In this document: piece by piece, positions 1 to 64,000 of the stretch
Position numbering within the stretch: the first letter of the stretch is position 1
Layout of the letters: each line of letters starts with the position of its first letter
DNA from: Mitsuokella multacida DSM 20544
GTDB lineage: Bacteria; Bacillota; Negativicutes; Selenomonadales; Selenomonadaceae
Direction of reading: 5' to 3'
Assembly: GCF_000155955.1 (NCBI RefSeq)
Contig: NZ_GG697142.2
Coordinates: forward strand, 609,325-673,324
Length of the DNA stretch: 64,000 nucleotides
Translations under genes and position numbers: made by a program
Notes under the pieces: generated by a model
The model's input: the letters and a program-made list of their open reading frames with translations, nothing else
What the model was told of the DNA's origin: nothing
The model's database searches: none

Positions 1-563
1 TTAATATCCCATCACGAACTGGAAATATCTATGATGATTATTATAACCTGAATTTTCTGCTTTTTACTCCGTGGGGAAAGCTGTATCGAACAAATGTTAT
101 AAAAGAAAATCATATTTTATTTCCAATTAATATGCGTACTGCTGAGGATCAGGTTTTCAATTATCAATATTATGATTATATACATCAGTACAGCTATATT
201 GACTTGCCAATTTATTTATATACGAGAGGGAATGAGAATTCACTCTCATCAATGAAGGAAAAGCAAACTTTTTCTGATGAACTTGTCAACTTGCGTTTAA
301 AAAAAGATTTTTGCAAACGTCATGGTGTTCAAAATGCTGGCAAAATTTTGTTGATGCAAATATATTTTATAATAGTTCGTTATTATTTTATGGGCGCTAA
401 AAATATGAATTTTTCGCAATATCTATGGGATGACTATGAAGGTGATACATATAAAGAAAAAATAAAAATATATTTCATAAAGAGAAAATGGTATAGATTT
501 TTCATCTCGTGGGAAACGTTTAAAGAAGGGATGAGAAGTATCCTTCGTAAAATTAGAAGTTGA
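1..563 (+). CDS. Glycosyltransferase family 2, C-terminal part (5' end outside window)
   Basis: An open frame runs from the window edge (reading from base 3) to a stop at 563. It carries the motifs TPWGKLYR and AEDQVFN seen in the distal half of the GT-A catalytic domain of family 2 glycosyltransferases, which transfer a sugar from a nucleotide-sugar to a growing glycan at the cytoplasmic membrane face. The C-terminus is basic and aromatic, as is common for these enzymes. The sequence is very AT-rich compared with the core genes, as is usual for surface-polysaccharide genes gained by transfer. It lies upstream of a flippase, so it is probably part of an exopolysaccharide or O-antigen operon. 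The donor and acceptor sugars cannot be told. Confidence 0.75.
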   Translation, partial: NIPSRTGNIYDDYYNLNFLLFTPWGKLYRTNVIKENHILFPINMRTAEDQVFNYQYYDYIHQYSYIDLPIYLYTRGNENSLSSMKEKQTFSDELVNLRLKKDFCKRHGVQNAGKILLMQIYFIIVRYYFMGAKNMNFSQYLWDDYEGDTYKEKIKIYFIKRKWYRFFISWETFKEGMRSILRKIRS

Positions 564-616
564 ATATTATATGTTTGTACTAAGAGTTTTCTTGTTAGTA
601 AATATAGGGACGTTTT

Positions 617-2095
617 ATGCAAATAACTACTAAGAAAAAAGATATAATTTGGAATTATTTAGGTGTATTTTTCTCTTTGGGTTCACAGGTTATATGGTTA
701 CCTGTTTTAGTGCATTACATGCCGCCAGATATCTTAGGTTTGTGGTATGTCTTTATTAGCATTGGCGGACTGGTGGAACTCATGGACAGCGGCTTTACGC
801 CGACGCTGAGCCACTGTATGACGTATGCCTGGAGCGGTGCTGCTGACCTGAAGAAGCACGGTGTCTCGTTCTCGTCTGCGAAGAGCGAGCCAAATTATTC
901 TCTAGTTTGCGGTATGTTGGCCACTTGTCGACGGCTGTATTTCGGCATCGCTCTGGCGGCTACGCTCGTTATGGCCACGCTGGGGACGGTCTACATCCAG
1001 CGGATTGCTACAGAGTACCTTTCCTGGCAGATCTATGCGACATGGGGGCTCTACATCGTCTCGACGTTCATCAATCTCTACATTGGCTATTATTCGATTG
1101 TCCTGACGGGCATCGGCGATGTATTCCGCAAGAATAAAGCCAATATCATCGCGAAAGGTGTATTCCTGACGACGGGAATCATCGGCCTTGTGTCTGGCTT
1201 CGGCATCCTGAGCCTTGGCGTCGCTTATTTTGCCAGTGGTTTTGTCATGCGTTCGCTCTGTAAGCACTATTTGTTGCGCGTACATCGTTTTGATGAATTG
1301 TTGCAGAAATATCGCCATCAGACCATGTACTCCAAGAAGCACATACTGGCGATGATGTGGCCCAATGCCTGGCGCGATGGTTTGGTGACGGTGACGTTCT
1401 ATTTGACGGGGCAGGCAACCGTCCTGCTCAGCAGTAACTTTCTCACGCTCTATGAGACGGGCATTTACTCCTTCTCGATGCAGGTCATCAATGCGATTAT
1501 CGGCATATCTTGTGGCATGTTCGGAGCGTATATCCCGGCCATCCAATCGGCCTACGTCTCGCGCAATCGCGACCTGATGCGGACGCTCTATGCGAAGTCA
1601 ATGGCTTGTGGCCTTTACCTGAGTATTGCAGGGATAACCATCTTTGCGACCATCGGCATTCCCATCGTGAAATGGCTGCGCCATGATTTCACGATTGATC
1701 GTCCCGTATTTCTCGTGATGGCGTGCTCCATCTACCTCATGACACGCCATCGCAACTCGGCTTGCTTCATCTCGACGATGAACCGGCTTCCGTACACCTT
1801 TAGCTTTATCTTCTTCGGCATCCTGACACTCATCTGCACCTATATCGGCCTGGCGTACTTCAGTCTCGGTCTTTGGGGCATTGTCCTGATCCCACTCATG
1901 GTCCAGTCTCTCTATAACAACTGGAAGTGGAACCAGGTCGTCAACCACTATCTGAGGACGACTGAACTGGGCCTGATGAAGGCCGGCTCAAAGATTTTGC
2001 TCGAAATGGTTAGCAGGAAGTGGAAGAAGATTGCATCTGTCTTGTGGGGGGGGGGACATTTTTGCTATAATGGTAAGAGTTATTCACCGGTATAG
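617..2095 (+). CDS. Polysaccharide flippase (Wzx/MATE-like, PST family)
   Basis: 492 residues with about twelve hydrophobic segments spread over the whole length, and an N-terminal pattern (NYLGVFF..GSQVIWLPVL..YMP...LGLWYVF) typical of polysaccharide-unit translocases. Such proteins flip lipid-linked oligosaccharides across the cytoplasmic membrane. An AGGGA stretch precedes the ATG. The first ~140 bases are AT-rich and the rest is GC-rich, so the gene looks like a mosaic with a recombination join near 750. The last codons contain a run of ten G (2046-2055); one base more or less would change the last ~15 residues. The same run lies in the spacer of a possible promoter for the next gene. A second flippase gene is found 1.3 kb downstream. 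Confidence 0.8.
   Translation: MQITTKKKDIIWNYLGVFFSLGSQVIWLPVLVHYMPPDILGLWYVFISIGGLVELMDSGFTPTLSHCMTYAWSGAADLKKHGVSFSSAKSEPNYSLVCGMLATCRRLYFGIALAATLVMATLGTVYIQRIATEYLSWQIYATWGLYIVSTFINLYIGYYSIVLTGIGDVFRKNKANIIAKGVFLTTGIIGLVSGFGILSLGVAYFASGFVMRSLCKHYLLRVHRFDELLQKYRHQTMYSKKHILAMMWPNAWRDGLVTVTFYLTGQATVLLSSNFLTLYETGIYSFSMQVINAIIGISCGMFGAYIPAIQSAYVSRNRDLMRTLYAKSMACGLYLSIAGITIFATIGIPIVKWLRHDFTIDRPVFLVMACSIYLMTRHRNSACFISTMNRLPYTFSFIFFGILTLICTYIGLAYFSLGLWGIVLIPLMVQSLYNNWKWNQVVNHYLRTTELGLMKAGSKILLEMVSRKWKKIASVLWGGGHFCYNGKSYSPV
2042..2071 (+). promoter_or_regulatory. Promoter with G10 tract in the spacer (possible phase-variable promoter)
   Basis: TTGTGG (2042-2047) and a perfect TATAAT (2066-2071) are 18 bp apart, and the spacer contains most of a run of ten G (2046-2055). 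Slippage in such a run would change the distance between the two boxes and so promoter strength. The gene 137 bp downstream is a pyruvyl transferase. The -35 box is poor, so the promoter is plausible rather than certain. Confidence 0.45.
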
Positions 2096-2207
2096 TTGAG
2101 TCGGCTATCCGAGAATGATTCTTGCTGAATAGTAGGGATAAATCTTGAACGGATTTTCTCATATTCAGTCTATGAATCCGAAAATGATTTTTAGAGGGAG
2201 AATGTAA

Positions 2208-3344
2208 ATGAGGGAATCTGTTACTAGAGGAATTCGTATCGCTAAATTCACGCTGGATGGACATTTTAATTATGGCAATGTCTTGCAAAGTTATGCACTT
2301 CAACAGGCTCTTTTACGCTATGTAGACTATGTCGATACAATATGGACAAAGCCTGAGACATTTTTGCCTGAAATGTGGTGGAAATGGACTTGGAAAATGT
2401 ACATTAAGTGGCTGATTGATTGGCGAAATTTCCGCACTGAGATAACGAATGGTCATATCGGTCGTGAGATGGCAAGACAGACAAAAATACGCGACTTCTC
2501 GGATCGATATATCTCATATCATCGTGTTGCTCTTGCTGAATTATCCCATCAGATAAAGCAATATGATTATTGTGTTGTCGGAAGTGATCAGGTGTGGAAT
2601 CCACATTTCGGCAATTATCATCAGTTCTTCCTGGGCTTCGCACCGGAAGAAAAGCGTTTATCCTATGCGGCAAGTATTTCAACTACAGAGATTCCTGCTG
2701 AAGAGCATGATTTTTTTGTGCAGGGGCTCAAGAGTATGAAGACGCTGTCGGTGCGAGAGCAGGCAGGAGCGGATTTGATTGAGCAGCTGACCGGGCGAAA
2801 AGCAGAAGTCCATGTGGATCCGACGCTCTTGCTCACTGCCGATGAATGGCGCAGCGTTAGCAGGCGGCCGACTTGGTATCATGGGGGAGAGTACCTGCTG
2901 ACGTACTTCCTCGGCAGGCGTCCGGCTCAGATCGATGCGATTGCCAAGGAGCTGGGCCTCGAGGTGGTCAATCTACTGGATGAGGATATCTATGAGCACT
3001 ATGTGACGGGCGTCGATGAATTCCTCTGGGCAATCGACCACGCCAGCCTCGTCTATACGGATTCCTTCCATGGCAGTGTATTCTCCATCCTGTTTCAAAC
3101 GCCGTTTGTGGTCTGTGATCGCTTAGGAGCAGGTAAAGATGATGCCCTTGAGAAGATGGGCTCGCGCCTCGATACCCTGCTTGGCTATTTCGGCTTCCAA
3201 GAGCGTCGCACGAATGAGTTGAAGGGCTATCGCATTGAGAATCCCCTGCAGCCGCCGGCTTGGGAACGGTGTGAGCCGGTACTAGTGAGGGAACGGGCTC
3301 GCTCGGATGAGTATCTGCGCCGTGTGCTCGGTTTGAATGGTTGA
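2208..3344 (+). CDS. Polysaccharide pyruvyl transferase family protein
   Basis: 378 residues. Motifs of the CsaB/WcaK-type pyruvyl transferase family are visible: GHFNYGNVLQSYALQQAL near residue 20, CVVGSDQVWNP near 125, SVREQ..ADLI and VDPTLLL near 180-205, and YTDSFHGSVFSI near 283. These enzymes usually add a ketal-linked pyruvate from phosphoenolpyruvate to a sugar of a surface polymer. The ATG follows GAGGGAGAATGTAA, a good ribosome site. The first ~430 bases are AT-rich and the remainder GC-rich, the same mosaic pattern as in the flippase before it. The gene is followed at 28 bp by another flippase gene. Confidence 0.85.
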   Translation: MRESVTRGIRIAKFTLDGHFNYGNVLQSYALQQALLRYVDYVDTIWTKPETFLPEMWWKWTWKMYIKWLIDWRNFRTEITNGHIGREMARQTKIRDFSDRYISYHRVALAELSHQIKQYDYCVVGSDQVWNPHFGNYHQFFLGFAPEEKRLSYAASISTTEIPAEEHDFFVQGLKSMKTLSVREQAGADLIEQLTGRKAEVHVDPTLLLTADEWRSVSRRPTWYHGGEYLLTYFLGRRPAQIDAIAKELGLEVVNLLDEDIYEHYVTGVDEFLWAIDHASLVYTDSFHGSVFSILFQTPFVVCDRLGAGKDDALEKMGSRLDTLLGYFGFQERRTNELKGYRIENPLQPPAWERCEPVLVRERARSDEYLRRVLGLNG

Positions 3345-3372
3345 TGCTTAGAGAAGAGGTTGTAAGGAATAT

Positions 3373-4881
3373 ATGAATCAGAGACGTTGGGGAGCTATCC
3401 TTTCCTATGTCAACATCGTGGCGACAGTCGTGGTCGGCCTTCTCTATACACCAATCATGCTGCGCCTCTTGGGGCAGTCTGAATACGGCCTGTATTCGCT
3501 GATCGGCTCAGTGGTCGGCTATCTGAGTGTCCTGGACATGGGCCTGGGCAATACGATTGTGCGCTATACGGCTAAGAACCGTGTGGACGGGACGGTGCAG
3601 AAAGAGGCAGAGCTCAATGGCCTCTTCCTGCAAGTGTACTCCGTCATCGGTGTCATAACCTTTGTGATTGGAGCCATCCTGTATGCGAACATCGATGCCT
3701 TGTTCGGTGCGACGCTGACGAGCGGCGAGATGCAGCGGGCCAGAATCATGATGATCCTGCTCATCTTCAATTTTGCTTTATCATTCCCGCTGAGCATCTT
3801 TGCTTCTATCCTGCAGGCGTATGAGAAGTTCATCTTCCTGCGCGTCACGAATATCCTGCGCGTCCTGCTGAACCCGTTGCTTGTCCTACCATTCCTGTAT
3901 TGGGGCTATGGCTCAGTCATGATGGTCGTCGTATCAACAATCCTGAATTTTGCTTGTCTGTTTGCGAACTGGTTCTATTGCGTGCATTATCTCCATGTGA
4001 AATTCGCGCGTGGGAAGTATGAGTCGGTCTTTTTGCGCGAGATTGCGGCATATTCTTTCTTTATCTTCTTGAACGCCGTCATGGACAAGGTGTATTGGGG
4101 GACAGGGCAATTCGTCTTAGGTATCGTTTCTGGTACGGTGGAAGTCGCTATCTATGCGATTGCCATGCAGTTCATGATGATGGATATGAATTTTTCTAAT
4201 GCCATCAGCGGTGTCATGCTTCCGAAGGTGACGATGATGGTCACAAAAAACGCTACCGCGAAGGAATTGACCGACCTGATGATCCGGATTGGCCGCTTGC
4301 AGTATCTGGTTGTGGGCTACCTCTTCATCATGTTCGCCTTGGTGGGGCGTGAGTTCATCGCGCTCTGGGCAGGGCCATCTTATCTAGAGGCGTATCCCAT
4401 CGTTCTCCTGCTGATGGCGGCGATGCTCATCCCGCTCGTGCAGAACGTTGGTATCGCCATCTTGCAGGCGATGAACCTCAACCGCTATCGCATGACGGCC
4501 TATACCATCTGTGCTATGATCGCACTAGCGGCGAGCTTTCCCCTGGCTGTTCACTTTGGCGGCCTTGGCTGCGCTGTAGCAACGGCTTCGTCGCTGTTCA
4601 TCAGTACGGGCTATATCATGAACCGCTATTACGCCAAGCGGATCCATCTGGATATCTGGCGCTTCTGGCGGAACATATTCTCGATGAGCAAAGGATTATT
4701 GCTGTTGGCTGTAATAGCATTTTCGTTGCAGGAATATATGGCATTGTCGGTATCCTGGCTGCACTTTTTTGAGCTCGTCGTGATGGATACCGTGCTTTAT
4801 ACCATCATCATGTACTTTGTGGGCATGAACGAATCGGAAAAAGAGTTGGTACGGAAGATTTTGCGGAAGTTGAGGCGATAA
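3373..4881 (+). CDS. Oligosaccharide flippase family protein (second Wzx-like)
   Basis: 502 residues with a multi-pass membrane profile (12-14 hydrophobic helices). The start region (ILSYVNIVATVVVGLLYTPIMLRLLGQSEYGLYSL) is characteristic of polysaccharide translocases: two helices separated by a short loop ending in GxSEYGLY. It would export lipid-linked repeat units. It ends 4 bp before the next gene, so the two are co-transcribed and probably translationally coupled. Two flippases in one locus suggests either two polymers or a merged locus. Confidence 0.85.
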   Translation: MNQRRWGAILSYVNIVATVVVGLLYTPIMLRLLGQSEYGLYSLIGSVVGYLSVLDMGLGNTIVRYTAKNRVDGTVQKEAELNGLFLQVYSVIGVITFVIGAILYANIDALFGATLTSGEMQRARIMMILLIFNFALSFPLSIFASILQAYEKFIFLRVTNILRVLLNPLLVLPFLYWGYGSVMMVVVSTILNFACLFANWFYCVHYLHVKFARGKYESVFLREIAAYSFFIFLNAVMDKVYWGTGQFVLGIVSGTVEVAIYAIAMQFMMMDMNFSNAISGVMLPKVTMMVTKNATAKELTDLMIRIGRLQYLVVGYLFIMFALVGREFIALWAGPSYLEAYPIVLLLMAAMLIPLVQNVGIAILQAMNLNRYRMTAYTICAMIALAASFPLAVHFGGLGCAVATASSLFISTGYIMNRYYAKRIHLDIWRFWRNIFSMSKGLLLLAVIAFSLQEYMALSVSWLHFFELVVMDTVLYTIIMYFVGMNESEKELVRKILRKLRR

Positions 4882-4885
4882 TGAT

Positions 4886-6082
4886 ATGATTGCGATTGAG
4901 AAGATGATTGCGGCAAATCGTGCGGACTGCTGCGGCTGCTATGCCTGCTATAATTCCTGCCCGTTCGATGCCATCACGATGGAAGAAGATGCAGAAGGGT
5001 TCCGCTATCCTCGCGTTGATGCAGATCGTTGCCGCAACTGTGGCAAGTGTGAGCGAAATTGCCCTGTCTTGAATCCGATTGTTAAGGAGCAGGATCAGAC
5101 TCCGCCGACCTATGCAGCTATCAATAAGGATGAGGCAATCCGCAAGGACAGCTCTTCCGGTGGTATGTTCCAACTTTTTGCTGAGCAGATCTTGAAGGAA
5201 GGTGGCATCGTCTTTGGCGCTGGCTTTGATGCAGATTGGGAAGTCTGCCACCAGTCAGTGGAGACGGTTGCAGAGCTGGATCGCTTGCGCGTCTCAAAGT
5301 ATCTGCAGAGCCGTGTTGAAACGTCCTTTCAGCAGGTTACAGAGCATCTCAGAGCAGGTCGCAAGGTCCTCTTTGCCGGAACGCCGTGCCAATGTGCAGC
5401 GCTGCGCCGCTTCGTAGGGAAAAATGATGAAAATCTCATCTTAGTTGACTTCATCTGTCATGGTGTTCCATCACCGAAAATTTGGCGAAAATATCTCGCA
5501 CTTCGTGCGAATAAAAAAGAAATCCGAAGGATTTCTTTTCGCAACAAAAACCTTTCCTGGGAAAGGTTTTTGTTAGCAATTTCCTACGGAAATGCTAACA
5601 AATACCTCGCTGCCGACCTGAATACAGATCTCTACTTACAAGGCTTTTTGCAGAACCTGTATCTTCGCCCATCGTGCCATAGCTGTCACTTCTGCAAGAA
5701 GAACCGTCCCAGCGATATCACCTTGGCCGATTTTTGGGGCGTACAAGAAGAATCGCCGAGCATGTACGACGGGAAGGGAACCTCCTTGATCTTCATCCAG
5801 AGCACTAAGGGACGTAATCTGTTCAACCAAGTCAAAGACCATGCCAAGATCATGGAACAGGATTTTGAACGGGCAATCCTACACAATCCGTCCATGATAA
5901 CATCATCAACACCATCGCCGAAGAGAACTGCGTTCTTCCAAGACGTACAGCGCGATGAAAAGGATTTCATGAAACTGCTTTATGCTTACACAAAACCGTC
6001 CTTAAAGGCACAGGCCAAACAATTTATCCGCAAGATACCAGGAACCGTTGCGTTGGTCCATATGATAAAGGGAAAGCAATAA
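4886..6082 (+). CDS. Coenzyme F420 hydrogenase/dehydrogenase beta-subunit (FrhB) family iron-sulfur protein
   Basis: 398 residues. The N-terminus has two ferredoxin-type cysteine sets (CCGCYACYNSCP near 17-28 and CRNCGKCERNCP near 50-61), each able to bind a [4Fe-4S] cluster. The FrhB body follows, with SSSGGMF, AGTPCQCAALR, DFICHGVPSPKIW and a C-terminal CHSCHFCKKNRPSDITLADFWG. In Firmicutes and Bacteroidetes polysaccharide loci such proteins travel with pyruvyl transferases and are thought to do redox chemistry on sugars; the exact reaction is unknown. Bases 5496-5600 inside the gene form four consecutive hairpins without breaking the frame. Confidence 0.85.
   Translation: MIAIEKMIAANRADCCGCYACYNSCPFDAITMEEDAEGFRYPRVDADRCRNCGKCERNCPVLNPIVKEQDQTPPTYAAINKDEAIRKDSSSGGMFQLFAEQILKEGGIVFGAGFDADWEVCHQSVETVAELDRLRVSKYLQSRVETSFQQVTEHLRAGRKVLFAGTPCQCAALRRFVGKNDENLILVDFICHGVPSPKIWRKYLALRANKKEIRRISFRNKNLSWERFLLAISYGNANKYLAADLNTDLYLQGFLQNLYLRPSCHSCHFCKKNRPSDITLADFWGVQEESPSMYDGKGTSLIFIQSTKGRNLFNQVKDHAKIMEQDFERAILHNPSMITSSTPSPKRTAFFQDVQRDEKDFMKLLYAYTKPSLKAQAKQFIRKIPGTVALVHMIKGKQ
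5496..5600 (+). repeat. Four back-to-back hairpins inside a coding region
   Basis: Hairpin 1: TCGCAC (5496-5501) / GTGCGA (5505-5510), loop TTC. Hairpin 2: 11-bp perfect stem AAAAGAAATCC (5515-5525) / 5529-5539, loop GAA. Hairpin 3: 15-bp perfect arms AACAAAAACCTTTCC (5543-5557) / 5560-5574. Hairpin 4: TGTTAGCA-A-TTTCC (5571-5584) / GGAAATGCTAACA (5588-5600), with one bulged A. Hairpins 3 and 4 share the bases around 5571-5574, so they are partly exclusive. The encoded protein segment still fits the FrhB family. Confidence 0.85.
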
Positions 6083-6145
6083 CGTATACACATTGCATCA
6101 TTGACTTTTAGAATTATAAGTGTTAAAATTAAATTATGAAAGTCG

Positions 6146-6173
6146 AAAAGCGACTCTGCTGGGTCGCTTTTTT
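6146..6173 (+). terminator. Rho-independent terminator of the polysaccharide operon
   Basis: AAAAGCGAC (6146-6154) pairs with GTCGCTTTT (6163-6171), followed by T. A second, overlapping hairpin AGTCG/CGACT (6141-6155) competes with it, which is attenuator-like in shape, but no leader function is evident. Confidence 0.75.
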
Positions 6174-6248
6174 CAATGTATACAACGTTATATCAATTAT
6201 TTTCATGAAGCTGTTTTCGAATCTAAAATAAAAAAAGAGGAATGCTAA

Positions 6249-8009
6249 ATGTTTGATTATTATGATGACTTTAATCGTCGTGAAGCATTAAAGGAAAACT
6301 TTAATTCTAATGCATTGATGCTTTATGCATTAGAATTGAGATTTGGTATTGATGATATATTTGATGTGGCTGTAGATTCACTTACGGATGGGAGTGATGA
6401 CAAAAAATGTGATTTAATATATATTGATAAGGATTTGGGAATTGCGGTTGTAGGGCAAGCGTATATGAAAAAGAAAGCAAACAAAGATGTGGCAGCGCCT
6501 GCAAATAAGGCATCTGATTTGAATACAGCTGCTGCTTGGCTGTTTGCACAATCTACGACAGAAATCCCATCCGCTATAGCAGATAGAGCTAATGAATTAA
6601 GAGAGGGAATAAAAGAAGGAAATATCAATCAGGTATTATTCTGGTATGTGCACAACTGTAATGAATCTGCTAATACAATGATTGCACAAGAGTTAGAAAC
6701 AGTTCAAAAGAGTGCGCAACTATTAGTAAATGATTGTGCCGGAGAAAGCAATACGGTAAAAGTTATTGCCCAAGAAATAGGCAATGAAACTATTGAAGAA
6801 TGGTATGAGGAATCTGATAAAAGAATAAGTATAAACGATCATATAGAAGTGGATTCTATAGATAAGGGATTTGAGATTCAAAGCGAAAAATGGAATTCCT
6901 ATGTGACTGCTGTAAAAGGAACATGGCTTGCTTCGCTATTGAAAAAATATAAGCCAGAAAAACTTTTTTCAGGGAATTTAAGAGAATTTTTAGGAGCTGG
7001 AAAAAGAAAAAATAAAATCAATTTAGGCATGATAGAAACAGTTAATAGTCAACCTGAAAACTTTTGGGCGTTTAATAATGGCGTTACGGCTCTAGTGAAT
7101 GATTATGACATAAAATCCGGGAATAAACTTTATGTAAAGGGAATAACTATAATAAATGGAGCGCAAACCACTGGAGCAATTGCACAGTCAAACTCCAAAA
7201 AAGAATTTTTAATTCCAATACGTTTTATTGTATGTCACGATAGTGATGTTATAGATGATATTATTAATAATAATAATAAACAGACTGAGGTTCTGTCATC
7301 TGATTTAAGAAGTAATGATAAGCAACAAAAACGTTTGCGGAAAGAGTTTGAAGAATATCCTGGCTATTATTATAGCGGCGGACGCAGAACTGATCGGAAA
7401 ACAAGAAAAAAAGATGTTTTTGAACCATATATGGTTGCGCAAGTAGTCGAGGCTTTTCATGGTGATTGTGTCATAGCATACAATGAGAAAAAAAGCCTAT
7501 GGTCTGATGATAAAAGGTATGTATCTGTCTTTACAGATAACCTTCATGCTGAACATATTATTTTTTTGTATTCCTTGACAAGAGCTATATCAGATTACAA
7601 AAAATTCTTATTAGAAAAAGGAGATGATAGAACACCTGTAGATAATAACAACTTTAATTATTTGAAAAAAAGAGGAGCGAGAATGCTACTCATTAAAGTT
7701 ATTGGTATTTCAATTGAATGCATCCTTGGCAATGATAGGAACCTTGATTCATGGAAATTGTCATTTAAAAAGAATGATAATTTTGAACGACTGGTGAGTT
7801 TATGGAAACCAGTAGTCGTGATGACGTTAAAGATGGGATCGAAGGAATTGCTCCCTGTGATCGAAAATGGTGGCTTGCGTAGTATCAAAGAAGCGGAATG
7901 TGCAGGTACAAAAATAAGAGATATAATATCAGCATTTTCGGAGGCAGTCTCTATGCAAGTAAAGGATTTTAGGGATAATGTGGATACAAGAGATCTTAGA
8001 AGGAGATAA
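6249..8009 (+). CDS. AIPR family abortive-infection protein
   Basis: 586 residues, AT-rich and unlike the core genes. The central block FWAFNNGVTALVNDY...GITIINGAQTTGAI (about residues 272-316) followed by a NNNNKQTEVLSSDLRSND stretch is the signature of AIPR proteins, named after lactococcal abortive phage resistance. Family members act as stand-alone phage-defence or restriction-associated proteins; the mechanism is poorly known and no classic nuclease motif stands out to me. The start follows GAGGAATGCTAA. It is the first gene of the AT-rich island, just after the operon terminator, and is followed by an IS66 remnant. It is probably transcribed alone. Confidence 0.8.
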   Translation: MFDYYDDFNRREALKENFNSNALMLYALELRFGIDDIFDVAVDSLTDGSDDKKCDLIYIDKDLGIAVVGQAYMKKKANKDVAAPANKASDLNTAAAWLFAQSTTEIPSAIADRANELREGIKEGNINQVLFWYVHNCNESANTMIAQELETVQKSAQLLVNDCAGESNTVKVIAQEIGNETIEEWYEESDKRISINDHIEVDSIDKGFEIQSEKWNSYVTAVKGTWLASLLKKYKPEKLFSGNLREFLGAGKRKNKINLGMIETVNSQPENFWAFNNGVTALVNDYDIKSGNKLYVKGITIINGAQTTGAIAQSNSKKEFLIPIRFIVCHDSDVIDDIINNNNKQTEVLSSDLRSNDKQQKRLRKEFEEYPGYYYSGGRRTDRKTRKKDVFEPYMVAQVVEAFHGDCVIAYNEKKSLWSDDKRYVSVFTDNLHAEHIIFLYSLTRAISDYKKFLLEKGDDRTPVDNNNFNYLKKRGARMLLIKVIGISIECILGNDRNLDSWKLSFKKNDNFERLVSLWKPVVVMTLKMGSKELLPVIENGGLRSIKEAECAGTKIRDIISAFSEAVSMQVKDFRDNVDTRDLRRR

Positions 8010-8070
8010 CGCTGTTTTGTGCGAATTATTGAATTAAATATAATGTGTTGGTGGCTTGTCAAGCTAAGCA

Positions 8071-8190
8071 TTAAATCATCCGGTCATTGGCTCTGGCGGT
8101 CTTGATGATGCTGTAGACGGTAGCGCTGGCCTTGGCTCCTTTCGGGGCGTCGCTGAACAGCCAGTTCTTGTGGCCGATGGTGAAGTTTCG
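8071..8190 (-). pseudogene. IS66 transposase (TnpC) C-terminal fragment
   Basis: The minus-strand translation contains IRNFTIGHKNWLFSDAPKGA and VYSIIKTARAN, the conserved block close to the end of IS66-family DDE transposases. Upstream of this the frame is unrelated debris, so only about 35 recognisable codons remain. The same block occurs, better preserved, at 12409-12768. Not functional. Confidence 0.75.
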
Positions 8191-8469
8191 AATGGCGTGT
8201 TCGGCAGTCTGGATGATCCCAGTTGACCAGCGTTGTATGTGAGAGCAGAATGCTCCGTGCGGATCCTCTCTTTGCCCATGGACGTCAGGGCTGTGCTCGA
8301 TTAAAGGCCATTCCCAATCAGGGTGGACCTTGTGGCCCCGTTTGGACGGCGAGATTGTGAGCTGGACAGGGCCACAGCGAAGCTCTAAGGAACTCGGAAC
8401 TTTTGTTGAAGTTGCTGATGGCAACGGAGCAAACTACACATCTGCTTTTTTAGCATTGACAATCGGTTT

Positions 8470-8697
8470 TTAAGAAGCCAATTTGGCGGAAGGCAAAGCG
8501 TTTGCCTTCTCCTGCTGCTCATGCTGTTGGATGAGCAATTTCTGAATCAGGTTCTGCCGGTAGTAGAAGATGATGTTGGCAATCCCCTCGTGCTTGCAGT
8601 AAGCCAGCGCAGAAAGACCGCTGGCACGTTGATCTTTGATGATCTCGAACCATTTCTTTAGAGATTCTTGCTGCTTGACTTGATTGACCGATTTCAA
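8470..8697 (-). pseudogene. tnpA: IS66 accessory protein TnpA-like, truncated
   Basis: 75 residues: W-F-x-I-I-K-D-Q-R-A-S-G-L-S-A-L-A-Y-C followed by a Y-Y-R-Q-x-L segment matches the helix-turn-helix start of the IS66 TnpA accessory protein. The usual C-terminal half is missing: the frame stops after PSAKLAS and a shifted continuation with the typical beta-strand tail lies at about 8340-8424. Probably inactive remnant of the element at 8064-8917. Confidence 0.65.
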
Positions 8698-8917
8698 TAG
8701 GCTCCCTCACTTCCTGATGTGATTCGTGCACCCTGCTCAAAATCCCGAATTCTCCCGGCATTTCGCGTCTTTCGAGTCATTCGAGTTGCGCATCCTACAT
8801 GTTTCCGACGTTTCGAGTTATTTGAGTCATTCGAGTGGCACATTTCGCGTTTTCGCGTGAGTCCATTATCTCACAGCAAAGGAGGAGAGAGAATACACCA
8901 GATTATTTAGCGTTTAC

Positions 8918-9552
8918 TCTTGTTCTTCAGTACTGGGGATGTATATGGGGAAATGCCACAAGATGTTGGCAACTTCTCGGAGGAGCAGATTGGCCTCATG
9001 GATGTATTGGATGAGCATAGCTGTTATGGTGAGAGCAAACGGATGGGTGAGAATTGGTGTGCATCCTTTGCACGAGAGTATTATGTGCCCACCCGAAGTG
9101 TACGCATTACCCACACCTATGCTCCGACGATGGATGTTGACCATGATCAGCGTGTATTTGCATCCTTTATGAAATGTCTGATGAACCAGCAGGATATCGT
9201 TATGTTGAGTGATGGCAGCGCCAAGCGAACGTTCTGCTATATTGCCGACGCCGTTGCTGCATTCTTGCTGATCTTGCTCAAGGGTGAAAATGGCCAAGCA
9301 TATAATATGAGCAATGAGCATGAATTCTTGAGCATTGGTGAACTTGCGGACACTCTTGTCACGCTGGATTCCAAAAAGCACCTGAAAGTAGTGCGAAAGC
9401 AACGACCTAAAGATGATGTCTATATGGAGAATAAAGCCAATTGTGACATTTGTCCATCATCAGCCAAACTCCGCTCATTGGGCTGGACTGGCGAATATGA
9501 TGTTCGTCATGGATTTTCACAGGTATTGCGCTATTTGAAGGAAAACGGATAA
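8918..9552 (+). pseudogene. NAD-dependent epimerase/dehydratase, 5' half removed by IS66
   Basis: About 210 codons corresponding to the C-terminal two thirds of an extended short-chain dehydrogenase/reductase acting on nucleotide sugars. It opens with FFSTGDVYG and has the catalytic YGESK motif (Tyr and Lys) and the substrate-domain motif RITHTYAPTM. The Rossmann NAD-binding motif (GxxGxxG) and about 100 N-terminal residues are missing. The reading frame begins one base after the IS66 end at 8917, and the only possible start is a TTG without a ribosome site. It is GC-richer than the defence genes around it, like the sugar locus. Presumably a relic of the polysaccharide locus. Confidence 0.8.
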
Positions 9553-9571
9553 TATATTAGGAGGAGTATCT

Positions 9572-11068
9572 ATGATTGATGGAGATTCTACAATAGATAT
9601 TTTAAATCGCGATAAATATATCGATACAGTGTTATCAATTATCAATAGTGAATCTACCCGTAAGAATGGATGCTCCTTTGCCATTGAGGGACAATGGGGA
9701 GTCGGAAAGACTTTTGTTCTAAATGCTATTTTTAATAAACTGCCTAAAAATGAATATTATGTTTTTCGATATGATTGTTGGGCATATGACTATTATGAAG
9801 AACCGTTAGTAGCATTGCTGGCCAGCATTACAGATCAAATTGATGTAGATGATTCATGCATCAATCAACTTGTTAAAAAAGCTAAGAAATATGCAAGCGT
9901 TCTTTTAGCAGAAAACGCACCATTTATTGGAAGGGTAGTAGGGGCCCTGTTTGCTGGACCAGTTGGGGCGGAAGTGGTTGGTACAGGAATAAATCAGACG
10001 AAAAAAGTTATTAATGAAGTCAATAAAAAAGAAGAGAAGGAGATAGAAAAAGCACATTCATACGATGTTCATTTCTCTCTTCGAATTTATTTACGGCAAT
10101 TACAAATATTGCTAGAAAAAATTGCAAAAGAGAAGAAAATTGTCTTTTTAATTGATGAGTTAGATCGTTGCTTACCAACTTACCAGATAAAAGTCCTAGA
10201 ACGTATTCATCATCTGATTGACCTTGTTTCTTTATATCCAGATGAAGAAAAGTATGGATTAGATTCTTATGGATTATCCAAGAGTATTGTAGTATATGCT
10301 GTCAACCGCAAACAGTTAGAACGCACGATACAACGCATATATGGCGACGATGTAAAGTACTATCTGAAGAAATTTATCGATTTTTCTCTTGTTTTAGACG
10401 CAGGCGAACTTTCGAAGGATAATATGGCGAAAAAATATAAAAAGGATATGAGCCTATTTCTGCCATTTAAAGAATCAGAAATGTGTAAAATAAATTGGAC
10501 AGAGATGGTTGAAAAATATCTTTTCCAAGGGCTTGATATCCGTACTCAAGAGAAATTGTGGGAGAAACGGCGAATTATCCATGATAAAGTGTTTACAGTT
10601 GAAGATTGTTTATTACCTCAGGTATACTTATCAGCTGAATTAATGCTATTAGCTATGAATGAGTGGCGAAATAGAGGCAAGATATTAGACGGAGTCGTCA
10701 GTATGAGCCAGGATAATCTTGCTGAAATTATGCTTTTGAACTATAATGTAAAAGGGAAACGAAACATCATAAGTAAAAAGAATAATGTGATAAAGTTCTT
10801 TAAGGAATTAACTGACGAAGCAAAACAATTTGCAAAGAATGAAAATAAAGTATCTGTTGGACAGAATGTATGGGTTATTGTTCCTCCGCATATGACAGAT
10901 GAATTTCTGTTGATGGCGGTCTGGACAACTGCCACTAATAATAGATACATAGAAATAAGATTCTGTGATGATAAAGATTCTAAGACAGTATCTCCTACAA
11001 GTGATTATAGTGATTTTTTAAATAAGATGAAAAATTTTTACAATGTTATGAAAATTTTAGTAGATTAA
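9572..11068 (+). CDS. KAP family P-loop NTPase (putative phage defence)
   Basis: 498 residues, AT-rich. Walker A is GQWGVGKT (residues 40-47) and Walker B is VFLIDELDRC (about 191-200); between them a hydrophobic glycine/alanine-rich stretch (about 117-140) matches the membrane-inserted segment typical of KAP NTPases (named after Kidins220/ARMS and PifA). PifA excludes phage T7, and KAP proteins are often found in defence islands. GGAGGAG precedes the ATG. It ends 17 bp before a DUF2971 gene, so the two form an operon. The role of the ~170-residue C-terminal part is unknown. Confidence 0.8.
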   Translation: MIDGDSTIDILNRDKYIDTVLSIINSESTRKNGCSFAIEGQWGVGKTFVLNAIFNKLPKNEYYVFRYDCWAYDYYEEPLVALLASITDQIDVDDSCINQLVKKAKKYASVLLAENAPFIGRVVGALFAGPVGAEVVGTGINQTKKVINEVNKKEEKEIEKAHSYDVHFSLRIYLRQLQILLEKIAKEKKIVFLIDELDRCLPTYQIKVLERIHHLIDLVSLYPDEEKYGLDSYGLSKSIVVYAVNRKQLERTIQRIYGDDVKYYLKKFIDFSLVLDAGELSKDNMAKKYKKDMSLFLPFKESEMCKINWTEMVEKYLFQGLDIRTQEKLWEKRRIIHDKVFTVEDCLLPQVYLSAELMLLAMNEWRNRGKILDGVVSMSQDNLAEIMLLNYNVKGKRNIISKKNNVIKFFKELTDEAKQFAKNENKVSVGQNVWVIVPPHMTDEFLLMAVWTTATNNRYIEIRFCDDKDSKTVSPTSDYSDFLNKMKNFYNVMKILVD

Positions 11069-11085
11069 TTATTAAAGGTGAAATC

Positions 11086-12060
11086 ATGAATGAAGAAGAA
11101 TTTTTATCAAAACTGTTTGAGCGGGAAAATAAAAGAAAGGAAGATCTTTTTCATAGAGGTGCTTATTTGGCACATTATACAACTGAATCTACGTTGATGA
11201 AGATCATAAAGAATAAAGAGATATGGCTTAGGAATACATCACGTATGAACGATAGCATGGAAATCAAATACGGGGTTATAGGGCTGGAAAAAGCCTTAGC
11301 TACAAATGGAAATGCTGATAGATTCAGGATGTTTTTGATGCATGTATTTGATGGAGATACTCGGTATGTTGATAAAATTACTAACATCATATCGGAGCGA
11401 GGATATATCGACCAGTATATAACATATATCGCTTGTTTATCTGAACACCACATGCAACCTGATGACCACGAAGAGAAATATGGGCGTTTATCCATGTGGC
11501 GTGCATATGGTAATTCCTCTGGTGTTGCCTTATTATTTAAGCCGGGTATTCTAAAACTGCCGCAGGGTGTATTATATTTTAGTCCTGTAGAATATTGGGA
11601 ACAGGATAAAATAACAGAAGTTGTTACAAAGGAAATAAATTTTCTTTGTGGCTGCGAAAAAGATGTTAAAAAATATATAGAACAAGGAGTGGTATATAAA
11701 AATAATTTTTTTGCTTTGATGATACGAATGATACTGTTTGCTATTATCTTATTAAAACATCCATCTTTTGTGGAGGAAAGAGAATGGCGACTGATTTATA
11801 ATCCTTTTATTTCGGAACAATTGAATCATGCTGACGGAGTCGTTACAAATGATGTAGAAGAAATACATGGTTCTTTAGAGGAAATATATAAAGTACATTT
11901 TTCCCCAGACATGTACGCATTAGATAAATTGTTAGATTCAATCATGATTGGCCCTAATAACCATTCGGATCTCACTCGAAAGGCAATAGAAGCACTTTTG
12001 AAAAAGGAAGGATTGAGTTCGATTTCAGTAACTACTTCCGACGTACCATTGCTTGTATGA
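11086..12060 (+). CDS. DUF2971 domain protein, partner of the KAP NTPase
   Basis: 324 residues. LAHYTTESTLMKIIKNKEIW (about 28-47), followed by LRNTSRMNDSMEI, then CLSEH (about 130), SMWRAYG..SGVALLF (about 145-160) and EEREWRLIYNP (about 230) are the hallmarks of DUF2971, a domain of unknown activity that by its conserved H, Y, R and E residues could be an enzyme. A hydrophobic stretch near residues 206-226 could touch the membrane. AAAGGTGAAATC gives a ribosome site. It is close behind the KAP gene and AT-rich. The region after its stop is debris, so its terminator may have been lost. Confidence 0.75.
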   Translation: MNEEEFLSKLFERENKRKEDLFHRGAYLAHYTTESTLMKIIKNKEIWLRNTSRMNDSMEIKYGVIGLEKALATNGNADRFRMFLMHVFDGDTRYVDKITNIISERGYIDQYITYIACLSEHHMQPDDHEEKYGRLSMWRAYGNSSGVALLFKPGILKLPQGVLYFSPVEYWEQDKITEVVTKEINFLCGCEKDVKKYIEQGVVYKNNFFALMIRMILFAIILLKHPSFVEEREWRLIYNPFISEQLNHADGVVTNDVEEIHGSLEEIYKVHFSPDMYALDKLLDSIMIGPNNHSDLTRKAIEALLKKEGLSSISVTTSDVPLLV

Positions 12061-12118
12061 ATACACACGCTCATCTGAGATCGCATCTTCTCTAACCTTG
12101 ATTATGTTCATTCATCTT

Positions 12119-12202
12119 GTAACGCCGAAGGAGATGTTGTCGATTGTCGACAAGCCGACACTCCAGTACATCGTGGAGGAGACGTTGGCGAGTGGGATTG
12201 AG
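12119..12202 (+). pseudogene. galU: galU fragment 1 (UTP-glucose-1-phosphate uridylyltransferase, N-terminal)
   Basis: 28 codons reading VTPKEMLSIVDKPTLQYIVE and then ETLASGIE. This matches the universally conserved GalU segment following the nucleotide-binding loop (PKEMLPIVDKPxIQYxVEEA..SGIE). Coding similarity begins and ends abruptly, and after 12202 the sequence is IS66-like debris. A second galU piece lies at 13950-14045. Confidence 0.75.
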
Positions 12203-12293
12203 TTGCGGATGGCGTGCTTGGCAGGCCGGATGAACCCGTTGGTTAGTGTTGCACGCAAGAGCGGGAGGCTCCGTGTGGAGCTTCTCTTTGTTC
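12203..12293. mobile_element. IS66-like debris
   Basis: This segment aligns by eye with part of the first remnant (8181-8275), sharing blocks such as GGATGGCGTG, GGCAG, CGGATGA and the TGCTCCGTG/GGCTCCGTG..GAGCTTCTCTTTG region. It separates the galU shard from the element that begins at 12294. Confidence 0.5.
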
Positions 12294-12876
12294 GTAAGCG
12301 CTAAATCACCTGGTGTATCAATCGACTGCTTTGATAGCTTACCTTTTCATCGTCGCTAAGATGCATATCAAAAAAGCTCCGCTGCGTAAGCAGTGGAGCT
12401 TGGATGGTTCATTTGCAGTTTTGCTGGATGGTATCGTTCCATGGCAGGATGTCGTCGAGGTGCTCTGGATGCCGCTGGATGTCGGCGTTCGGCAGGTGCT
12501 CGAAGAGGTACTTGAGGTACTGGAACGGGTTCAGGCCGTTGGCCTTGGCAGTCTCGATGATACTGTAGACGGCGGCGCTGGCCTTGGCTCCTTTCGGGGA
12601 GTCGCTGAACAGCCAATTCTTGCGGCCGATGGTGAAGTTGCGGATGGCGCGCTCGCAGATGTTGTTCGAGAGCGCGGCGTTGCCGCTTTTCAGGAAGGCC
12701 TGGAGCGCTTCTTTATGGCTCAGGGAGTACTGGACGGCCTTGCCGAGCTTGGACTTCGGCAGGACTTATTTCCTCATATTACCAAATTTCTCGGCGCGTG
12801 CCTTAATGCATTCATGTGAGACCATTATCCCACAAGGCGGAGGGGGAGTATATACACTGTATTATTTAGCGCTTAC
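12294..12876 (-). mobile_element. Internally deleted IS66-family element
   Basis: Ends are inverted repeats: GTAAGCGCTAAAT at 12294-12306, and its complement ATTTAGCGCTTAC at 12864-12876. Between them are only a transposase C-terminus (12409-12768), a hairpin AAGCTCC...GGAGCTT (about 12374-12401), and the left-end non-coding part, giving a ~580-bp MITE-like derivative. It cannot move itself, but could be moved by a full IS66 elsewhere in the genome. Confidence 0.7.
12409..12768 (-). pseudogene. IS66 transposase (TnpC) C-terminal part
   Basis: About 119 codons on the minus strand beginning VLPKSKLGKAVQYSLSHKEA. They then contain NNICERAIRNFTIGRKNWLF and end in EHLDDILPWNDTIQQNCK before a TGA. 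The glutamate of NICERA is the last residue of the DDE triad. An in-frame TAA directly upstream and the absence of the N-terminal 300+ residues show a deletion. Better preserved than the copy near 8071, so probably a later arrival. Confidence 0.85.
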
Positions 12877-12878
12877 CT

Positions 12879-12926
12879 AATATCGATGTCGTCAAGACCA
12901 TCCTTAAGGAGTTCGGCAAGTCGCTT
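12879..12926 (+). pseudogene. Short dTDP-glucose 4,6-dehydratase (rmlB)-like shard
   Basis: Directly after the IS66 end the plus strand reads NIDVVKTILKEFGKS, which fits the segment near residue 280 of RmlB. Only about 16 codons match. With galU shards on both sides it supports a shattered nucleotide-sugar locus. Short, so the assignment is tentative. Confidence 0.45.
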
Positions 12927-12978
12927 TCTTTCTGCTATATATATACCTATTTGCTTTAGTTTACGGGGGGTGTTTTTG

Positions 12979-13920
12979 ATGATAGAACAATTATTTATTC
13001 TCGGTAATGGATTTGACATGGCTCATCGATTACCAACGGGATATGAAGACTTTGTTGACTACATCAAAAGAGAAGATGCACCTGATGATGAAAAGACATT
13101 GCTGGATTTCTTGATACATTATATTGGCGAGCCATTTTATGATGGCGATTTTTTATGGAAAGATTTCGAAAATGAATTAGGAGAGGCTGATTTTTCGCAA
13201 GATATATCAAATGCTGAATATAGAGAAGATCAGTTATATGATGACGCAGATAAAGATCCTGATTACTACGCATATCAAGCGATTGCACCTTTATCAACAA
13301 TCGAGCATATTGCCGCGTCTTTACCATATATTTTTGAAAGATGGATTCGCACCGTTGATATTGATAAAGCGAAGCCAATCGAAAACTTCAGGCGGCTTAT
13401 TCGTCAAAATCAAGCTGCATTTCTTACTTTTAATTATACGAAAACACTTGAAGAAATATATCGTGAAAATCATGTCAAGCACATCCATGGCGCAATTGAT
13501 GGAGAAAATATTTTAGTTGGGCATGGGAATCACTTAGATCGAGTTCACACATACGAAGAAGATAAAATGAACCCATTGACAGAACTATCCTCAATCGATG
13601 ATATTAACTATACTTTAAGAAGCGCAGATGCGGCCTACAATTCTTGGTCAAAGAATATCAAACAGAATATCATAAGGAATGCAGATTATTTTGCTTCTTT
13701 GGAGACTTATGATATCAAAGAAGTCTACTCCTTTGGATTCTCTTATAATGACATTGATATGCCATATATCAAGATTATCATTGATGGACTTAGAAATCCT
13801 TACAATGTAAAATGGATTTTTTCAGATTACAATGAAGATGATAATCAGAAATGTGAGAAAATTTTAAGGAATAATGATTTCAAAGGGACTTTTGCGCGGT
13901 TTCATTCTTCGGATGATTGA
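12979..13920 (+). CDS. AbiH family abortive phage-infection protein
   Basis: 313 residues when started at the ATG at 12979, which has GGGGGGTG eight bases upstream; the longer open frame before it overlaps the rmlB shard and is not used. The N-terminus LFILGNGFDMAHRLPTGYEDF is the diagnostic AbiH motif (a Rossmann-like, SIR2-resembling start). C-terminal motifs are IHGAIDG..ILVGHGNH (about 170-188) and EVYSFGFSYNDIDMPYI (about 257-273), which resemble nucleotide-handling motifs in SIR2-like enzymes. Family members give phage resistance by an unknown mechanism. AT-rich; apparently stands alone. Confidence 0.8.
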   Translation: MIEQLFILGNGFDMAHRLPTGYEDFVDYIKREDAPDDEKTLLDFLIHYIGEPFYDGDFLWKDFENELGEADFSQDISNAEYREDQLYDDADKDPDYYAYQAIAPLSTIEHIAASLPYIFERWIRTVDIDKAKPIENFRRLIRQNQAAFLTFNYTKTLEEIYRENHVKHIHGAIDGENILVGHGNHLDRVHTYEEDKMNPLTELSSIDDINYTLRSADAAYNSWSKNIKQNIIRNADYFASLETYDIKEVYSFGFSYNDIDMPYIKIIIDGLRNPYNVKWIFSDYNEDDNQKCEKILRNNDFKGTFARFHSSDD

Positions 13921-13949
13921 AGGATGGTGTCTATGATTTTTGCCTGACG

Positions 13950-14045
13950 GTTATTATCAGTAGAGCTGCCGGTGCGGGCTTGGTGATGCTATTTTCTGAG
14001 GATGAGTCGTTTGCTGCGCTACTAGGAGACGATGTTGCCTACAAT
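13950..14045 (+). pseudogene. galU: galU fragment 2 (middle part)
   Basis: The plus strand reads SRAAGAGLVMLFSEDESF followed by AALLGDDVAYN, which resembles the GalU middle region (LGLGHAVL..F.GDEPFAVLLGDDVVYN). It is degenerate and richer in GC than the flanking defence genes. The surrounding 71-codon open frame (13917-14132, starting with TTG over the abiH stop) is unlikely to be expressed as a protein. Confidence 0.6.
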
Positions 14046-14121
14046 GGGACGAGTAACGAGCAGGCCATTCATCAGGCGAAGGCAGAACAATGCATAGATA
14101 AGATTAGCGAGAGGGATAGGT

Positions 14122-15264
14122 ATGTGTTTTAGAGATTATTCAACAGTACAGATTGTTCAACATTGTTTGCAACAAGGCAAAGAAGGAGAATATTGGGACT
14201 TCAAACAAGAATGGCACAAGAGAATACAAGATTTGCTAAAGGATATTATTTGCTTTGCCAATACGGTACACGACAAGAAGTGCTACATCATTTTCGGTAT
14301 TGCAGACAATTTGAAAATTGTAGGAATGACTGAGCCTAGAAAAAAGCAAGCTGATATTATTGATGCATTATCGAATTTGCATTTTGCTGGAGATGTTTCT
14401 CCTAAGATATCTGTCGAAACAGTCATGATTAGTGGCGTTGAACTTGATGTATTGATAATTGATAATGTTGAACGTACACCAGTTTATTTGAACCGAGATT
14501 ATGGGAATATGAAACGCGGATGCATCTATGCGCGTGTTCAAGATAGGAATACTTCTAATAATGGAAACGCTGATATGGAGATTATAGAAAATCTATGGAG
14601 AAAAAGGATGGGGCTCATTAAGCCGCCTTATGAATATATAATAGATCGACTGAAAAATCGAGAAGAGTGGTCGGACTATGATGGTGATTTCTACAATGTT
14701 TATAAGCCAGAATATCGAATCCACAGTTACCAAGATGATGAACAAGATACTCTGGTTGCGGAATTTTATGCATATACTCAAATTAACACGAGCGTATCCT
14801 ACTCTTGCATTGATATAATAGCCAACAATACCGTGTTGGATACATATCAGATTGTTCATCTAGATGGAGGAAGACTGCATGTACCTGTTCCTGAATGGGG
14901 ATTCATAGGTAAAAAAGAAGGATATAATGGTCGTTACTCATATAAATTTTATCTTTCTGACAGCCCTAGATATGAATTACTGAAATTTATGTATAGTCAT
15001 GAAAAACAAGAACAAAAAATAGCGTATGATTACTTTATGCGAGTAGTATTATTATTTGAATCTGAAGCTGAGAAAAATGAATTTAAAAAGTATATATCGT
15101 CCAATTTAAATCAGCTTAAAAGCCTTATTAGTATGGATACGAAAGTTTATGACACATCAGATTTACGAGGCACCGAAAAGCGTGTCGTTCAGGAACGGTT
15201 GAAAATAGGTGCAGCACTTAATAAAATATTGTTACAATGGAGAAAATTAAATAAAACTTTATAG
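14122..15264 (+). CDS. AlbA_2 (Schlafen-type) domain protein
   Basis: 380 residues, AT-rich. Residues ~20-160 carry the AlbA_2/Schlafen pattern: EGEYWDFKQEWH (the E..E-D-K type core), LLKDIICFANT, KCYIIFGIADN, and GCIYARVQDRNT. This fold occurs in bacterial proteins called putative ATP-binding or transcriptional regulators, and in Schlafens, which cleave tRNA/rRNA; several defence systems use it. The C-terminal 220 residues are not recognised by me. Its stop faces the stop of the minus-strand SAP gene 3 bp away; no clear terminator lies between, so the two transcripts probably overlap. Confidence 0.7.
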   Translation: MCFRDYSTVQIVQHCLQQGKEGEYWDFKQEWHKRIQDLLKDIICFANTVHDKKCYIIFGIADNLKIVGMTEPRKKQADIIDALSNLHFAGDVSPKISVETVMISGVELDVLIIDNVERTPVYLNRDYGNMKRGCIYARVQDRNTSNNGNADMEIIENLWRKRMGLIKPPYEYIIDRLKNREEWSDYDGDFYNVYKPEYRIHSYQDDEQDTLVAEFYAYTQINTSVSYSCIDIIANNTVLDTYQIVHLDGGRLHVPVPEWGFIGKKEGYNGRYSYKFYLSDSPRYELLKFMYSHEKQEQKIAYDYFMRVVLLFESEAEKNEFKKYISSNLNQLKSLISMDTKVYDTSDLRGTEKRVVQERLKIGAALNKILLQWRKLNKTL

Positions 15265-15267
15265 TGT

Positions 15268-16425
15268 TCATATTGAGTTCAACCGGGTATGCAGTCTGGC
15301 TTCCGCTTTGTGATAGATGGTATTCAGAATATCGGTGTCATCATTGAGTTCTGCCATTACGATATCGACGCATTCTGCAGTAGTGAAGATATGCCGATAC
15401 AAACTGATGGATTCGAACTGCTGTAACAACCGTTCACGTAAACCTTCATCAGATAATCCCAATCGCCCTTGGAGATTGGCCATCCATTGCTTTATGGCTG
15501 GTGGCAGCTTTGCATTTGATTGTCTGTAAGGAAAATCATACTTGAGCATGAGCTCTAAGCGAAACCTTTCATCAATATCACTGAACTCATTGTTATCCAT
15601 GCCGCTCAGATTATAGGCAATTACTTCACATAAAAAGTTGAATGCCTGTTCGTATTTCTTTTCTTCGAAGAGAAATTCATACATATCGAGCCGGGTACAA
15701 CGGTAAAGTCCCATCTCACCTTCATTAATATGCTTAAGAGATTCCTCATTGAAGAACTGCCAGATGAGGTCGCGGTAGCTAAAGTGATGCGGATTCTTAT
15801 GGTTCATCCGGTCGTTCATCTCCCAGATGGACATATACTTGTGACGATGGAGATAGGGGACATATTGATTCTCTGTAAGCTCCTGTATACCAGATTCAGT
15901 CAGTTCGTAAAAGCGTACAGGAAATTTCTTTTCCAACTCTTCGGGAGAAGCATTGCTTAACAGACGATCAATCAAATCAGCCTTCTTGCCGCTCACCTTT
16001 TGACCGATTGCCCTCAATTCATTTTTTATTATCGGGAGTGTCTGATTCTGGATGGCAGAACGTAGGTTACCAGGCTGGATAAAACCTCTTTGTTCCAGTG
16101 ACTTTAATACCTCTCCAGGATGTTCTACAGAATACTCATAATACCAGAACCCCTGGAAATGCTGATGCGATAAGTCTGTAGAATATGTATGGGCATAATC
16201 GAGCATCAGGATTTCATGCGGATATAGGCCCCTTTTTGTCGGAACCGCTTTTTTTAGACGTACACTGAGGGGGACTATATCTGGCGACGGACTATCCGCA
16301 GGGGCTTCTAGTGAAAAAGTAATCTTCACAGGACTATCGTTGTCCGGAGGAGGAGTCTGCTCTGCTGCCGAGGTGTTGTCGATGGGATGATGGAACAGTT
16401 TCTTGAAAGTATCAAATAAGCTCAT
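15268..16425 (-). CDS. SAP-domain protein of unknown function
   Basis: 385 residues. Residues ~135-165 (IIKNELRAIGQKVSGKKADLIDRLL) form a SAP motif, a helix-extended-helix that binds DNA or RNA. The N-terminal ~50 residues are proline/acid-rich and probably disordered; a conserved segment after the SAP (FYELTESGIQELTENQYVPY) resembles a winged-helix or an uncharacterised domain common in Firmicutes mobile regions. AAGGAG precedes the start, and a TATACT box lies at about 16460-16465 on the minus strand. GC is intermediate. No enzymatic motif seen. Confidence 0.7.
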   Translation of the reverse strand: MSLFDTFKKLFHHPIDNTSAAEQTPPPDNDSPVKITFSLEAPADSPSPDIVPLSVRLKKAVPTKRGLYPHEILMLDYAHTYSTDLSHQHFQGFWYYEYSVEHPGEVLKSLEQRGFIQPGNLRSAIQNQTLPIIKNELRAIGQKVSGKKADLIDRLLSNASPEELEKKFPVRFYELTESGIQELTENQYVPYLHRHKYMSIWEMNDRMNHKNPHHFSYRDLIWQFFNEESLKHINEGEMGLYRCTRLDMYEFLFEEKKYEQAFNFLCEVIAYNLSGMDNNEFSDIDERFRLELMLKYDFPYRQSNAKLPPAIKQWMANLQGRLGLSDEGLRERLLQQFESISLYRHIFTTAECVDIVMAELNDDTDILNTIYHKAEARLHTRLNSI

Positions 16426-16624
16426 GGTATCAGCTCCTTGTTATAGATTCCTTTTATTCCAGTATACCATAATGGTTCAGGTCTGTAAGGAAAAAAGTGA
16501 CCCGGACTATGTATACGGGGAATTCAAAATTTCAGTTATCGTTCGATTGTATCAAATATAACGTAGGTTGAGATCAAGCGTATGATCCTCCCGAATCTCC
16601 AGTATATGCCTAAGGGTGTGGGGG

Positions 16625-16672
16625 CCATGGGCTCGGTAGAGCGGGTGGCTGACAAGTGGGTGTTTCTTGATG
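16625..16672 (+). repeat. Promoter-adjacent repeat, copy 1 (short)
   Basis: CCATGGGCTCGGTAGAGCGGG (split here as CCATGGGCTCGG + TAGAGCGGG) precedes a TTGATG -35 box at 16667. The same core (CCATRGGCTCGRCGGG, then a -35) recurs before the promoters at 17249, 18147 and 21267. Confidence 0.55.
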
Positions 16673-16695
16673 GAATCCGATTTTTGCGTTATAAT
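16667..16695 (+). promoter_or_regulatory. Sigma-A-type promoter
   Basis: TTGATG (16667-16672), 17-bp spacer, perfect TATAAT (16690-16695). The boxes overlap the beginning of the longest open frame of the next coding stretch, so the in-frame ATG at 16694 cannot be its start; transcription would begin near 16702. Confidence 0.65.
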
Positions 16696-16696
16696 G

Positions 16697-17104
16697 TTAA
16701 TACATTATGATGGCGTTCATAGAGGCTTTCGACCGCATGATTACCTTGGCTTGTACAAGAACAAGAGCGTCCGCGCGGTCGGCGAGATTGCGGCGATAAT
16801 CGTCGCGGATGCATCGAAGCCGGACAACGTCAAGTATACGGTGGAGAAGGGCGAGCTGACCGGTGAGCGGAAAGAGCTGATCACACGGGCTATCGACGAT
16901 GCGAAACGATATGGCTATGACCTGCGAAAAGATTCACAGAGGTATTTCTTTGTTGATGAATTCTACGAGACGGATTTCCAGAAAAAGTCGAAATACCCGC
17001 CCAGAGGCTCGAGAGTCTTTGACCTGACCGAAGTGCTCGGTAGGCAGGATATCCCCAATGCACAACAGCTCGCTGATTTGCTCAGACAGAAAACATGGGA
17101 GTGA
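16697..17104 (+). pseudogene. Hypothetical protein, probably a 5'-truncated remnant
   Basis: About 135 codons with a protein-like composition: FRPHDYLGLYKNKSVRAVGE near the beginning, then an acidic/basic region and SRVFDLTEVLGRQ at the end. The family is not recognised. A strong promoter overlaps its upstream end, and no in-frame ATG with a ribosome site follows the expected transcription start, so the gene seems to have lost its N-terminus when the promoter-bearing repeat was joined to it. It could still be translated from a non-standard start. Confidence 0.45.
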
Positions 17105-17254
17105 GATGAGGACCCCTTCCACCGCTCCGCGGTCCTCCTTTCCCGTGCGCGGGGAAGGTGCCGAGCTTGCGAGGCGGAAGGGGGTCATGGGCTCGGGCGG
17201 TGGAATGCGATCCATAGGCTCGGCGGGGGAGTGGGCTTGGAGCTTCGATTGACT
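17101..17254 (+). repeat. GC-rich intergenic repeat with palindrome, copy 2
   Basis: Contains the palindrome CCTTTCCCGTGCGCGGGGAAGG (written here as CCTTTCCC/GGGGAAGG arms, 17137-17158) followed by GTGCCGAGCTTGCGAGGCGG. Then come GAATGCGATCCATAGG and CTCGGCGGGG and a TTGACT -35 box (17249). The same order of blocks is seen at 17925-18152. No gene on either strand. Confidence 0.7.
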
Positions 17255-17277
17255 TTTCTCTATTTTTATGGTATGCT
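17249..17277 (+). promoter_or_regulatory. Promoter of the convergent small RNA
   Basis: TTGACT (17249-17254), 17-bp spacer, TATGCT (17272-17277) with an extended -10 (TGG before TATGCT). Expected start near 17284. Confidence 0.65.
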
Positions 17278-17283
17278 TTGCAT

Positions 17284-17421
17284 AGATAAAAAGAGCGAAC
17301 CTAAGATGGTCGGCTCGGCATATCTGATGTCTAAAAAAATTTCAGCCATACAAACAGCGCGGCAGACGCTGATGGCCACCGTACATCCCGAAGAAGTCGT
17401 CCCTGGCAGGACGGCTTTTTC
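17284..17421 (+). ncRNA. Candidate antisense RNA (type I antitoxin-like)
   Basis: A promoter (17249-17277) and a terminator (17394-17420) bound a ~138-nt transcript with no convincing coding frame. It points towards the 3' end of the small hydrophobic peptide gene on the other strand (stop at 17445), and the terminator hairpin lies in the region into which the peptide mRNA must run. The geometry matches convergent type I toxin-antitoxin pairs such as txpA/RatA and bsrG/SR4 of Bacillus subtilis. No sequence homology to those is claimed. Confidence 0.4.
17394..17420 (+). terminator. Terminator of the candidate antisense RNA
   Basis: AAGTCGTCC (17394-17402) pairs with GGACGGCTT (17409-17417) across a 6-nt loop, with one G-T pair, and T5 follows (17416-17420). 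The same hairpin read on the minus strand could end the peptide mRNA, though with a weaker T run. Confidence 0.7.
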
Positions 17422-17444
17422 ATTTTGAGGTGTACGCCGAAGGG

Positions 17445-17612
17445 TTACTTGCGAATGATGCGGAGGAGTTCCAGCAGGAACTTCCCGTCAATGACCCCGA
17501 AGGAAGCCAGCACAATCAAGGCGAGGAAGACCAGCACTGAGAGTGCAGCCAGTCCGCAGACCGTGAAGATAGCGACCTCCGAGGAGAGAAACGCTTCCAT
17601 GGAAGCAGGCAT
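17445..17612 (-). CDS. 55-residue hydrophobic peptide (candidate type I toxin or small membrane protein)
   Basis: A minus-strand frame starting at ATG 17612 (or the second ATG at 17600) encodes MPASMEAFLSSEVAIFTVCG, one long hydrophobic helix (residues ~13-40), GVIDGKFLLELLRIIRK and TAA: a single-span membrane peptide with a basic tail. No strong ribosome site sits at the usual distance; a GAAAGGGA stretch lies about 26 bases upstream. A good promoter lies 148 bp upstream and the ~140-nt leader is full of hairpins: GGGG/CCCC at about 17740-17750, ACAGCA/TGCTGT at about 17713-17727, and ACGTGA/TCACGT at 17617-17639. A long folded leader, a tiny hydrophobic product and a convergent small RNA are the usual marks of a type I toxin. 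It could also be a small membrane regulator. Confidence 0.45.
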   Translation of the reverse strand: MPASMEAFLSSEVAIFTVCGLAALSVLVFLALIVLASFGVIDGKFLLELLRIIRK

Positions 17613-17759
17613 TCGTCACGTGACACCAGAGGCATCACGTCCCTTTCTATCTTGGATTTATGCCAGAGCCAGACGGCTCGACTACCGATGACCATCAAAT
17701 TGCATCGTAGATGACAGCAAAATGCTGTGTTAGCTCTAAGGGGGAATCCCCTCTATTGT

Positions 17760-17788
17760 AGTATAGCAGGGATGGGAGATGCCAGCAA
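17760..17788 (-). promoter_or_regulatory. Promoter of the hydrophobic peptide gene
   Basis: On the minus strand TTGCTG (17788-17783), 17-bp spacer, TATACT (17765-17760). Transcription would begin near 17753, giving a leader of about 140 nt. Confidence 0.6.
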
Positions 17789-17924
17789 GGGTAGATGCGT
17801 GGTGCGCAACTCGTCCATGGACCTCTTCCGTCAGCCTGCGGCTGCCACCTTCCCTGTGTGCGGGGGTACACCGCTTGGAGGTTGAGGTGAAATGAGTTTG
17901 GGATGAGCTTGCAAGACCATGGAC

Positions 17925-18152
17925 CTCTTCCACCGCTAACGCGGTCCCCCTTCCCCGTGCGCGGGGAAGGCTTTTTTGTTCGGGGAATTTTGTTGGTTTT
18001 TGGGGGTGGCTGGGGAGCGTTGCCTTCCCCGGGTGGGGAAGGTGCCGAGCTTGCGAGGCGGAAGGGTGCTATGGGCTCGTTGAGGAGCATGGCCTAAGTG
18101 AATGCGATTCATGGGCTCGACGGGAGAGTGTGGCTTGGAGCTGCGATTGACT
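17925..18152 (+). repeat. GC-rich intergenic repeat with palindromes, copy 3
   Basis: Contains CCTTCCCC...GGGGAAGG followed by CTTTTTTG (17950-17977), which looks like a terminator. A second hairpin CCTTCCCC-GGGT-GGGGAAGG follows (about 18023-18042), then GTGCCGAGCTTGCGAGGCGG. Then come GAATGCGATTCATGGGCTCG, ACGGG and a TTGACT -35 box (18147). Block order matches the copy at 17101-17254. Confidence 0.7.
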
Positions 18153-18192
18153 TTTCCCTCCTTCTGTATTACAATGTATTACAGAAGGAGGG
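18147..18192 (+). promoter_or_regulatory. Promoter and palindromic operator of relBE
   Basis: TTGACT (18147-18152), 17-bp spacer, TACAAT (18170-18175). A perfect 13-bp inverted repeat, CCCTCCTTCTGTA (18156-18168) / TACAGAAGGAGGG (18180-18192), straddles the -10 box, and its right arm holds the ribosome site. Since transcription should begin near 18182, the palindrome acts on DNA rather than as an RNA hairpin; it is a fitting site for autorepression by the ribbon-helix-helix antitoxin. Confidence 0.7.
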
Positions 18193-18199
18193 GTTCTTT

Positions 18200-18421
18200 A
18201 TGACTATATCGGTTCGTTTGAATGACAATGATGCGATGCTTTTCCGCAAGTATGCTGAGATGAATGGGATATCGATGTCGGAGCTGGTCCGCCGCGCTGT
18301 GTTGGAGCGGATTGAGGATGACTTTGACATGAAGTGCTACGAGAAGGCCATGAAGGAATACCGCGAGAACCCGGAGACGTTTACCTTGGATGAAGTGGAG
18401 AAGGAGCTGGGCCTCGCGTGA
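18200..18421 (+). CDS. relB: RelB/DinJ-type antitoxin
   Basis: 73 residues from the ATG at 18200, which has AAGGAGGGG just upstream. SVRLNDNDAMLFRKYAEMNG followed by ISMSELVRRAVLERIEDDFD is a ribbon-helix-helix DNA-binding start; the C-terminal part (EYRENPETFTLDEVEKELG) would wrap the toxin. It neutralises RelE and represses its own operon at the palindrome over the promoter. The last bases overlap the GTG of the toxin gene (GTGA), giving coupled translation. Confidence 0.85.
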   Translation: MTISVRLNDNDAMLFRKYAEMNGISMSELVRRAVLERIEDDFDMKCYEKAMKEYRENPETFTLDEVEKELGLA

Positions 18422-18684
18422 CGTACCATGTGCTTTTCACACCGGCGGCCAAAAAGGCCCTGAAGAAAATGGACCGTCACACGGCCGCATTGCTTTTGGG
18501 ATGGATTCGCAAGAATCTGGAGGGCTGCGAGAACCCGCGTCAGCACGGCAAGGGCTTCACCGCCAACCATAGCGGTGAATGGCGTTACCGCGTCGGCGAC
18601 TATCGCCTGATAGCCGATATCCAGGACGAGCGCGTCGTCATCCTGATGCTGCACGTCGGGCATCGCCGAGAGATTTATTCATGA
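18418..18684 (+). CDS. relE: RelE/ParE-family toxin
   Basis: 88 residues. VLFTPAAKKALKKMDRHTAA..LLGWI, GEWRYRVGDYRLIADIQDER and VVILMLHVGHRREIYS follow the RelE fold (alpha, beta, with basic residues R..R..R and a terminal Y). RelE toxins cut mRNA in the ribosomal A site. GTG start overlapping relB by 4 nt. The module is immediately followed by a long hairpin. Confidence 0.88.
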   Translation: MTYHVLFTPAAKKALKKMDRHTAALLLGWIRKNLEGCENPRQHGKGFTANHSGEWRYRVGDYRLIADIQDERVVILMLHVGHRREIYS

Positions 18685-18689
18685 TGACG

Positions 18690-18731
18690 CAAGGACCGCC
18701 CTGCAGTTGCTGTGCTGCAGGGCGGTCCTTG
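18690..18731. terminator. 17-bp perfect hairpin after relBE
   Basis: CAAGGACCGCCCTGCAG (18690-18706) pairs perfectly with 18715-18731 across an 8-nt loop. There is no T run on either side, so it may slow or protect transcript ends of both relBE and the minus-strand higA rather than being a simple terminator. Confidence 0.55.
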
Positions 18732-18750
18732 GTATCCGGAGCGGTTTTGC

Positions 18751-19017
18751 TTAGGCAATGCATGGCTCGATTTTATCGAGCTCGTGCTTCATGTCGATTT
18801 TTTGGTTGCGGATGTCGATGTCGTTCTGGAGATCGAGGAAATAGCGGTCGCTGACGCCGAAATACTTGCCGAGGCGAAGGGAGGTGTCTACCGTGACCTT
18901 GCGCTTGTTCCGCAGGATTTCCTGGATGCGCGATACCGGCACATGGATGTCTTTCGCCAGCCGGTACGCGGAAATCCCCATCGGTTCCATGAATTCTTCC
19001 CAGAGGATTTCCGACAT
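18751..19017 (-). CDS. higA: HigA-type antitoxin (XRE family), orphan
   Basis: 88 residues from the ATG at 19017 (MSEILWEEFMEPMGISAYRLAKDI). A Cro/CI-type helix-turn-helix (AYRLAKDIHVPVSRIQEIL..KRKVTVDTSLRLGKYFG) of the HigA/VapI class. HigA normally pairs with a HigB mRNA endonuclease encoded just upstream, but here the upstream sequence is an IS66 transposase fragment, so the toxin gene has been lost. The promoter may be lost too, so expression is uncertain. Confidence 0.75.
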   Translation of the reverse strand: MSEILWEEFMEPMGISAYRLAKDIHVPVSRIQEILRNKRKVTVDTSLRLGKYFGVSDRYFLDLQNDIDIRNQKIDMKHELDKIEPCIA

Positions 19018-19105
19018 TCGCCGCTGCTGAAGACCCACATGTAGGATTTCGTCGGATTCTTGCGTTCCTTATCTTTGCCCATGGACGTCAGGGCCGCGTT
19101 CCAAT
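19018..19105 (-). pseudogene. IS66 transposase internal fragment fused to higA
   Basis: The minus strand reads ALTSMGKDKERKNPTKSYMW and VFSSG, with PTKSYMWV(F/Y) being the IS66 transposase motif next to the second catalytic Asp. The nucleotide block around TTTGCCCATGGACGTCAGGG (19074-19093) also occurs at about 8269-8288. It ends a few bases before the higA start. Confidence 0.65.
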
Positions 19106-19669
19106 TCAATTATTCGCTGGCTTTAGTAAATCCGCTAAACAGTATTCTTTTTGACCGCGTAACCTTTTGTATTCTGTGATGGCACAAATCAATTTTGTGA
19201 CATCGCAGAAATAATCTTCCAGAAAATCTTTGCTCTTAATGTGCTTACCTAGGGAAAGTTCTTCTTTGCAGTATAGGCTTGGTTTTAAAGAAGATTTTTT
19301 GCTCTTTATATACTTATCGTAGGTACCTTCTGCAATAATCAAAAGTGTTTCAATCTCAGGTCGTGTGTAAATATTATACACTGGATATCGTCCTTGATAA
19401 ACAGGTTGTAATCGGAAGTTTTCACTGCGGGAATCCAATATCCTTAGGATGACAACAGATTTTGTATAGCCCCGCTGTAAATACTCCCTTTCAATCTCAC
19501 TAGCTTTTCTTTTCCTGGTGATAGAGCGTCCGACCAGGTTATCCCTACTAAAGCATAGACAATCATGATCTAGCAGGAGATTCATAATTGTTTCTTCTGC
19601 GGCACCTTCACAAATGCAAATGACGTAACCATCGGCGAGCATATCCAGATTTATTTTATCGTTTGACAT
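19106..19669 (-). CDS. Small TOPRIM/RloB-like partner of the AAA ATPase
   Basis: 187 residues. GYVICICEGAAEETIMNLLLDHD (the CEG..EE start), VILRILDSRSENFRL and IYTRPEIETLLIIAEGTY have the order of a TOPRIM-like or RloB-like nuclease core (E, then D, then an E-containing helix). It is smaller than classical RloB or AriB proteins. The start overlaps the ATPase stop by 19 nt, so both are made together. By analogy with AbiL, PARIS and other ATPase/TOPRIM pairs it could be the effector of an abortive-infection system. The fold is read from motifs only. Confidence 0.5.
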   Translation of the reverse strand: MSNDKINLDMLADGYVICICEGAAEETIMNLLLDHDCLCFSRDNLVGRSITRKRKASEIEREYLQRGYTKSVVILRILDSRSENFRLQPVYQGRYPVYNIYTRPEIETLLIIAEGTYDKYIKSKKSSLKPSLYCKEELSLGKHIKSKDFLEDYFCDVTKLICAITEYKRLRGQKEYCLADLLKPANN

Positions 19670-20838
19670 AAATAATCCTCCAATGCTTGCATGTTCTCAT
19701 AAAGAGGAGCTGTCCCTGTTATGTAATTAGAAAGGATGACCTCACTTTTCTTTAAATCGTTACGCCGTACTAAGCTTGAATAGTTGGAAAGCTCAATGCC
19801 GTTTTGATTTCTTCTTGCGATGTAGATATTATCTTTTCGGTCCATAAAATCAAGAATCTCTGCGTAATGAGTCGTGAAAATCAAACATGCCCCACGTGGA
19901 TTGATTTTTGGATTTTTGAAGATGTCTGTAATCATATGAATCAACTCTTTGTTCATATGATTTTCCAATTCATCAACAATGAGATATCCGCCAGTTTCGA
20001 GAACATTTTTTATCAAGAATAGAATATTCTTTCCCTTTATAGTGCCAGATGAGATGATGTTATCCAGCACGAATGGGGAATAAACTACTCTGGATTTTTT
20101 GTCACCTCTGAACCGAATTGTATATACAATCCCGTCGTCAGAGTCTTTGGCATTGAATTCATCCAGCATCGGATCGAACGCATGAAGAATTGCAGGATCG
20201 GTTGCTCCTCTTGCTACCGATATATTCACATTCGTGAATAAAATGAGTTGCTGCAAAGAAGTATCTGCATCCCTGGTAATAGAAAGCGAGATACTGGTAT
20301 CTGGCAACATCATTGCGAGTGTTTCCTTCGAAATAGTAGATCTTTGCATAAATTGACATTTTTGCTTACCGGAAGCACATGTGTCATAACGGAATGGGTC
20401 ATCCTTTGACCGTATATCTTGCAAACTCTTTCCATATAAGAACTCATCTTTGTAATAAAGGCGATCTGCGTCCGCATTATCCTTCTTTATCCCAATAATA
20501 GAACAGAGTTGCCAACACATATTATCGCAAATAAATGTAACAGTGATTTCTGTACCGTCACGTAATAATTCTTTGCCTAAAAGGTTTTTATCATTCAATG
20601 TAGCATTGTTCAAAACAATAGACATAGCAAAGAAGAGTAACTTTAATGACGAAGTTTTCCCCGAGGCATTGATGCCAATGATAGCCTCAAGTTTTTGTGT
20701 ATAAATGGAACGCTGGATGGAAAAGACTTGCGTTTTATCTGTAACGCGATCAGATGCCATGAAGTTAAAAGAGAACGTACCGTTTTCATAAAGTGGCAGG
20801 TTGCGATATGCCACCTTTAAAATGCGAATAGTCTTCAT
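19651..20838 (-). CDS. AAA-family ATPase (OLD/RloA/AbiLi-like) of a two-gene defence system
   Basis: 395 residues from the ATG at 20838, chosen for the GGGAGG site 8 nt upstream. Walker A GINASGKT (55-62); Walker B YLIVDELENH (about 305-314), as in SMC/OLD-like ATPases; a histidine switch IFTTHYAEILDFM follows. This ABC-type ATPase class forms the sensor/scaffold of several anti-phage systems. AT-rich, with its own promoter under a 19-bp inverted repeat. Followed by the small partner gene in an overlapping frame. Confidence 0.75.
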   Translation of the reverse strand: MKTIRILKVAYRNLPLYENGTFSFNFMASDRVTDKTQVFSIQRSIYTQKLEAIIGINASGKTSSLKLLFFAMSIVLNNATLNDKNLLGKELLRDGTEITVTFICDNMCWQLCSIIGIKKDNADADRLYYKDEFLYGKSLQDIRSKDDPFRYDTCASGKQKCQFMQRSTISKETLAMMLPDTSISLSITRDADTSLQQLILFTNVNISVARGATDPAILHAFDPMLDEFNAKDSDDGIVYTIRFRGDKKSRVVYSPFVLDNIISSGTIKGKNILFLIKNVLETGGYLIVDELENHMNKELIHMITDIFKNPKINPRGACLIFTTHYAEILDFMDRKDNIYIARRNQNGIELSNYSSLVRRNDLKKSEVILSNYITGTAPLYENMQALEDYLCQTIK

Positions 20839-20857
20839 GTTAATACCTCCCGATAAT

Positions 20858-20886
20858 ATTTTACCATATTTCACACATATAAACAA
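20858..20886 (-). promoter_or_regulatory. Promoter of the ATPase operon
   Basis: On the minus strand TTGTTT (20886-20881), 17-bp spacer, TAAAAT (20863-20858). The -35 box and spacer are covered by one arm of the inverted repeat at 20867-20911. Confidence 0.65.
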
Positions 20887-20911
20887 GTATTATGTTTATA
20901 TGTGTGAAATA
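20867..20911. repeat. Perfect 19-bp inverted repeat over the ATPase promoter
   Basis: TATTTCACACATATAAACA (20867-20885) is perfectly complementary to 20893-20911, with a 7-bp centre. It lies upstream of the expected transcription start, so it would work as DNA (operator) or mark the edge of the inserted cassette: the next plus-strand bases begin a truncated acyltransferase. Confidence 0.75.
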
Positions 20912-21135
20912 ACCGCATCGCCGGGACGGTGTTGGGCATCTACCTGATTCACGACAACCAGCTCAAGCGTGTGCTGATCTGGGACTACATCTTCCCAAAC
21001 CTCGACTATCTCCACTCGTCCTGGTTCGTGCTGTTCTTCATCAGAAAGGTGCTCGCTGTATTCATCATCTGCAGTGCCATCGAGCTCCTGCGCAAACGCT
21101 ATGTCGAGCGGCTCATGGCCGCGGCGGTTGACCGC
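20911..21135 (+). pseudogene. Acyltransferase (type 3) C-terminal fragment
   Basis: The plus strand reads NRIAGTVLGIYLIHDNQLKR and VLIWDYIFP...SSWFVLFFIRKVLAVFIICSAIELLRKRYVE. The YLIHDN motif, two hydrophobic helices and a basic end are typical of the last two membrane spans of polysaccharide O-acetyltransferases. The rest of the gene is missing and the frame starts exactly at the right arm of the inverted repeat. Another relic of the sugar locus. GC-rich again. Confidence 0.7.
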
Positions 21136-21190
21136 CGTTGGCCGCCCGTACAACGCATGGCATGCGCCGTGCAGGCGAAGTGGATGAGGT

Positions 21191-21272
21191 CCATGGGCTT
21201 GGTGGGGGAATGCGGCCTGAGTGAATGCAATCCATGGGCTCGGCGGGGACTGTGTCTGACGAGGGATTGACG
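21191..21272 (+). repeat. Promoter-adjacent repeat, copy 4
   Basis: CCATGGGCTTGGTGGGGGAA...CTGAGTGAATGCAATCCATG and GGCTCGGCGGGG are the same blocks as at 17186-17254 and 18070-18152, again followed by a -35 box (TTGACG, 21267). Confidence 0.65.
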
Positions 21273-21295
21273 GGCGGGCGGGAGTGTGCTATCAT
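21267..21295 (+). promoter_or_regulatory. Promoter of ssrA
   Basis: TTGACG (21267-21272), 17-bp spacer, TATCAT (21290-21295). Transcription would start about 50 nt before the mature tmRNA. Confidence 0.7.
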
Positions 21296-21354
21296 TAAGG
21301 ATACCAAATGTGGAGTCATCCACGCTGTCGCGTCTTTGGGACGTGATTTTGTAG

Positions 21355-21691
21355 GGGGATGTAAAGGTTTCGACGGGGTATTGAAGCCACGAAGTTCGCA
21401 GGCCAATGGTCATGAACGCCTGAAGCTTGACCGCTAAATTCAACTGACGAAGCTGAATACGCTTACGCTGCCTGAGCCTAGCTCAGATAGCCCCTCTGGA
21501 AGTACGAACCGTCAGCCAACCCGGAGGTTTTAAATAAAGACGGCAGTTTCCTGTTTTGTAAAAACAGGTGGTGGAGAACTCTGAATCCCAGAGTTCCGCT
21601 CCTATGATGCCCGCATTCTCGGGCTATTGCGATAATGCTTTGTGATGTGGATGTATTTCGGACAGGAGTTCGATTCTCCTCATCTCCACCA
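21355..21691 (+). ncRNA. ssrA: tmRNA
   Basis: The 5' end GGGGATG (21355-21361) pairs with CATCTCC before the terminal ACCA (21681-21691) as an alanyl-tRNA-like acceptor stem. GTAAAGGTTTCGACGGG near the start and GGAGTTCGATTCTCC (the T arm) near the end are standard. The internal tag frame reads NSTDEAEYAYAA and stops with TGA at 21473-21475; the codon before AAT is CTA, so the resume codon is unclear, as alanine (GCN) is usual. tmRNA rescues stalled ribosomes and tags the product for proteolysis together with SmpB. Confidence 0.93.
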
Positions 21692-21722
21692 AATTGGACA
21701 ATCGCTGCCTGCGGGCGGCTTG

Positions 21723-21752
21723 AGGCCTGGACCTTTTGGTCCGGGCCTTTTT
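21723..21752 (+). terminator. Terminator of ssrA
   Basis: AGGCCTGGACC (21723-21733) pairs with GGTCCGGGCCT (21738-21748) around TTTT, followed by T4. One G-T pair. Confidence 0.85.
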
Positions 21753-21858
21753 GTGTTTCGCGGCTGATCCGTATCCCCCTGGGAGGCTTACGCGGGCCAT
21801 GAAGATGACGTATAATGGAAGCATCGATTATCACGCTTTTTATAGGGGAGATGAATTC

Positions 21859-22872
21859 ATGCATATTCCAGAGAACTACCTGAGTCCATCGACGTGTGCG
21901 GTGCTGGGCGCGGCGATGGCGCCGGTCTGGTTCGTGGCGGTCGCGAAGGTGCGGCGCCATGTGCCGCAGGAGAAGCTGCCGCTCTTGGGCATTGCGGCGG
22001 CATTGTCGTTCCTCGGCATGATGTTCAATGTGCCGCTGCCGGGCGGCACGACGGGTCATGCGGTGGGCGGCACGCTGATCGCGATCCTGTTCGGGCCGTA
22101 CGCAGCTTGTCTTTCGGTCAGTGTTGCGCTGCTCATCCAGGCCTTGTTCTTCGGCGATGGCGGCATCCTGGCCTTTGGCGCGAACTGCTTCAACATGGCA
22201 TTCGTGCTGCCATTCACGGGCTATGCGGTCTACCAGCTTGTGCGCCGTCATCTGAAATCGCCGTCGGGCGAGTACATCGCGGCGGGGCTCGGCGCGTATG
22301 CGGGCATCAATGCGGCGGCGCTCGTGGCGGCCATCGAGTTCGGCGTGCAGCCGCTGCTGTTCACGGATGCGGCGGGCCAGGCGCTCTACTGCCCGTATCC
22401 GCTCTGGATCTCGGTGCCGGCGATGATGGTCGGCCACCTGACGATCTTCGGCCTCGCGGAGGTCGTCTTCACGACGGCGGTGCTCGCGTACCTGCGCAAG
22501 ACGTCGCCGGACCTCTTCCAGTCGGTCCGCATGAAGACGAACCGCGCGCTCTACGGCCTCATCGCGGCGCTGATTGTCTGCACGCCGCTCGGGCTGCTCG
22601 CAGCCGGCACGGCCTGGGGCGAGTGGGACTCCTCGGAGCTCGCGGAACAGGATTTCCTCGGCTCGGCGCTCGGCTACACGCCGGCTGGCATGGAGCAGGG
22701 CTTCTCGTTTGAGGCGCTGTTCCCGGACTATGCGATTGCGGGGCTGCCGGAGGCCTTTGGCTACATCCTCTCGGCACTGATTGGCACGGCTTTGCTCGTC
22801 ATCGTGTTCAAGATGGCGGCACCGCTCTTCGCCTCGCACACGGATTACGGTGATTCGGTCTCGAATCACTGA
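21859..22872 (+). CDS. cbiM: ECF-type cobalt/nickel transporter substrate component CbiM/NikM with fused C-terminal domain
   Basis: 337 residues from the ATG at 21859 with GGGGAG 8 nt upstream. The mature N-terminus MHIPENYLSP supplies the metal-binding Met-His at positions 1-2; GTTGHAVGG (about 72-80) is the second conserved metal site with His. Six or so membrane helices follow. The last ~90 residues (after AAGTAWGEW) resemble the CbiN/PDGLE-type domain, which explains why no separate cbiN is seen. With CbiQ and CbiO it imports Co2+ or Ni2+. No cobalamin or NiCo riboswitch was recognised upstream, so regulation is unclear. Confidence 0.9.
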   Translation: MHIPENYLSPSTCAVLGAAMAPVWFVAVAKVRRHVPQEKLPLLGIAAALSFLGMMFNVPLPGGTTGHAVGGTLIAILFGPYAACLSVSVALLIQALFFGDGGILAFGANCFNMAFVLPFTGYAVYQLVRRHLKSPSGEYIAAGLGAYAGINAAALVAAIEFGVQPLLFTDAAGQALYCPYPLWISVPAMMVGHLTIFGLAEVVFTTAVLAYLRKTSPDLFQSVRMKTNRALYGLIAALIVCTPLGLLAAGTAWGEWDSSELAEQDFLGSALGYTPAGMEQGFSFEALFPDYAIAGLPEAFGYILSALIGTALLVIVFKMAAPLFASHTDYGDSVSNH

Positions 22873-22899
22873 TGGTATTTAGAATCTGAGGTGTTCTTC

Positions 22900-23706
22900 A
22901 TGAAGGATTTGCCGGAATGGGCAAAGCGCGAAGAATCATATCGACCTGACAAGGACCGGGATGCATTCATCTCCCGGTCTCTTTTGCGTATGATGGAGAT
23001 GCTCAAGGTACTGCGCGCGCAGGCGGGAAGGCGTCACCGCGGGCAGGCGGGGGCGGCGCTCGCGCTCTTGCTGCTCCTGCTGCTCGCTGTCGTGACGGCG
23101 CGCACGCCGGCGTTCCTCTGGACGGTGCTCGGCGGGGAGCTCGTGCTCATGACGGCGCTGACGGGCGCGCAGCTGCGCAAGATCATCGCGGGGGCGCTGA
23201 CGGCTGCTGTCTTTTGCCTGCTGCTCGTGCTGCCGGCGGTCGTCTTCTGGGGGCCGGGGCCGTCGCTCTTGCTGCCGTTCAAGACGTTCCTCTGCGTGAC
23301 GGCACTCAATCTCCTGCAGCAGTATTTCTCGTGGCATGAGATCACGGCGGCACTGCGGCGCTTTCATCTGCCGCCGGAGGTCATCTTCATCCTCGACACG
23401 ACGCTTCGCTATCTCGTCGTGCTCGGGGATCAGGCGTCGCTGCTGCTTACCTCGCTGAAGCTGCGCTCGGTCGGCCACAACCCGCGCAAGCACAAGGCGA
23501 TGGCGGGCATCATGGGCATCGTCGTGCAGCGCTCGCAGCGGCTCTCGCTCGAGATGGCGGAGGCGATGCGTTGCCGCTGCTTTACGGGGGAGTACCCGCG
23601 CCTGGAGGGGCCGCGGGAAAAGGGGGCTCTATGGGGCCGCCTCATCCCGTGCCTGCTCGTCGCGTTTTATGTGTTCTTGTATCTGCGCTTGGAGGGATTC
23701 ATTTGA
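22900..23706 (+). CDS. cbiQ: ECF transporter transmembrane component CbiQ
   Basis: 268 residues from the ATG at 22900 (GAGGTG seven bases upstream; the GTG at 22891 is part of that site). After a charged start (SLLRMMEMLKVLRA) come helices LALLLLLLLAVVTA, LWTVLGGELVLMTAL and others. The coupling region carries the Ala-Arg-Gly-like motifs of the T component: TSLKLRSVG (about 188) and SLEMAEAMRCRCFTGEYPR (about 220). It couples the ATPase to the CbiM core. The gene overlaps cbiO by 4 nt. Confidence 0.9.
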   Translation: MKDLPEWAKREESYRPDKDRDAFISRSLLRMMEMLKVLRAQAGRRHRGQAGAALALLLLLLLAVVTARTPAFLWTVLGGELVLMTALTGAQLRKIIAGALTAAVFCLLLVLPAVVFWGPGPSLLLPFKTFLCVTALNLLQQYFSWHEITAALRRFHLPPEVIFILDTTLRYLVVLGDQASLLLTSLKLRSVGHNPRKHKAMAGIMGIVVQRSQRLSLEMAEAMRCRCFTGEYPRLEGPREKGALWGRLIPCLLVAFYVFLYLRLEGFI

Positions 23707-24365
23707 TTGCGCTTGAAGATGTCTGCTGTGCGTTTGACCGCGAGCCGGTGCTGCGCCACATCAGTTTCACGATAAAGAAGGGGGAGGCGGTGCTGCTGAC
23801 GGGGCCGAATGGCTCGGGCAAGACGACGCTCTTGCGGCTGCTCAACGGGCTGGTGTTCCCGGAGGTGGGGACGTATCGCTTTGAGGGCACGGCGATCACG
23901 GCGAAGAAGATGCGGGAGCACCGCTATTCGAAGTACTTCCACCAGCGCGTGGGCTATGTCTGGCAGAATCCGGATGCGCAGCTCTTTTGCGCGAGTGTGG
24001 AGGAGGAGCTGGCGTTCGGGCCGCTGCAGATGGGGCTGGCGGAGGATGAGGTGCGCCGGCGCGTGGAGGACGCGATCGGGTATTTCTCGCTGGAGAAATT
24101 GCGCGAGAAGCCGCCGTATTTCCTGTCGGGCGGCGAGAAGAAGCGCACGGCGCTGGCTTCGATCTTCACGATGAATCCGGCGGTCTGGACACTCGACGAG
24201 CCGGAAAACTTCCTCGACGCCGAGAGTCAGGAGTGGCTGGCGGGGTTCTTGCAGGCGCTCAAGGAGGCGGGGAAGACGATCATCGTGACGTCGCACCACC
24301 CCGATATCGCAGGGAAAGTCGCGGATCGAGAGATACGGCTGACGGCGGAGCATCAGTTGGGATGA
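23703..24365 (+). CDS. cbiO: ECF transporter ATP-binding protein CbiO
   Basis: 220 residues starting at TTG 23703, with GGAGGG six bases upstream and overlapping the cbiQ stop (TTGA). Walker A GPNGSGKTT, Q-loop VWQNPDAQLF, signature LSGGEKKRTALA, Walker B VWTLDEPENFLD and switch SHHPD are all present. Shorter than many CbiO proteins (about 270) but complete in motifs. Hydrolyses ATP to power metal uptake. Confidence 0.9.
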   Translation: MIALEDVCCAFDREPVLRHISFTIKKGEAVLLTGPNGSGKTTLLRLLNGLVFPEVGTYRFEGTAITAKKMREHRYSKYFHQRVGYVWQNPDAQLFCASVEEELAFGPLQMGLAEDEVRRRVEDAIGYFSLEKLREKPPYFLSGGEKKRTALASIFTMNPAVWTLDEPENFLDAESQEWLAGFLQALKEAGKTIIVTSHHPDIAGKVADREIRLTAEHQLG

Positions 24366-24396
24366 GGCTGCTAAGCGAGCCGGGGATGTGACGAGG

Positions 24397-24675
24397 GGCC
24401 CGAGGGGCTGGCTGAACAACGCTGCGCAATGGAGGGCCGGGGAGAGACTGGCAACGCTTCGCCACGGCGCGCTGCTAAACGTATTTTTTGTCTTTTATGG
24501 TATCCTTAGCAAAGAGCTAAACGCGCTGCGCTTGGACGACGCTCTTTGTTAAGGATTCTAGTGGACAAAAAATCCGTTCTTCACGCAGCGCGCCGAAGGC
24601 TACGCTTTTGCCAGCCTCTCCCCTGACACGTAGTCCCGTCGATGTTCCGCTTATGCTCATCCAGCCCCTCGGGCC
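24397..24675. repeat. Long fold-back (element part A, copy 1)
   Basis: Nested inverted segments make one ~280-nt hairpin: GGCCCGAGGGGCTGG (24397-24411) with 24661-24675 (15 bp, perfect); GGGGAGAGACTGGCA (24439-24453) with 24609-24623 (one mismatch); CGGCGCGCTGC (24465-24475) with 24585-24595; ATTTTTTGTC (24483-24492) with 24564-24573; and a 16-bp stem 24501-24516 with 24542-24557. The apical loop is 24518-24540. No coding frame. Confidence 0.75.
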
Positions 24676-24685
24676 AAGGTACGGT

Positions 24686-24743
24686 TGCAAAAAGCCTCGA
24701 TCGTTCGTCGTATCATCGATGAAAGGTCGAGGCTCTTTTTGCA
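24686..24743. repeat. Hairpin (element part B, copy 1), terminator-like
   Basis: TGCAAAAAGCCTCGA (from 24686) pairs with TCGAGGCTCTTTTTGCA (to 24743). With A-rich and T-rich flanks it could stop transcription on both strands, for example after cbiO. Copy 2 is at 26597-26654. Confidence 0.65.
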
Positions 24744-24785
24744 TATCGCAGCGAGGAGAGGGCTCCGCTGCAAGACGTATCTTTA

Positions 24786-24967
24786 GGAGGTGGGCTGTAT
24801 TTCGCCTGCAGGAGCGCAGCGATAGCCCGTAGGGCTGAGTCCTGACAATCTCTGGCATAGAGATGCGATGTGAGAACGCCGCGGCAGGCGGCGAAGTGAC
24901 ATCAAAGGGATATCCTGCCATAGGGCTCATTTAGCGGAGCGACGAAGCCGAAATATAGCCCACCTCC
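24786..24967 (+). ncRNA. Candidate structured RNA (element part C, copy 1)
   Basis: Closed by a 19-bp stem: GGAGGTGGGCTGTATTTCG (24786-24804) with 24949-24967, including one G-U pair. Inside: hairpin AGCCC-GTA-GGGCT (24824-24836); stem GAGTCCT (24837-24843) with AGGGCTC (24922-24928); hairpin ATCTCT..AGAGAT (24849-24865); a two-part stem GATGT/ACATC plus CGCCGC/GCGGCG (24867-24903); and GGATATCC. Compared with copy 2 the outer stem differs by a paired insertion (T 24791 opposite A 24962). I do not recognise the family. Its end lies about 30 bp before the MATE promoter. Strand chosen by G-U pairs only. Confidence 0.5.
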
Positions 24968-24995
24968 GTCCGTACATATATTTCTCGAATCCCCC

Positions 24996-25026
24996 TTGAC
25001 TCTATCATAGTTGTAGTGTTTACTAT
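24996..25026 (+). promoter_or_regulatory. MerR-type promoter of the MATE gene
   Basis: TTGACT (24996-25001) and TACTAT (25021-25026) are separated by 19 bp, the over-long spacer typical of promoters activated by MerR-family regulators. An imperfect dyad (ACTCTA/TAGTGT) fills the spacer. It suggests induction of the pump by a drug or metal through an unlinked MerR protein. The leader is only about 14 nt. Confidence 0.6.
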
Positions 25027-25046
25027 GGTGTCAAGGAGGGATCTTT

Positions 25047-26387
25047 TTGAGTAAGAATCTGACAACGGGCAGTGTGGCGAGGAATATCTTGTATTTCTCG
25101 CTGCCGTTTTTTCTTTCGTATTTCCTGCAGACGCTCTACGGCATGGCGGACCTCTTTATCATCGGGCAGTTTGAGGGGGCGGCTAGCATCACGGCGGTAT
25201 CGATTGGCAGTCAGGTCATGCACATGCTGACGGTCATGATCGTGGGGCTGGCGATGGGGACGACGGTCACGATTGCGCAGGCGGTCGGCGCGGAGGACGG
25301 GCTGCGGGTCCGGAAGGCCATCGGCACGACGGCGGTGCTGTTCTTTGCGGTCTCTATCGTGCTGGCTGTGGTGCTGATCGCGCTTCGCGGCTCGATCACG
25401 GGTGTCATGGAGACGCCTTTGGAGGCGGCATCTGGGACGCAGGCGTATCTTTTGATCTGCTTCCTCGGCATTCCGCTCATCACGGCTTACAATATCATCG
25501 CCTCGATTTTCCGCGGGCTCGGCGATGCGAAGAGCCCGATGTACTTTGTCGCGGTGGCCTGTCTCTGCAACATCGCGCTCGACTATCTCTTCATGGGGGC
25601 TTTTGCGATGGGCCCGGCTGGCGCGGCCTGGGGCACGGTCATCTCGCAGGCCATCAGTGTCGTGCTCACGCTCGCCTATGTGAAGAGCGGCAAGGCGGGC
25701 ATTGCGCTTTCGCGGCAGGATTTCCGTCCGGATCTTGCGGTGCTGCGCCGCATCCTGCGCATCGGCGTGCCAATCTCGCTGCAGGACGGCTTCATCCAGG
25801 TGGCATTCCTCGTCATCACGGTCATTGCGAACATGCGCGGGCTGACGGACGCGGCGGCGGTCGGCATCGTCGAGAAGGTCATCAGCTTCATCTTCCTCGT
25901 GCCATCGTCGATGCTCTCGACGGTCTCAGCGCTCGGCGCGCAGAACATCGGTGCGGGCAAGGTCGGCCGCGCGCAGCAGACGCTTCGCTATGCGTTGGCG
26001 ATGGCGGTGAGCTTCGGCATCGTGGTCTCCATCGTCACGCAGTACACGGCGGATGGCATTGTCGGGCTGTTCACGTATGACGCGGCCGTCATCGTGGCGG
26101 GCGGCGCGTACCTGCAGGGCTACATCTTTGACTGCATCTTCGCGGGCATCCACTTCTGTTTCAGTGGCTATTTCTGCGCCTGCGGCCGCTCAGAAATCTC
26201 GTTCTTGCACAATGTCGTCTCCATCGTGACGGCGCGCATCCCGCTCGTCTACCTGACGTCCATCTGGTACCCGGACACGCTGTTCCCGATGGGGCTTGCT
26301 ACAGCGACGGGCTCCATCGTCTCGGTCATCATTTGCATCGGGGCTTTTGCCCTTCTGCGAGCGCGCGGCAGGGCAGCGTTCTGCTAA
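25047..26387 (+). CDS. MATE family multidrug efflux transporter
   Basis: 446 residues, TTG start at 25047 with GGAGGG seven bases before it. Twelve hydrophobic helices; the start SVARNILYFSLPFFLSYFLQTLYGMADLFIIGQFEG and the internal GLGDAKSPMYF and GAQNIGAGK motifs fit the NorM/MepA/DinF superfamily (MepA/DinF-like branch). It expels cationic drugs using Na+ or H+. The gene stands alone between two copies of the structured element and is preceded by a MerR-type promoter. Confidence 0.9.
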   Translation: MSKNLTTGSVARNILYFSLPFFLSYFLQTLYGMADLFIIGQFEGAASITAVSIGSQVMHMLTVMIVGLAMGTTVTIAQAVGAEDGLRVRKAIGTTAVLFFAVSIVLAVVLIALRGSITGVMETPLEAASGTQAYLLICFLGIPLITAYNIIASIFRGLGDAKSPMYFVAVACLCNIALDYLFMGAFAMGPAGAAWGTVISQAISVVLTLAYVKSGKAGIALSRQDFRPDLAVLRRILRIGVPISLQDGFIQVAFLVITVIANMRGLTDAAAVGIVEKVISFIFLVPSSMLSTVSALGAQNIGAGKVGRAQQTLRYALAMAVSFGIVVSIVTQYTADGIVGLFTYDAAVIVAGGAYLQGYIFDCIFAGIHFCFSGYFCACGRSEISFLHNVVSIVTARIPLVYLTSIWYPDTLFPMGLATATGSIVSVIICIGAFALLRARGRAAFC

Positions 26388-26433
26388 GCGAGGTCGGGGA
26401 TAGCTGGTCAACGCTACGCGATGGCAGTCTGCT

Positions 26434-26535
26434 GAAAGGATTTTTTGCCTTTTAATGCATCCTTACAAAACGCTAAACGCGCTTCGCTTGGACGACGCTT
26501 TTTTGTAAGGGGCTTGGTAGGCAAAAAATCCTTTC
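26434..26535. repeat. Hairpin (element part A, copy 2)
   Basis: GAAAGGATTTTTTGCC (26434-26449) pairs perfectly over 16 bp with 26520-26535; an inner stem CCTTACAAAA (26461-26470) pairs with TTTTGTAAGG (26501-26510). The 23-nt apical segment (26474-26496) differs from copy 1 (24518-24540) at one base only, while the stems differ at many positions yet still pair. Confidence 0.75.
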
Positions 26536-26596
26536 TTAACGCAGAACATCAAATGCTCCGCTTATGCTCATCCAGCCCCTCGGGCCAAGATGCAGT

Positions 26597-26654
26597 TGCA
26601 AAAAGCCTCGACCGTTTGTTGTATCATCGATGAACGGTCGAGGCTTTTATTTGC
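26597..26654. repeat. Hairpin (element part B, copy 2), terminator-like
   Basis: TGCAAAAAGCCTCGACCGTT (26597-26616) pairs with AACGGTCGAGGC (26633-26644) and TTTTATTTGCA beyond. The stem is longer than in copy 1 because both sides of the C-G and T-A pairs near the loop are restored. Confidence 0.7.
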
Positions 26655-26698
26655 AGGAACGTAGCGGGAGGGAGGCTCCGTCGTAGGGGGTATCTTCA

Positions 26699-26878
26699 GG
26701 AGGGGGCTGTATTTCGCCTGCAGGAGCGCAGCGATAGCCCGCAGGGCTGAGCCCTGACACTTTTTAGCATAGAAATGCGATGTGAGAACGCCGCGGCAGG
26801 CGGCGAGGTGACATCGAAGGGATATCCTATCATAGGGCTCATTTAGCGGAGCGACGAAGCCGAAATATAGCCCCCTCC
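26699..26878 (+). ncRNA. Candidate structured RNA (element part C, copy 2)
   Basis: Same architecture as 24786-24967: outer stem GGAGGGGGCTGTATTTCG (26699-26716) with 26861-26878, one base pair shorter on both sides; hairpin AGCCC-GCA-GGGCT; GAGCCCT now a full Watson-Crick match to AGGGCTC; and the conserved GATGT..CGCCGC/GCGGCG..ACATC arm. The short hairpin that is ATCTCT/AGAGAT in copy 1 is weaker here. Lies directly after the 3' end of a minus-strand gene. Confidence 0.5.
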
Positions 26879-26899
26879 GTCCGTATGCCCGCGCACTTT

Positions 26900-27604
26900 T
26901 TATATATCCCAGTGCAGGTTATCGGGGTTCGGGGTGGCTTTGTCGACTTCGGTGAGGATCCACGAGGCGTTGTCGTGGGTGGCGGCGAAGGCTTTTTCGA
27001 GGCCGGCTTCGTATTCTTTGGGGATCTCCATGGCGTGCAGGGCCATGTGCATGTAGTCCTTGGCCACGAGGGTGACGCCGCGCTCGGCGGAGAGCTGGGC
27101 CTTGAAGCGGTAGCCGTAGTAGAGGTAGCTGTTGTGGTGGATGGGGATGTCCTTGTAGGCTTCGATGCGCTCGTCGACTTCGGCTTCGGCTTCCTGGGTC
27201 ATGTTCATCTTGTGCATGAGGTTCCAGCGGTCGGCCCAGAGTTCGCCGCGCAGGATGTACTTGTAGAGGAAGTCGGTCGACTCGGCGAGCTCGATGGCCA
27301 TGTCGATGTGGCGCAGGGCGTCGTCGTTCTTGTTGAGCTCTTTTTCGAGGGAGCTCAGGCGCTGCAGGGCGAAGACTTTTTCCTCGACGTCCTCGGCTTT
27401 CTCGTCGTCGATCTCGGCGTCGACGACGCTGTGGAAGAGCTCGAGGGCTTCATCCGTCTTGTCGATGCCCTTCATGGCGAGGAAGTGGGCGAGGCGCGCG
27501 CGGGCGTGCCAGCTGTCCATGCCGCCGATGAAGAGTTTCTCGGGCGGATGGGCGGGGGAGTCCATCACGAGGTGGACGAGCTTATGGAATTCTTCTTGTG
27601 TCAT
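26900..27604 (-). CDS. TPR-like hypothetical protein
   Basis: 234 residues, acidic, almost entirely helical, with repeated ~34-residue helix pairs (for example ARLAHFLAMKGIDKTDEALELFHSV, LSSLEKELNKNDDALRHIDMAIELA, AEAEVDERIEAYKD) resembling tetratricopeptide repeats. No signal peptide or membrane segment, so it is cytoplasmic. Probably a protein-interaction scaffold; no specific partner is known. The start sits under GGAGG on the minus strand and shares a 64-bp divergent promoter region with the next gene. Confidence 0.7.
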   Translation of the reverse strand: MTQEEFHKLVHLVMDSPAHPPEKLFIGGMDSWHARARLAHFLAMKGIDKTDEALELFHSVVDAEIDDEKAEDVEEKVFALQRLSSLEKELNKNDDALRHIDMAIELAESTDFLYKYILRGELWADRWNLMHKMNMTQEAEAEVDERIEAYKDIPIHHNSYLYYGYRFKAQLSAERGVTLVAKDYMHMALHAMEIPKEYEAGLEKAFAATHDNASWILTEVDKATPNPDNLHWDI

Positions 27605-27625
27605 GAAAAAAACCTCCAGAATCGT

Positions 27626-27645
27626 GTATAATAGTTATATTATAC
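27626..27645. promoter_or_regulatory. Divergent promoter core with symmetrical -10 boxes
   Basis: GTATAATA (27626-27633) and TATTATAC (27638-27645) form a perfect dyad; each arm is a TATAAT box, one per strand, serving the TPR-like gene (minus) and the phosphoethanolamine transferase gene (plus). The -35 boxes are poor on both sides. Confidence 0.5.
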
Positions 27646-27668
27646 CATTTCTTCGGGAGGTTGGGAAT

Positions 27669-29378
27669 TTGGACGCGTTGAAACGATTTGTGCTCAGGGC
27701 TTGGGCGCGCGGGACGCATGTGGTGGAGCATGAGGCGGGGCTGCTGCTCGTCTTGTATCTCTTGAACTTTGCGCCGATCGCGTGGCTCAACATCCACATG
27801 TACAAGGGGGACCAGCTCGGGGTGCTTGCGGCGGATGCGGTCTTCCTGCTCGGCGGGGTGCTGCTCTACGTCCTGATCCTGGGCTTTATCCCCGTGCGCC
27901 GGCTGCGGCGCTTGCTCTTTGCTCTGTCGTTCTTTGTCTCGCTGCTGCTCGGCGGCGTGGAGTTCTTTTCCATCGTGCAGTACAGCTCGCTGATTGGCGC
28001 GGGCATCGTGACGGCGGTGCTGCAGACGAATCCGCGCGAGGCGGGGGAGTTCATCCGCATGTACGTGGGCTGGAAGGGCGTGGCGGCGGCTGCCCTGCTC
28101 GTCGTGGCGGGCGTCTTTGCCTACCGCAGGCTCCACCTCGTGAAGGTCCCTTTTTTGACGCGCCACCATCTGTCGCTCTCGCTGCCTCTTGTCATCGTGG
28201 CGGCACTCATAGCGGGCGGGGTGCTCCTGACGCGCTACTACTCGTTCATCGTCAATGATTCGCTCGATGTGCCGGTCGTGCGGGTCGGGCGGGCGGCGAC
28301 GACGTCGGTCGAGAACATCCGCGCGTTCGAGAAGCTCAAGGAGGAGGCATCGTCGGACGTCGAGATCACGGAGAACAAGAGCGACACGCCGTACGTCGTC
28401 TTCATCCTCGGCGAGTCGACGACGCGCGACCGCATGCACCTCTACGGCTACCCGCTCGAGAACACGCCGAATCTAGATGAGCTCAATGAAAAAGGGGAGC
28501 TCGCGGTCTTCCGCGACACGATCTCGCCGGAGGCGGCGACGGTCGCGGTGCTCCGGAAGCTTCTGACGTTTGCGGATATGGACTCCGCGAAGCCCTGGTA
28601 TGCCTACAACAACATGATTGACACGATGAAGGCGGCGGGCTACCGGACGTACTGGCTCTCGAATCAGGAGAGCTCGGGCATCTGGGGCAATGTCGCGCAG
28701 CTGTTCGCGGGCCGCAGCGACTACAGCCGCTTCACGCGGCTGCGCGAGTCGCATGAGGACAATGGCATCTACGATGAGGCGCTGTTCCCGCTCGTCGATG
28801 AGGCTTTACAGGCGCCGGCGGAGAAAAATTTCTACCTGATCCACCTGATGGGCGGCCACGGGCTCTACTATATGCGCTTCCCTTACATCTTCTCAAAGTT
28901 CACGGCGGCCGACGTGCCGCCGCCGCAGGACGGCCTCTCGGAGGGGAAGCGCACGGAGATTGCGCAGTACGCGAATGCCATCTACTACAACGACTTCATC
29001 GTCACGAGCATCATGGGCAAGTTCGCGGACAAGGACGCAATCGTCGTCTACATCCCGGACCACGGCGAGGCGCTCTACGACCGGGGCAGTACGTTCTCGG
29101 GCCACGTCGAGGAGCACCCGACGAAGGAGACGCTCGAGGTTCCGATGATCTTCTGGGCGTCGCCTGCTTACCGCGCGCACCATCCGGAGAAGTGGCAGGC
29201 GCTCAAGGCGGCGGTCGACCGCCCGTATATGACGGATGACTTCATCCACACGCTTCTCGACCTCCTCGACATCCGCACGCCGGAGTACGACCCCAGGAAG
29301 AGCGTTATCAACCCGGCGTTCCAGCCGCGCGCACACCGCATGGTGCAGGGGCATGACTACGATGCGGAGATGAAGTGA
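27669..29378 (+). CDS. Sulfatase-fold phosphoethanolamine transferase (EptA/CptA-like)
   Basis: 569 residues, TTG start at 27669 with GGGAGG eight bases upstream; the longer frame upstream overlaps the divergent gene and is not used. Five membrane helices fill residues ~1-190. The outer alkaline-phosphatase-like domain follows: FILGESTTRDRMHLYGYPLE (nucleophile Thr/Ser and metal site), HLMGGHGLYYMRFP, YIPDHGEALYD (metal-binding Asp-His) and SGHVEEHP. Such enzymes transfer phosphoethanolamine from phosphatidylethanolamine to lipid A or other surface glycans, altering charge and polymyxin susceptibility. Consistent with a diderm envelope. Confidence 0.85.
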   Translation: MDALKRFVLRAWARGTHVVEHEAGLLLVLYLLNFAPIAWLNIHMYKGDQLGVLAADAVFLLGGVLLYVLILGFIPVRRLRRLLFALSFFVSLLLGGVEFFSIVQYSSLIGAGIVTAVLQTNPREAGEFIRMYVGWKGVAAAALLVVAGVFAYRRLHLVKVPFLTRHHLSLSLPLVIVAALIAGGVLLTRYYSFIVNDSLDVPVVRVGRAATTSVENIRAFEKLKEEASSDVEITENKSDTPYVVFILGESTTRDRMHLYGYPLENTPNLDELNEKGELAVFRDTISPEAATVAVLRKLLTFADMDSAKPWYAYNNMIDTMKAAGYRTYWLSNQESSGIWGNVAQLFAGRSDYSRFTRLRESHEDNGIYDEALFPLVDEALQAPAEKNFYLIHLMGGHGLYYMRFPYIFSKFTAADVPPPQDGLSEGKRTEIAQYANAIYYNDFIVTSIMGKFADKDAIVVYIPDHGEALYDRGSTFSGHVEEHPTKETLEVPMIFWASPAYRAHHPEKWQALKAAVDRPYMTDDFIHTLLDLLDIRTPEYDPRKSVINPAFQPRAHRMVQGHDYDAEMK

Positions 29379-29400
29379 TGGTCGGATTGCGTGCAAAAGA

Positions 29401-29433
29401 AGACCCTGCGGGCTGTGCCCGAGGGTCTTTTTT
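29401..29433. terminator. Bidirectional terminator between convergent genes
   Basis: AGACCCT-G-CGGGC (29401-29413) pairs with GCCCG-A-GGGTCT (29417-29428); T6 follows on the plus strand and an A-rich stretch precedes it, so it can end both the transferase gene and cydC. Confidence 0.8.
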
Positions 29434-29450
29434 GCATGGTGAGTATTGCT

Positions 29451-31118
29451 TCACTTGCGCAGCTCGATGGTCTGCTGGAACTTCGTCACGAGCGTGCGCT
29501 CGTGGGTGATGGTGAGCAGGGTCTGGCCGGTCTCTTGGACTCTCGTGAAGAGCGCGGCCATCAGGGCGGCGGCGGTCTCTTGATCGAGGCCGCAGGTCGG
29601 CTCGTCGAGCAGGATGACGGGCTCTTTGCCGGCGATGGCGATGGCGGTCAGCAAGCGGCCTCGCTGGCCGCCGGAGAGGAAGCAGGCATCTTCGCCGAGC
29701 GGGGTGTCGATGCCTTGTGGCAGGGCGGCGACGACCTCATCGAGTTGGGCGTCTCTTAGCGCGGCGAGGATGTCTTCTTCCTTGCAGTCTGGCCGGTAGC
29801 GCGCGAAGTTCTCGCGGATGGAGCCGGAAAAGAGCACGCTGCCCTGCGGCAGGGCGGCGATGGCTTGCTGGATGGCGCCAGCGGGCAGCTCATGGTAGGG
29901 CGTGCCGCAGAGGCGCAGGGTGCCGCTGTCGGGCGGCCAGACGCCGAGCAGGAGCTCGGCGAGCGTCGTCTTGCCCGCGCCGCTCGCGCCGACGATGGCC
30001 GTGTGCTGGCCGCGCGCGATGCGGAAGGAGAGTCCCTGAAGGACGCCCTGACCCTTGCGGTAGGAGAACGAGAGGTCCTGTGCTTCAAGGAGTGGCGTCT
30101 GGTTTGCTGCATCTGCATCGCGGGAAATCGCCTGCGCTGGTGCGGGAAGCCTCTCCGGCTCGCCTGCCTTTTCATCCGTCGCCGCTGTCTCGCCAATCTG
30201 CCGCTCTGGCAGGAAATGGGCGGCCAGCAGGCTGCGGCGGCCCTGCCACATGGCTTCGGGCAGGGTGCGGAATTCGACGAGCAGGGTCTGCAGCACGAGG
30301 AAGTAGACGCAGAGGTCAATGCCGCTGAGCGCTCCGTCGGTGACGCGCAGGATCAGGAGGGCGAGCAGGGCCATCAGCACGGTGGTGTCGAGCAGGTTCT
30401 CGGCGGCATCGCGCCTGGCATCGGTGTGTGCGAGCTGTAGGGAGCCCTCTAGCAGATCGTGAGCGGGGGCCGAGAGGCGTTTGAGGGCGGGGTCGCGGCC
30501 CGCGCAGATCAGTTCATCAGCACCGCCTGCGGCATCCAAGAGGGCGCTGCGGTAGGCGGCGTCGCGCGTGCGCTGCCTTTCTTCGCCTGTTTGGCGACTG
30601 GCGCAGGAGAGCACGAGCCGCGCGAGATAGAGCGCGGGTAGGGCGAGGGCCCAGAGGCCGATGACGCCAGCGAGCAGCCAGGTGGTCAGCGCGGTGATCG
30701 TGCCGATGGCGGCGATGGGCAGCAGGGCGCGGACGTAGAAGTCGCGCAGTTCGTCGGCGCCCGTCAGGAGGTCGTGCAGGAATTCGCCCTGGCGCGCGGG
30801 GCCGCTGCGAAGCGGCAGGACCTTGGCGGCCCTGTCGTAGAAAGACGTGCGTATCTCGGTCAGGATGCGGAAGGCCATGCGGTGCGAGAGGTAGCGCTCG
30901 CCGTAGCGGAATACGGCGCGGCCGATGCCGCAGGCCCGCACGGTGGTGATGCCGAGCGCGAGCGTGTATAATGGCGGCATCAGGGCGGCCGAGGCCACGA
31001 GCCAGGCTGAGGCGCCGAGCAGCGCGAGGCCCGTGAAGAGCGCCATGAGGCTCACGAGCAGCACGGGCAGGAACTCCAATAGCGTGGTCAGCCGCAGGAG
31101 TTTCCATAAGTTCGTCAT
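29451..31118 (-). CDS. cydC: Thiol reductant ABC exporter subunit CydC
   Basis: 555 residues. N-terminal six-helix membrane domain beginning LLRLTTLLEFLPVLLVSLMA..LTGLALLGASAWL, the CydC pattern, with GRAVFRYGERYLSH. C-terminal ABC ATPase: Walker A GASGAGKTT (about 370), signature LSGGQRGRL, Walker B PVILLDEPTCGLD, switch ITHE. With CydD it exports cysteine/glutathione to the periplasm, needed to assemble haem into cytochrome bd. Starts 4 nt inside the cydD stop (translational coupling); last gene of the operon. Confidence 0.92.
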   Translation of the reverse strand: MTNLWKLLRLTTLLEFLPVLLVSLMALFTGLALLGASAWLVASAALMPPLYTLALGITTVRACGIGRAVFRYGERYLSHRMAFRILTEIRTSFYDRAAKVLPLRSGPARQGEFLHDLLTGADELRDFYVRALLPIAAIGTITALTTWLLAGVIGLWALALPALYLARLVLSCASRQTGEERQRTRDAAYRSALLDAAGGADELICAGRDPALKRLSAPAHDLLEGSLQLAHTDARRDAAENLLDTTVLMALLALLILRVTDGALSGIDLCVYFLVLQTLLVEFRTLPEAMWQGRRSLLAAHFLPERQIGETAATDEKAGEPERLPAPAQAISRDADAANQTPLLEAQDLSFSYRKGQGVLQGLSFRIARGQHTAIVGASGAGKTTLAELLLGVWPPDSGTLRLCGTPYHELPAGAIQQAIAALPQGSVLFSGSIRENFARYRPDCKEEDILAALRDAQLDEVVAALPQGIDTPLGEDACFLSGGQRGRLLTAIAIAGKEPVILLDEPTCGLDQETAAALMAALFTRVQETGQTLLTITHERTLVTKFQQTIELRK

Positions 31119-32749
31119 GGGCGTTCACCTCCTTTATGGGCAGCTGCTTCATCTGCCTGGAGCGCATCAAGGTCCAGCACGGTGTCGGCTGCCGCCTGCA
31201 AGCGCTCGTCGTGGCTGATGACAAAGAGCGTGTGCCTGCCGCTCGCCTTCAGGGAAAGTAGCACCTCGCGTATCGTGGCGGCTGTTGCCTCGTCGAGTGC
31301 GGCGGTCGGCTCATCGAGCAGGATGAGCGGCCTGTCCTGCACAAGGGCGCGCGCGAGGCCGAGGCGCTTGCGCTGGCCCTGTGAGAGGCTCTGGCCGCCC
31401 TCGCCAAGCGGGGTGGCGGGGCCCTGCGGCAGGGCCTCGGCCCATTCGCTTAGGCAGAGCGCTTTAAGCGCTTGGCGCACGGCCTGCTCGCTGCAATCCT
31501 GCTGGAACAGCGTGATATTCTCGAAGAGCGTCGCATTGTAGAGGTGCGGCTCCTGCGGCACGTAGCTGCAGGCCGCTGCCCGCGCAATCTGGCCGGACTC
31601 CGGCAGCAGCAGTCCCGCGAGCAGGCGCAGGAGCGTCGTCTTGCCGCAGCCGCTCGGGCCCGCGAGCACCGTCAGGCCGCCCTTGGGGACGGTGAACTGT
31701 ATGCCAGAGAGCAGGGGCAGCGGGCTGCCGGGGTAGCGGAAGGAGAGATCGCGGACGGAAATTGCTCCTCTTGTCGCGGATGGACTTAGGGAGGTCTGCG
31801 TGACCGAGGAGGCTTTCAACAGGGAGGCCTCAGCTGTGTGGGCAATCATCCCACTATGGAAGGCGGTGCCGGAGAGGCGCAGGGGCTGGTAGAATTCGGG
31901 TGTCAGCAGCAGCACGAAGAAGGCGGCGCTGAAGGTCAGCTGGCCGTAGAGCAGCCGCAGGCCGATGCTGACGGCGATGATGGCGATGGCGAGGGTCGTG
32001 ATGAGCTCGAGAGCGAAGGCGGAGACGAAGGAGAGCTGCAGGACGCGCAGGGCGGCGCCGGCGAAGTCCTCGCTGAGCCCCCGCACGCGCTGGCGCTCGG
32101 CCCGCTCGCGCGCGAAGAGCTTGAGCGTCGGCAGGGCGCGAAGGATCTCGGCGAGGCCCGCGGAGAAGCGGTTCATCGCGCGCCACTGCGCCTCGCTGGC
32201 CTCGCGCGTCACGCGGCCAATCAAATAGAGCAGGAACGGCGCGATCGGGACGGTCACGAGCATCAAAAGGCCCGTCATCGGGTCGACGAGGAAGGCGGCG
32301 AGGAGCAGGCAGGGCATGGTGATGGCGATGCCGAGCACGACGGGCAGGACGCGCGTGTACCAGGCGTCGAGCGCATCCGTGCTCTCGAGTGCGAGCGGCA
32401 GCAGCTCGCGCGTGAAGCGCTGGTCGGTCTGGCCCTCCTTTGAGAGCAGCCGCGCGTGGAGCTTCTCGCGCACATCCTTGCGCACGGCACCCGACAGCGA
32501 TTGCTGCAGGCGGCTCTGCCAGAGCCCGATGAAGTGAAGGGCGCCGAGCATGACAAACAGCACCAGTAGGACTGGTGCTGTCGTGCTGAGGCTGCCCTTT
32601 CCGAGGAAGACCTGGTCGATGGCCAGGCTGGCCGCCCCGCAGGCGCCGAGAACGGCGAGCGCGTGCAGCAGCTCGGTCAATATGAGCCTGCGGCGCGCCC
32701 GCGCATCGCGGTGCAGGGCGCTGTAGAGAAAGGTCTGCTTCATATTCAT
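31115..32749 (-). CDS. cydD: Thiol reductant ABC exporter subunit CydD
   Basis: 544 residues: membrane domain with about six helices (residues ~15-300) and an ATPase with Walker A GPSGCGKTT, signature LSQGQRKRLGLARAL (Gln in place of the usual second Gly), Walker B PLILLDEPTAALDE and switch ISHD. Partner of CydC. Begins 30 bp after cydB with no clear ribosome site (GGATAC only), so it probably depends on reading through from cydB. Confidence 0.92.
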   Translation of the reverse strand: MNMKQTFLYSALHRDARARRRLILTELLHALAVLGACGAASLAIDQVFLGKGSLSTTAPVLLVLFVMLGALHFIGLWQSRLQQSLSGAVRKDVREKLHARLLSKEGQTDQRFTRELLPLALESTDALDAWYTRVLPVVLGIAITMPCLLLAAFLVDPMTGLLMLVTVPIAPFLLYLIGRVTREASEAQWRAMNRFSAGLAEILRALPTLKLFARERAERQRVRGLSEDFAGAALRVLQLSFVSAFALELITTLAIAIIAVSIGLRLLYGQLTFSAAFFVLLLTPEFYQPLRLSGTAFHSGMIAHTAEASLLKASSVTQTSLSPSATRGAISVRDLSFRYPGSPLPLLSGIQFTVPKGGLTVLAGPSGCGKTTLLRLLAGLLLPESGQIARAAACSYVPQEPHLYNATLFENITLFQQDCSEQAVRQALKALCLSEWAEALPQGPATPLGEGGQSLSQGQRKRLGLARALVQDRPLILLDEPTAALDEATAATIREVLLSLKASGRHTLFVISHDERLQAAADTVLDLDALQADEAAAHKGGERP

Positions 32750-32779
32750 GGTAGATTGTATCCGTTAATCGTTACTGCA

Positions 32780-33796
32780 TCAATAGTGTTCTTCTGCATC
32801 CTTGGCGGTGACGCGCTTGCGGAAGATGTAGTAGGACCAGCTCTGGTAGATCAGGACGATCGGCACGAAGATGCCGGCGGCGACCGTCATGACGGAGAGC
32901 GTGTAGGGGCTCGAGGAGGCGTTCGTGATCGTCAGGCTCCAGGCCGGGTTGAGGCTCGAGACCATCAGGCGCGGGAACAGGCCGGCGAAGAAGGCGACAG
33001 TTGTCGCGACGATGGCGGCGGAGCTCAGGAGGAAGCTGGCCTTGCCCTTGCCGAGCTTCATGCTCAGCATCGCCATGACGAAGAAGAGCGCGGCGCCGAC
33101 GAGTGCGACGGCAGCGACCGGCTTCGTGAAGAGGTCGGTGTACGTCAGCGTCATCGCCATGCAGAGCACGAAGAAGATGACGGCGATGGCGCCGGTCTTC
33201 AGGGCGACTTCCTGGCAGCGCAGGATGAGGCTCGTCTTGGCGAGGCGCAGCGTCAGGAAGGCCGTGCCGTGGAACAGGAAGACGAAGAGGAAGGCGAGAC
33301 CGCCGACAATCGTGTAAGGCGTCAGGAGGTCGAAGAAGCCACCCATGTAGATCATCTTCTCGTTGATGGGCAGGCCGGCGATGAGGTTCGTGACGGCGAC
33401 ACCCCAGAGGAAGGCCGGCACGACGCTGCCGAAGCAGATGGCGCCGTCCCAGAAGCGCTTCCAGCAGCGGCTCTCCTGGCGGCCGCGCAGGTCAAAGGCC
33501 ACGCCGCGCAAAATGAGCGCGACGAGCATGAGGAAGAGCGCGAGGTAGAAGGCGGAGAACATCGTGGCGTAGACGTGCGGGAAGGCTGCGAAGAGCGCGC
33601 CGCCCGCCGTGATCATCCAGACTTCGTTGCCGTCCCAGACCGGCGTGATCGTGCGCAGGATCTCACCGCGCTCCTCCTCATCGGAGGACAGGAACGGCAG
33701 CAGGCCGCCGACGCCGTAGTCGAAGCCCTCGAGGAAGAAGAAGCCTGTAAAGAGTACCGTGATGAGGATGAACCAGAGAATTGTTAAGTCCATCAT
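32780..33796 (-). CDS. cydB: Cytochrome bd ubiquinol/menaquinol oxidase subunit II
   Basis: 338 residues from the ATG at 33796, whose ATGA overlaps the cydA stop; GGGAGGG lies nine bases upstream. FFFLEGFDYGVGGLLPFL and PVWDGNEVWMITAGGALFAAFP are CydB signatures, and eight to nine helices follow. Structural partner of CydA in the oxygen-reducing quinol oxidase. Confidence 0.95.
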   Translation of the reverse strand: MMDLTILWFILITVLFTGFFFLEGFDYGVGGLLPFLSSDEEERGEILRTITPVWDGNEVWMITAGGALFAAFPHVYATMFSAFYLALFLMLVALILRGVAFDLRGRQESRCWKRFWDGAICFGSVVPAFLWGVAVTNLIAGLPINEKMIYMGGFFDLLTPYTIVGGLAFLFVFLFHGTAFLTLRLAKTSLILRCQEVALKTGAIAVIFFVLCMAMTLTYTDLFTKPVAAVALVGAALFFVMAMLSMKLGKGKASFLLSSAAIVATTVAFFAGLFPRLMVSSLNPAWSLTITNASSSPYTLSVMTVAAGIFVPIVLIYQSWSYYIFRKRVTAKDAEEHY

Positions 33797-35163
33797 GCGT
33801 CCCTCCCTTCTTCGAAGGAAATCTGTGTTTTCTTGATGAAGCGCATGGCAATCCAGAGCGCCGCGATGGCGAGCACGAGGTAGAGGACGGTGAAGCCCGC
33901 CATCGTCAGCCAGACGTCTGCGCCCGTGAGGTTCGGCGAGACGGCATCGCTCGTCTTCTGCAGGCCGAACACGATCCAGGGCTGGCGGCCGGCCTCTGCG
34001 ACGTACCAGCCGACGCTGTTGGCGAGGTACGGCAGCGGCAGCAGCCACGGCAGGACCTTGAGGTAGCACGGGCAGGCCAGCGGGCGGTTCGTGAAGCCGA
34101 AGTAGGCGGCGGCGAGTCCGAGGAGGATCATGAGGCCGCCGAGGCCGATCATGATGCGGAAGCTCCAGAAGAGACCGGTGACATCCGGCCGGTATTCATC
34201 GGGGCCGTACTTCTCGGAGTAGTCCTTCTGGATCTGGTTGATGCCCGGCACAGCGCCCGTCGGCGTGTTGTAGAGCATGAAGGAGAAGGCACCGGGCACG
34301 GTGAGCTCGAAGTTGTTCTTGTGCATGTCCTCATCGATATCGGCGACGATGGCAAATGGTGCCGGGTCTTCCGTCTCCCAGAGCGCCTCGACGGAGGAGA
34401 GCTTCATCGGGTTGACCTGCGCGATGTACTGCGCCTGCAGGTGGCCGCTGCCCATCGTGGCGAAGAGGCCAAAGAGCATGAAGACGGCACCGGCCTTGAG
34501 CGTCTGCGTGAAAGCGCGGCGCGAGGCCTCGTCATGCAGGACCTTCCAGGCGGAGACGGCGATGACGAGGAAGCCGGCCGTCGCGATGGCGGAGAACAGC
34601 GTGTGCGTGTACTCACCGATGACGTACGGGTTCGTGACGAGCGCGAAGAAGTCCGTCATCTCCGCGCGGCCGTTGCGGACGGCAAAGCCGACCGGATGCT
34701 GCATGAAGGAGTTCGCGACGAGGATCCAGAACGCCGAGAGGTTGCTCGCAAATGCGACGATCCAGATGCAGAGGCAGTGGACCTTCTCCGAGAGTTTATC
34801 CCAGCCGAAGAGCCAGATGCCGAGGAAGGTCGACTCGAGGAAGAAGGCTGTGAGCGCCTCAAGCGCGAGCGGCGCGCCGAAGATATCGCCCATGAAGCGG
34901 GAATATTCGGACCAGTTCATGCCGAAGTGGAACTCCTGCACGATACCGGTGACGACGCCCATCGAGAAGTTGATGACAAAGAGCGTGCCGAAGAAGCGCA
35001 CGAGCTTGCGGCTGGCTTCTTTCCAGGCCGGCCGCTTCGTGCGGACGTAGCACGTCTCGAGCAGTGCAACGAAAATCGAGAGCCCGAGCGTCACGGGGAC
35101 AAATAGAAAATGGTAGACGGTTGTGATGGCGAACTGCCATCGGGATAGGATCAGTGCATCCAT
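33793..35163 (-). CDS. cydA: Cytochrome bd oxidase subunit I
   Basis: 456 residues. His18 in VYHFLFVP (haem ligand), FFLESTFLGIW with the conserved Glu, GEYTHTLFSA with the second His ligand, and the GWYVAEAGRQPW quinol-site motif are all visible. The Q-loop is short, as in Gram-positive-type enzymes. The oxidase reduces O2 at very high affinity, protecting an anaerobe and possibly conserving energy. First gene of cydABDC, with its own promoter. Confidence 0.95.
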   Translation of the reverse strand: MDALILSRWQFAITTVYHFLFVPVTLGLSIFVALLETCYVRTKRPAWKEASRKLVRFFGTLFVINFSMGVVTGIVQEFHFGMNWSEYSRFMGDIFGAPLALEALTAFFLESTFLGIWLFGWDKLSEKVHCLCIWIVAFASNLSAFWILVANSFMQHPVGFAVRNGRAEMTDFFALVTNPYVIGEYTHTLFSAIATAGFLVIAVSAWKVLHDEASRRAFTQTLKAGAVFMLFGLFATMGSGHLQAQYIAQVNPMKLSSVEALWETEDPAPFAIVADIDEDMHKNNFELTVPGAFSFMLYNTPTGAVPGINQIQKDYSEKYGPDEYRPDVTGLFWSFRIMIGLGGLMILLGLAAAYFGFTNRPLACPCYLKVLPWLLPLPYLANSVGWYVAEAGRQPWIVFGLQKTSDAVSPNLTGADVWLTMAGFTVLYLVLAIAALWIAMRFIKKTQISFEEGRDA

Positions 35164-35188
35164 GTATCATGCCCTCCTTTTGTATTAG

Positions 35189-35247
35189 TGCATCGTGATG
35201 CATTATGTTTATGGTTCCATTATAGCCTAAAACGGCAGAGGAGACAA
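35189..35247 (-). promoter_or_regulatory. cydABDC promoter with leader dyad
   Basis: Minus strand: TTGTCT (35247-35242), 17-bp spacer, TATAAT (35224-35219). A perfect dyad TGCATC-GT-GATGCA (35189-35202) lies just downstream of the expected start and before cydA, a good position for a repressor that blocks transcription. It does not match the usual Rex consensus. Confidence 0.65.
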
Positions 35248-35395
35248 TGAAAAATTATATTGAGTCGTAAAAGAAAATAATTATTGCGAAGTGCACCGAG
35301 AAAACGCAGAAAGATGGAACGGATTCCATGGGAAAAATCGCATGGCGAACGCAGATGTGGTATAATGAATACAATTAAGATAGGAGAGAAGTATC

Positions 35396-36247
35396 GTGGA
35401 GAAACGAAGGATCGATCTGAGCCGTTGCCTCGTGCGCGACGGCAAGGCGGACTGCCACTGCTGTGAGGAAATCTGCCCGCAGAAGGCCATCAAAGATCAC
35501 GTGGTGGACACGGCGGCCTGCGATGGCTGCGGCCTCTGCAGCGCGGTCTGCCCTGTGGCGGCCATCGTGGCGCCGGAGGACTATGAGGGGGCACTGACGA
35601 AGGCGCAGGAGCTCGCACCGCAGGTCCTCATGTGCGAGAAGGCCAGCGAGGGCGGCGTGCACTGCCTCGGCTTCCTCACGCGCCGCCTGCTCTGGGCGCT
35701 CGCAGCAAAGCGGCCGCTCGCGCTCGACATCTCGCACTGCGAAGCGTGCCGGCCTGCGGTCTTTGCACATCTCGAGCGTGAGGTCGCGGCCTGCAATGAT
35801 GCGCTCGCAGAGGCGGGCAAGAAAGAGATCGCGCTCGTCCATGTCAAGCCGGCCCCGCCGAAGCCGAAGAAGACAAAAAAGGTCGAGCGGCGCGGCTTCT
35901 TCCAGGCGCTGTTCCACTCGACGGCAGAGGGCTTGCAGGAGATCGCCGAGGCGCAGATCGAGCACAGCTACTGCTTCGACGCGGCGGCCTTCCTCAAGGC
36001 GCAGCAGGCAGAGCCCTGTGCGCTATTCAACGGGCTTGCGCTGCAGCAGGGCTGCACGGCCTGCGGCCTCTGCGCCGTCGTCTGCCCGACGCGGGCGCTT
36101 GCAATGGAGCGCGGCGAACAGGCAGCCTTGCACGTCGACCCGGCGGCCTGCACGGGCTGTGATCTCTGCGCGCTGCACTGCCCGCAGGGCGTGCTGGAGC
36201 TCCTGCCACAGTTTGCGGGACAGCGCGATTTCCCGCTGGATAAGTGA
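35396..36247 (+). CDS. 4Fe-4S dicluster-type iron-sulfur protein
   Basis: 283 residues with an unusual layout. The N-terminus has two cysteine groups (CHCCEEICP and CDGCGLCSAVCP, residues ~18-53). The middle is an Ala-rich region with CEKASEGGVHC and SHCEACRP and a lysine/proline linker near 150-165. The C-terminus has two more ferredoxin motifs (CTACGLCAVVCP and CTGCDLCALHCP, about 222-270). In total at least four clusters, so an electron-transfer protein. GTG start with AGGAGAG upstream. Its redox partner is not in the window; it lies back to back with cydA. Confidence 0.8.
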   Translation: MEKRRIDLSRCLVRDGKADCHCCEEICPQKAIKDHVVDTAACDGCGLCSAVCPVAAIVAPEDYEGALTKAQELAPQVLMCEKASEGGVHCLGFLTRRLLWALAAKRPLALDISHCEACRPAVFAHLEREVAACNDALAEAGKKEIALVHVKPAPPKPKKTKKVERRGFFQALFHSTAEGLQEIAEAQIEHSYCFDAAAFLKAQQAEPCALFNGLALQQGCTACGLCAVVCPTRALAMERGEQAALHVDPAACTGCDLCALHCPQGVLELLPQFAGQRDFPLDK

Positions 36248-36300
36248 TGATTCAATAGGTGATTAGGTGATATTTTGTATTGTGATTAGGAGGGGAAGTC

Positions 36301-37179
36301 TTGATTACAGTAGAGGGAAATGCCAAGATAAACTTGACGCTGGACATCCTGGGCAAGCGCCCGGATGGCTACCATGAGGTCGCGATGGTCATGCAGTCCA
36401 TCAACCTGCACGACACGCTGACGCTCTCGAAGATCCCGAGCGGCATCGAGCTCACGCTCGACGTGCCGGGCCTCGAGGCCGACGAGCGCAACCTCGCCTG
36501 GCGCGCGGCGCGCCTCCTCTTGGACGGCGAGAGCGTCAAAGGCGGTGTGCGCATCGCACTGACGAAGCGCATCCCAATCGCCGCGGGGCTTGCGGGCGGC
36601 AGTGCCGATGCAGCCGCGGTGCTGCGCGGCGTCAACGCGCTCTACGAGCTCGGCCTGACAGAGGCGGAGCTCTGCGCGTACGGCGCGAAGCTCGGCTCGG
36701 ACATCCCGTTCACCATCGTGGGCGGGACGATGCTGGCGACGGGCCGCGGCGAAGTGCTCGAGGCGCTCGACCCCGTGCCGCCCTTCTGGGTCGTGCTCGC
36801 CAAGCCGAAGATCTCGGTCTCGACGGCCTGGGCCTACAAGCATTACGACGAGCAGGGCGCAGAGCAGCATCCGGACAACGCGGCCATCATCCAGGCCATC
36901 GCCAAGCGCGACCGCGCGGGCATCGCTTCCTTATTGTGCAATGTACTGGAACGTGTTACTATAAAGCAGTATCCAGTCATCGCGCAGTATAAGGAATGGA
37001 TGATGGAGAAGGGCGCGCTTGCCAGCATGATGTCGGGCAGCGGCCCGACCGTATTCGGGCTCTTTTCAGCCGAAGAGGAGGCGCGCCGTGCCGCCGCCTT
37101 CCTCGAGGAGCAAACGGATGCGGAACTCTTCGTCTGCCAGACGGCAGGCGCCAATTGCGATACGATACATAAGAGATAA
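36301..37179 (+). CDS. ispE: 4-diphosphocytidyl-2-C-methyl-D-erythritol kinase
   Basis: 292 residues, TTG start with GAGGGGAAG upstream. AKINLTLDILGKRPDGYHE at the N-terminus and the GHMP-kinase loop PIAAGLAGGSADAAAVLRG (about 93-111) identify IspE, which phosphorylates CDP-ME in the methylerythritol phosphate route to isoprenoids. C-terminal MMSGSGPTVFGLF is also conserved. First of an ispE-gntR-glmU-prs run on the same strand. Confidence 0.95.
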   Translation: MITVEGNAKINLTLDILGKRPDGYHEVAMVMQSINLHDTLTLSKIPSGIELTLDVPGLEADERNLAWRAARLLLDGESVKGGVRIALTKRIPIAAGLAGGSADAAAVLRGVNALYELGLTEAELCAYGAKLGSDIPFTIVGGTMLATGRGEVLEALDPVPPFWVVLAKPKISVSTAWAYKHYDEQGAEQHPDNAAIIQAIAKRDRAGIASLLCNVLERVTIKQYPVIAQYKEWMMEKGALASMMSGSGPTVFGLFSAEEEARRAAAFLEEQTDAELFVCQTAGANCDTIHKR

Positions 37180-37196
37180 GAATTGAGGGGAGTCAA

Positions 37197-37955
37197 ATGG
37201 AGCAGAGATTGTCACCAATCAAATTAGACAGCTACCAGCCATTGCGTGAGGTTGTCTGCGAATCGCTGCGGGAGGCGATCCGCAAGGGTATCTTGAAGCC
37301 GGGCGAGCGCATCATGGAAATCAAGCTCGCTGAGGAGCTCGGCGTGAGCCGCACGCCGGTGCGCGAGGCCATCCGCAAGCTCGAGCTCGAGGGCTACGTC
37401 GTCATGATGCCGCGCCGCGGCACCTACGTGGCCGACATGTCCATCCGCGACATCAACGAGATCTTCGAGATCCGCACGGCGCTCGAGTCACTGTCGAACA
37501 GCCTCGCGGCGGAGCACATCACGGAGGACGAGCTCGAGCATCTGCAGCGCCTGCTCGTCATCATCGGCGGCTACATCAAGGAGTTCGAAGAGGGCAAGGA
37601 CCGCGAGGGCGCGATGGAGAAGATCGTCGAGACCGACATCGAGTTCCACGACCTCCTCTACCATGCGGCGCGCAACAACCGCCTCGTCGGCATCATCTCG
37701 AATCTGCGCGACCAGCTCACGCGCTTCCGCACACTGTCGATGTCGTACCCGGGCCGCCTCGAGGCGACGCTCGAGGAGCACCGCGAGATCGTCGAGGCCA
37801 TCGCCAACGGCGACGGCCGCGGCGCGAGCAAGGCGGCGGAGCACCACATGGAAAACTCCGAGAAGACCCTCCTCAAGGCGATGGACATCGCGACGAGCCG
37901 CAAGGAGAAAGCGGCCAAGAAGAAAAAAGCGCGCCCGCCCCAAAAGGACGCGTGA
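37197..37955 (+). CDS. GntR family transcriptional regulator (FadR/FCD type)
   Basis: 252 residues. Winged helix-turn-helix at ~15-80 (ELGVSRTPVREAIRKLELEGYV is the recognition part) and an all-helical FCD ligand domain (IFEIRTALESLSNSLAAEHI; the DxxxH..H metal residues in DIEFHDLLYHAA). The last ~25 residues are lysine-rich. Placed 17 bp after ispE and before glmU; it may control cell-wall precursor genes, but the effector is unknown. Confidence 0.88.
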   Translation: MEQRLSPIKLDSYQPLREVVCESLREAIRKGILKPGERIMEIKLAEELGVSRTPVREAIRKLELEGYVVMMPRRGTYVADMSIRDINEIFEIRTALESLSNSLAAEHITEDELEHLQRLLVIIGGYIKEFEEGKDREGAMEKIVETDIEFHDLLYHAARNNRLVGIISNLRDQLTRFRTLSMSYPGRLEATLEEHREIVEAIANGDGRGASKAAEHHMENSEKTLLKAMDIATSRKEKAAKKKKARPPQKDA

Positions 37956-38025
37956 ATTCTACAGGGTATTTACGCTCAATATGCTGTCAGCAGCATGAAG
38001 AATATAGAGATGGGAGAACGATAGT

Positions 38026-39393
38026 ATGTCAGATTTAGTAACCGTCATCCTCGCGGCCGGCAAGGGCACGCGCATGAAGTCGAAGCTGCCGAAGGTCCTG
38101 CATAAGGCGGGCGGCAAGACGATGCTGCAGCACGTCATCGATGCGGCCAAGGCGGCCGGTGCGAAGCGCAACATCGTCGTGACGGGCTTCGGCGGCGAGA
38201 TGGTCCGCGAGGCCATCGGCACGCAGGCGGAGTTCGTCACGCAGACGGAGCAGCTCGGCACGGGCCACGCCGTCCTGCAGACGAAGGGGCTCCTCAAGGA
38301 TGAGACGGGCACGGTCATGGTCCTCTGCGGCGACACGCCGCTCTTGACGGGCGCGCTCCTCAAGAAGCTCTACGACGAGCATGTGGCAGCCGCTGCCAAG
38401 GCGACAGTCCTCACGGCCATCATGCCGGATGCGACGGGCTACGGCCGCATCATCCGTTCGGCGGACGGCTCGGTCGAGAAGATCGTCGAGCACAAGGACG
38501 CGACGGAAGAGGAGCGCAAGGTCCGCGAGGTCAACTCGGGCATCTACTGCTTCGCGGCCAAGGACCTCTTCGAAGCGCTCTCGCACGTGACGAACGACAA
38601 CGCGCAGGGCGAGTACTACCTGCCGGACGTGCTCGAGATCCTCAAGAAGAAGGGCGAGAAGATCTGGGCCGTGGCCGCTGACGACTACGAGGACACGCTC
38701 GGCATCAACTCGCGCCTGCAGCTCGCCGGCGCCGAGAAGATCCTGCGCCGCCGCAAGAATGAAGAGCTCATGAGCGAGGGTGTCACCATCATGGACCCCG
38801 CGACGACGTACATCGATGACGACGTCAAGGTCGGCCGCGACACCATCATCTACCCGATGACGTGGCTCGAGCATGGCACGGTCATCGGCGAGGAGTGCGA
38901 GATTGGACCGAATGTCCGCTTCCAGGACGTCAAATGCGGCAACCGCGTGACGGGCCAGTTCATCTACGCGCACGAGTGCCAGATCGATGACGATGTCAAG
39001 CTCGGCCAGTTCGTCCACCTGCGCCCGAACACGCATCTCTTCGAGGGCGTCAAGATCGACAACTTCATCGAGGTCAAGAACTCCAACATCGGCAAGGGCT
39101 CGAAGCTGCCGCATCTCTCCTACATCGGCGACTGCGACATGGGCGAGAACGTCAACATGGGCTGCGGCACGATCACGGTCAACTACGACGGCAAGAAGAA
39201 GCACCGCACGAAGATTGGCAACAACGCCTTCGTCGGCTGCAACTCCAACCTCGTCGCACCGGTGACGATCGAGGACGATGCCTACATCGCCGCGGGCTCG
39301 ACCATCACGAAGACGGCGCCGAAGGGCAAGCTCTCAATCGCGCGCGCACGCCAGACGGTCATCGAGAGCTGGCACGATAAGCGCGACGAGTGA
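38026..39393 (+). CDS. glmU: Bifunctional N-acetylglucosamine-1-phosphate uridyltransferase / glucosamine-1-phosphate acetyltransferase
   Basis: 455 residues, the normal length. N-terminal nucleotidyl transferase loop ILAAGKGTRMKSKLPKVLH; C-terminal left-handed beta-helix with hexapeptide repeats and the acetyltransferase site (HLSYIGDCDMGENVNMGCGT). Makes UDP-GlcNAc for peptidoglycan and LPS. GGGAGAACGATAGT precedes the ATG. Confidence 0.96.
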   Translation: MSDLVTVILAAGKGTRMKSKLPKVLHKAGGKTMLQHVIDAAKAAGAKRNIVVTGFGGEMVREAIGTQAEFVTQTEQLGTGHAVLQTKGLLKDETGTVMVLCGDTPLLTGALLKKLYDEHVAAAAKATVLTAIMPDATGYGRIIRSADGSVEKIVEHKDATEEERKVREVNSGIYCFAAKDLFEALSHVTNDNAQGEYYLPDVLEILKKKGEKIWAVAADDYEDTLGINSRLQLAGAEKILRRRKNEELMSEGVTIMDPATTYIDDDVKVGRDTIIYPMTWLEHGTVIGEECEIGPNVRFQDVKCGNRVTGQFIYAHECQIDDDVKLGQFVHLRPNTHLFEGVKIDNFIEVKNSNIGKGSKLPHLSYIGDCDMGENVNMGCGTITVNYDGKKKHRTKIGNNAFVGCNSNLVAPVTIEDDAYIAAGSTITKTAPKGKLSIARARQTVIESWHDKRDE

Positions 39394-39542
39394 GTCGCAC
39401 CTCTGTGACTTTTTTTAGCAATTTGCAGGGAAATATGTCCCTTTTCGTCCATCTGTGCTATACTGTAAGGAGAGACGACTGGGCGGAGCCCGTCCTCTTT
39501 GAGCAATAATCTAGGTGTAAGGATTTGGAGGATTTTAACAAA

Positions 39543-40490
<948 letters not shown>

Positions 40491-40521
40491 GATACGTGCG
40501 TCCTTCAAGGACAAGCCATAA

Positions 40522-40552
40522 AAAAGAGAGCCTTCTCGAAAGGCTCTCTTTT
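40522..40552 (+). terminator. Terminator after prs
   Basis: AAAGAGAGCCTT (40523-40534) pairs perfectly with 40540-40551 across CTCGA, with T run at the end. Confidence 0.9.
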
Positions 40553-40598
40553 GCTATGCGATATAAAATTTGGAACTAGAAGATAGAAGGTGACCCAT

Positions 40599-41321
40599 TT
40601 GAATCATCCGGATAAGCGGGCGGAGTCCGATGAGCTCGGGCAGCAGAAGAATGTGACGGACCTCTTCATCCGCCACTTCGGCTTCTGGCCGCAGCTCTCG
40701 GACCGAGAGAGAGACCTACTCAATGCCCATACGCATGCCGTCCACTACGAGCGCGGCACGCAGGTCCACCGCGGGCCGTTCGACTGCATCGGCGTGCTGC
40801 TCCTCAAGAAGGGGCAGCTGCGCGTCTACACGCTGTCGGAGGACGGCCGCGATGTGACGCTCTACCGTCTGTTCGCCGACGACATCGGCATCCTCTCGGC
40901 CGCCTGCACGCTCGACTCTGTGACCTTCGACGTCTACATCGACGCGGAGGAGGATACGGACGTGCTGCTGACTGACGCCTCGGCCTTCCGCCGGCTGTCG
41001 GACGCGAACATCTACGTGCGCTGCTTTGCCTACGAGCTCGCCTCGAAGCGCCTCTCGGACATGCTCTGGAAGATGCAGCAGGTGCTCTTCCTCTCGGCCG
41101 ACCGCCGCTTCGCCATCTTCCTGCTCGAGGAGAGCGAGAAACGGAAGAGCGAGGTCGTGCACCTGACGCACGAGCAGATGGCCCGCTATATGGGAACGGC
41201 CCGAGAGGTCGTCACCCGCCTGATCAAGTACTTCAATCAGGAGGGCTGGACCACGTCGGGCCGCGGCTATCTGCGCATCGAAGACCGCGAGGCACTCAGG
41301 CGCCTCGCGGGGACTTACTGA
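40599..41321 (+). CDS. Crp/Fnr family transcriptional regulator
   Basis: 240 residues from TTG 40599 (AGAAGG eight bases upstream; GTG 40590 is possible). Cyclic-nucleotide-binding-like beta roll at ~30-140 (GVLLLKKGQLRVYTLSEDGRDVTLYRLFADDIGIL) and a C-terminal winged helix (LTHEQMARYMGTAREVVTRLIKYFNQEGW). No N-terminal cysteine cluster, so not a canonical oxygen-sensing FNR. Resembles regulators of small-molecule or redox response in Negativicutes. Target unknown. Confidence 0.88.
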   Translation: MNHPDKRAESDELGQQKNVTDLFIRHFGFWPQLSDRERDLLNAHTHAVHYERGTQVHRGPFDCIGVLLLKKGQLRVYTLSEDGRDVTLYRLFADDIGILSAACTLDSVTFDVYIDAEEDTDVLLTDASAFRRLSDANIYVRCFAYELASKRLSDMLWKMQQVLFLSADRRFAIFLLEESEKRKSEVVHLTHEQMARYMGTAREVVTRLIKYFNQEGWTTSGRGYLRIEDREALRRLAGTY

Positions 41322-41371
41322 TCGCTGTATGGTGTTTGCCTTGTATGAGGGGGAGAGACTGTAGGCGATGC

Positions 41372-41680
41372 TCAGCCGAGCAGTGCTTCGACCTTCTCCT
41401 TCGGGATCAGGCCGACGGACTCCTGGACCTTCTCGCCGTTCTTGAAGACGAGCAGCGTCGGGATGCTCATGATGCCGAACTGCTGCGCGAGCTCGGGCTG
41501 CTCGTCGACGTTGATCTTGCCGACTTTGACGTCTGGGTGCTCGCTCGCGACTTCGTCGACGATCGGGGAGAGCATGCGGCACGGGCCGCACCACGTCGCC
41601 CAGAAGTCGATGAGGACCGTGCCCTCTGCCTTCAGGACTTCGCTGTCGAAATTCTCTTTGGTGATCACAATTGCTGCCAT
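41372..41680 (-). CDS. trxA: Thioredoxin
   Basis: 102 residues with DFWATWCGPCRMLSP (the WCGPC redox site at about 27-35) and the cis-proline loop SIPTLLVFKNG. General disulfide reductant. AGGAGG precedes the start. Its transcript would have a leader of ~100 nt carrying the hairpin at 41766-41798. Confidence 0.95.
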   Translation of the reverse strand: MAAIVITKENFDSEVLKAEGTVLIDFWATWCGPCRMLSPIVDEVASEHPDVKVGKINVDEQPELAQQFGIMSIPTLLVFKNGEKVQESVGLIPKEKVEALLG

Positions 41681-42039
41681 GATAGGGAAACCTCCTTGTG
41701 CCAGGCTCGATGAACTCGGGGAGCTCTATGGGAGCCATATGGAAAAAGTATCGTGTCTCATCGAGAGGGACGTGCTGCCGCTTTGCGCGCACGTCCCTGT
41801 GATTTTTCTTCAGTATAGCAGAGGGGGGGCACGTTTTCCGTGACTTGCTCACATTTTCTTTGCCTCGTTTATCCCCTGTTTAAGTCGGACTTCTATACTA
41901 TAAGGGCATTTGCAGCGGGGAGAGCTGCAAATACCCGGAAATTTCCATGCACAGAAGGGGCAGCTGTGCTATAATGGGCATACTGCTGCGAGCAGAATAC
42001 GGTATCGGATACTAAGATATTACAGGAGGAAAAAAGAAA
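41681..42039. promoter_or_regulatory. Divergent trxA/uppP intergenic region with strong leader hairpin
   Basis: AGGGACGTGC (41766-41775) pairs perfectly over 10 bp with 41789-41798; it lies in the presumed trxA leader, downstream of a TATACT box (minus strand, about 41814-41819). On the plus strand GTGATTTTTC follows it, so it is terminator-like in that direction. For uppP a TATAAT occurs at about 41970-41975. No gene seen. Confidence 0.5.
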
Positions 42040-42888
42040 GTGGATCTAAGTATAGCGGATTTACTCAAGACCATCATCCTCGGCGTTGTGGAGGGTCTTA
42101 CGGAGTGGCTGCCAGTATCGAGTACGGGCCATATGATTCTTGTCGATGAGTTCATCAAGCTCGACGTCAGCAAGGCGTTTATGGACATGTTCCTCGTCGT
42201 CATCCAGCTCGGCGCCATCATGGCCGTCGTCGTGCTGAGCTTCGAGAAGCTCAATCCGTTCTCTTCGTGGAAGACGCGTCAGGAGAAGCACGACACGGTG
42301 CAGCTCTGGATGAAGGTCATCGTGGCCTGCATCCCGGCCGCAGTCATCGGCCTGCTCTTCAATAAGTACATGGAGGAGCACTTCATGACGGCGCCGGTCG
42401 TCGCGACGACGCTGATTTTCTACGGCATCATGTTCATCATCGTCGAGAACTACAACAAGCACCGCCGCCCGGTCATCACGGACCTCCGTCGCCTCGACTA
42501 CAAGACGGCCTTGATCATCGGCATCTTCCAGGTCCTCTCGCTCGTGCCGGGCACGAGCCGCTCCGGCGCGACGATCCTCGGCGGCCTGCTGTTCGGCGCG
42601 AGCCGCACGGTGGCCGCGGAGTTCACCTTCTTCCTGGCCATCCCCGTCATGTTCGGCGCGAGTGCCCTGAAGATGGTCAAGTTCGGCTTCCATTATACGG
42701 GAGCCGAGATCATCATCCTCGTCGTCGGCATGGTCACGGCCTTCATCGTCTCCATCCTGTCCATCAAGTTCCTCATGCGCTACATCAAGACGAATGACTT
42801 CAAGGCATTCGGCTGGTACCGCATCGCGCTCGGCATCGTCGTGATCGCCTACCTCTTCATGGTCGGCGATCCGACGGCTAATGACTAA
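42040..42888 (+). CDS. uppP: Undecaprenyl-diphosphatase (BacA/UppP)
   Basis: 282 residues, GTG start with AGGAGG upstream. The two signature loops are present: [17 protein letters not shown] (about 17-33) and [21 protein letters not shown] (about 168-188). It recycles the C55 lipid carrier for peptidoglycan and O-antigen and gives bacitracin tolerance. Eight membrane helices. Ends with its own terminator. Confidence 0.95.
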
Positions 42889-42897
42889 AATGAATTC

Positions 42898-42925
42898 CTC
42901 CTGGGCCTTTGGCCCAGGAGTTTTT
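42898..42925 (+). terminator. Terminator after uppP
   Basis: CTCCTGGGCC (42898-42907) pairs perfectly with 42911-42920 around TTT, followed by T5. Confidence 0.92.
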
Positions 42926-43000
42926 GTCTTTATGGATTAGATGTGATAAACTGAAATGATGAACGACAACGATAGCGAAAGATATAGGAGATAGAACAGT

Positions 43001-43651
43001 ATGAAAATCATTGCAGGTCTTGGCAACCCCGGTGCGGAGTATGCGAAGACGAAGCACAATGTCGGCTTTATGTTCATCGACGCGCTGGCGGATGCCCTCG
43101 GACTCTCGGCGTCGGACTGGAAGGACAAGTTCGAGGCGAAGGTCGCGGACGCGCGCATCGGCACAGAGAAGGTCGTGCTCGTCAAGCCGCAGACGTACAT
43201 GAATGAGAGCGGCCGCGCCGTCGGCCCGCTGATGAACTGGTACAAGCTCGCCCCCGAGGACCTCATCGTCGTGCACGACGACATGGACATCCCGGCCGGC
43301 ACGATCCGCATCCGCAAGAAGGGCAGTGCGGGCGGCCACAACGGCATCAAGTCCATCCTCGCGCATGTCGGCGACGAGCATTTCGCGCGCGTGCGCATCG
43401 GCATCGGCCGGCCGCTGCCGGGCTGGACCGTCGTCAACCACGTGCTCGCCGGCTTCCCCGAGGAGGAGCAGCCGAAGATCCGCGAGGCCATCGATTACCT
43501 GATTCCCGCGGTCGAGTGCATCGTGACGCACGACGTCGACATGGCGATGAACCAGTTCAACCCCAAGAAGAAGAAAAAGGCGAAGAATGTACAGGCTGCA
43601 GAGGTAAGTGAAACAGAGGCAAAGGAGGAGCAGCATGAGCAAGCAGAATGA
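43001..43651 (+). CDS. pth: Peptidyl-tRNA hydrolase
   Basis: 216 residues. GLGNPGAEYAKTKHNVGF with catalytic His20, and DDMDIPAGTIRIRKKGSAGGHNG with the active Asp and Asn region, define Pth, which frees tRNA from drop-off peptides. The last ~30 residues form an unusual Lys- then Glu/Ala-rich tail. The end overlaps the next gene by 17 nt. Confidence 0.95.
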   Translation: MKIIAGLGNPGAEYAKTKHNVGFMFIDALADALGLSASDWKDKFEAKVADARIGTEKVVLVKPQTYMNESGRAVGPLMNWYKLAPEDLIVVHDDMDIPAGTIRIRKKGSAGGHNGIKSILAHVGDEHFARVRIGIGRPLPGWTVVNHVLAGFPEEEQPKIREAIDYLIPAVECIVTHDVDMAMNQFNPKKKKKAKNVQAAEVSETEAKEEQHEQAE

Positions 43652-44885
43652 GGCCATTACGGCCGTTTACGCCGATGAGGACGGCAACATCCTCGATGCG
43701 CCGGGCATGCGCGGCATGGGGCGCACGGGCCGCGAGAACATCCTGCTGAAGCCGGAGGACCTCATCCCGCTGCCGGAGAGCGCGGACCTCATGCTCTTGC
43801 CGGACCGCCTGGCCGTCGGTCAGAGCGCGGACGGCGAGACGATGCCGATAAGCGGCCTCGCCGTTGCCGCCATCCTGCCGGCCGGCTACACGCGCCTCTA
43901 CATGCCGGCCTACGAGCGGGCGGAGGAGGCACAGCGCCTGCCGCTCTACGGCTACACGGCCGTCGTCGTCTACAAGGACGAGCTCTGCTGCGCGGCCGTC
44001 TACACGGACGAGAACGAGAAGTGGGACCCCGTACACTACAACACGAAGGAGCTCGCGAAGCTCGTCAAGCGCACGAAGAAGGACCTGCCGGGCAACCGCA
44101 TCGTCGAGCAGGTCGGCGGCTGCTCGCTCAAGTGGCACTGCTGCACGGCGCAGAACCTCTTCTACCGCCGCTGGGAGTGCGGCATCCCGACCTCGCCCGT
44201 CTGCAATGCGAACTGCTTCGGCTGCATCTCGCTGCAGCCGGCCGAGTGCTGCCCCTCGCCGCAGGAGCGCATCAAGTTCCGCCCGACGCCTCAGGAAATC
44301 GCTGAGGTCGGCATCTACCACCTCTCGGTCGCACCGGACGGCATCGTGAGCTTCGGCCAGGGCTGCGAGGGCGAGCCATCGCTCGCGGCCGACAACATCG
44401 CCGCGGGCATCCAGCTCATCCGCGCGAAGACGAAGAAGGGCCAGATCAACATGAACTCCAACGCGGGCTGGACTGAGGGCATCAAGAAAATCGTCGATGC
44501 CGGCCTCGACTCGCTGCGCGTCTCCATCATCAGCGCGCGCGATGAGGCCTACGATGCCTACTACCGCGCGAGCTACCACCTCGATGACGTCAAGGCGTCC
44601 ATCCGCTACGCGCTCGACCACGGCGTCTACGTCTCGCTGAACCTGCTCTACTTCCCGGGCTTCAACGACCGCGAGGAAGAGCTCGCGGCATGGCAGGCGT
44701 TCTTCCGCGATCTGCCCGTGCAGATGATCCAGGTGCGCAACCTCAACATCGACCCCGACGCCTTCCTCGACATCATGCCGGAGCCGCAGGGCAAGATTCT
44801 CGGCACGCGCCACTTCATCGCCGCACTGCACGAGGAGTTCCCGCAGCTCGTCATCGGCAGCTTCAGCCACTACGTCGAATCATGA
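43635..44885 (+). CDS. Radical SAM protein of unknown substrate
   Basis: 416 residues from the ATG at 43635, with AGGAGC upstream. The cluster motif is CNANCFGC (C-x3-C-x2-C, about residue 187), following GGCSLKWHCCTAQNLFYRRW; the C-terminal half has FGQGCEGEPS, NMNSNAGW and SLRVSI..ARDEAYDAYYR, typical of the SAM barrel. Two further cysteine-rich spots (LKWHCC, CISLQPAECC) may hold an extra cluster. The family is recurrent in Negativicutes and Clostridia, with no known reaction. Overlaps pth and is probably co-transcribed with it. Confidence 0.8.
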   Translation: MSKQNEAITAVYADEDGNILDAPGMRGMGRTGRENILLKPEDLIPLPESADLMLLPDRLAVGQSADGETMPISGLAVAAILPAGYTRLYMPAYERAEEAQRLPLYGYTAVVVYKDELCCAAVYTDENEKWDPVHYNTKELAKLVKRTKKDLPGNRIVEQVGGCSLKWHCCTAQNLFYRRWECGIPTSPVCNANCFGCISLQPAECCPSPQERIKFRPTPQEIAEVGIYHLSVAPDGIVSFGQGCEGEPSLAADNIAAGIQLIRAKTKKGQINMNSNAGWTEGIKKIVDAGLDSLRVSIISARDEAYDAYYRASYHLDDVKASIRYALDHGVYVSLNLLYFPGFNDREEELAAWQAFFRDLPVQMIQVRNLNIDPDAFLDIMPEPQGKILGTRHFIAALHEEFPQLVIGSFSHYVES

Positions 44886-45049
44886 GCATCACAGCTGTGT
44901 GACAAATCTATGTAACAAATGGTACGACAAAGATGGGCCCGCTGTACTATACTAGTCTCATCGAAAGACGAAAAAGATAAACGATAAGAGATAGAAGGCA
45001 AGTGCCGGCCATTCAGGGTCTGCTGTATGCCATACAAGGAGCAATGACG

Positions 45050-46513
45050 ATGAAAAAACTGGACCTCAAGAAAAGCGTGGCGGAGCTCGTCCGCGAATAC
45101 CCGGAACTCAAGGAGATACTGGCAGAACTCGGCTTCAAGGACATCATGAAGCCGGCGGCCCTGCAGCTCATGGGCCGCATCATGACGCTGCCGCGCGGTG
45201 CCGTCGTCAAGGGCATCCCGATGGAGAAAATCCGCGCGACGCTCGAGGCGAAGGGCTTCACGCTGACGGGCGCAGAGCAGCAGGCGCGCCAGGCCATGCT
45301 GCGCGAGTACATCGCGCGCCTCAACGGCGGCGAATCGCTCGAGACGGTGCGTGCCGACTTTGTGCGCCACTTCGAGGACGTCAAGGCTGAGGAGATCGCC
45401 GAGGCGGAGCAGGACCTCATCAAGGGTGGCGTGCCGCTCAAGGATGTCCAGCGCCTCTGCGACGTCCATTCTGCTTTGTTCCACGACTGCTCGGAGAGCG
45501 AGAGCAAGGAGCAGGAAGCGCTGCGCAAGACGGCAGAGAAGACGCACGCCGCCGCTGCCGCAGCCGCCCTGCTGACGACCGATGACCTGCCCGAGGGCCA
45601 TCCGCTTAGCCTGCTGCGCCTCGAGAACGACGCGCTCGTCCGCCATCTCGACGCCATCCACCACGAGATGGTCGGCGCGGGCGATGTCGCGAAGCTCACG
45701 GGCCTCATCGCGGGCCTCAATGCCGTGCGCTCGCACTACGCCAAGAAAGAGGAGCTCCTGATGCCGATGCTCTACGACTACGGCGTCACGGGTCCCTCGC
45801 AGGTCATGTGGGGCGTCGACGATGAGATCAAGCGCGAGCTCGGCGTCATCACGAAGGCGCTCAAGGAGGACAGCGAGAGCTACCCGCTCTACAAGGGCCG
45901 CATCGAGCCGCTCTGCACGCGCATCCGCGAGATGGTCTTCAAGGAAGACCGCATCCTCTTCCCGCTCTCCCTGCGCTACCTGACGCAGGAGCAGTGGTTC
46001 ATGGTCTACCGCGACCTCTTCGAGATGGGCATGGCCTTCGTCGATGCTGAGACGATGCCGCGCTGGCCCGAGGGCGAGGCCTGGATGAAGGAACAGTCGG
46101 CCAAAGACCTCAAGCCGGAGCTCCTCGAGGGCAAGGTCAAGCTGCCGACGGGCGAGCTCACGCTGAAGGAGCTACAGGGCATCTTGAAGCTCCTCGACGT
46201 CGACATCACCTTCATCGACAAGGATGACATCCTGCGCTACTTCCTCAACGAGGGCAAGATCTTCTCGCGCCCGCTCTCCGCGCTCGGCCGCGAGGTCTAC
46301 AACTGCCACCCGCCCGAGATCATCCCGGTCGTGCGCCAGCTCTTGCTCGACTTCAAGGCGAAGAAGCGCACGCACATGGAAATCTACCGCCGCATCATGG
46401 GCCGCCCCGTCGGCGTGCGCTACGCGGCCGTCTACGATGCGGATGGCGAGTACATGGGCGCCGTCGAATTCGTCCAGGACTACCAGAAGGCGCTCGACAA
46501 GTTCCAGAAGTGA
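45050..46513 (+). CDS. DUF438 / hemerythrin / PAS domain protein
   Basis: 487 residues from ATG 45050, eight bases after AAGGAG. Residues ~5-70 are DUF1858-like (SVAELVREYPELKEILAELG), ~80-150 DUF438, ~185-330 a hemerythrin-type four-helix bundle (HPLSLLRLENDALVRHLDAI, then HYAKKEELLMPMLYDYG and KEDRILFPLSLRYL with the His/Glu iron ligands), and ~375-485 a PAS-like domain (ITFIDKDDILRYFLNEGKIF...MGAVEFVQDYQ). Related proteins sense or handle O2/NO and repair iron-sulfur clusters. Terminated by the hairpin at 46546. Confidence 0.85.
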   Translation: MKKLDLKKSVAELVREYPELKEILAELGFKDIMKPAALQLMGRIMTLPRGAVVKGIPMEKIRATLEAKGFTLTGAEQQARQAMLREYIARLNGGESLETVRADFVRHFEDVKAEEIAEAEQDLIKGGVPLKDVQRLCDVHSALFHDCSESESKEQEALRKTAEKTHAAAAAAALLTTDDLPEGHPLSLLRLENDALVRHLDAIHHEMVGAGDVAKLTGLIAGLNAVRSHYAKKEELLMPMLYDYGVTGPSQVMWGVDDEIKRELGVITKALKEDSESYPLYKGRIEPLCTRIREMVFKEDRILFPLSLRYLTQEQWFMVYRDLFEMGMAFVDAETMPRWPEGEAWMKEQSAKDLKPELLEGKVKLPTGELTLKELQGILKLLDVDITFIDKDDILRYFLNEGKIFSRPLSALGREVYNCHPPEIIPVVRQLLLDFKAKKRTHMEIYRRIMGRPVGVRYAAVYDADGEYMGAVEFVQDYQKALDKFQK

Positions 46514-46545
46514 TCGCAGCCGCATAAACGCATAAAACATAAAAG

Positions 46546-46582
46546 AAAGTCAGCTTCTCGCGATGGAGAAGCTGACTTTTCT
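46546..46582 (+). terminator. Terminator after the DUF438 gene
   Basis: AAAGTCAGCTTCTC (46546-46559) pairs perfectly with 46566-46579 around GCGATG, then TTCTT. The T-rich end overlaps the -35 region of the next promoter. Confidence 0.88.
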
Positions 46583-46610
46583 TGTAATTTTCACACATTT
46601 CCATTATAAT
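46582..46610 (+). promoter_or_regulatory. Promoter of hsp20
   Basis: TTGTAA (46582-46587), 17-bp spacer, TATAAT (46605-46610). No CIRCE or HrcA-type element was seen. Confidence 0.7.
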
Positions 46611-46652
46611 AAGAGTAAATCCACTTGTTGGTAAATGTATCTGGAGGCGATT

Positions 46653-47102
46653 ATGATGATCAGACCGATTCCCTTCAATATCCGTGAGAATGCTGAGCGG
46701 GGCCGCGAGGTCCTCGAGAAGGCACTCGACTTTGTCGCAGACCAGCCCTGCAATCCGCTCGGACGCGTCAGCGGCGCGTTCTCGTCGTTCCGCGTCGATG
46801 TCATCGACACGCCGGACCGCTACGAGATCTTCGCCGAGCTGCCGGGCTTCCACAAGGAGCAGATCACGGTCTCGTACGACGATGCGACGGGCTACCTGAC
46901 GATCAAGGCGGAGCGCCCGGACCCGGACATGGACGTCAAGTTCATCTGCCGCGAGCGCCGCACAGGCACCTTTGAGCGCACATTCGAGATCGACGGCATC
47001 GTCAAGGACGAGGTCACCGTCTCGTTTGACGAGGGAGTGCTCCACATCGTCCTGCCGAAAGAGCCGGCGGAGACGAACAAGACCGTCTTCGATATCCAGT
47101 GA
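46653..47102 (+). CDS. Small heat-shock protein (Hsp20/alpha-crystallin)
   Basis: 149 residues from ATG 46653 (CTGGAGG upstream). The alpha-crystallin domain spans ~45-145: FRVDVIDTPDRYEIFAELPG FHKEQITVSYD at its start, and FERTFEIDG..KDEVTVSFDEGVLHIVLPK with the G-x-L motif at its end. It holds unfolded proteins in an ATP-independent way. No C-terminal I-x-I motif is obvious. Confidence 0.9.
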   Translation: MMIRPIPFNIRENAERGREVLEKALDFVADQPCNPLGRVSGAFSSFRVDVIDTPDRYEIFAELPGFHKEQITVSYDDATGYLTIKAERPDPDMDVKFICRERRTGTFERTFEIDGIVKDEVTVSFDEGVLHIVLPKEPAETNKTVFDIQ

Positions 47103-47132
47103 GATTCCTGATATTTCCGAGGAGAGATATTT

Positions 47133-48113
47133 TTGTTTGCCAATCCATCGATGGAACAGATTGCGCCGGCAAGGCTCCGGGGAGTCCAGCAGGAGCGCCT
47201 GCCGAAGGCCCTGCGCTGGGCAGCCGAGAAGTGCGCGCACTACCGCGAGTCGTTCGCGGCGCGCGGCCTGACCGGCAATGCGCTCAAGGAGCTGAAAGCG
47301 GCCGAAGACCTGCAGGCGCTGCCGCTCTTGCGGCCGGAGGAAATGGCTGGCCAGCGCGCCTTTGACTTCCTGACGATGCCGCTCTCGAGCCTGCTGCGCA
47401 TCTCGTGCATGAAGGCAGTGGGCGGCGAGGGGGAATTCGTCCACTTCGCGACGAACGGCGACATCGCCCACAACATCGAGCAGGTGACGCGGAGCCTCGT
47501 GGCCTGCGGCCTGCACAATGCGACGCTCGCAGCCGTGCTCGGCGACGGCGCCGACAGCCGCCTCATGGATGTCCACTACGCGCTCGAGTTCATCGGCGCA
47601 GCCACCATGATGCTAGGCTCCGAGGCCAAAAGCTGGCCTGAGCAGCTCGCCGTCGTGACGCCGGAGACGCTCATCGGCACGCCGGAGCGTATCCTCGCGC
47701 TCGATGACGCTCTGTTAGAGCACGGCAGCGGCCTCAGCAAACTGCCGCTCGCGCGCATCCTCTGCCTGCACACGGCCGTGCCGGCGGCAAGTACCGTCGC
47801 CTCGCTCAACGCGATGACCTCGGCCAAGGTCTACCACATGCTGGCCTTGCCGGAACTCGGCACGGCCGCGCCGTTCTTGCCCTGCGAGCCGGGGGAGCTC
47901 ACATTCCACCTGCAAGAGGATTACGTCTTAGGTGAGCTTGTCGACCCTGTCACGCTGGAGCCGACGGAGTCTGCAGGCAAGCTCGTCTTGACGACGCTTG
48001 CAGCAGAGGCCATGCCACTCGTGCGGCTGCGCACGGGGCTCCTCGTCGAACCCATTCCCGCGCCCTGCGCCTGCGGCCGCACGCTGCGCCGCTTCCGCGT
48101 CGTGCTCGAGTAA
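47133..48113 (+). CDS. Phenylacetate-CoA ligase (PaaK)-like protein, short
   Basis: 326 residues, TTG start with GAGGAG upstream. RLPKALRWAAEKCAHYRESFAARGL near the start, TPETLIGTPERIL (about 172) and GELVDPVTLEP..AGKLVLTTLAAEAMPLVRLRTG (about 270-305) follow the adenylate-forming PaaK fold. But it is ~100 residues shorter than PaaK: the STSGTTG phosphate loop is replaced by a weak segment and the C-terminal lid is missing. It may therefore be a degenerate or repurposed acyl-adenylation protein. Stands alone after hsp20. Confidence 0.65.
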   Translation: MFANPSMEQIAPARLRGVQQERLPKALRWAAEKCAHYRESFAARGLTGNALKELKAAEDLQALPLLRPEEMAGQRAFDFLTMPLSSLLRISCMKAVGGEGEFVHFATNGDIAHNIEQVTRSLVACGLHNATLAAVLGDGADSRLMDVHYALEFIGAATMMLGSEAKSWPEQLAVVTPETLIGTPERILALDDALLEHGSGLSKLPLARILCLHTAVPAASTVASLNAMTSAKVYHMLALPELGTAAPFLPCEPGELTFHLQEDYVLGELVDPVTLEPTESAGKLVLTTLAAEAMPLVRLRTGLLVEPIPAPCACGRTLRRFRVVLE

Positions 48114-48167
48114 GGCACCACAGTTTGTGATGCTCTGGCAATTCTTGGCAATATTTTGCCATGTTGG

Positions 48168-48196
48168 TTGCAAGATATGGCACAATCTGCTAGAAT
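48168..48196 (+). promoter_or_regulatory. Promoter of thiC
   Basis: TTGCAA (48168-48173), 17-bp spacer, TAGAAT (48191-48196); start near 48203, about 20 nt before the riboswitch. Confidence 0.7.
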
Positions 48197-48223
48197 AAGA
48201 AAGAACTGAATAAAAACGATTCA

Positions 48224-48299
48224 CTAGGGGAGCCGTTGGCTGAGAGGAGTATTCCGACCCTTGGAACCTGTTGGGTTAAGACCTGCGTAGGGAAGTGAC
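48224..48299 (+). promoter_or_regulatory. TPP riboswitch (THI element)
   Basis: GGGGAGCCG...GGCTGAGAGG (P2/J3 with the CUGAGA core), GACCCTTGGAACCTG and GGGTTAAGACCTGCGTAGGG match the thiamine pyrophosphate aptamer. A terminator (48312-48340) follows at once, so thiC is switched off by transcription termination when TPP is plentiful. Confidence 0.95.
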
Positions 48300-48311
48300 A
48301 GAGCATATCTT

Positions 48312-48340
48312 GCCGTCCGGTACGCCGGACGGCTTTTGTT
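48312..48340 (+). terminator. Riboswitch terminator
   Basis: GCCGTCCGG (48312-48320) pairs perfectly with CCGGACGGC (48325-48333), then TTTTGTTTTT. Confidence 0.9.
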
Positions 48341-48358
48341 TTTCAGGAGGTATATTTC

Positions 48359-49666
48359 ATGGCGACACAAATGCAGCAGGCCCGTGAGGGCCGCATCACC
48401 GATGCGATGAAGATCGTAGCAGAGGAGGAGCGTATCCCCGTTGAGACCATCCGCGAGCGCGTGGCAAACGGCACGATTGCCATCTGCGCCAACATCAACC
48501 ACAAGAACCTGCGCCCGCGCGGCGTCGGCGAGGGCCTGCGCGTCAAGGTCAATGCAAACATCGGCACGTCGAGCACGTTCCCGGACATCGAGCCGGAGCT
48601 CGAGAAGCTCGACGAGGCCGTGCGCTGCGGTGCCGATGCCGTCATGGACCTCTCGACGGGCAACAACATCGACGTCTCGCGCCAGCGCATCATCGAGCAT
48701 TCGCCGATCATGGTCGGCACGGTGCCGCTCTATCAGGCGACGGTGCGCTCCATCCGCGAGCATGGCGCCGTCGTCGAGATGACGGATGACGACATCCTCG
48801 AGACGATCGAGCAGCAGGCAAAAGACGGCGCGGACTTCATGACGCTGCACTGTGGCGTCACGCGCAGTGCCATCGAGCGCATGCGCCGCCAGGGCCGCGT
48901 CATGGACATCGTGAGCCGTGGCGGCTCCTTCATCGCGGGCTGGATGCTGCACAACGAGATGGAGAACCCGCTCTACGAGCACTATGACGACATCCTCGAC
49001 ATCTGCGAGAAGTACGATGTGACCATCAGCCTCGGCGACGGCATGCGCCCCGGCTGCACGGCCGACGCGACGGACCGCGGCCAGCTCACGGAGCTCATCA
49101 CGCTCGGCGAGCTCGTGGACCGCGCCTGGAAGCGCGGCGTCCAGGTCATGGTCGAGGGACCGGGCCACGTGCCGTACGACCAGATCGAGGCGAACATGAA
49201 GCTCGAGAAGCGCCTCTGCCGCCACGCGCCGTTCTACGTGCTCGGACCGCTCGTCACGGATATCGCGCCGGGCTACGACCACATCACGGCAGCCATCGGC
49301 GGCACGCTCGCCGCCGTCTCCGGCGCGGACTTCCTCTGCTACGTCACGCCGGCCGAGCATCTGGCCCTGCCGACGATCGAGGATGTCCATACGGGCGTCA
49401 TCACGAGCCGCATCGCCGCCCATGCCGCCGACCTCGTGCGCGGCGTACCGGGCGCACGCGAGTGGGACCTCGAGATGGCCAAGGCGCGCAAAGTCCTCGA
49501 CTGGAACCGCCAGATGGAACTCGCCATCGACCCGGACCTCGCCAAGAAAAAGCGCGGCGCCCGCAACCCAGCCGACGAAGGCGCCTGCTCCATGTGCGGC
49601 GACTACTGCGCCGTCGAGATCATCAACAAGTACTTCCATAAAGAGAATTGCCCGTGCCAGGACTGA
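48359..49666 (+). CDS. thiC: Phosphomethylpyrimidine synthase
   Basis: 435 residues with ATG after AGGAGGTATATTTC. Conserved blocks NANIGTSS (about 63), [26 protein letters not shown] and the C-terminal CSMCGDYC cluster motif (C-x2-C-x4-C) are intact. A radical SAM enzyme converting aminoimidazole ribotide to HMP phosphate in thiamine synthesis. Sole thiamine gene here, controlled by the TPP riboswitch. Confidence 0.97.
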
Positions 49667-49685
49667 TATGTCTGCCGCACGCGCG

Positions 49686-49725
49686 TAAAAAAGCTACTGT
49701 CCGCATCGACGGGCAGCAGCTTTTT
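49686..49725. terminator. Terminator between thiC and the M48 gene
   Basis: AAAAAGCT-CTG-CCG arms (49687-49703) pair with CGG-CAG-AGCTTTTT (49710-49725), imperfect in the middle. Serves both convergent genes. Confidence 0.75.
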
Positions 49726-49736
49726 GGTTGCGCATG

Positions 49737-50819
49737 TTATTTGATTTTGTTGAGGCGGTCGGCGAGCTTCTGGGCCGACTCGTCGTCGTAGGTGCAGGTC
49801 ATGATGGGCTGGGCGCCGAGCATGACCGTCTTGCCGTCGACATAAGCTGCCTCTTTGTTATGGCCGTTGTGGTAGGCCGCCGCGAGGTTGCCGACGACGA
49901 AGTAGGAGCGCTCTGCCGCCGACATGTCGCCAGCCGCTGCCGGCGTGACGAAGTTCTTGCCGTTGACCGAGACCGTGCCGTCCTTGACCGTCACGTGCTT
50001 GTTGCTGTACTCATAGAGCTTCTTGACGTACGTGTCGCGGCGGTCGCCGTCCGACGGATGGTCGGAGAAGAACTGCTGCATCGAGTTTTCCTGGCCCTTG
50101 GACTTGTCCATGACGCGCTGCCAGACCGCGGCACAAGCGCCCGGGTTGTAATTGGAATGCGTGATGTACTCAAACGCCAGCGCATCCGCCTCGCGCTCCA
50201 TCGGCTTCGTGATGTTGCGGTTGTTGATGATCCCCGCCACGATCGCACCGAGGTCTGTGCCCGTCGCCGCGCCGAGAATCGACATATTGAGGCTGCGCCG
50301 CGCCCCCTTGGCCGGATGGTCTTTCTGGCCGTGGGCCATCTCATGCCCGAGCACGACGGCGATTTCATCGTCGTTTGTCAGGATGCTGAAGAGGCCCGTG
50401 TTGATGCTCATATTATGGCCAATCGTGCAGAAGGCGTTGAAGCTCTGGTCCTGATTGATGAAGTAGTTGTAGGGCTTGTCGTAGATCGTCGGGTCGACCG
50501 CACCAATCGCCGCCGTCAGGTTCGCCATGATGGTGTCGATCTTCCTGTTGTAGTAGGCGTCATTGTTGACGCCGTACTGCTTCTTCATCTCTTCGAAGAA
50601 CTCCTGACGGCCCTCTTCGGAGTCGTTGTACTTCTTGAGGAATGCCGTGAGCTGTGCGTGCGCAGCTACACCCTGGATGCCCGCACCGATGATGCTGCCC
50701 CAGCCAAACTCCGCATGTGCGACCGGAGCCGGTGCGAGCCCGTATGCTCCGGGAATCATGATCATGCCCGCTGCGAGGACGGTGACGATTCGTTTCTGCA
50801 AGGATTTCTTGATTTCCAT
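49737..50819 (-). CDS. M48 family metalloprotease, secreted
   Basis: 360 residues from ATG 50819, nine bases after GGAAGG. A Sec signal peptide (IVTVLAAGMIMIPGAYGLAP, cleavage probably after AHA) leads to a periplasmic or lipid-free mature protein. VVLGHEMAHGQKDHP contains the HExxH zinc site (about residue 187), and MEREADALAFEY (about 235) the third ligand Glu. Similar to YggG/LoiP or BepA-type envelope proteases, which remove misfolded outer-membrane proteins. Residues after ~285 form an uncharacterised tail. Confidence 0.88.
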   Translation of the reverse strand: MEIKKSLQKRIVTVLAAGMIMIPGAYGLAPAPVAHAEFGWGSIIGAGIQGVAAHAQLTAFLKKYNDSEEGRQEFFEEMKKQYGVNNDAYYNRKIDTIMANLTAAIGAVDPTIYDKPYNYFINQDQSFNAFCTIGHNMSINTGLFSILTNDDEIAVVLGHEMAHGQKDHPAKGARRSLNMSILGAATGTDLGAIVAGIINNRNITKPMEREADALAFEYITHSNYNPGACAAVWQRVMDKSKGQENSMQQFFSDHPSDGDRRDTYVKKLYEYSNKHVTVKDGTVSVNGKNFVTPAAAGDMSAAERSYFVVGNLAAAYHNGHNKEAAYVDGKTVMLGAQPIMTCTYDDESAQKLADRLNKIK

Positions 50820-51028
50820 GATGCTCATCCTTCCACTTTGTCGTATTCAGACTATCCTGCTTCCATTATAGGAATAACAGCAGCAAAAAACAAGATGACA
50901 GCAGCAGGAGGAGCCTTTCGTTGGCAGAAAATTTTGCGCTAGGCAGGGGAATCGTCGAAAGATAGCGAATCCTTTAGCAAAGGGGTGTTCCCCGCAATCT
51001 GCAAGGAATCAGAAATGAGGTGTTTCAT

Positions 51029-51478
51029 ATGCTGGTGAAGGATATCATGACGAAGGATGTTGTTACGGTCAAGAAGGATGCGTCCATCCGCGAGATCGCG
51101 CAGACGATCGTGGACCGCGATGTCTCGGGGCTGCCGGTCGTCGACGATGACGGCACGGTCTGCGGCATCGTCAGCGAGGGCGATCTCGTGCGCAAGGAGT
51201 TCGCGCCGGAGCTGCCGGACGAGCTCTGCATCCTCGGCGCGGTCATCTACTACTCGGGCCTGCGCGAGTATCAGGATGCCTTTCGCAAGATTGCGGCCAT
51301 CTCGGCGGAGCAGCTCATGACGAAGAAGCTCATCTCCGTCAAGCCGGACGACGACGTCAGCAAGGTGGCGAAGATCCTCTACGAGAAGCACATCAAGCGC
51401 GTGCCCGTGCTCGACGATGAGAAGCACCTGCTCGGCATCGTCAGCCGCCGCGACATCGTCAAGATGATGCTCGCGTGA
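51029..51478 (+). CDS. Tandem CBS-domain protein
   Basis: 149 residues from ATG 51029 (GAGGTG upstream). Two CBS domains: VKDIMTKDVVTVKKDASIRE..GLPVVDDDGTVCGIVSEGDL (1-55) and EQLMTKKLISVKPDDDVS..RVPVLDDEKHLLGIVSRRDI (93-145). They bind adenine nucleotides and act as an energy sensor. No catalytic domain is attached. Confidence 0.92.
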   Translation: MLVKDIMTKDVVTVKKDASIREIAQTIVDRDVSGLPVVDDDGTVCGIVSEGDLVRKEFAPELPDELCILGAVIYYSGLREYQDAFRKIAAISAEQLMTKKLISVKPDDDVSKVAKILYEKHIKRVPVLDDEKHLLGIVSRRDIVKMMLA

Positions 51479-51562
51479 TGCGCGGTGAGAGGCATGACGG
51501 ACATTGTAGCTGTGGTTTGCCTATGATAGGGCAGGCTGCCGCCATGTGTCCGAGATACGAAG

Positions 51563-51597
51563 GAGAGCCGTTTCTCTTGCGGGAGACGGCTCTCTTT
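51563..51597. terminator. Bidirectional terminator
   Basis: GAGAGCCG (51563-51570) pairs with CGGCTCTC (51587-51594), extended through imperfect inner pairs; TTTC follows. Ends the CBS gene region and faces the end of the zinc-ribbon gene. Confidence 0.75.
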
Positions 51598-51923
51598 CAT
51601 TTCTGGTTCGTTTCTTTTTCCTTCGTCTTCGGCTTGCCCGTGCGGCTGGAGAAGAGGTAGACGAGGATGGTCAGCACGATGCCGAGCAAGCCGTAGGGCC
51701 AGCCCTTCTCGATGAATGCATAGACGGTGGCGCCGAGGCAGAAGAGCACGGCGAAGAACGTCTGTTTTGCATTCTCGCGGCGGTAGCGGAAGGTCTCGTA
51801 GTCGATGCCGACTTCCTTCTCGAAGCAGGCCGAGCAGATGATCTCCTTCTTGCCGTCCTTGCCCTGATGCACAAGGGCCTCCTTCTCGCTGAGCGCGCGC
51901 CCGCAGATTGAGCAGTGGAACAT
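51597..51923 (-). CDS. Zinc-ribbon membrane protein of unknown function
   Basis: 108 residues. Two CxxC knuckles (CSICG at 4-8 and CSACF at 30-34) precede a charged linker and two hydrophobic helices (FFAVLFCLGATVYAF and YGLLGIVLTILVYLF). The tail is lysine/threonine-rich. Cytoplasmic zinc ribbon anchored in the membrane. No homologue of known function is recognised. Confidence 0.75.
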   Translation of the reverse strand: MFHCSICGRALSEKEALVHQGKDGKKEIICSACFEKEVGIDYETFRYRRENAKQTFFAVLFCLGATVYAFIEKGWPYGLLGIVLTILVYLFSSRTGKPKTKEKETNQK

Positions 51924-52044
51924 GATATCCCTCTTTTCGTGGATTTGTCGCCTGATTTCTCAGAACCGTTGACATAGTCTATTATAAGGCCACTGTGCCA
52001 ATTTTGCCACAGGGAAATCTTCCTTCTGGAACCTCTAGGATTCC

Positions 52045-52073
52045 TTGACACTAAAGGAAAAAATCAGTAGAAT
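52045..52073 (+). promoter_or_regulatory. Promoter of rny
   Basis: Consensus TTGACA (52045-52050), 17-bp spacer, TAGAAT (52068-52073). Confidence 0.8.
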
Positions 52074-52140
52074 AGTAAGGTATAGTTTATGTCAAGACTA
52101 CCGATATAAATATGCATGAAAGCAAAAAACGAAAAGGGGG

Positions 52141-53685
52141 GTGAATATTATCGTTACAATAATATTAGCGGTAATAGTAGCGGCATTCGTCGGTGCTGGC
52201 ATCGGCTACGTCATGCGCAAGCGCACGGCGGAGTCGCAGATCGGCTCGGCGGAAGCGGAAGCAAAACGAATTGTAGATGATGCAGCCCAGCGTGGCGAGA
52301 CGAAGAAGAAAGAAGCCCTGCTCGAGGCGAAGGAAGACATCCATCGCCTGCGCCAGGAACTCGACCGTGAGACGAAGGAGCGCCGTTCGGAGCTCCAGCG
52401 CCAGGAGCGGCGCGTCGTGCAGAAAGAGGAGAACCTCGACCGCAAGCTCGATTCCATCGAGAAGCGTGAGGAATCCCTCTCGCGCAAGGAAGCGCGTCTC
52501 GACAAGAGCCAGGCTGCGGTCAATGAGATGCACGAGCAGCAGAAGGCTGAGCTCGAGCGCATCTCGGGCCTGACCGCAGAAGAGGCCCGCACGACACTCA
52601 TGGCTGAGGCGGAGGAAGAACTCAAGCACGAGAAGGCCATGAAGATCAAGGAGTACGAGCAGCAGACGAAGGACGAGGCGGACAAGAAGGCCCGCGAGAT
52701 TCTCTCGACGGCCATCCAGCGCTGCGCGGCTGACCATGTCGCGGAGACGACGGTCTCGGTCGTCGCACTGCCGAACGACGAGATGAAGGGCCGTATCATC
52801 GGCCGTGAGGGCCGCAACATCCGCACGCTCGAGACGCTGACGGGCATCGACCTCATCATCGACGACACGCCGGAGGCCGTCATCCTGTCGGGCTTCGACC
52901 CGGTGCGCCGCGAGATCGCGCGCATCGCACTCGAGAAGCTCATCCAGGATGGCCGCATCCATCCGGCGCGCATCGAGGAGATGGTCGAGAAGGCGAAGCG
53001 CGAAGTCGACCAGCGCATCAAGGAAGCTGGCGAACAGGCGACGTTCGAGACGGGTGTCCACGGACTCCATCCGGAGCTCATCCGACTGCTCGGCCGCCTG
53101 CGCTACCGCACGAGCTACGGCCAGAACGTGCTCAATCATTCCATCGAGGTCGCGCACCTCGCCGGTGTCATGGCAGCCGAGCTCGGCTGTGATGTCATGC
53201 TCGCGAAGCGCGGCGGCCTGCTCCACGATATCGGCAAGGCCATCGACCACGAGGTCGAGGGGTCGCATACGACCATCGGCGCCGATATCGCCCGCAAGTA
53301 TCGTGAGTCGAAAGACGTCATCAACGCGATCCTCTCGCATCACGGTGATGTCGAAGCGACGAGCGTCGAGTCGGTCCTCGTCTCGGCAGCAGATGCTGTC
53401 TCGGCGGCACGGCCGGGCGCGCGCCGCGAGAGTCTTGAGTCGTATCTCAAGCGCCTGAAGAGCCTCGAAGAGATTGCCGAATCCTTCGACGGCGTTGAGC
53501 GCTGCTTTGCCATCCAGGCAGGCCGCGAGATCCGCGTCATGGTCAAGCCCGACAAGGTTGACGATGCGGAGGCCGCAGCACTCGCCCATAACATTGTCAA
53601 GAAAATCGAAGACGAGCTCGAGTACCCGGGTCAGATCAAGGCCACGGTCATCCGCGAGACGCGCGTCGTCGATTATGCAAAATAA
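52141..53685 (+). CDS. rny: Ribonuclease Y
   Basis: 514 residues, GTG start preceded by AAAAGGGGG. N-terminal membrane anchor ([23 protein letters not shown]), a long coiled coil (~30-200), KH domain ([31 protein letters not shown]) and HD domain ([13 protein letters not shown]...[15 protein letters not shown]). Initiates mRNA decay in Firmicutes. Its neighbours ymdB and spoVS are usual. Confidence 0.96.
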
Positions 53686-53751
53686 ACGGTTCTGCTGTAC
53701 TGAGGGTGCGGGCTTTGTCCCGGACCCTCAGTCTGTTAAGAGGGTACTATC

Positions 53752-54297
53752 ATGTTTGGTTTCCAGTCAAAGCGCAGCAAAGAGGAGGAGAAGGCGGGCA
53801 TCCAGTTCCTGGCTTCGATGCTCGTCTGCTACCCCGAGATCAGCTCTCTGTCGTACGACCCGCGCCGCTCGACGCTGACGTTCGAGTTCATTGTGCGCGG
53901 CGATTACCCCGCGGCTAAGCTCGACGCGTTCGCGCGCCTGCTCTCGGAGAGCATCGAGACGTACCACGTGGTGGTCGCCGACGAAGAGGTCGGCGCCAAC
54001 ATCTGGGTCGAGGAAGTCTCCGTCGAGAAGAAGACGGTCATGTTCCACGTCGAGCGCGATGTCATGACGCTTGAGCGCGACGAGCTCACATTGATCGCGC
54101 GGCTCTTCACGGAGCACTTCGGCAAGGCGCTGCTCGTCGACGAGCACTCGCTGCAGAAGCTCGAGGAGGATTTCGCGACGGTGCAGAGCGACCTGCTCGA
54201 CCAGATGCTCGACCAGGTCCAGCGCCAGGAATTCCGCTTCCGCATGCACATGGTCGGCCTGCGCGAGAACGACCGCGTCGTCGTCTACAACCGCTGA
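53752..54297 (+). CDS. Conserved hypothetical protein between rny and ymdB
   Basis: 181 residues, acidic, no membrane or signal segment. Beta-rich N-terminal half (LVCYPEISSLSYDPRRSTLTFEFIV, TYHVVVADEEVGANIWVEEVSVEKKTVMF) and a helical C-terminus (LEEDFATVQSDLLDQMLDQVQ). Family not recognised. Conservation of position suggests a role with RNase Y or YmdB in RNA metabolism or morphogenesis, but this is a guess. GAGGGTACTATC precedes the ATG. Confidence 0.7.
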   Translation: MFGFQSKRSKEEEKAGIQFLASMLVCYPEISSLSYDPRRSTLTFEFIVRGDYPAAKLDAFARLLSESIETYHVVVADEEVGANIWVEEVSVEKKTVMFHVERDVMTLERDELTLIARLFTEHFGKALLVDEHSLQKLEEDFATVQSDLLDQMLDQVQRQEFRFRMHMVGLRENDRVVVYNR

Positions 54298-54330
54298 TGC
54301 GCTGATAAAGAGATAGAAAGAAGGATAAAC

Positions 54331-55116
54331 TTGAAAGTCATGCTGGTAGGGGATGTCATCGGCCGCTCGGGCCGACGGGCATTCTGCAAGATTACGCCAA
54401 GACTCCGCAAGGAGAAGGATATCGATGTCGTCATCGTCAACGGGGAGAACTCCGCGGGCGGCAAGGGCTTCACGCGCAAGTCGCTCGACGAGCTCTACCG
54501 TGGCGGCGCGGACATCGTCACCTCGGGCAACCACGTCTGGGATAAGCGCGATGTGCTCGAGTTCATCGATCAGGAGCCGTTCCTGATCCGCCCGGCGAAC
54601 TACCCGGAGGGCACGCCGGGCAAGGGCTGGTGCAGCTATCCATTCAAGGCGAAGAACATCGGCGTCATGAACCTCTCGGGCCGCGCCTTCATGCCGCCGC
54701 TCGACTGCCCGTTCCAGAAGGTCGAGGAGCTCCTGCACGAGATGCGGGATGAGTGCGACATCGTCTTCCTCGACTTCCATGCCGAGACGACGTCGGAGAA
54801 GACGGCGATGGGCTATTACCTCGACGGTCGCGTCAACGGCGTCGTCGGCACGCACACGCACGTGCAGACGGCTGACGAGCGCCTGCTGCCGCACGGCACG
54901 GCCTACATCACGGACCTCGGCATGGTCGGCCCGCGCGACTCCGTGCTCGGCGTCAAGACGGACCTCATCCTCGAGCGCTTCACGACGGCCATGCCCGTGC
55001 GCTTCGACGTCGCCGACGGTCCCTGCGTCTACTCGGCCGTCGTCGTCACAATCGACGATGCGACGAACGAGACGCGCGCCATCGAGCGCCTGCTGCTGCA
55101 GGAAGACGAGCTCTGA
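54331..55116 (+). CDS. ymdB: YmdB-type metallophosphoesterase
   Basis: 261 residues, TTG start with AAGAAGGATAAAC upstream. LVGDVIGRSGRRAF, NGENSAGGKG, TSGNHVWDKRD, DFHAETTSEKTA and GTHTHVQTAD supply the Asp/Glu/Asn/His metal ligands of the YmdB family. YmdB cleaves 2',3'-cyclic nucleotides in B. subtilis and affects biofilm and development. Length and motifs are complete. Confidence 0.95.
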   Translation: MKVMLVGDVIGRSGRRAFCKITPRLRKEKDIDVVIVNGENSAGGKGFTRKSLDELYRGGADIVTSGNHVWDKRDVLEFIDQEPFLIRPANYPEGTPGKGWCSYPFKAKNIGVMNLSGRAFMPPLDCPFQKVEELLHEMRDECDIVFLDFHAETTSEKTAMGYYLDGRVNGVVGTHTHVQTADERLLPHGTAYITDLGMVGPRDSVLGVKTDLILERFTTAMPVRFDVADGPCVYSAVVVTIDDATNETRAIERLLLQEDEL

Positions 55117-55273
55117 GCGAGCAAACATGCTTTTGAGAAAATGAAGCCGAAAAGCAGGAATTCCATGCAGGGCGACGAATAGTAACACTAGTGATAATTT
55201 AGATAGCTCAGATAGCAGCATGAATAGCGCTTACGTATTCCAGCATTAGGTGGACAAGGAGGTCGTGCTCATC

Positions 55274-55534
55274 ATGGAAGTCTTGAAAGTTTCTGCGAAA
55301 TCGAATCCGAATTCTGTCGCCGGCGCTCTGGCCGGCGTGATCCGCGAGAATGGCAGTGCGGAGATGCAGGCCATCGGGGCCGGCGCGCTCAATCAGGCCG
55401 TCAAGGCCGTCGCGATTGCCCGCGGCTTCGTCGCGCCGCACGGCGTCGATCTCATCTGCATCCCTGCCTTTACCGACATCAAGATCGATGGGGAAGAGCG
55501 CACGGCAATCAAGCTCATTGTGGAGCCGCGCTGA
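55274..55534 (+). CDS. spoVS: SpoVS-like protein
   Basis: 86 residues from ATG 55274, the standard SpoVS length; EVLKVSAKSNPNSVAGALAG followed by VIRENGSAEMQAIGAGALNQAVKAVAIARGF is near-identical to the family (an Alba-like fold). Required for late sporulation in bacilli, but also kept in many non-sporulating Firmicutes. AAGGAGG lies 12 bases before the start, so a GTG at 55265 cannot be excluded. Confidence 0.93.
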   Translation: MEVLKVSAKSNPNSVAGALAGVIRENGSAEMQAIGAGALNQAVKAVAIARGFVAPHGVDLICIPAFTDIKIDGEERTAIKLIVEPR

Positions 55535-55591
55535 GCCCATCGTTCAGGCGATATTCAGGCGATTCAGGTACGATTTAGGAGTGAAATCAGG

Positions 55592-56422
55592 ATGCCAAGT
55601 GATCTGCATATGCACACGACGTACTCAGACGGCAAGCTGACGCCCGAGGAACTCGTGGCAAAGGCGAAGGAGGCCGGCCTCTCGTACATGGCCATCACGG
55701 ACCATGATACGGTGGAGGGGATCAGCCATCTCTACGAGAATGGCCTGTATCCGGCCAGGGGGATCCACATCATCCCGGGCATTGAGTTCAGTGCGCACCA
55801 CCCGACGCGGGAAATCCACATCTTGGGGTACAACATCGATATCTACTACGGCGAGCTCGTCGACAAGCTCAACGATGTCACGGAGGCGCGCTGGACGCGC
55901 TTCAGCGAGATGGTCGAGAAGCTCCAGAATCTCGGCTACGAGATCAGCGAGACGGAGGTGCTGACGATCGCGGGCGCGAGCCGCTCCATCAGCCGCTCGC
56001 ACATCGGCCGCGTGCTCGTCAAGAAGGGCTACTTCCCGACGGTCCGCGATGCGTTCGAGGCGATGCTCATGAAGGGCAAGCCCGCCTATGTGCCGCACTA
56101 CCATCTCGAGGTCGAGGACATCATCGCCCTGATCAAGGCGGCCGGCGGCACGCCCGTGCTCGCGCACCCGAAGCTCATCGGCGACGATCGGATCGTCGAG
56201 GACCTCTGCTGCCGCGGCATCGAGGGCCTCGAGGTCTTCTACCCGCAGCACGATGCCGAGGATACAGCGCGCTATCTCGAGATGGCGAAGCGCTACAACC
56301 TGCTCGTGACGGGCGGGTCCGACTTCCACGGCTTCGCGACGCGCTACCCACAGGCACTTGGCGTTTTCACCATCGACGACTGCTGGGCGGAGAAGCTCTA
56401 CCGTCCAACACAGAAACTCTGA
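55592..56422 (+). CDS. PHP-domain phosphoesterase
   Basis: 276 residues. DLHMHTTYSDGKLTPEELV (metal ligands H-x-H), YMAITDHDTVEG (D-H), GIEFSA, TPVLAHP (H) and GGSDFHGF (D-x-H) are all PHP motifs. Resembles the YciV/TrpH group, which acts as a 3'-5' exonuclease or nucleoside 3',5'-bisphosphatase. 57 bp downstream of spoVS, so co-transcription is possible. Confidence 0.9.
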   Translation: MPSDLHMHTTYSDGKLTPEELVAKAKEAGLSYMAITDHDTVEGISHLYENGLYPARGIHIIPGIEFSAHHPTREIHILGYNIDIYYGELVDKLNDVTEARWTRFSEMVEKLQNLGYEISETEVLTIAGASRSISRSHIGRVLVKKGYFPTVRDAFEAMLMKGKPAYVPHYHLEVEDIIALIKAAGGTPVLAHPKLIGDDRIVEDLCCRGIEGLEVFYPQHDAEDTARYLEMAKRYNLLVTGGSDFHGFATRYPQALGVFTIDDCWAEKLYRPTQKL

Positions 56423-56458
56423 AAGCACGAGAGCACGCTGAAAGCAAGGAGAGAATAG

Positions 56459-57292
56459 ATGGATGTCATTGCCTTAGTCGGTCCGAGCGGGACCGGGAAA
56501 AGCCACCGCGCGCTGATTGTCGCGCACAAGAACGGTGCCGATGCCATCATCGACGATGGCATCCTCATCAAGGATGGCAAAATCTTGGCGGGTCATTCGG
56601 CCAAGAAGGAGCAGAGCAAGATCATGGCCGTCCGGCGGGCCATCTTCATCCTGCCGGGCCATGCTGAGGAGGTGCGCAAGGCAATCGAGAAATCGCAGCC
56701 GCACCGCATCCTGATCCTCGGCACGTCGGAGAACATGGTCCAGAAGATCACGAGGGCGCTGCACCTGCCGCCCATCGCGAAGATCATCCGCATCGAGGAC
56801 ATCGCGACGCGGTCGGAGATGGAGAAGGCGCGTTTCTACCGCGTCAAGCAGGGCAAGCACATCATCCCTGTGCCGACGATCGAGCTCAAGCCGCATTTCT
56901 CCGGCTACCTCATCGACCCGCTGCAGTCGTTCTTCAAGCGCTCGTCGACAAGGCGCCGCCGCCTCGGCGAGAAGTCCATCGTGCGGCCGGTCTTCAGCTA
57001 TTACGGCAAGCTCGTCATCGACGACTCGGCCATCAAGGGCATCGTGCGCCACGTCATCCTCAATGAGGGCCCGTTCAGCAAGGTCAGCGACATCGAGGTC
57101 AAGCACCTCTTCGCCGGTGACGAGGACCAGGGCCTGCGCATCTCCTGCAATGTGGTGCTGACGTATGGCAACCACATCCCGACGCTTCTGAAGCAGGCAC
57201 AGGAGAAAGTCACGAGCCATGTCGAGTTCATGACGGGCATGATCGTCCACGAGGTGGACATCGTCGTCAAGACACTTTATGTACGAGCATGA
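56459..57292 (+). CDS. P-loop protein with C-terminal Asp23/Gls24-like domain
   Basis: 277 residues. GPSGTGKSHRA (about 8-18) is a Walker A motif in an N-terminal nucleotide-binding region; residues ~165-275 (SYYGKLVIDDSAIKGIVRHV, VSDIEVKHLF, RISCNVVLTYGNHIPTLLKQ, VEFMTGMIVHEVDIVVKTLYV) look like an Asp23/Gls24 domain, normally found alone in envelope-stress proteins. A basic patch ([13 protein letters not shown]) links the two. The combination suggests an ATP-dependent coordinator of envelope stress, but the activity is unknown. It directly precedes the ftsH terminator and ftsH. Confidence 0.75.
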   Translation: MDVIALVGPSGTGKSHRALIVAHKNGADAIIDDGILIKDGKILAGHSAKKEQSKIMAVRRAIFILPGHAEEVRKAIEKSQPHRILILGTSENMVQKITRALHLPPIAKIIRIEDIATRSEMEKARFYRVKQGKHIIPVPTIELKPHFSGYLIDPLQSFFKRSSTRRRRLGEKSIVRPVFSYYGKLVIDDSAIKGIVRHVILNEGPFSKVSDIEVKHLFAGDEDQGLRISCNVVLTYGNHIPTLLKQAQEKVTSHVEFMTGMIVHEVDIVVKTLYVRA

Positions 57293-57296
57293 TTGT

Positions 57297-57325
57297 GCCC
57301 CCGCGCGAGGCTGCGGGGGCTTTTT
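57297..57325 (+). terminator. Terminator before ftsH
   Basis: GCCCCCGC (57297-57304) pairs perfectly with GCGGGGGC (57313-57320), followed by T5. Confidence 0.9.
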
Positions 57326-57346
57326 CGCTATCCGGAGGTGAACCCT

Positions 57347-59401
57347 ATGAAAGAAGTCAAATCGCCAAAGAAGCCGATGGCCTTTTACTATATCGTCGTG
57401 CTGGCGCTCATCCTGCTGTTCAATGAGATGGCAAGGCCTTACATGGAGCAGGCACAGATCGTGCCGGTCGACTACAGCACGTTCATGCAGTCCATCGACG
57501 ACAAGACGGTCGACCACGTGGAGATCCAGTCGAACCAGATCCTCTACACGGTCAAGGACGACCACAAGAAGTACAAGACGGGCATCATGAATGACCCGAC
57601 GCTCGCGCAGCGCTTGATGGAGTCGGGCGCGACCTTCACGCAGGACATCAAGGAGGAGACCTCGCCGCTCATGAGCTTCTTCCTCGCCTGGATCCTGCCG
57701 CTCTTGATCTTCTTCGCCATCGGCCAGTACATGAGCCGCAAGATTATGGACCGGGCGGGCGGCAACTCGATGATGTTCGGCGGCTCGGGCAATCAGGCGA
57801 AGATCTACGTGCCGTCGTCGGAGGGCATCCACTTCAGCGATGTGGCCGGCGAGGATGAGGCCAAGGAGAACCTCTCTGAGATTGTCGACTATCTGCACAA
57901 TCCCTCAAAGTACACGAGCATCGGCGCCTCGATGCCGAAGGGCGTGCTGCTCGTCGGCCCGCCGGGCACCGGCAAGACGATGCTCGCGAAGGCCGTCGCC
58001 GGTGAGGCCAATGTGCCGTTCTTCTCGATTGCCGGCTCGGAATTCGTCGAGATGTTCGTCGGCATGGGTGCCTCGAAGGTCCGCGACCTCTTCAAGCAGG
58101 CGAAAGAGAAGGCGCCGTGCATCGTCTTCATCGATGAGATCGATGCGATCGGCCAGAAGCGCACGGGCGCGGCCATGGGCAACGACGAGCGCGAACAGAC
58201 GCTCAACCAGCTGCTGACCGAGATGGACGGCTTCGAGGGCAATACGGGCGTCATCATCCTCGCGGCGACGAACCGCCCGGATTCTCTCGACCCGGCGCTC
58301 CTGCGCCCGGGCCGCTTTGACCGCCGCGTGCCGGTCGAGCTGCCGGACCTCAAGGGCCGCGAGGACATCCTCAAGGTCCACGCCAAGAAGGTCCGCCTCG
58401 CGGACGACGTCAACTTCCACACGATCGCGCGCATGGCGGCCGGCGCCTCGGGCGCTGAGCTCGCCAACATCATCAACGAGGGCGCGCTGCGCGCCGTGCG
58501 CTCGGGCCGCAGCGAGGTGACGGAGGCCGACCTCGAGGAGAGCATCGAAGTCGTCATCGCCGGCTACCAGAAGAAGAACGCCATCCTCTCGGATGCCGAG
58601 AAGCGCACGGTCGCCTACCACGAGATCGGCCATGCGCTCGTCGCGGCGCTGCAGTCGCACTCCGCGCCGGTCCAGAAGATCACGATCATCCCGCGCACGT
58701 CGGGCGCGCTCGGCTACACGATGCAGGTCGAGCAGCAGGATAAGTACATCCTCTCGCGCGAAGAGCTCGAGAACAAGATCGCGACGTTCACGGCCGGCCG
58801 TGCCGCCGAGGAGGTCAAGTTCGGCCTCGTCAGCACGGGCGCCTCGAACGATATCGAGCAGGCGACGAAGCTCGCGCGCGCGATGATCACGCGCTACGGC
58901 ATGAGTGACGAGTTCGACATGGTCGCGATGGAGACGGTCAACAACCGCTACCTCGGCGGCGACACGAGCCTGACCTGCTCGGCGGCCACGCAGCAGCAAA
59001 TCGACAAGAAGGTCGTCGAGCTCGTGCGCAAGCAGCACGAGAAGGCCATCGCCCTCTTGAAGGCCCATATGGACAAGCTCGACGCGCTCGCCTCCTACCT
59101 CTACGAGAAGGAGACCATCACGGGCGACGAGTTCATGAAGATCCTCGAGGGCGACAAGAGCGAGACGCAGGAAGTCGAGTCGGCCGAGCAGAAACTGCTC
59201 GCCGACGAGGAGAAGGACGCCAAAGCCGATGCCGAGAAGGCAAAGGAGCTCGCGTTCCTCTCGGAGCCTTCCGCGTCTTCAAAGCCTGCAGCGTCTTCGG
59301 AAGCCAAGGAAGCCAAGACTGAAACTGCAGCACCCGTGGCAGCGGATGTTCAGGGAAAGGGCGAGAGCTCCTCAGAACAGCCGCAGCCGCCGCAGAGCTG
59401 A
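57347..59401 (+). CDS. ftsH: ATP-dependent zinc metalloprotease FtsH
   Basis: 684 residues from ATG 57347 (GGAGGTG upstream; a longer frame begins inside the terminator). Two membrane helices (~12-32 and ~103-124) flank a periplasmic region. AAA module: [29 protein letters not shown] and a second-region-of-homology [19 protein letters not shown]. Protease HEIGH (about residue 425). The C-terminal ~70 residues are Ala/Glu/Ser-rich and low-complexity. Degrades membrane proteins and regulators. Confidence 0.96.
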
Positions 59402-59410
59402 CCCTGTCAT

Positions 59411-59439
59411 TTGCTTTTTCGTTGTCGTTGTGTTATATT
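59411..59439 (+). promoter_or_regulatory. Promoter of the pheST operon
   Basis: TTGCTT (59411-59416), 17-bp spacer, TATATT (59434-59439); start near 59446. Confidence 0.65.
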
Positions 59440-59446
59440 TAGATAT

Positions 59447-59660
59447 CATGACGATGATGAAGAAGAGTAGCCTGAGGCTGCATCGGCAGGGAGTCCCGCC
59501 TGGACTGGGAGCGGGATGGTGCAAGCAGGTGAATGTTCGCTTCGGAGTCTCCGCAGGAAATGGCGGACGCAGGGCTGCGTTAGAGCCAAACGAAGCTACA
59601 AATCAGGGTGGTACCGCGAATCCTACCTTCGCCCCTCGTTTTCGGGGGCGGAGGTTTTTT
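59447..59660 (+). promoter_or_regulatory. T-box leader of pheST
   Basis: The T-box sequence AGGGTGGTACCGCG (59605-59618) is followed by a terminator, CCTTCGCCCC (59626-59635) paired with GGGGGCGGAGG (59644-59654), then T6. Upstream are the stem I region and GGTGAATGTTCGCTTCGGAG; a UUC phenylalanine specifier is expected from the downstream genes, and TTC occurs in that stretch, but I cannot fix its position. Uncharged tRNA-Phe would stabilise the antiterminator and switch pheST on. Confidence 0.9.
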
Positions 59661-59678
59661 ATTTTCTAGGAGGTCAGT

Positions 59679-60707
59679 ATGGAGGACAAGATTGAACAGC
59701 TGAAGGCACAGGCTGCCGAGGCAATCAAGAACGCTGCAGGGAATCTCTCGGAGCTCGACGATATCCGCGTCAAGTTCCTCGGCAAGAAGGGCGAGTTCAC
59801 GACCATCTTGCGCGGCATGGGAGCGCTGGCAAAGGAAGACCGGCCGAAGGTCGGCAAGATCGTCAACGAGGCGAAGGCGGAGATCGCTGCTCTCATCCAG
59901 CAGAAGAATGAGGAGCTCAAGGCGCGCGAGATGCAGGCACGCCTCGAGCGCGAGAAGATCGACGTCACGCTGCCGGGCCGCCAGCAGCCGCTCGGCCATC
60001 TGCACCCGCTGACGCTGACGCTCGAGCGCATCAAGGACATCTTCTTCCGCATGGGCTTCTCCGTCGAGGAAGGCCCGGAGATCGAGAAGGACTACTACAA
60101 CTTCGAGGCACTCAATCTGCCGAAGGACCATCCGGCCCGCGACATGCAGGACTCGTTCTACATCACGGAGGACATCCTCATGCGCTCGCAGACCTCGCCG
60201 GTACAGGCGCGCACGATGCAGAAGAATGAGCCGAACGCGCCAATCCGCATGATCGCGCCGGGCCGCGTCTATCGCCGCGATGAGTACGATGCGACGCACT
60301 CGCCGATGTTCACGCAGGTCGAGGGCCTCGTCATCGACGAGGGCATCACGTTTGCCGACCTCAAGGGCACGCTCGAGCTCTTCCTGCGCCAGATCTTCAG
60401 CGAGGACGTCAAGGTCCGCCTGCGCCCGAGCTTCTTCCCGTTCACGGAGCCGTCGACGGAGGTCGATATCTCCTGCGTCATGTGCCACGGCAAGGGCTGC
60501 AAGGTCTGCAAGGGCACGGGCTGGCTCGAGATCCTCGGCGCTGGCATGGTCCATCCGCATGTGCTGGAGATGAGCGGCTACGACCCGAAGAAGGTCTCGG
60601 GCTTCGCCTTCGGCATGGGCGTGGAGCGCATCGCGATGCTCTCGTACGGCGTCGACGATCTGCGCCTGTTCTACGACAACGACATGCGCTTCCTGCGCCA
60701 GTTCTGA
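59679..60707 (+). CDS. pheS: Phenylalanine-tRNA ligase alpha subunit
   Basis: 342 residues, ATG after AGGAGGTCAGT. N-terminal coiled coil, then class II motifs: [59 protein letters not shown], and motif 3 [15 protein letters not shown]. Aminoacylates tRNA-Phe together with PheT. Confidence 0.97.
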
Positions 60708-60722
60708 GAGAGGAGATTGACA

Positions 60723-63158
60723 ATGCAAGTTTCCATTAAGTGGTTGAAGGACTATATTGATTTTGACTGGTCGGCAGAGGAGCTGGCTGACCGCTTCACG
60801 ATGGCTGGCGTGCCGGTCGAGAACGTCATCCGCGCGGACGAGGGCCTCGACAAGGTCGTCACGGGCCGCATCGAGAGGCTCGAGAAACACCCGGACTCGG
60901 ATCACCTCCAGATCTGCCAGATGAACGTCGGCGAGAAGGAGCTCATCCAGATCATCACGGGCGCACAGAATGTGGCTGAGGGCCAGGTCGTGCCGGTCGC
61001 GATGGTCGGCGCGCATCTGCCGAACGGCCTCCACATCAAGAAGGGCAAGCTGCGCGGCCTGCCGTCGAACGGCATGCTCTGCTCGGCCGGTGAGCTCCAC
61101 CTCGACCTCACGAAGCTGACGGAGGAGGAGAAGGACGGCATCTACATCCTGCCGGCGGACACGCCGGTCGGCGTGCCGGCCAAGGACGTGCTCGGCCTCG
61201 ACGACGTCGTGCTCGAGTTCGAGCTCACGGCGAACCGCGGCGACTGCTTCAGCGTCCTCGGCCTCGTGCGCGAGATCGCGGTGCTGACGGGCAACAAGCC
61301 GAAGTGGCCGGCCATCGCCTGCAACGAGGACGATGCGGCCAAGGCTGCCGACATGATCTCCATCGGCATCGAGGCGCGCGACCTCTGCGACCGCTTCAGC
61401 ACGCGCGTCATCAAGAACGTCAAGATTGGCCCGTCGCCTGAGTGGATGCAGCAGCGCCTCGAGGGTGCCGGCATCCGCGCCATCAACAACGTCGTCGACG
61501 TGACGAACTTCGTCATGATCGAGCTCGGCCAGCCGATGCACGCCTACGACTACGATGAGATCACGGGCCACACGCTGACGGCCCGCCTCGCTAAAGAGGG
61601 CGAGAACCTCCACACGCTCGACGACAGCTCGCGCCTCGCGAAGGGCACGGAGCTCGTCATCGCCGATGCCGAGCATCCGGCCGGCCTCGCGGGTATCATG
61701 GGCGGCCTCGAGACCGAGGTCACGGAGAAGACGACGACGGTCGTGCTCGAAGCCGCTTCGTTCAACGGCCCGAGCATCCGCCGCACGGCGCGCGCCTGCG
61801 GCCTGCACTCGGAGGCCTCGGGCCGCTTCGAGCGCGGCGTCGACGTGACGAACACGCCGCGCGCGCTCGATCGCGCCTGCCAACTGCTGCAGGACATGGG
61901 CGCCTGCACGGTCACGCAGGGCATCGTCGACTGCTATCCGGAGCCGAAGCAGCCGGTGACGATCGACTACACGACGGACGAGATCAACCGCCGCCTCGGC
62001 ACGGAGATCCCGGGCGAGGAGATGGTCAAGATCCTCACGGAGCTCGGCTTCACGGTCGAGGCGAAGGGCGAGGAAACCTACCATGTCACCGTGCCGTCGT
62101 GGCGCAATGACTGCACCTACATGGAGGACCTCTCGGAGGAAGTCGCGCGCATCTACGGCTTCGACAAGATCGCGAGCACGACGCCGTTTGGCCGCATGGT
62201 CCAGGGTAAGCAGAGCGCGAAGCAGAACTTTGTCGATAAGATCAAGCACACGCTCGCAAGCCTCGGCATGACGGAGGAGCTCTCGTTCGCCTTCACGAGC
62301 ACGGACCTCTTCGACAAGCTGCTCGTGCCGGCTGACTCGCCGCTCCGCCAGGCCATCCCCATCCTCAATCCGCTGACGGATGAGGCGCCGCTCGTCCGCA
62401 CGTGCCTCTTGACCTCCATCATGGAGAACGCCGTGCGCAACTTCTCGCGCAAGAACAACGACATCAAGCTCTTCGACGTCGCGCCGGTATTCCTGCCGCA
62501 CGCGCTGCCGCTGACGGAGCTGCCGGAGGAGCGCCTGATGGTCGCCGGTCTCATCACGGGTCGCCGCGAGGAAGTCGGCTGGAACCAGGGAAATGAGATG
62601 GTCGACTTCTTCGACATGAAGGGCATCGTCGAGGAGCTCTTCCGCGTGCTCGGCATCTCGAAGTACACGGTCGAGGCCGGCGAGCACTTCGCCATGCACC
62701 CGGGCAAGACGGCGCTCTTCAAGAAGGGCCGCGAGGTCATCGCCGCCGTCGGCGAGCTTCACCCGCAGGCTGCCGTGAACTTCGGCATCAAGCAGAAGGT
62801 CTACCTCTTCGAGATGGACCTCGAGGTGCTCATGAAGTACACGGGCAAGAGCTTCCACTTCGAGTCGCTGCCGAAGTACCCGGCGACGGCGCGCGACCTC
62901 GCCATCGTCGTCGATGAGAGCGTCGCCTCGGCTGACATCGAGCGCGTCATCGCGAAGAACGGCGGCAAGCACTTCAAGGGTGTCACGCTGTTCGACGTCT
63001 ACACGGGCGAGCACGTCGCGAAGGGCAAGAAGAGCCTGGCCTTCAACCTGCAGTTCCAGTCGAAGGACAAGACGCTGACGGATGATGAGGCCGATGCAGC
63101 CTTTAAGAACATCCTCCAGGCTGTCGAGAAGCACTTTGATGCCGAGCTTCGCGCCTGA
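60723..63158 (+). CDS. pheT: Phenylalanine-tRNA ligase beta subunit
   Basis: 811 residues from ATG 60723 (AGAGGAG seven bases upstream). N-terminal tRNA-binding domain (~40-150, HPDSDHLQICQMNVG), B3/B4 editing domain (~200-400), B5 and the C-terminal FDX-ACB anticodon-binding domain (~720-811, YPATARDLAIVVDESV). Normal size. Co-transcribed with pheS 15 bp upstream. Confidence 0.97.
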   Translation: MQVSIKWLKDYIDFDWSAEELADRFTMAGVPVENVIRADEGLDKVVTGRIERLEKHPDSDHLQICQMNVGEKELIQIITGAQNVAEGQVVPVAMVGAHLPNGLHIKKGKLRGLPSNGMLCSAGELHLDLTKLTEEEKDGIYILPADTPVGVPAKDVLGLDDVVLEFELTANRGDCFSVLGLVREIAVLTGNKPKWPAIACNEDDAAKAADMISIGIEARDLCDRFSTRVIKNVKIGPSPEWMQQRLEGAGIRAINNVVDVTNFVMIELGQPMHAYDYDEITGHTLTARLAKEGENLHTLDDSSRLAKGTELVIADAEHPAGLAGIMGGLETEVTEKTTTVVLEAASFNGPSIRRTARACGLHSEASGRFERGVDVTNTPRALDRACQLLQDMGACTVTQGIVDCYPEPKQPVTIDYTTDEINRRLGTEIPGEEMVKILTELGFTVEAKGEETYHVTVPSWRNDCTYMEDLSEEVARIYGFDKIASTTPFGRMVQGKQSAKQNFVDKIKHTLASLGMTEELSFAFTSTDLFDKLLVPADSPLRQAIPILNPLTDEAPLVRTCLLTSIMENAVRNFSRKNNDIKLFDVAPVFLPHALPLTELPEERLMVAGLITGRREEVGWNQGNEMVDFFDMKGIVEELFRVLGISKYTVEAGEHFAMHPGKTALFKKGREVIAAVGELHPQAAVNFGIKQKVYLFEMDLEVLMKYTGKSFHFESLPKYPATARDLAIVVDESVASADIERVIAKNGGKHFKGVTLFDVYTGEHVAKGKKSLAFNLQFQSKDKTLTDDEADAAFKNILQAVEKHFDAELRA

Positions 63159-63203
63159 GTCATTTTGAGGCATTGTTGAGAGAGTAGGACGGAGGTGCAT
63201 CAG

Positions 63204-63464
63204 ATGGCTGATGTGGACCCAAAGGCGCCTCAGCGCGTCGTCGTCGAGATTTTCGGCGAGAGCTATCCGCTGCGGACGGATGACCCCGCGCGCCTCAAGA
63301 AGCTGGCGGCCGGCGTGGATCACCTGATGAAGAAGATGGCGGGCAGCGTCAAGAGCTTTGACGGCACGAAGATTGCCGTGCTCACAGCGTTGCAGCTCGC
63401 CGATGAATACGACAAGCTCAAGCAGGACTACGACGAGCTCGTCGAGCTGCTGGACGAGAAATAA
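63204..63464 (+). CDS. zapA: Cell division protein ZapA
   Basis: 86 residues from ATG 63204 (GGAGG upstream; GTG 63195 possible). RVVVEIFGESYPLRTDDPAR and LKKLAAGVDHLMKKM..TKIAVLTALQLADEYDKLKQDYDELV match ZapA: a small N-terminal domain and a long coiled coil. It bundles FtsZ protofilaments. Usual place after pheT in Firmicutes. Confidence 0.9.
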   Translation: MADVDPKAPQRVVVEIFGESYPLRTDDPARLKKLAAGVDHLMKKMAGSVKSFDGTKIAVLTALQLADEYDKLKQDYDELVELLDEK

Positions 63465-63490
63465 CATCGAGCATAACGGCTCTGCCAAGA

Positions 63491-63518
63491 GGCCGCCCCA
63501 CGAGAGGGCGGCCTTTTT
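63491..63518 (+). terminator. Terminator after zapA
   Basis: GGCCGCCC (63491-63498) pairs perfectly with GGGCGGCC (63506-63513), then T5. Confidence 0.9.
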
Positions 63519-63552
63519 GTGTGCGCATCTTGGACATCAGAGTGATTTTCTC

Positions 63553-63616
63553 TTGACGTTAGAAAGCCTTTTCCGTATAATTAAATTGTAAATAAAAGAG
63601 TTGAACATGTTCAACT
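63553..63616 (+). promoter_or_regulatory. Promoter and 18-bp palindromic operator of the tetR-type gene
   Basis: TTGACG (63553-63558), 17-bp spacer, perfect TATAAT (63576-63581). AGTTGAACA/TGTTCAACT (63599-63616) is a perfect palindrome just downstream of the expected start near 63588, the right place for self-repression. Confidence 0.8.
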
Positions 63617-63642
63617 TAAAAAGAATCAGGGGGAAATATGAG

Positions 63643-64000
63643 ATGAAACAACACACACAGGAAATCCGGCAGCGCGTGCTGGAAAGTGCCAAGGAACTGC
63701 TGATCGAGCAGGGATACAAGAAGACGACGATCCGCGGCATCGTGGAGCGGTCGGGCGTATTGACGGGCAGCATCTACTACTTCTTCAAGAACAAGGAAGC
63801 CATCTTCGCGGAGATGCTCGAGTCCATCATCCACCAGTGCATCGAGAAGATTGACACGTGCTGTGAGGGGGAGACAGCCGCGTTCAAGTTCGCCGTGCTC
63901 TGCGAGGTGGAGCTCAAGAAGATGCAGGACGACCCGCGCATCCGCGAGATCTACTTCGAGTGCTACCGCTCGCCGGTCATCTTCGAGAAGTTCGTCGACC
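63643..64000 (+). CDS. TetR/AcrR family transcriptional regulator (3' end outside window)
   Basis: At least 119 residues from ATG 63643 (AGGGGG nine bases upstream), open to the window end. The helix-turn-helix is RVLESAKELLIEQGYKKTTI followed by RGIVERSGVLTGSIYYFFKNKEAIFAEML, the standard TetR DNA-binding start. It probably binds its own palindrome; the controlled gene (often an efflux pump) lies beyond the window. Confidence 0.9.
   Translation, partial: MKQHTQEIRQRVLESAKELLIEQGYKKTTIRGIVERSGVLTGSIYYFFKNKEAIFAEMLESIIHQCIEKIDTCCEGETAAFKFAVLCEVELKKMQDDPRIREIYFECYRSPVIFEKFVD

Follow-up and report, generated by a model that had tools for sequence, protein, structure and literature searches.

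Modules A and C, two structured non-coding folds beside a MATE gene in Mitsuokella multacida, as probable interchangeable ends of a mobile-unit family in Selenomonadaceae

The window, the whole 64,000-nucleotide stretch of Mitsuokella multacida DSM 20544 DNA analysed here, contains a MATE transporter gene with a structured non-coding unit on either side (Table 1). Each unit carries a fold-back (A), a small terminator-like hairpin (B) and a multi-stem domain (C), and we found this A-B-C order at both places given in an earlier note, 24397-24974 and about 26392-26886. The two copies are 94% identical over 170 nt in C, 90% over 99 nt in the B stretch and 77% over 102 nt in the A stretch. The details listed in the note were present when we checked the sequence: the 23-nt loops of A (24518-24540 and 26474-26496) differ at 1 base, the outer stem of C has a paired insertion (T24791 and A24962), and the C stem GAGTCCT/AGGGCTC becomes a full match, GAGCCCT/AGGGCTC, in the other copy. 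The note had treated each copy as a single element of ~0.5 kb. The three parts belong neither to one such element nor to one RNA; we find instead a divergent pair of modules, with A on the minus strand and C on the plus strand, facing outward around the small hairpin B. The order of the parts stands, as does the fold-back proposed for A, although its strand must be corrected to the better supported minus strand of the window.

The MATE gene appears to be a chance neighbour of the units because other module copies sit at other loci, beside other (unannotated) ORFs. Rfam returned no gathering-level match in the A-B-C region; the only ones in the window were tmRNA and a TPP riboswitch elsewhere. 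At E ≤ 5 the region had only four weak matches, all to eukaryotic families. The claim that the family was unrecognised agrees with this lack of an Rfam match. No promoter-like site turned up within the two units in a simple sigma-70 scan. The B hairpin of copy 1 is absent from the list of a consensus scan, and its loop exceeds the length which that scan allows.

Table 1. Features of the two A-B-C units and the gene between them (window coordinates).
Feature	Position	Strand	Basis
A module, copy 1	24440..24622	-	R3 match G000:C5:633764-633946 minus, 185.4 bits
A copy 1, outer arms	24397-24418 and 24654-24675		inverted-repeat arms
B copy 1, terminator-like hairpin in centre of unit 1	24687..24742	.	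sequence reading; repeat D2
C module, copy 1 (C1)	24783..24968	+	R1 match, 189.1 bits; fold z -5.68 as RNA, -5.07 as DNA
C1 outer stem P1	5' arm 24785..24804, 3' arm 24949-24968	+	A1 columns 3-22 with 175-194
C1 stem P2	5' arm 24836..24843, 3' arm 24922-24929	+	A1 columns 56-63 with 146-153
C1 variable loop strand V1	24845..24864	+	no covariation with V2; drifts like upstream flank
C1 conserved hairpin P3	24878..24892	+	A1 columns 100-114
C1 variable loop strand V2	24895..24920	+	no covariation with V1; drifts like upstream flank
Intervening MATE transporter gene (outside both units, given for context)	25047..26387	+	PF01554, 172.8 bits
A module, copy 2	26397..26578	-	R3 match G000:C5:635721-635902 minus, 172.3 bits
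B copy 2, hairpin in centre of unit 2	26598..26654	.	sequence reading; repeat D2; 16-bp perfect inner arms
C module, copy 2	26695..26880	+	R1 match, 188.5 bits

A DNA search with C gave 38 matches in the M. multacida genome. We built a covariance model from 26 of 30 loci (alignment A1; L013, L016, L021 and L030 were omitted), and it returned 42 matches. Of these, 38 were full copies scoring 126-189 bits, one was a remnant of 74 bits and three scored below 26 bits. The covariance-model search that the earlier note had proposed as a check thus yielded many further copies, both here and in other genera of Selenomonadaceae. Among the 26 copies, aligned with MAFFT, 30 of the 45 pairs changed on both sides with pairing kept. 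Pairing held in 96.5% of cells, compared with 82.7% in shuffles, and fell to 38-45% when the partner was slid by 1-3 columns. None of 500 shuffles reached the observed values on any of five covariation measures. With 63 copies in an alignment fitted to the model (38 from M. multacida, 23 from M. jalaludinii and 2 from genome G002), 32 of the 45 pairs were two-sided and 96.0% of cells paired. The 21 top mutual-information pairs all fell within the structure, and 0 of 200 shuffles folded as well as the first C copy.

The C module has conserved and drifting parts. Its outer stem, P1, is about 20 bp long and differs in sequence in most copies. The asymmetric inner loop is conserved; one of its sides carries CCTGCAGGAGCGnAGCGA together with a GCCCnnnGGGC hairpin, the other CATTTAGCGGAGCGACGAAGCC. 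Stem P2 lies inside this loop and likewise differs from copy to copy. Beyond P2 comes a large loop in which a conserved hairpin, P3 (GATGTCAGAACGCCGCGGCAGGCGGCGAA), sits between the variable strands V1 and V2. We found no covariation that would pair V1 with V2. By eye, the 5' foot of the modules is GTAACT/GTACCT-like in many copies.

BLAST with A gave 19 matches in the same genome, which represent 17 separate places; the others were an antisense self-match and a 45-nt arm. On its own (minus) strand, A had 35 of 53 pairs changed on both sides with pairing kept among 15 of the 17 copies (alignment A8; L089 and L149:3437 omitted), counted on a structure that RNAalifold derived from this same alignment. 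Pairing held in 97.2% of cells, compared with 80.1% in shuffles and 39-47% with a slid partner, and again 0 of 500 shuffles did as well as the real alignment on any of the five measures. The strong covariation in C and A bears out the suggestion that nucleic-acid structure is under constraint. The strand preference of both modules rests on counts of cells. The ratio of G-U to A-C cells was 60:21 for C on the plus strand and 13:31 for A read on the plus strand, so the minus strand of A folds better; by pair columns the contrast in C disappears (17 with any G-U, 16 with any A-C). This preference is compatible with both RNA and single-stranded DNA, and both folds are stable.

We examined how the modules are arranged. 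In M. multacida, 39 of the 56 modules have a neighbour within 500 bp and form 21 neighbouring pairs. Sixteen pairs face outward (6 C-C, 7 A-C and 3 A-A), 0 face inward, and the 5 that point the same way are tandem C copies. Outward order also held in all 13 units of the Selenomonas genome G177, in 7 of 7 close pairs in genome G017, and in 10 of 10 A-A pairs in genus g16, probably the Selenomonas ruminantium group. Of the 15 stretches examined in g16, 5 contained a lone A, and one further A stood alone. An apparent larger insertion sequence (IS) with A ends, in genome G182, was rejected; it consists of two separate A-A units around a gene. Across Selenomonadaceae, C is present in 34 of 189 genomes, from 6 of 30 genera, and A in 60 of 189, from 11 of 30 genera. 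Copy numbers in these scans are lower bounds, since the filters were strict and no more than 13-14 candidates per genome were scored. We conclude that A and C are probably halves of a single mobile unit that can stand in for each other, and that the A-B-C of the window is one such unit, present twice.

The A-A and C-C units of Selenomonas have a terminal repeat, AAATTRCAGTTT, in common. Units in g16 are bounded by AAATTGCAGTTT...AAACTGCAATTT, and several of its A-A units end in AAACTGYAATTT, which L245 and L246 lack. Allowing at most 1 mismatch, the 12-mer terminal repeat occurred 57-81 times per genome in four genomes, versus 14-21 times for a reversed control. The 13-mer AAATTRCAGTTTG occurred 31, 23, 27 and 1 times in four genomes, versus 1, 1, 0 and 0 for the control. 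The repeat exceeded its reversed control in 8 of 8 genomes searched, the counts in G195 being 1 versus 0. In Mitsuokella such repeats are difficult to discern, most units having no inverted end match above 6-8; 1 of 18 units in M. multacida has a perfect 12-bp repeat, ACGCACATCGTA. CGATGTnAA-like ends follow 13 of 39 C modules in M. multacida and 4 of 24 in M. jalaludinii. No terminal repeat was seen around the 14 copies in Anaerovibrio, which are mostly single, and no target-site duplication was visible by eye at the 13 units of G177. In that genome, an intrinsic terminator lies within 55 bp of 11 of 26 unit ends, compared with 2 of 76 control windows, and 10 of 13 units have one within this distance of an end. 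We conclude that the units are or were mobile. None of the candidates examined as a mobilising enzyme (Y1, IS1182 and IS110) proved to be one.

We compared C copies at loci shared between M. multacida and M. jalaludinii, identified by their flanking genes. The comparison used 12 of 16 named pairs; L122, L125 and two L131 copies were omitted, as their best matches pointed to exchange or inversion, and further M. jalaludinii rows were left unpaired. In the 12 orthologous copies, P1, P2, P3 and the inner loop were 94-97% identical. Identity was 70% in the upstream 100 nt, 71% in V1, 68% in V2 and 81% in the downstream 100 nt; the first 35 nt downstream, where the terminal repeat would be expected, were 85% identical. 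Because the stems and inner loops far exceed the roughly 70% of the upstream flank and variable loops, the modules look, from these comparisons, as if they have been kept in place. The V parts were closest to their positional orthologue in just 8 of 16 comparisons and P1 in 11 of 16, and exchange or inversion has affected some of the units. Gene conversion could therefore account for part of this conservation.

Our preferred reading, with a probability of about 0.6, is that A and C, though unlike in structure, are end modules that can replace each other within one Selenomonadaceae family of MITE-like, non-autonomous mobile units. A unit would run from a terminal inverted repeat through a left-facing module, a short centre and a right-facing module to a second terminal inverted repeat, with a small hairpin in the centre of some units, such as B in the window. 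Each module would act folded as a single strand, namely the strand with its 3' end at the unit edge. A trans-acting factor or protein may read the conserved inner loops, and the stems would serve as scaffolds that need only pair. After decay of the terminal repeats, hosts may have retained many modules at their loci for some local function, for which transcript ends or chromosome structure, both proposed for REP/BIME elements, are candidates. A bolder version, which we consider doubtful, holds that the ends of this mobile system are set by fold and not by sequence. Two unrelated folds of ~185 nt would be interchangeable at the unit edges for machinery that recognises the structure of single strands, and hosts would have retained many of the modules for a function as RNA or in structure.

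The modules could also be expressed regulatory or 3'-end RNAs that past transposition spread and that now act as RNA, transposition no longer being relevant. We consider this unlikely, though it has several points in its favour. Conservation at fixed loci, higher than in the flanks, the variable loops and the first 35 nt downstream (85%), leans towards a host function, and the one-strand preference and stable RNA fold fit as well. Excerpts of one study (PMC3446304) describe transcribed structured repeats in Bacillus cereus. The outward order counts against this reading, since a gene reading into a unit meets the near module antisense, as do the lack of promoter-like sites in the simple scan and the small number of G-U pairs. 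The scarcity of G-U pairs, and the antisense position of modules relative to neighbouring genes, lean towards single-stranded DNA, and the acting form may be either RNA or single-stranded DNA.

Upkeep of long palindromes is a less probable account. Template switching in a long hairpin can copy one arm onto the other and so produce paired changes without selection. Changes at the 12 shared loci are in keeping with such a process, the sums being 10 two-sided changes with pairing kept, 12 one-sided changes with pairing kept and 7 that make mismatches. It leaves unexplained the conserved sequence of the inner loop and P3 next to the drift of V1 and V2, and also the same folds across genera. Palindrome upkeep may contribute to the stems.

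That V1 and V2 match the insertion site, in the manner of IS110 bridge RNA guides, is very improbable. The two strands do lie opposite one another in a loop that conserved stems enclose, and one unit of 2.1 kb contains an IS110 transposase. Tests on 60 copies (omitting copies outside 180-200 nt and L138) gave some high matches between V1 or V2 and the flanks, and for V1 in 300-nt flanks 5 of 60 copies on each side lay above the 99th percentile. The top four V2 matches within the upstream 60 nt came from tandem copies, and this excess is due at least in part to such copies. With the 32 neighbour-free copies, each of 16 tests, which covered flanking sequence, put 0-1 of 32 above the 99th percentile, and V1 and V2 drift like the flank.

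IS elements within units also suggested that the units might be deletion derivatives of an IS1182-family element whose ends are the modules. In G177, three units of 2326 bp have two C modules flanking a 491-aa IS1182 transposase, and five of the six copies of this gene lie between outward-facing C modules. A 2326-bp unit at first resembled an autonomous copy but resolves into one of about 607 bp that has taken up an IS of 1712 bp. The IS has its own 15-bp terminal repeat and a ~9-bp target duplication; five of its six copies are inserted at the P1 foot of a C module, and the sixth lies elsewhere. Close homologues of the transposase occur in only 5 of 189 genomes, and the IS1182 model, which matches 93 of the 189 (27 above the cut-off), finds nothing in M. 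multacida. The nested junctions led us to reject this IS as the parent, and a derivation of the units from it is scarcely credible. Across the 8 genomes searched for the terminal repeat, long repeat pairs held nested IS1182 or IS110 copies rather than a parent IS.

We compared the mobile units proposed here with known bacterial repeats. REP sequences are intergenic palindromes of 20-40 nt with a GTAG-type tag. In REPINs and BIMEs, inverted pairs of REPs form the mobile unit, which is non-autonomous, serves as a landing site for IS elements and is linked to the RAYT Y1 transposase; proposed roles include transcript ends and chromosome structure. The A/C modules are likewise intergenic and palindromic, with inverted pairs as the unit, and are non-autonomous and IS landing sites. 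They differ in their size (~185 nt) and multi-loop folds, in stems rewritten from copy to copy, and in lacking a GTAG tag. The Y1 family (PF01797) matched 27 of 41 genomes, including M. multacida (5 matches), but it had 0 matches in the module-bearing Anaerovibrio sp. RM50 (G022), and we rejected a RAYT/Y1 transposase as the mobiliser on this basis. Like MITEs, the A/C units are short, non-coding and dispersed, with terminal inverted repeats that are clear in g16 and weak in Mitsuokella. Target duplication is usual for MITEs, whereas we found no visible duplication and, in the 8 genomes searched for the repeat, no parent IS. The A/C units are further set apart by two unrelated structured cores that always face outward and keep their pairing despite rewritten sequence. 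The units have no short tagged REPs, a Y1 transposase is absent from a module-bearing genome, and target duplication was unseen; we therefore did not file the units as members of these groups, although they work in a similar way.

The bcr repeats of the Bacillus cereus group are intergenic, and excerpts of two reports describe some as MITE-like and others as having conserved secondary structure (PMC3446304, PMC2267715), a mixture that the A/C units resemble. They belong to another phylum branch, and outward-facing paired modules and a shared terminal repeat are absent from those excerpts, the comparison being with descriptions only. In stem-loop-replacing transposition by IS1272/IS1182, palindromic sites are the targets, according to parts of PMC5678879. 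An IS1182-family element does sit at the module feet, but it uses the modules as a target and is not their parent. We recognised no published description of the A/C elements in the portions of the open-licence literature consulted, which included PMC5678879, PMC3446304, PMC2267715 and PMC8632094. We read the A/C units as an unusually elaborate form of the structured mobile repeats of bacteria, closest to the REPIN/BIME and bcr types.

These elements are complex, dispersed non-coding repeats without an Rfam match, present in dozens of copies in a gut bacterium and in part of the Selenomonadaceae. In some gut and rumen bacteria of the Selenomonas family, the folds of dozens of scattered units are kept by shape more than by sequence. 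Interchangeable ends, conserved versus drifting loops and conservation at fixed loci make two ideas testable: recognition of a folded single strand, and later host use of mobile DNA.

No phage matched the modules, and viral contigs contained no exact match of one module pattern; on these grounds we rejected a phage link. Outside Selenomonadaceae, 1 of 23 genomes of the same class (G046) had a weak R1 match of 28.7 bits. The Selenomonas ruminantium plasmid pSR1 has two R2 matches (25.3 and 24.3 bits), which meet across the record start and jointly span model positions 1-185.

Modules of the C family, structured repeats of about 185 nt, serve as landing sites for an IS1182-family insertion sequence in the Selenomonadaceae genome G177: five of the six copies of this 1712-bp element lie at the foot of the outer stem (P1) of a C module. 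The element has a 15-bp terminal repeat (GAGGCCACTGAAAAA) and a target duplication of about 9 bp. In a second genome of the family, G192, the terminal repeats of one unit enclose an IS110-type transposase.

Mobile-element and RNA features, with locus or window coordinates
Feature	Position	Remark
IS1182-family IS at the P1 foot of C modules	L171, L190, L191, L192, L193	genome G177
IS110-type transposase (PF02371, PF01548)	L251:934-2130	genome G192
tmRNA gene	window 21355-21691	ordinary
TPP riboswitch	window 48216-48310	ordinary

The number of tandem C copies differs at shared loci, with three at L084:11117-11749 versus one at L135:7652, and one at L092:4530 versus two at L128:2057 and 2246. Three head-to-tail copies occupy L089:10949-11508. 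At L098:3697-3762 in M. multacida only the P1 stem is left (66 nt), whereas M. jalaludinii carries a full C module (L124:1985-2170). Judged by eye, one unit seems to have its inner part in opposite orientations in the two Mitsuokella species (L093:4400-5150 versus L131:1900-2650), with 3' halves of modules apparently remaining outside as remnants.

Some units of two outward-facing A modules have a longer centre containing further inverted repeats (L237, centre 2241-2464; L240, centre 2802-3029), possibly a third structured part.
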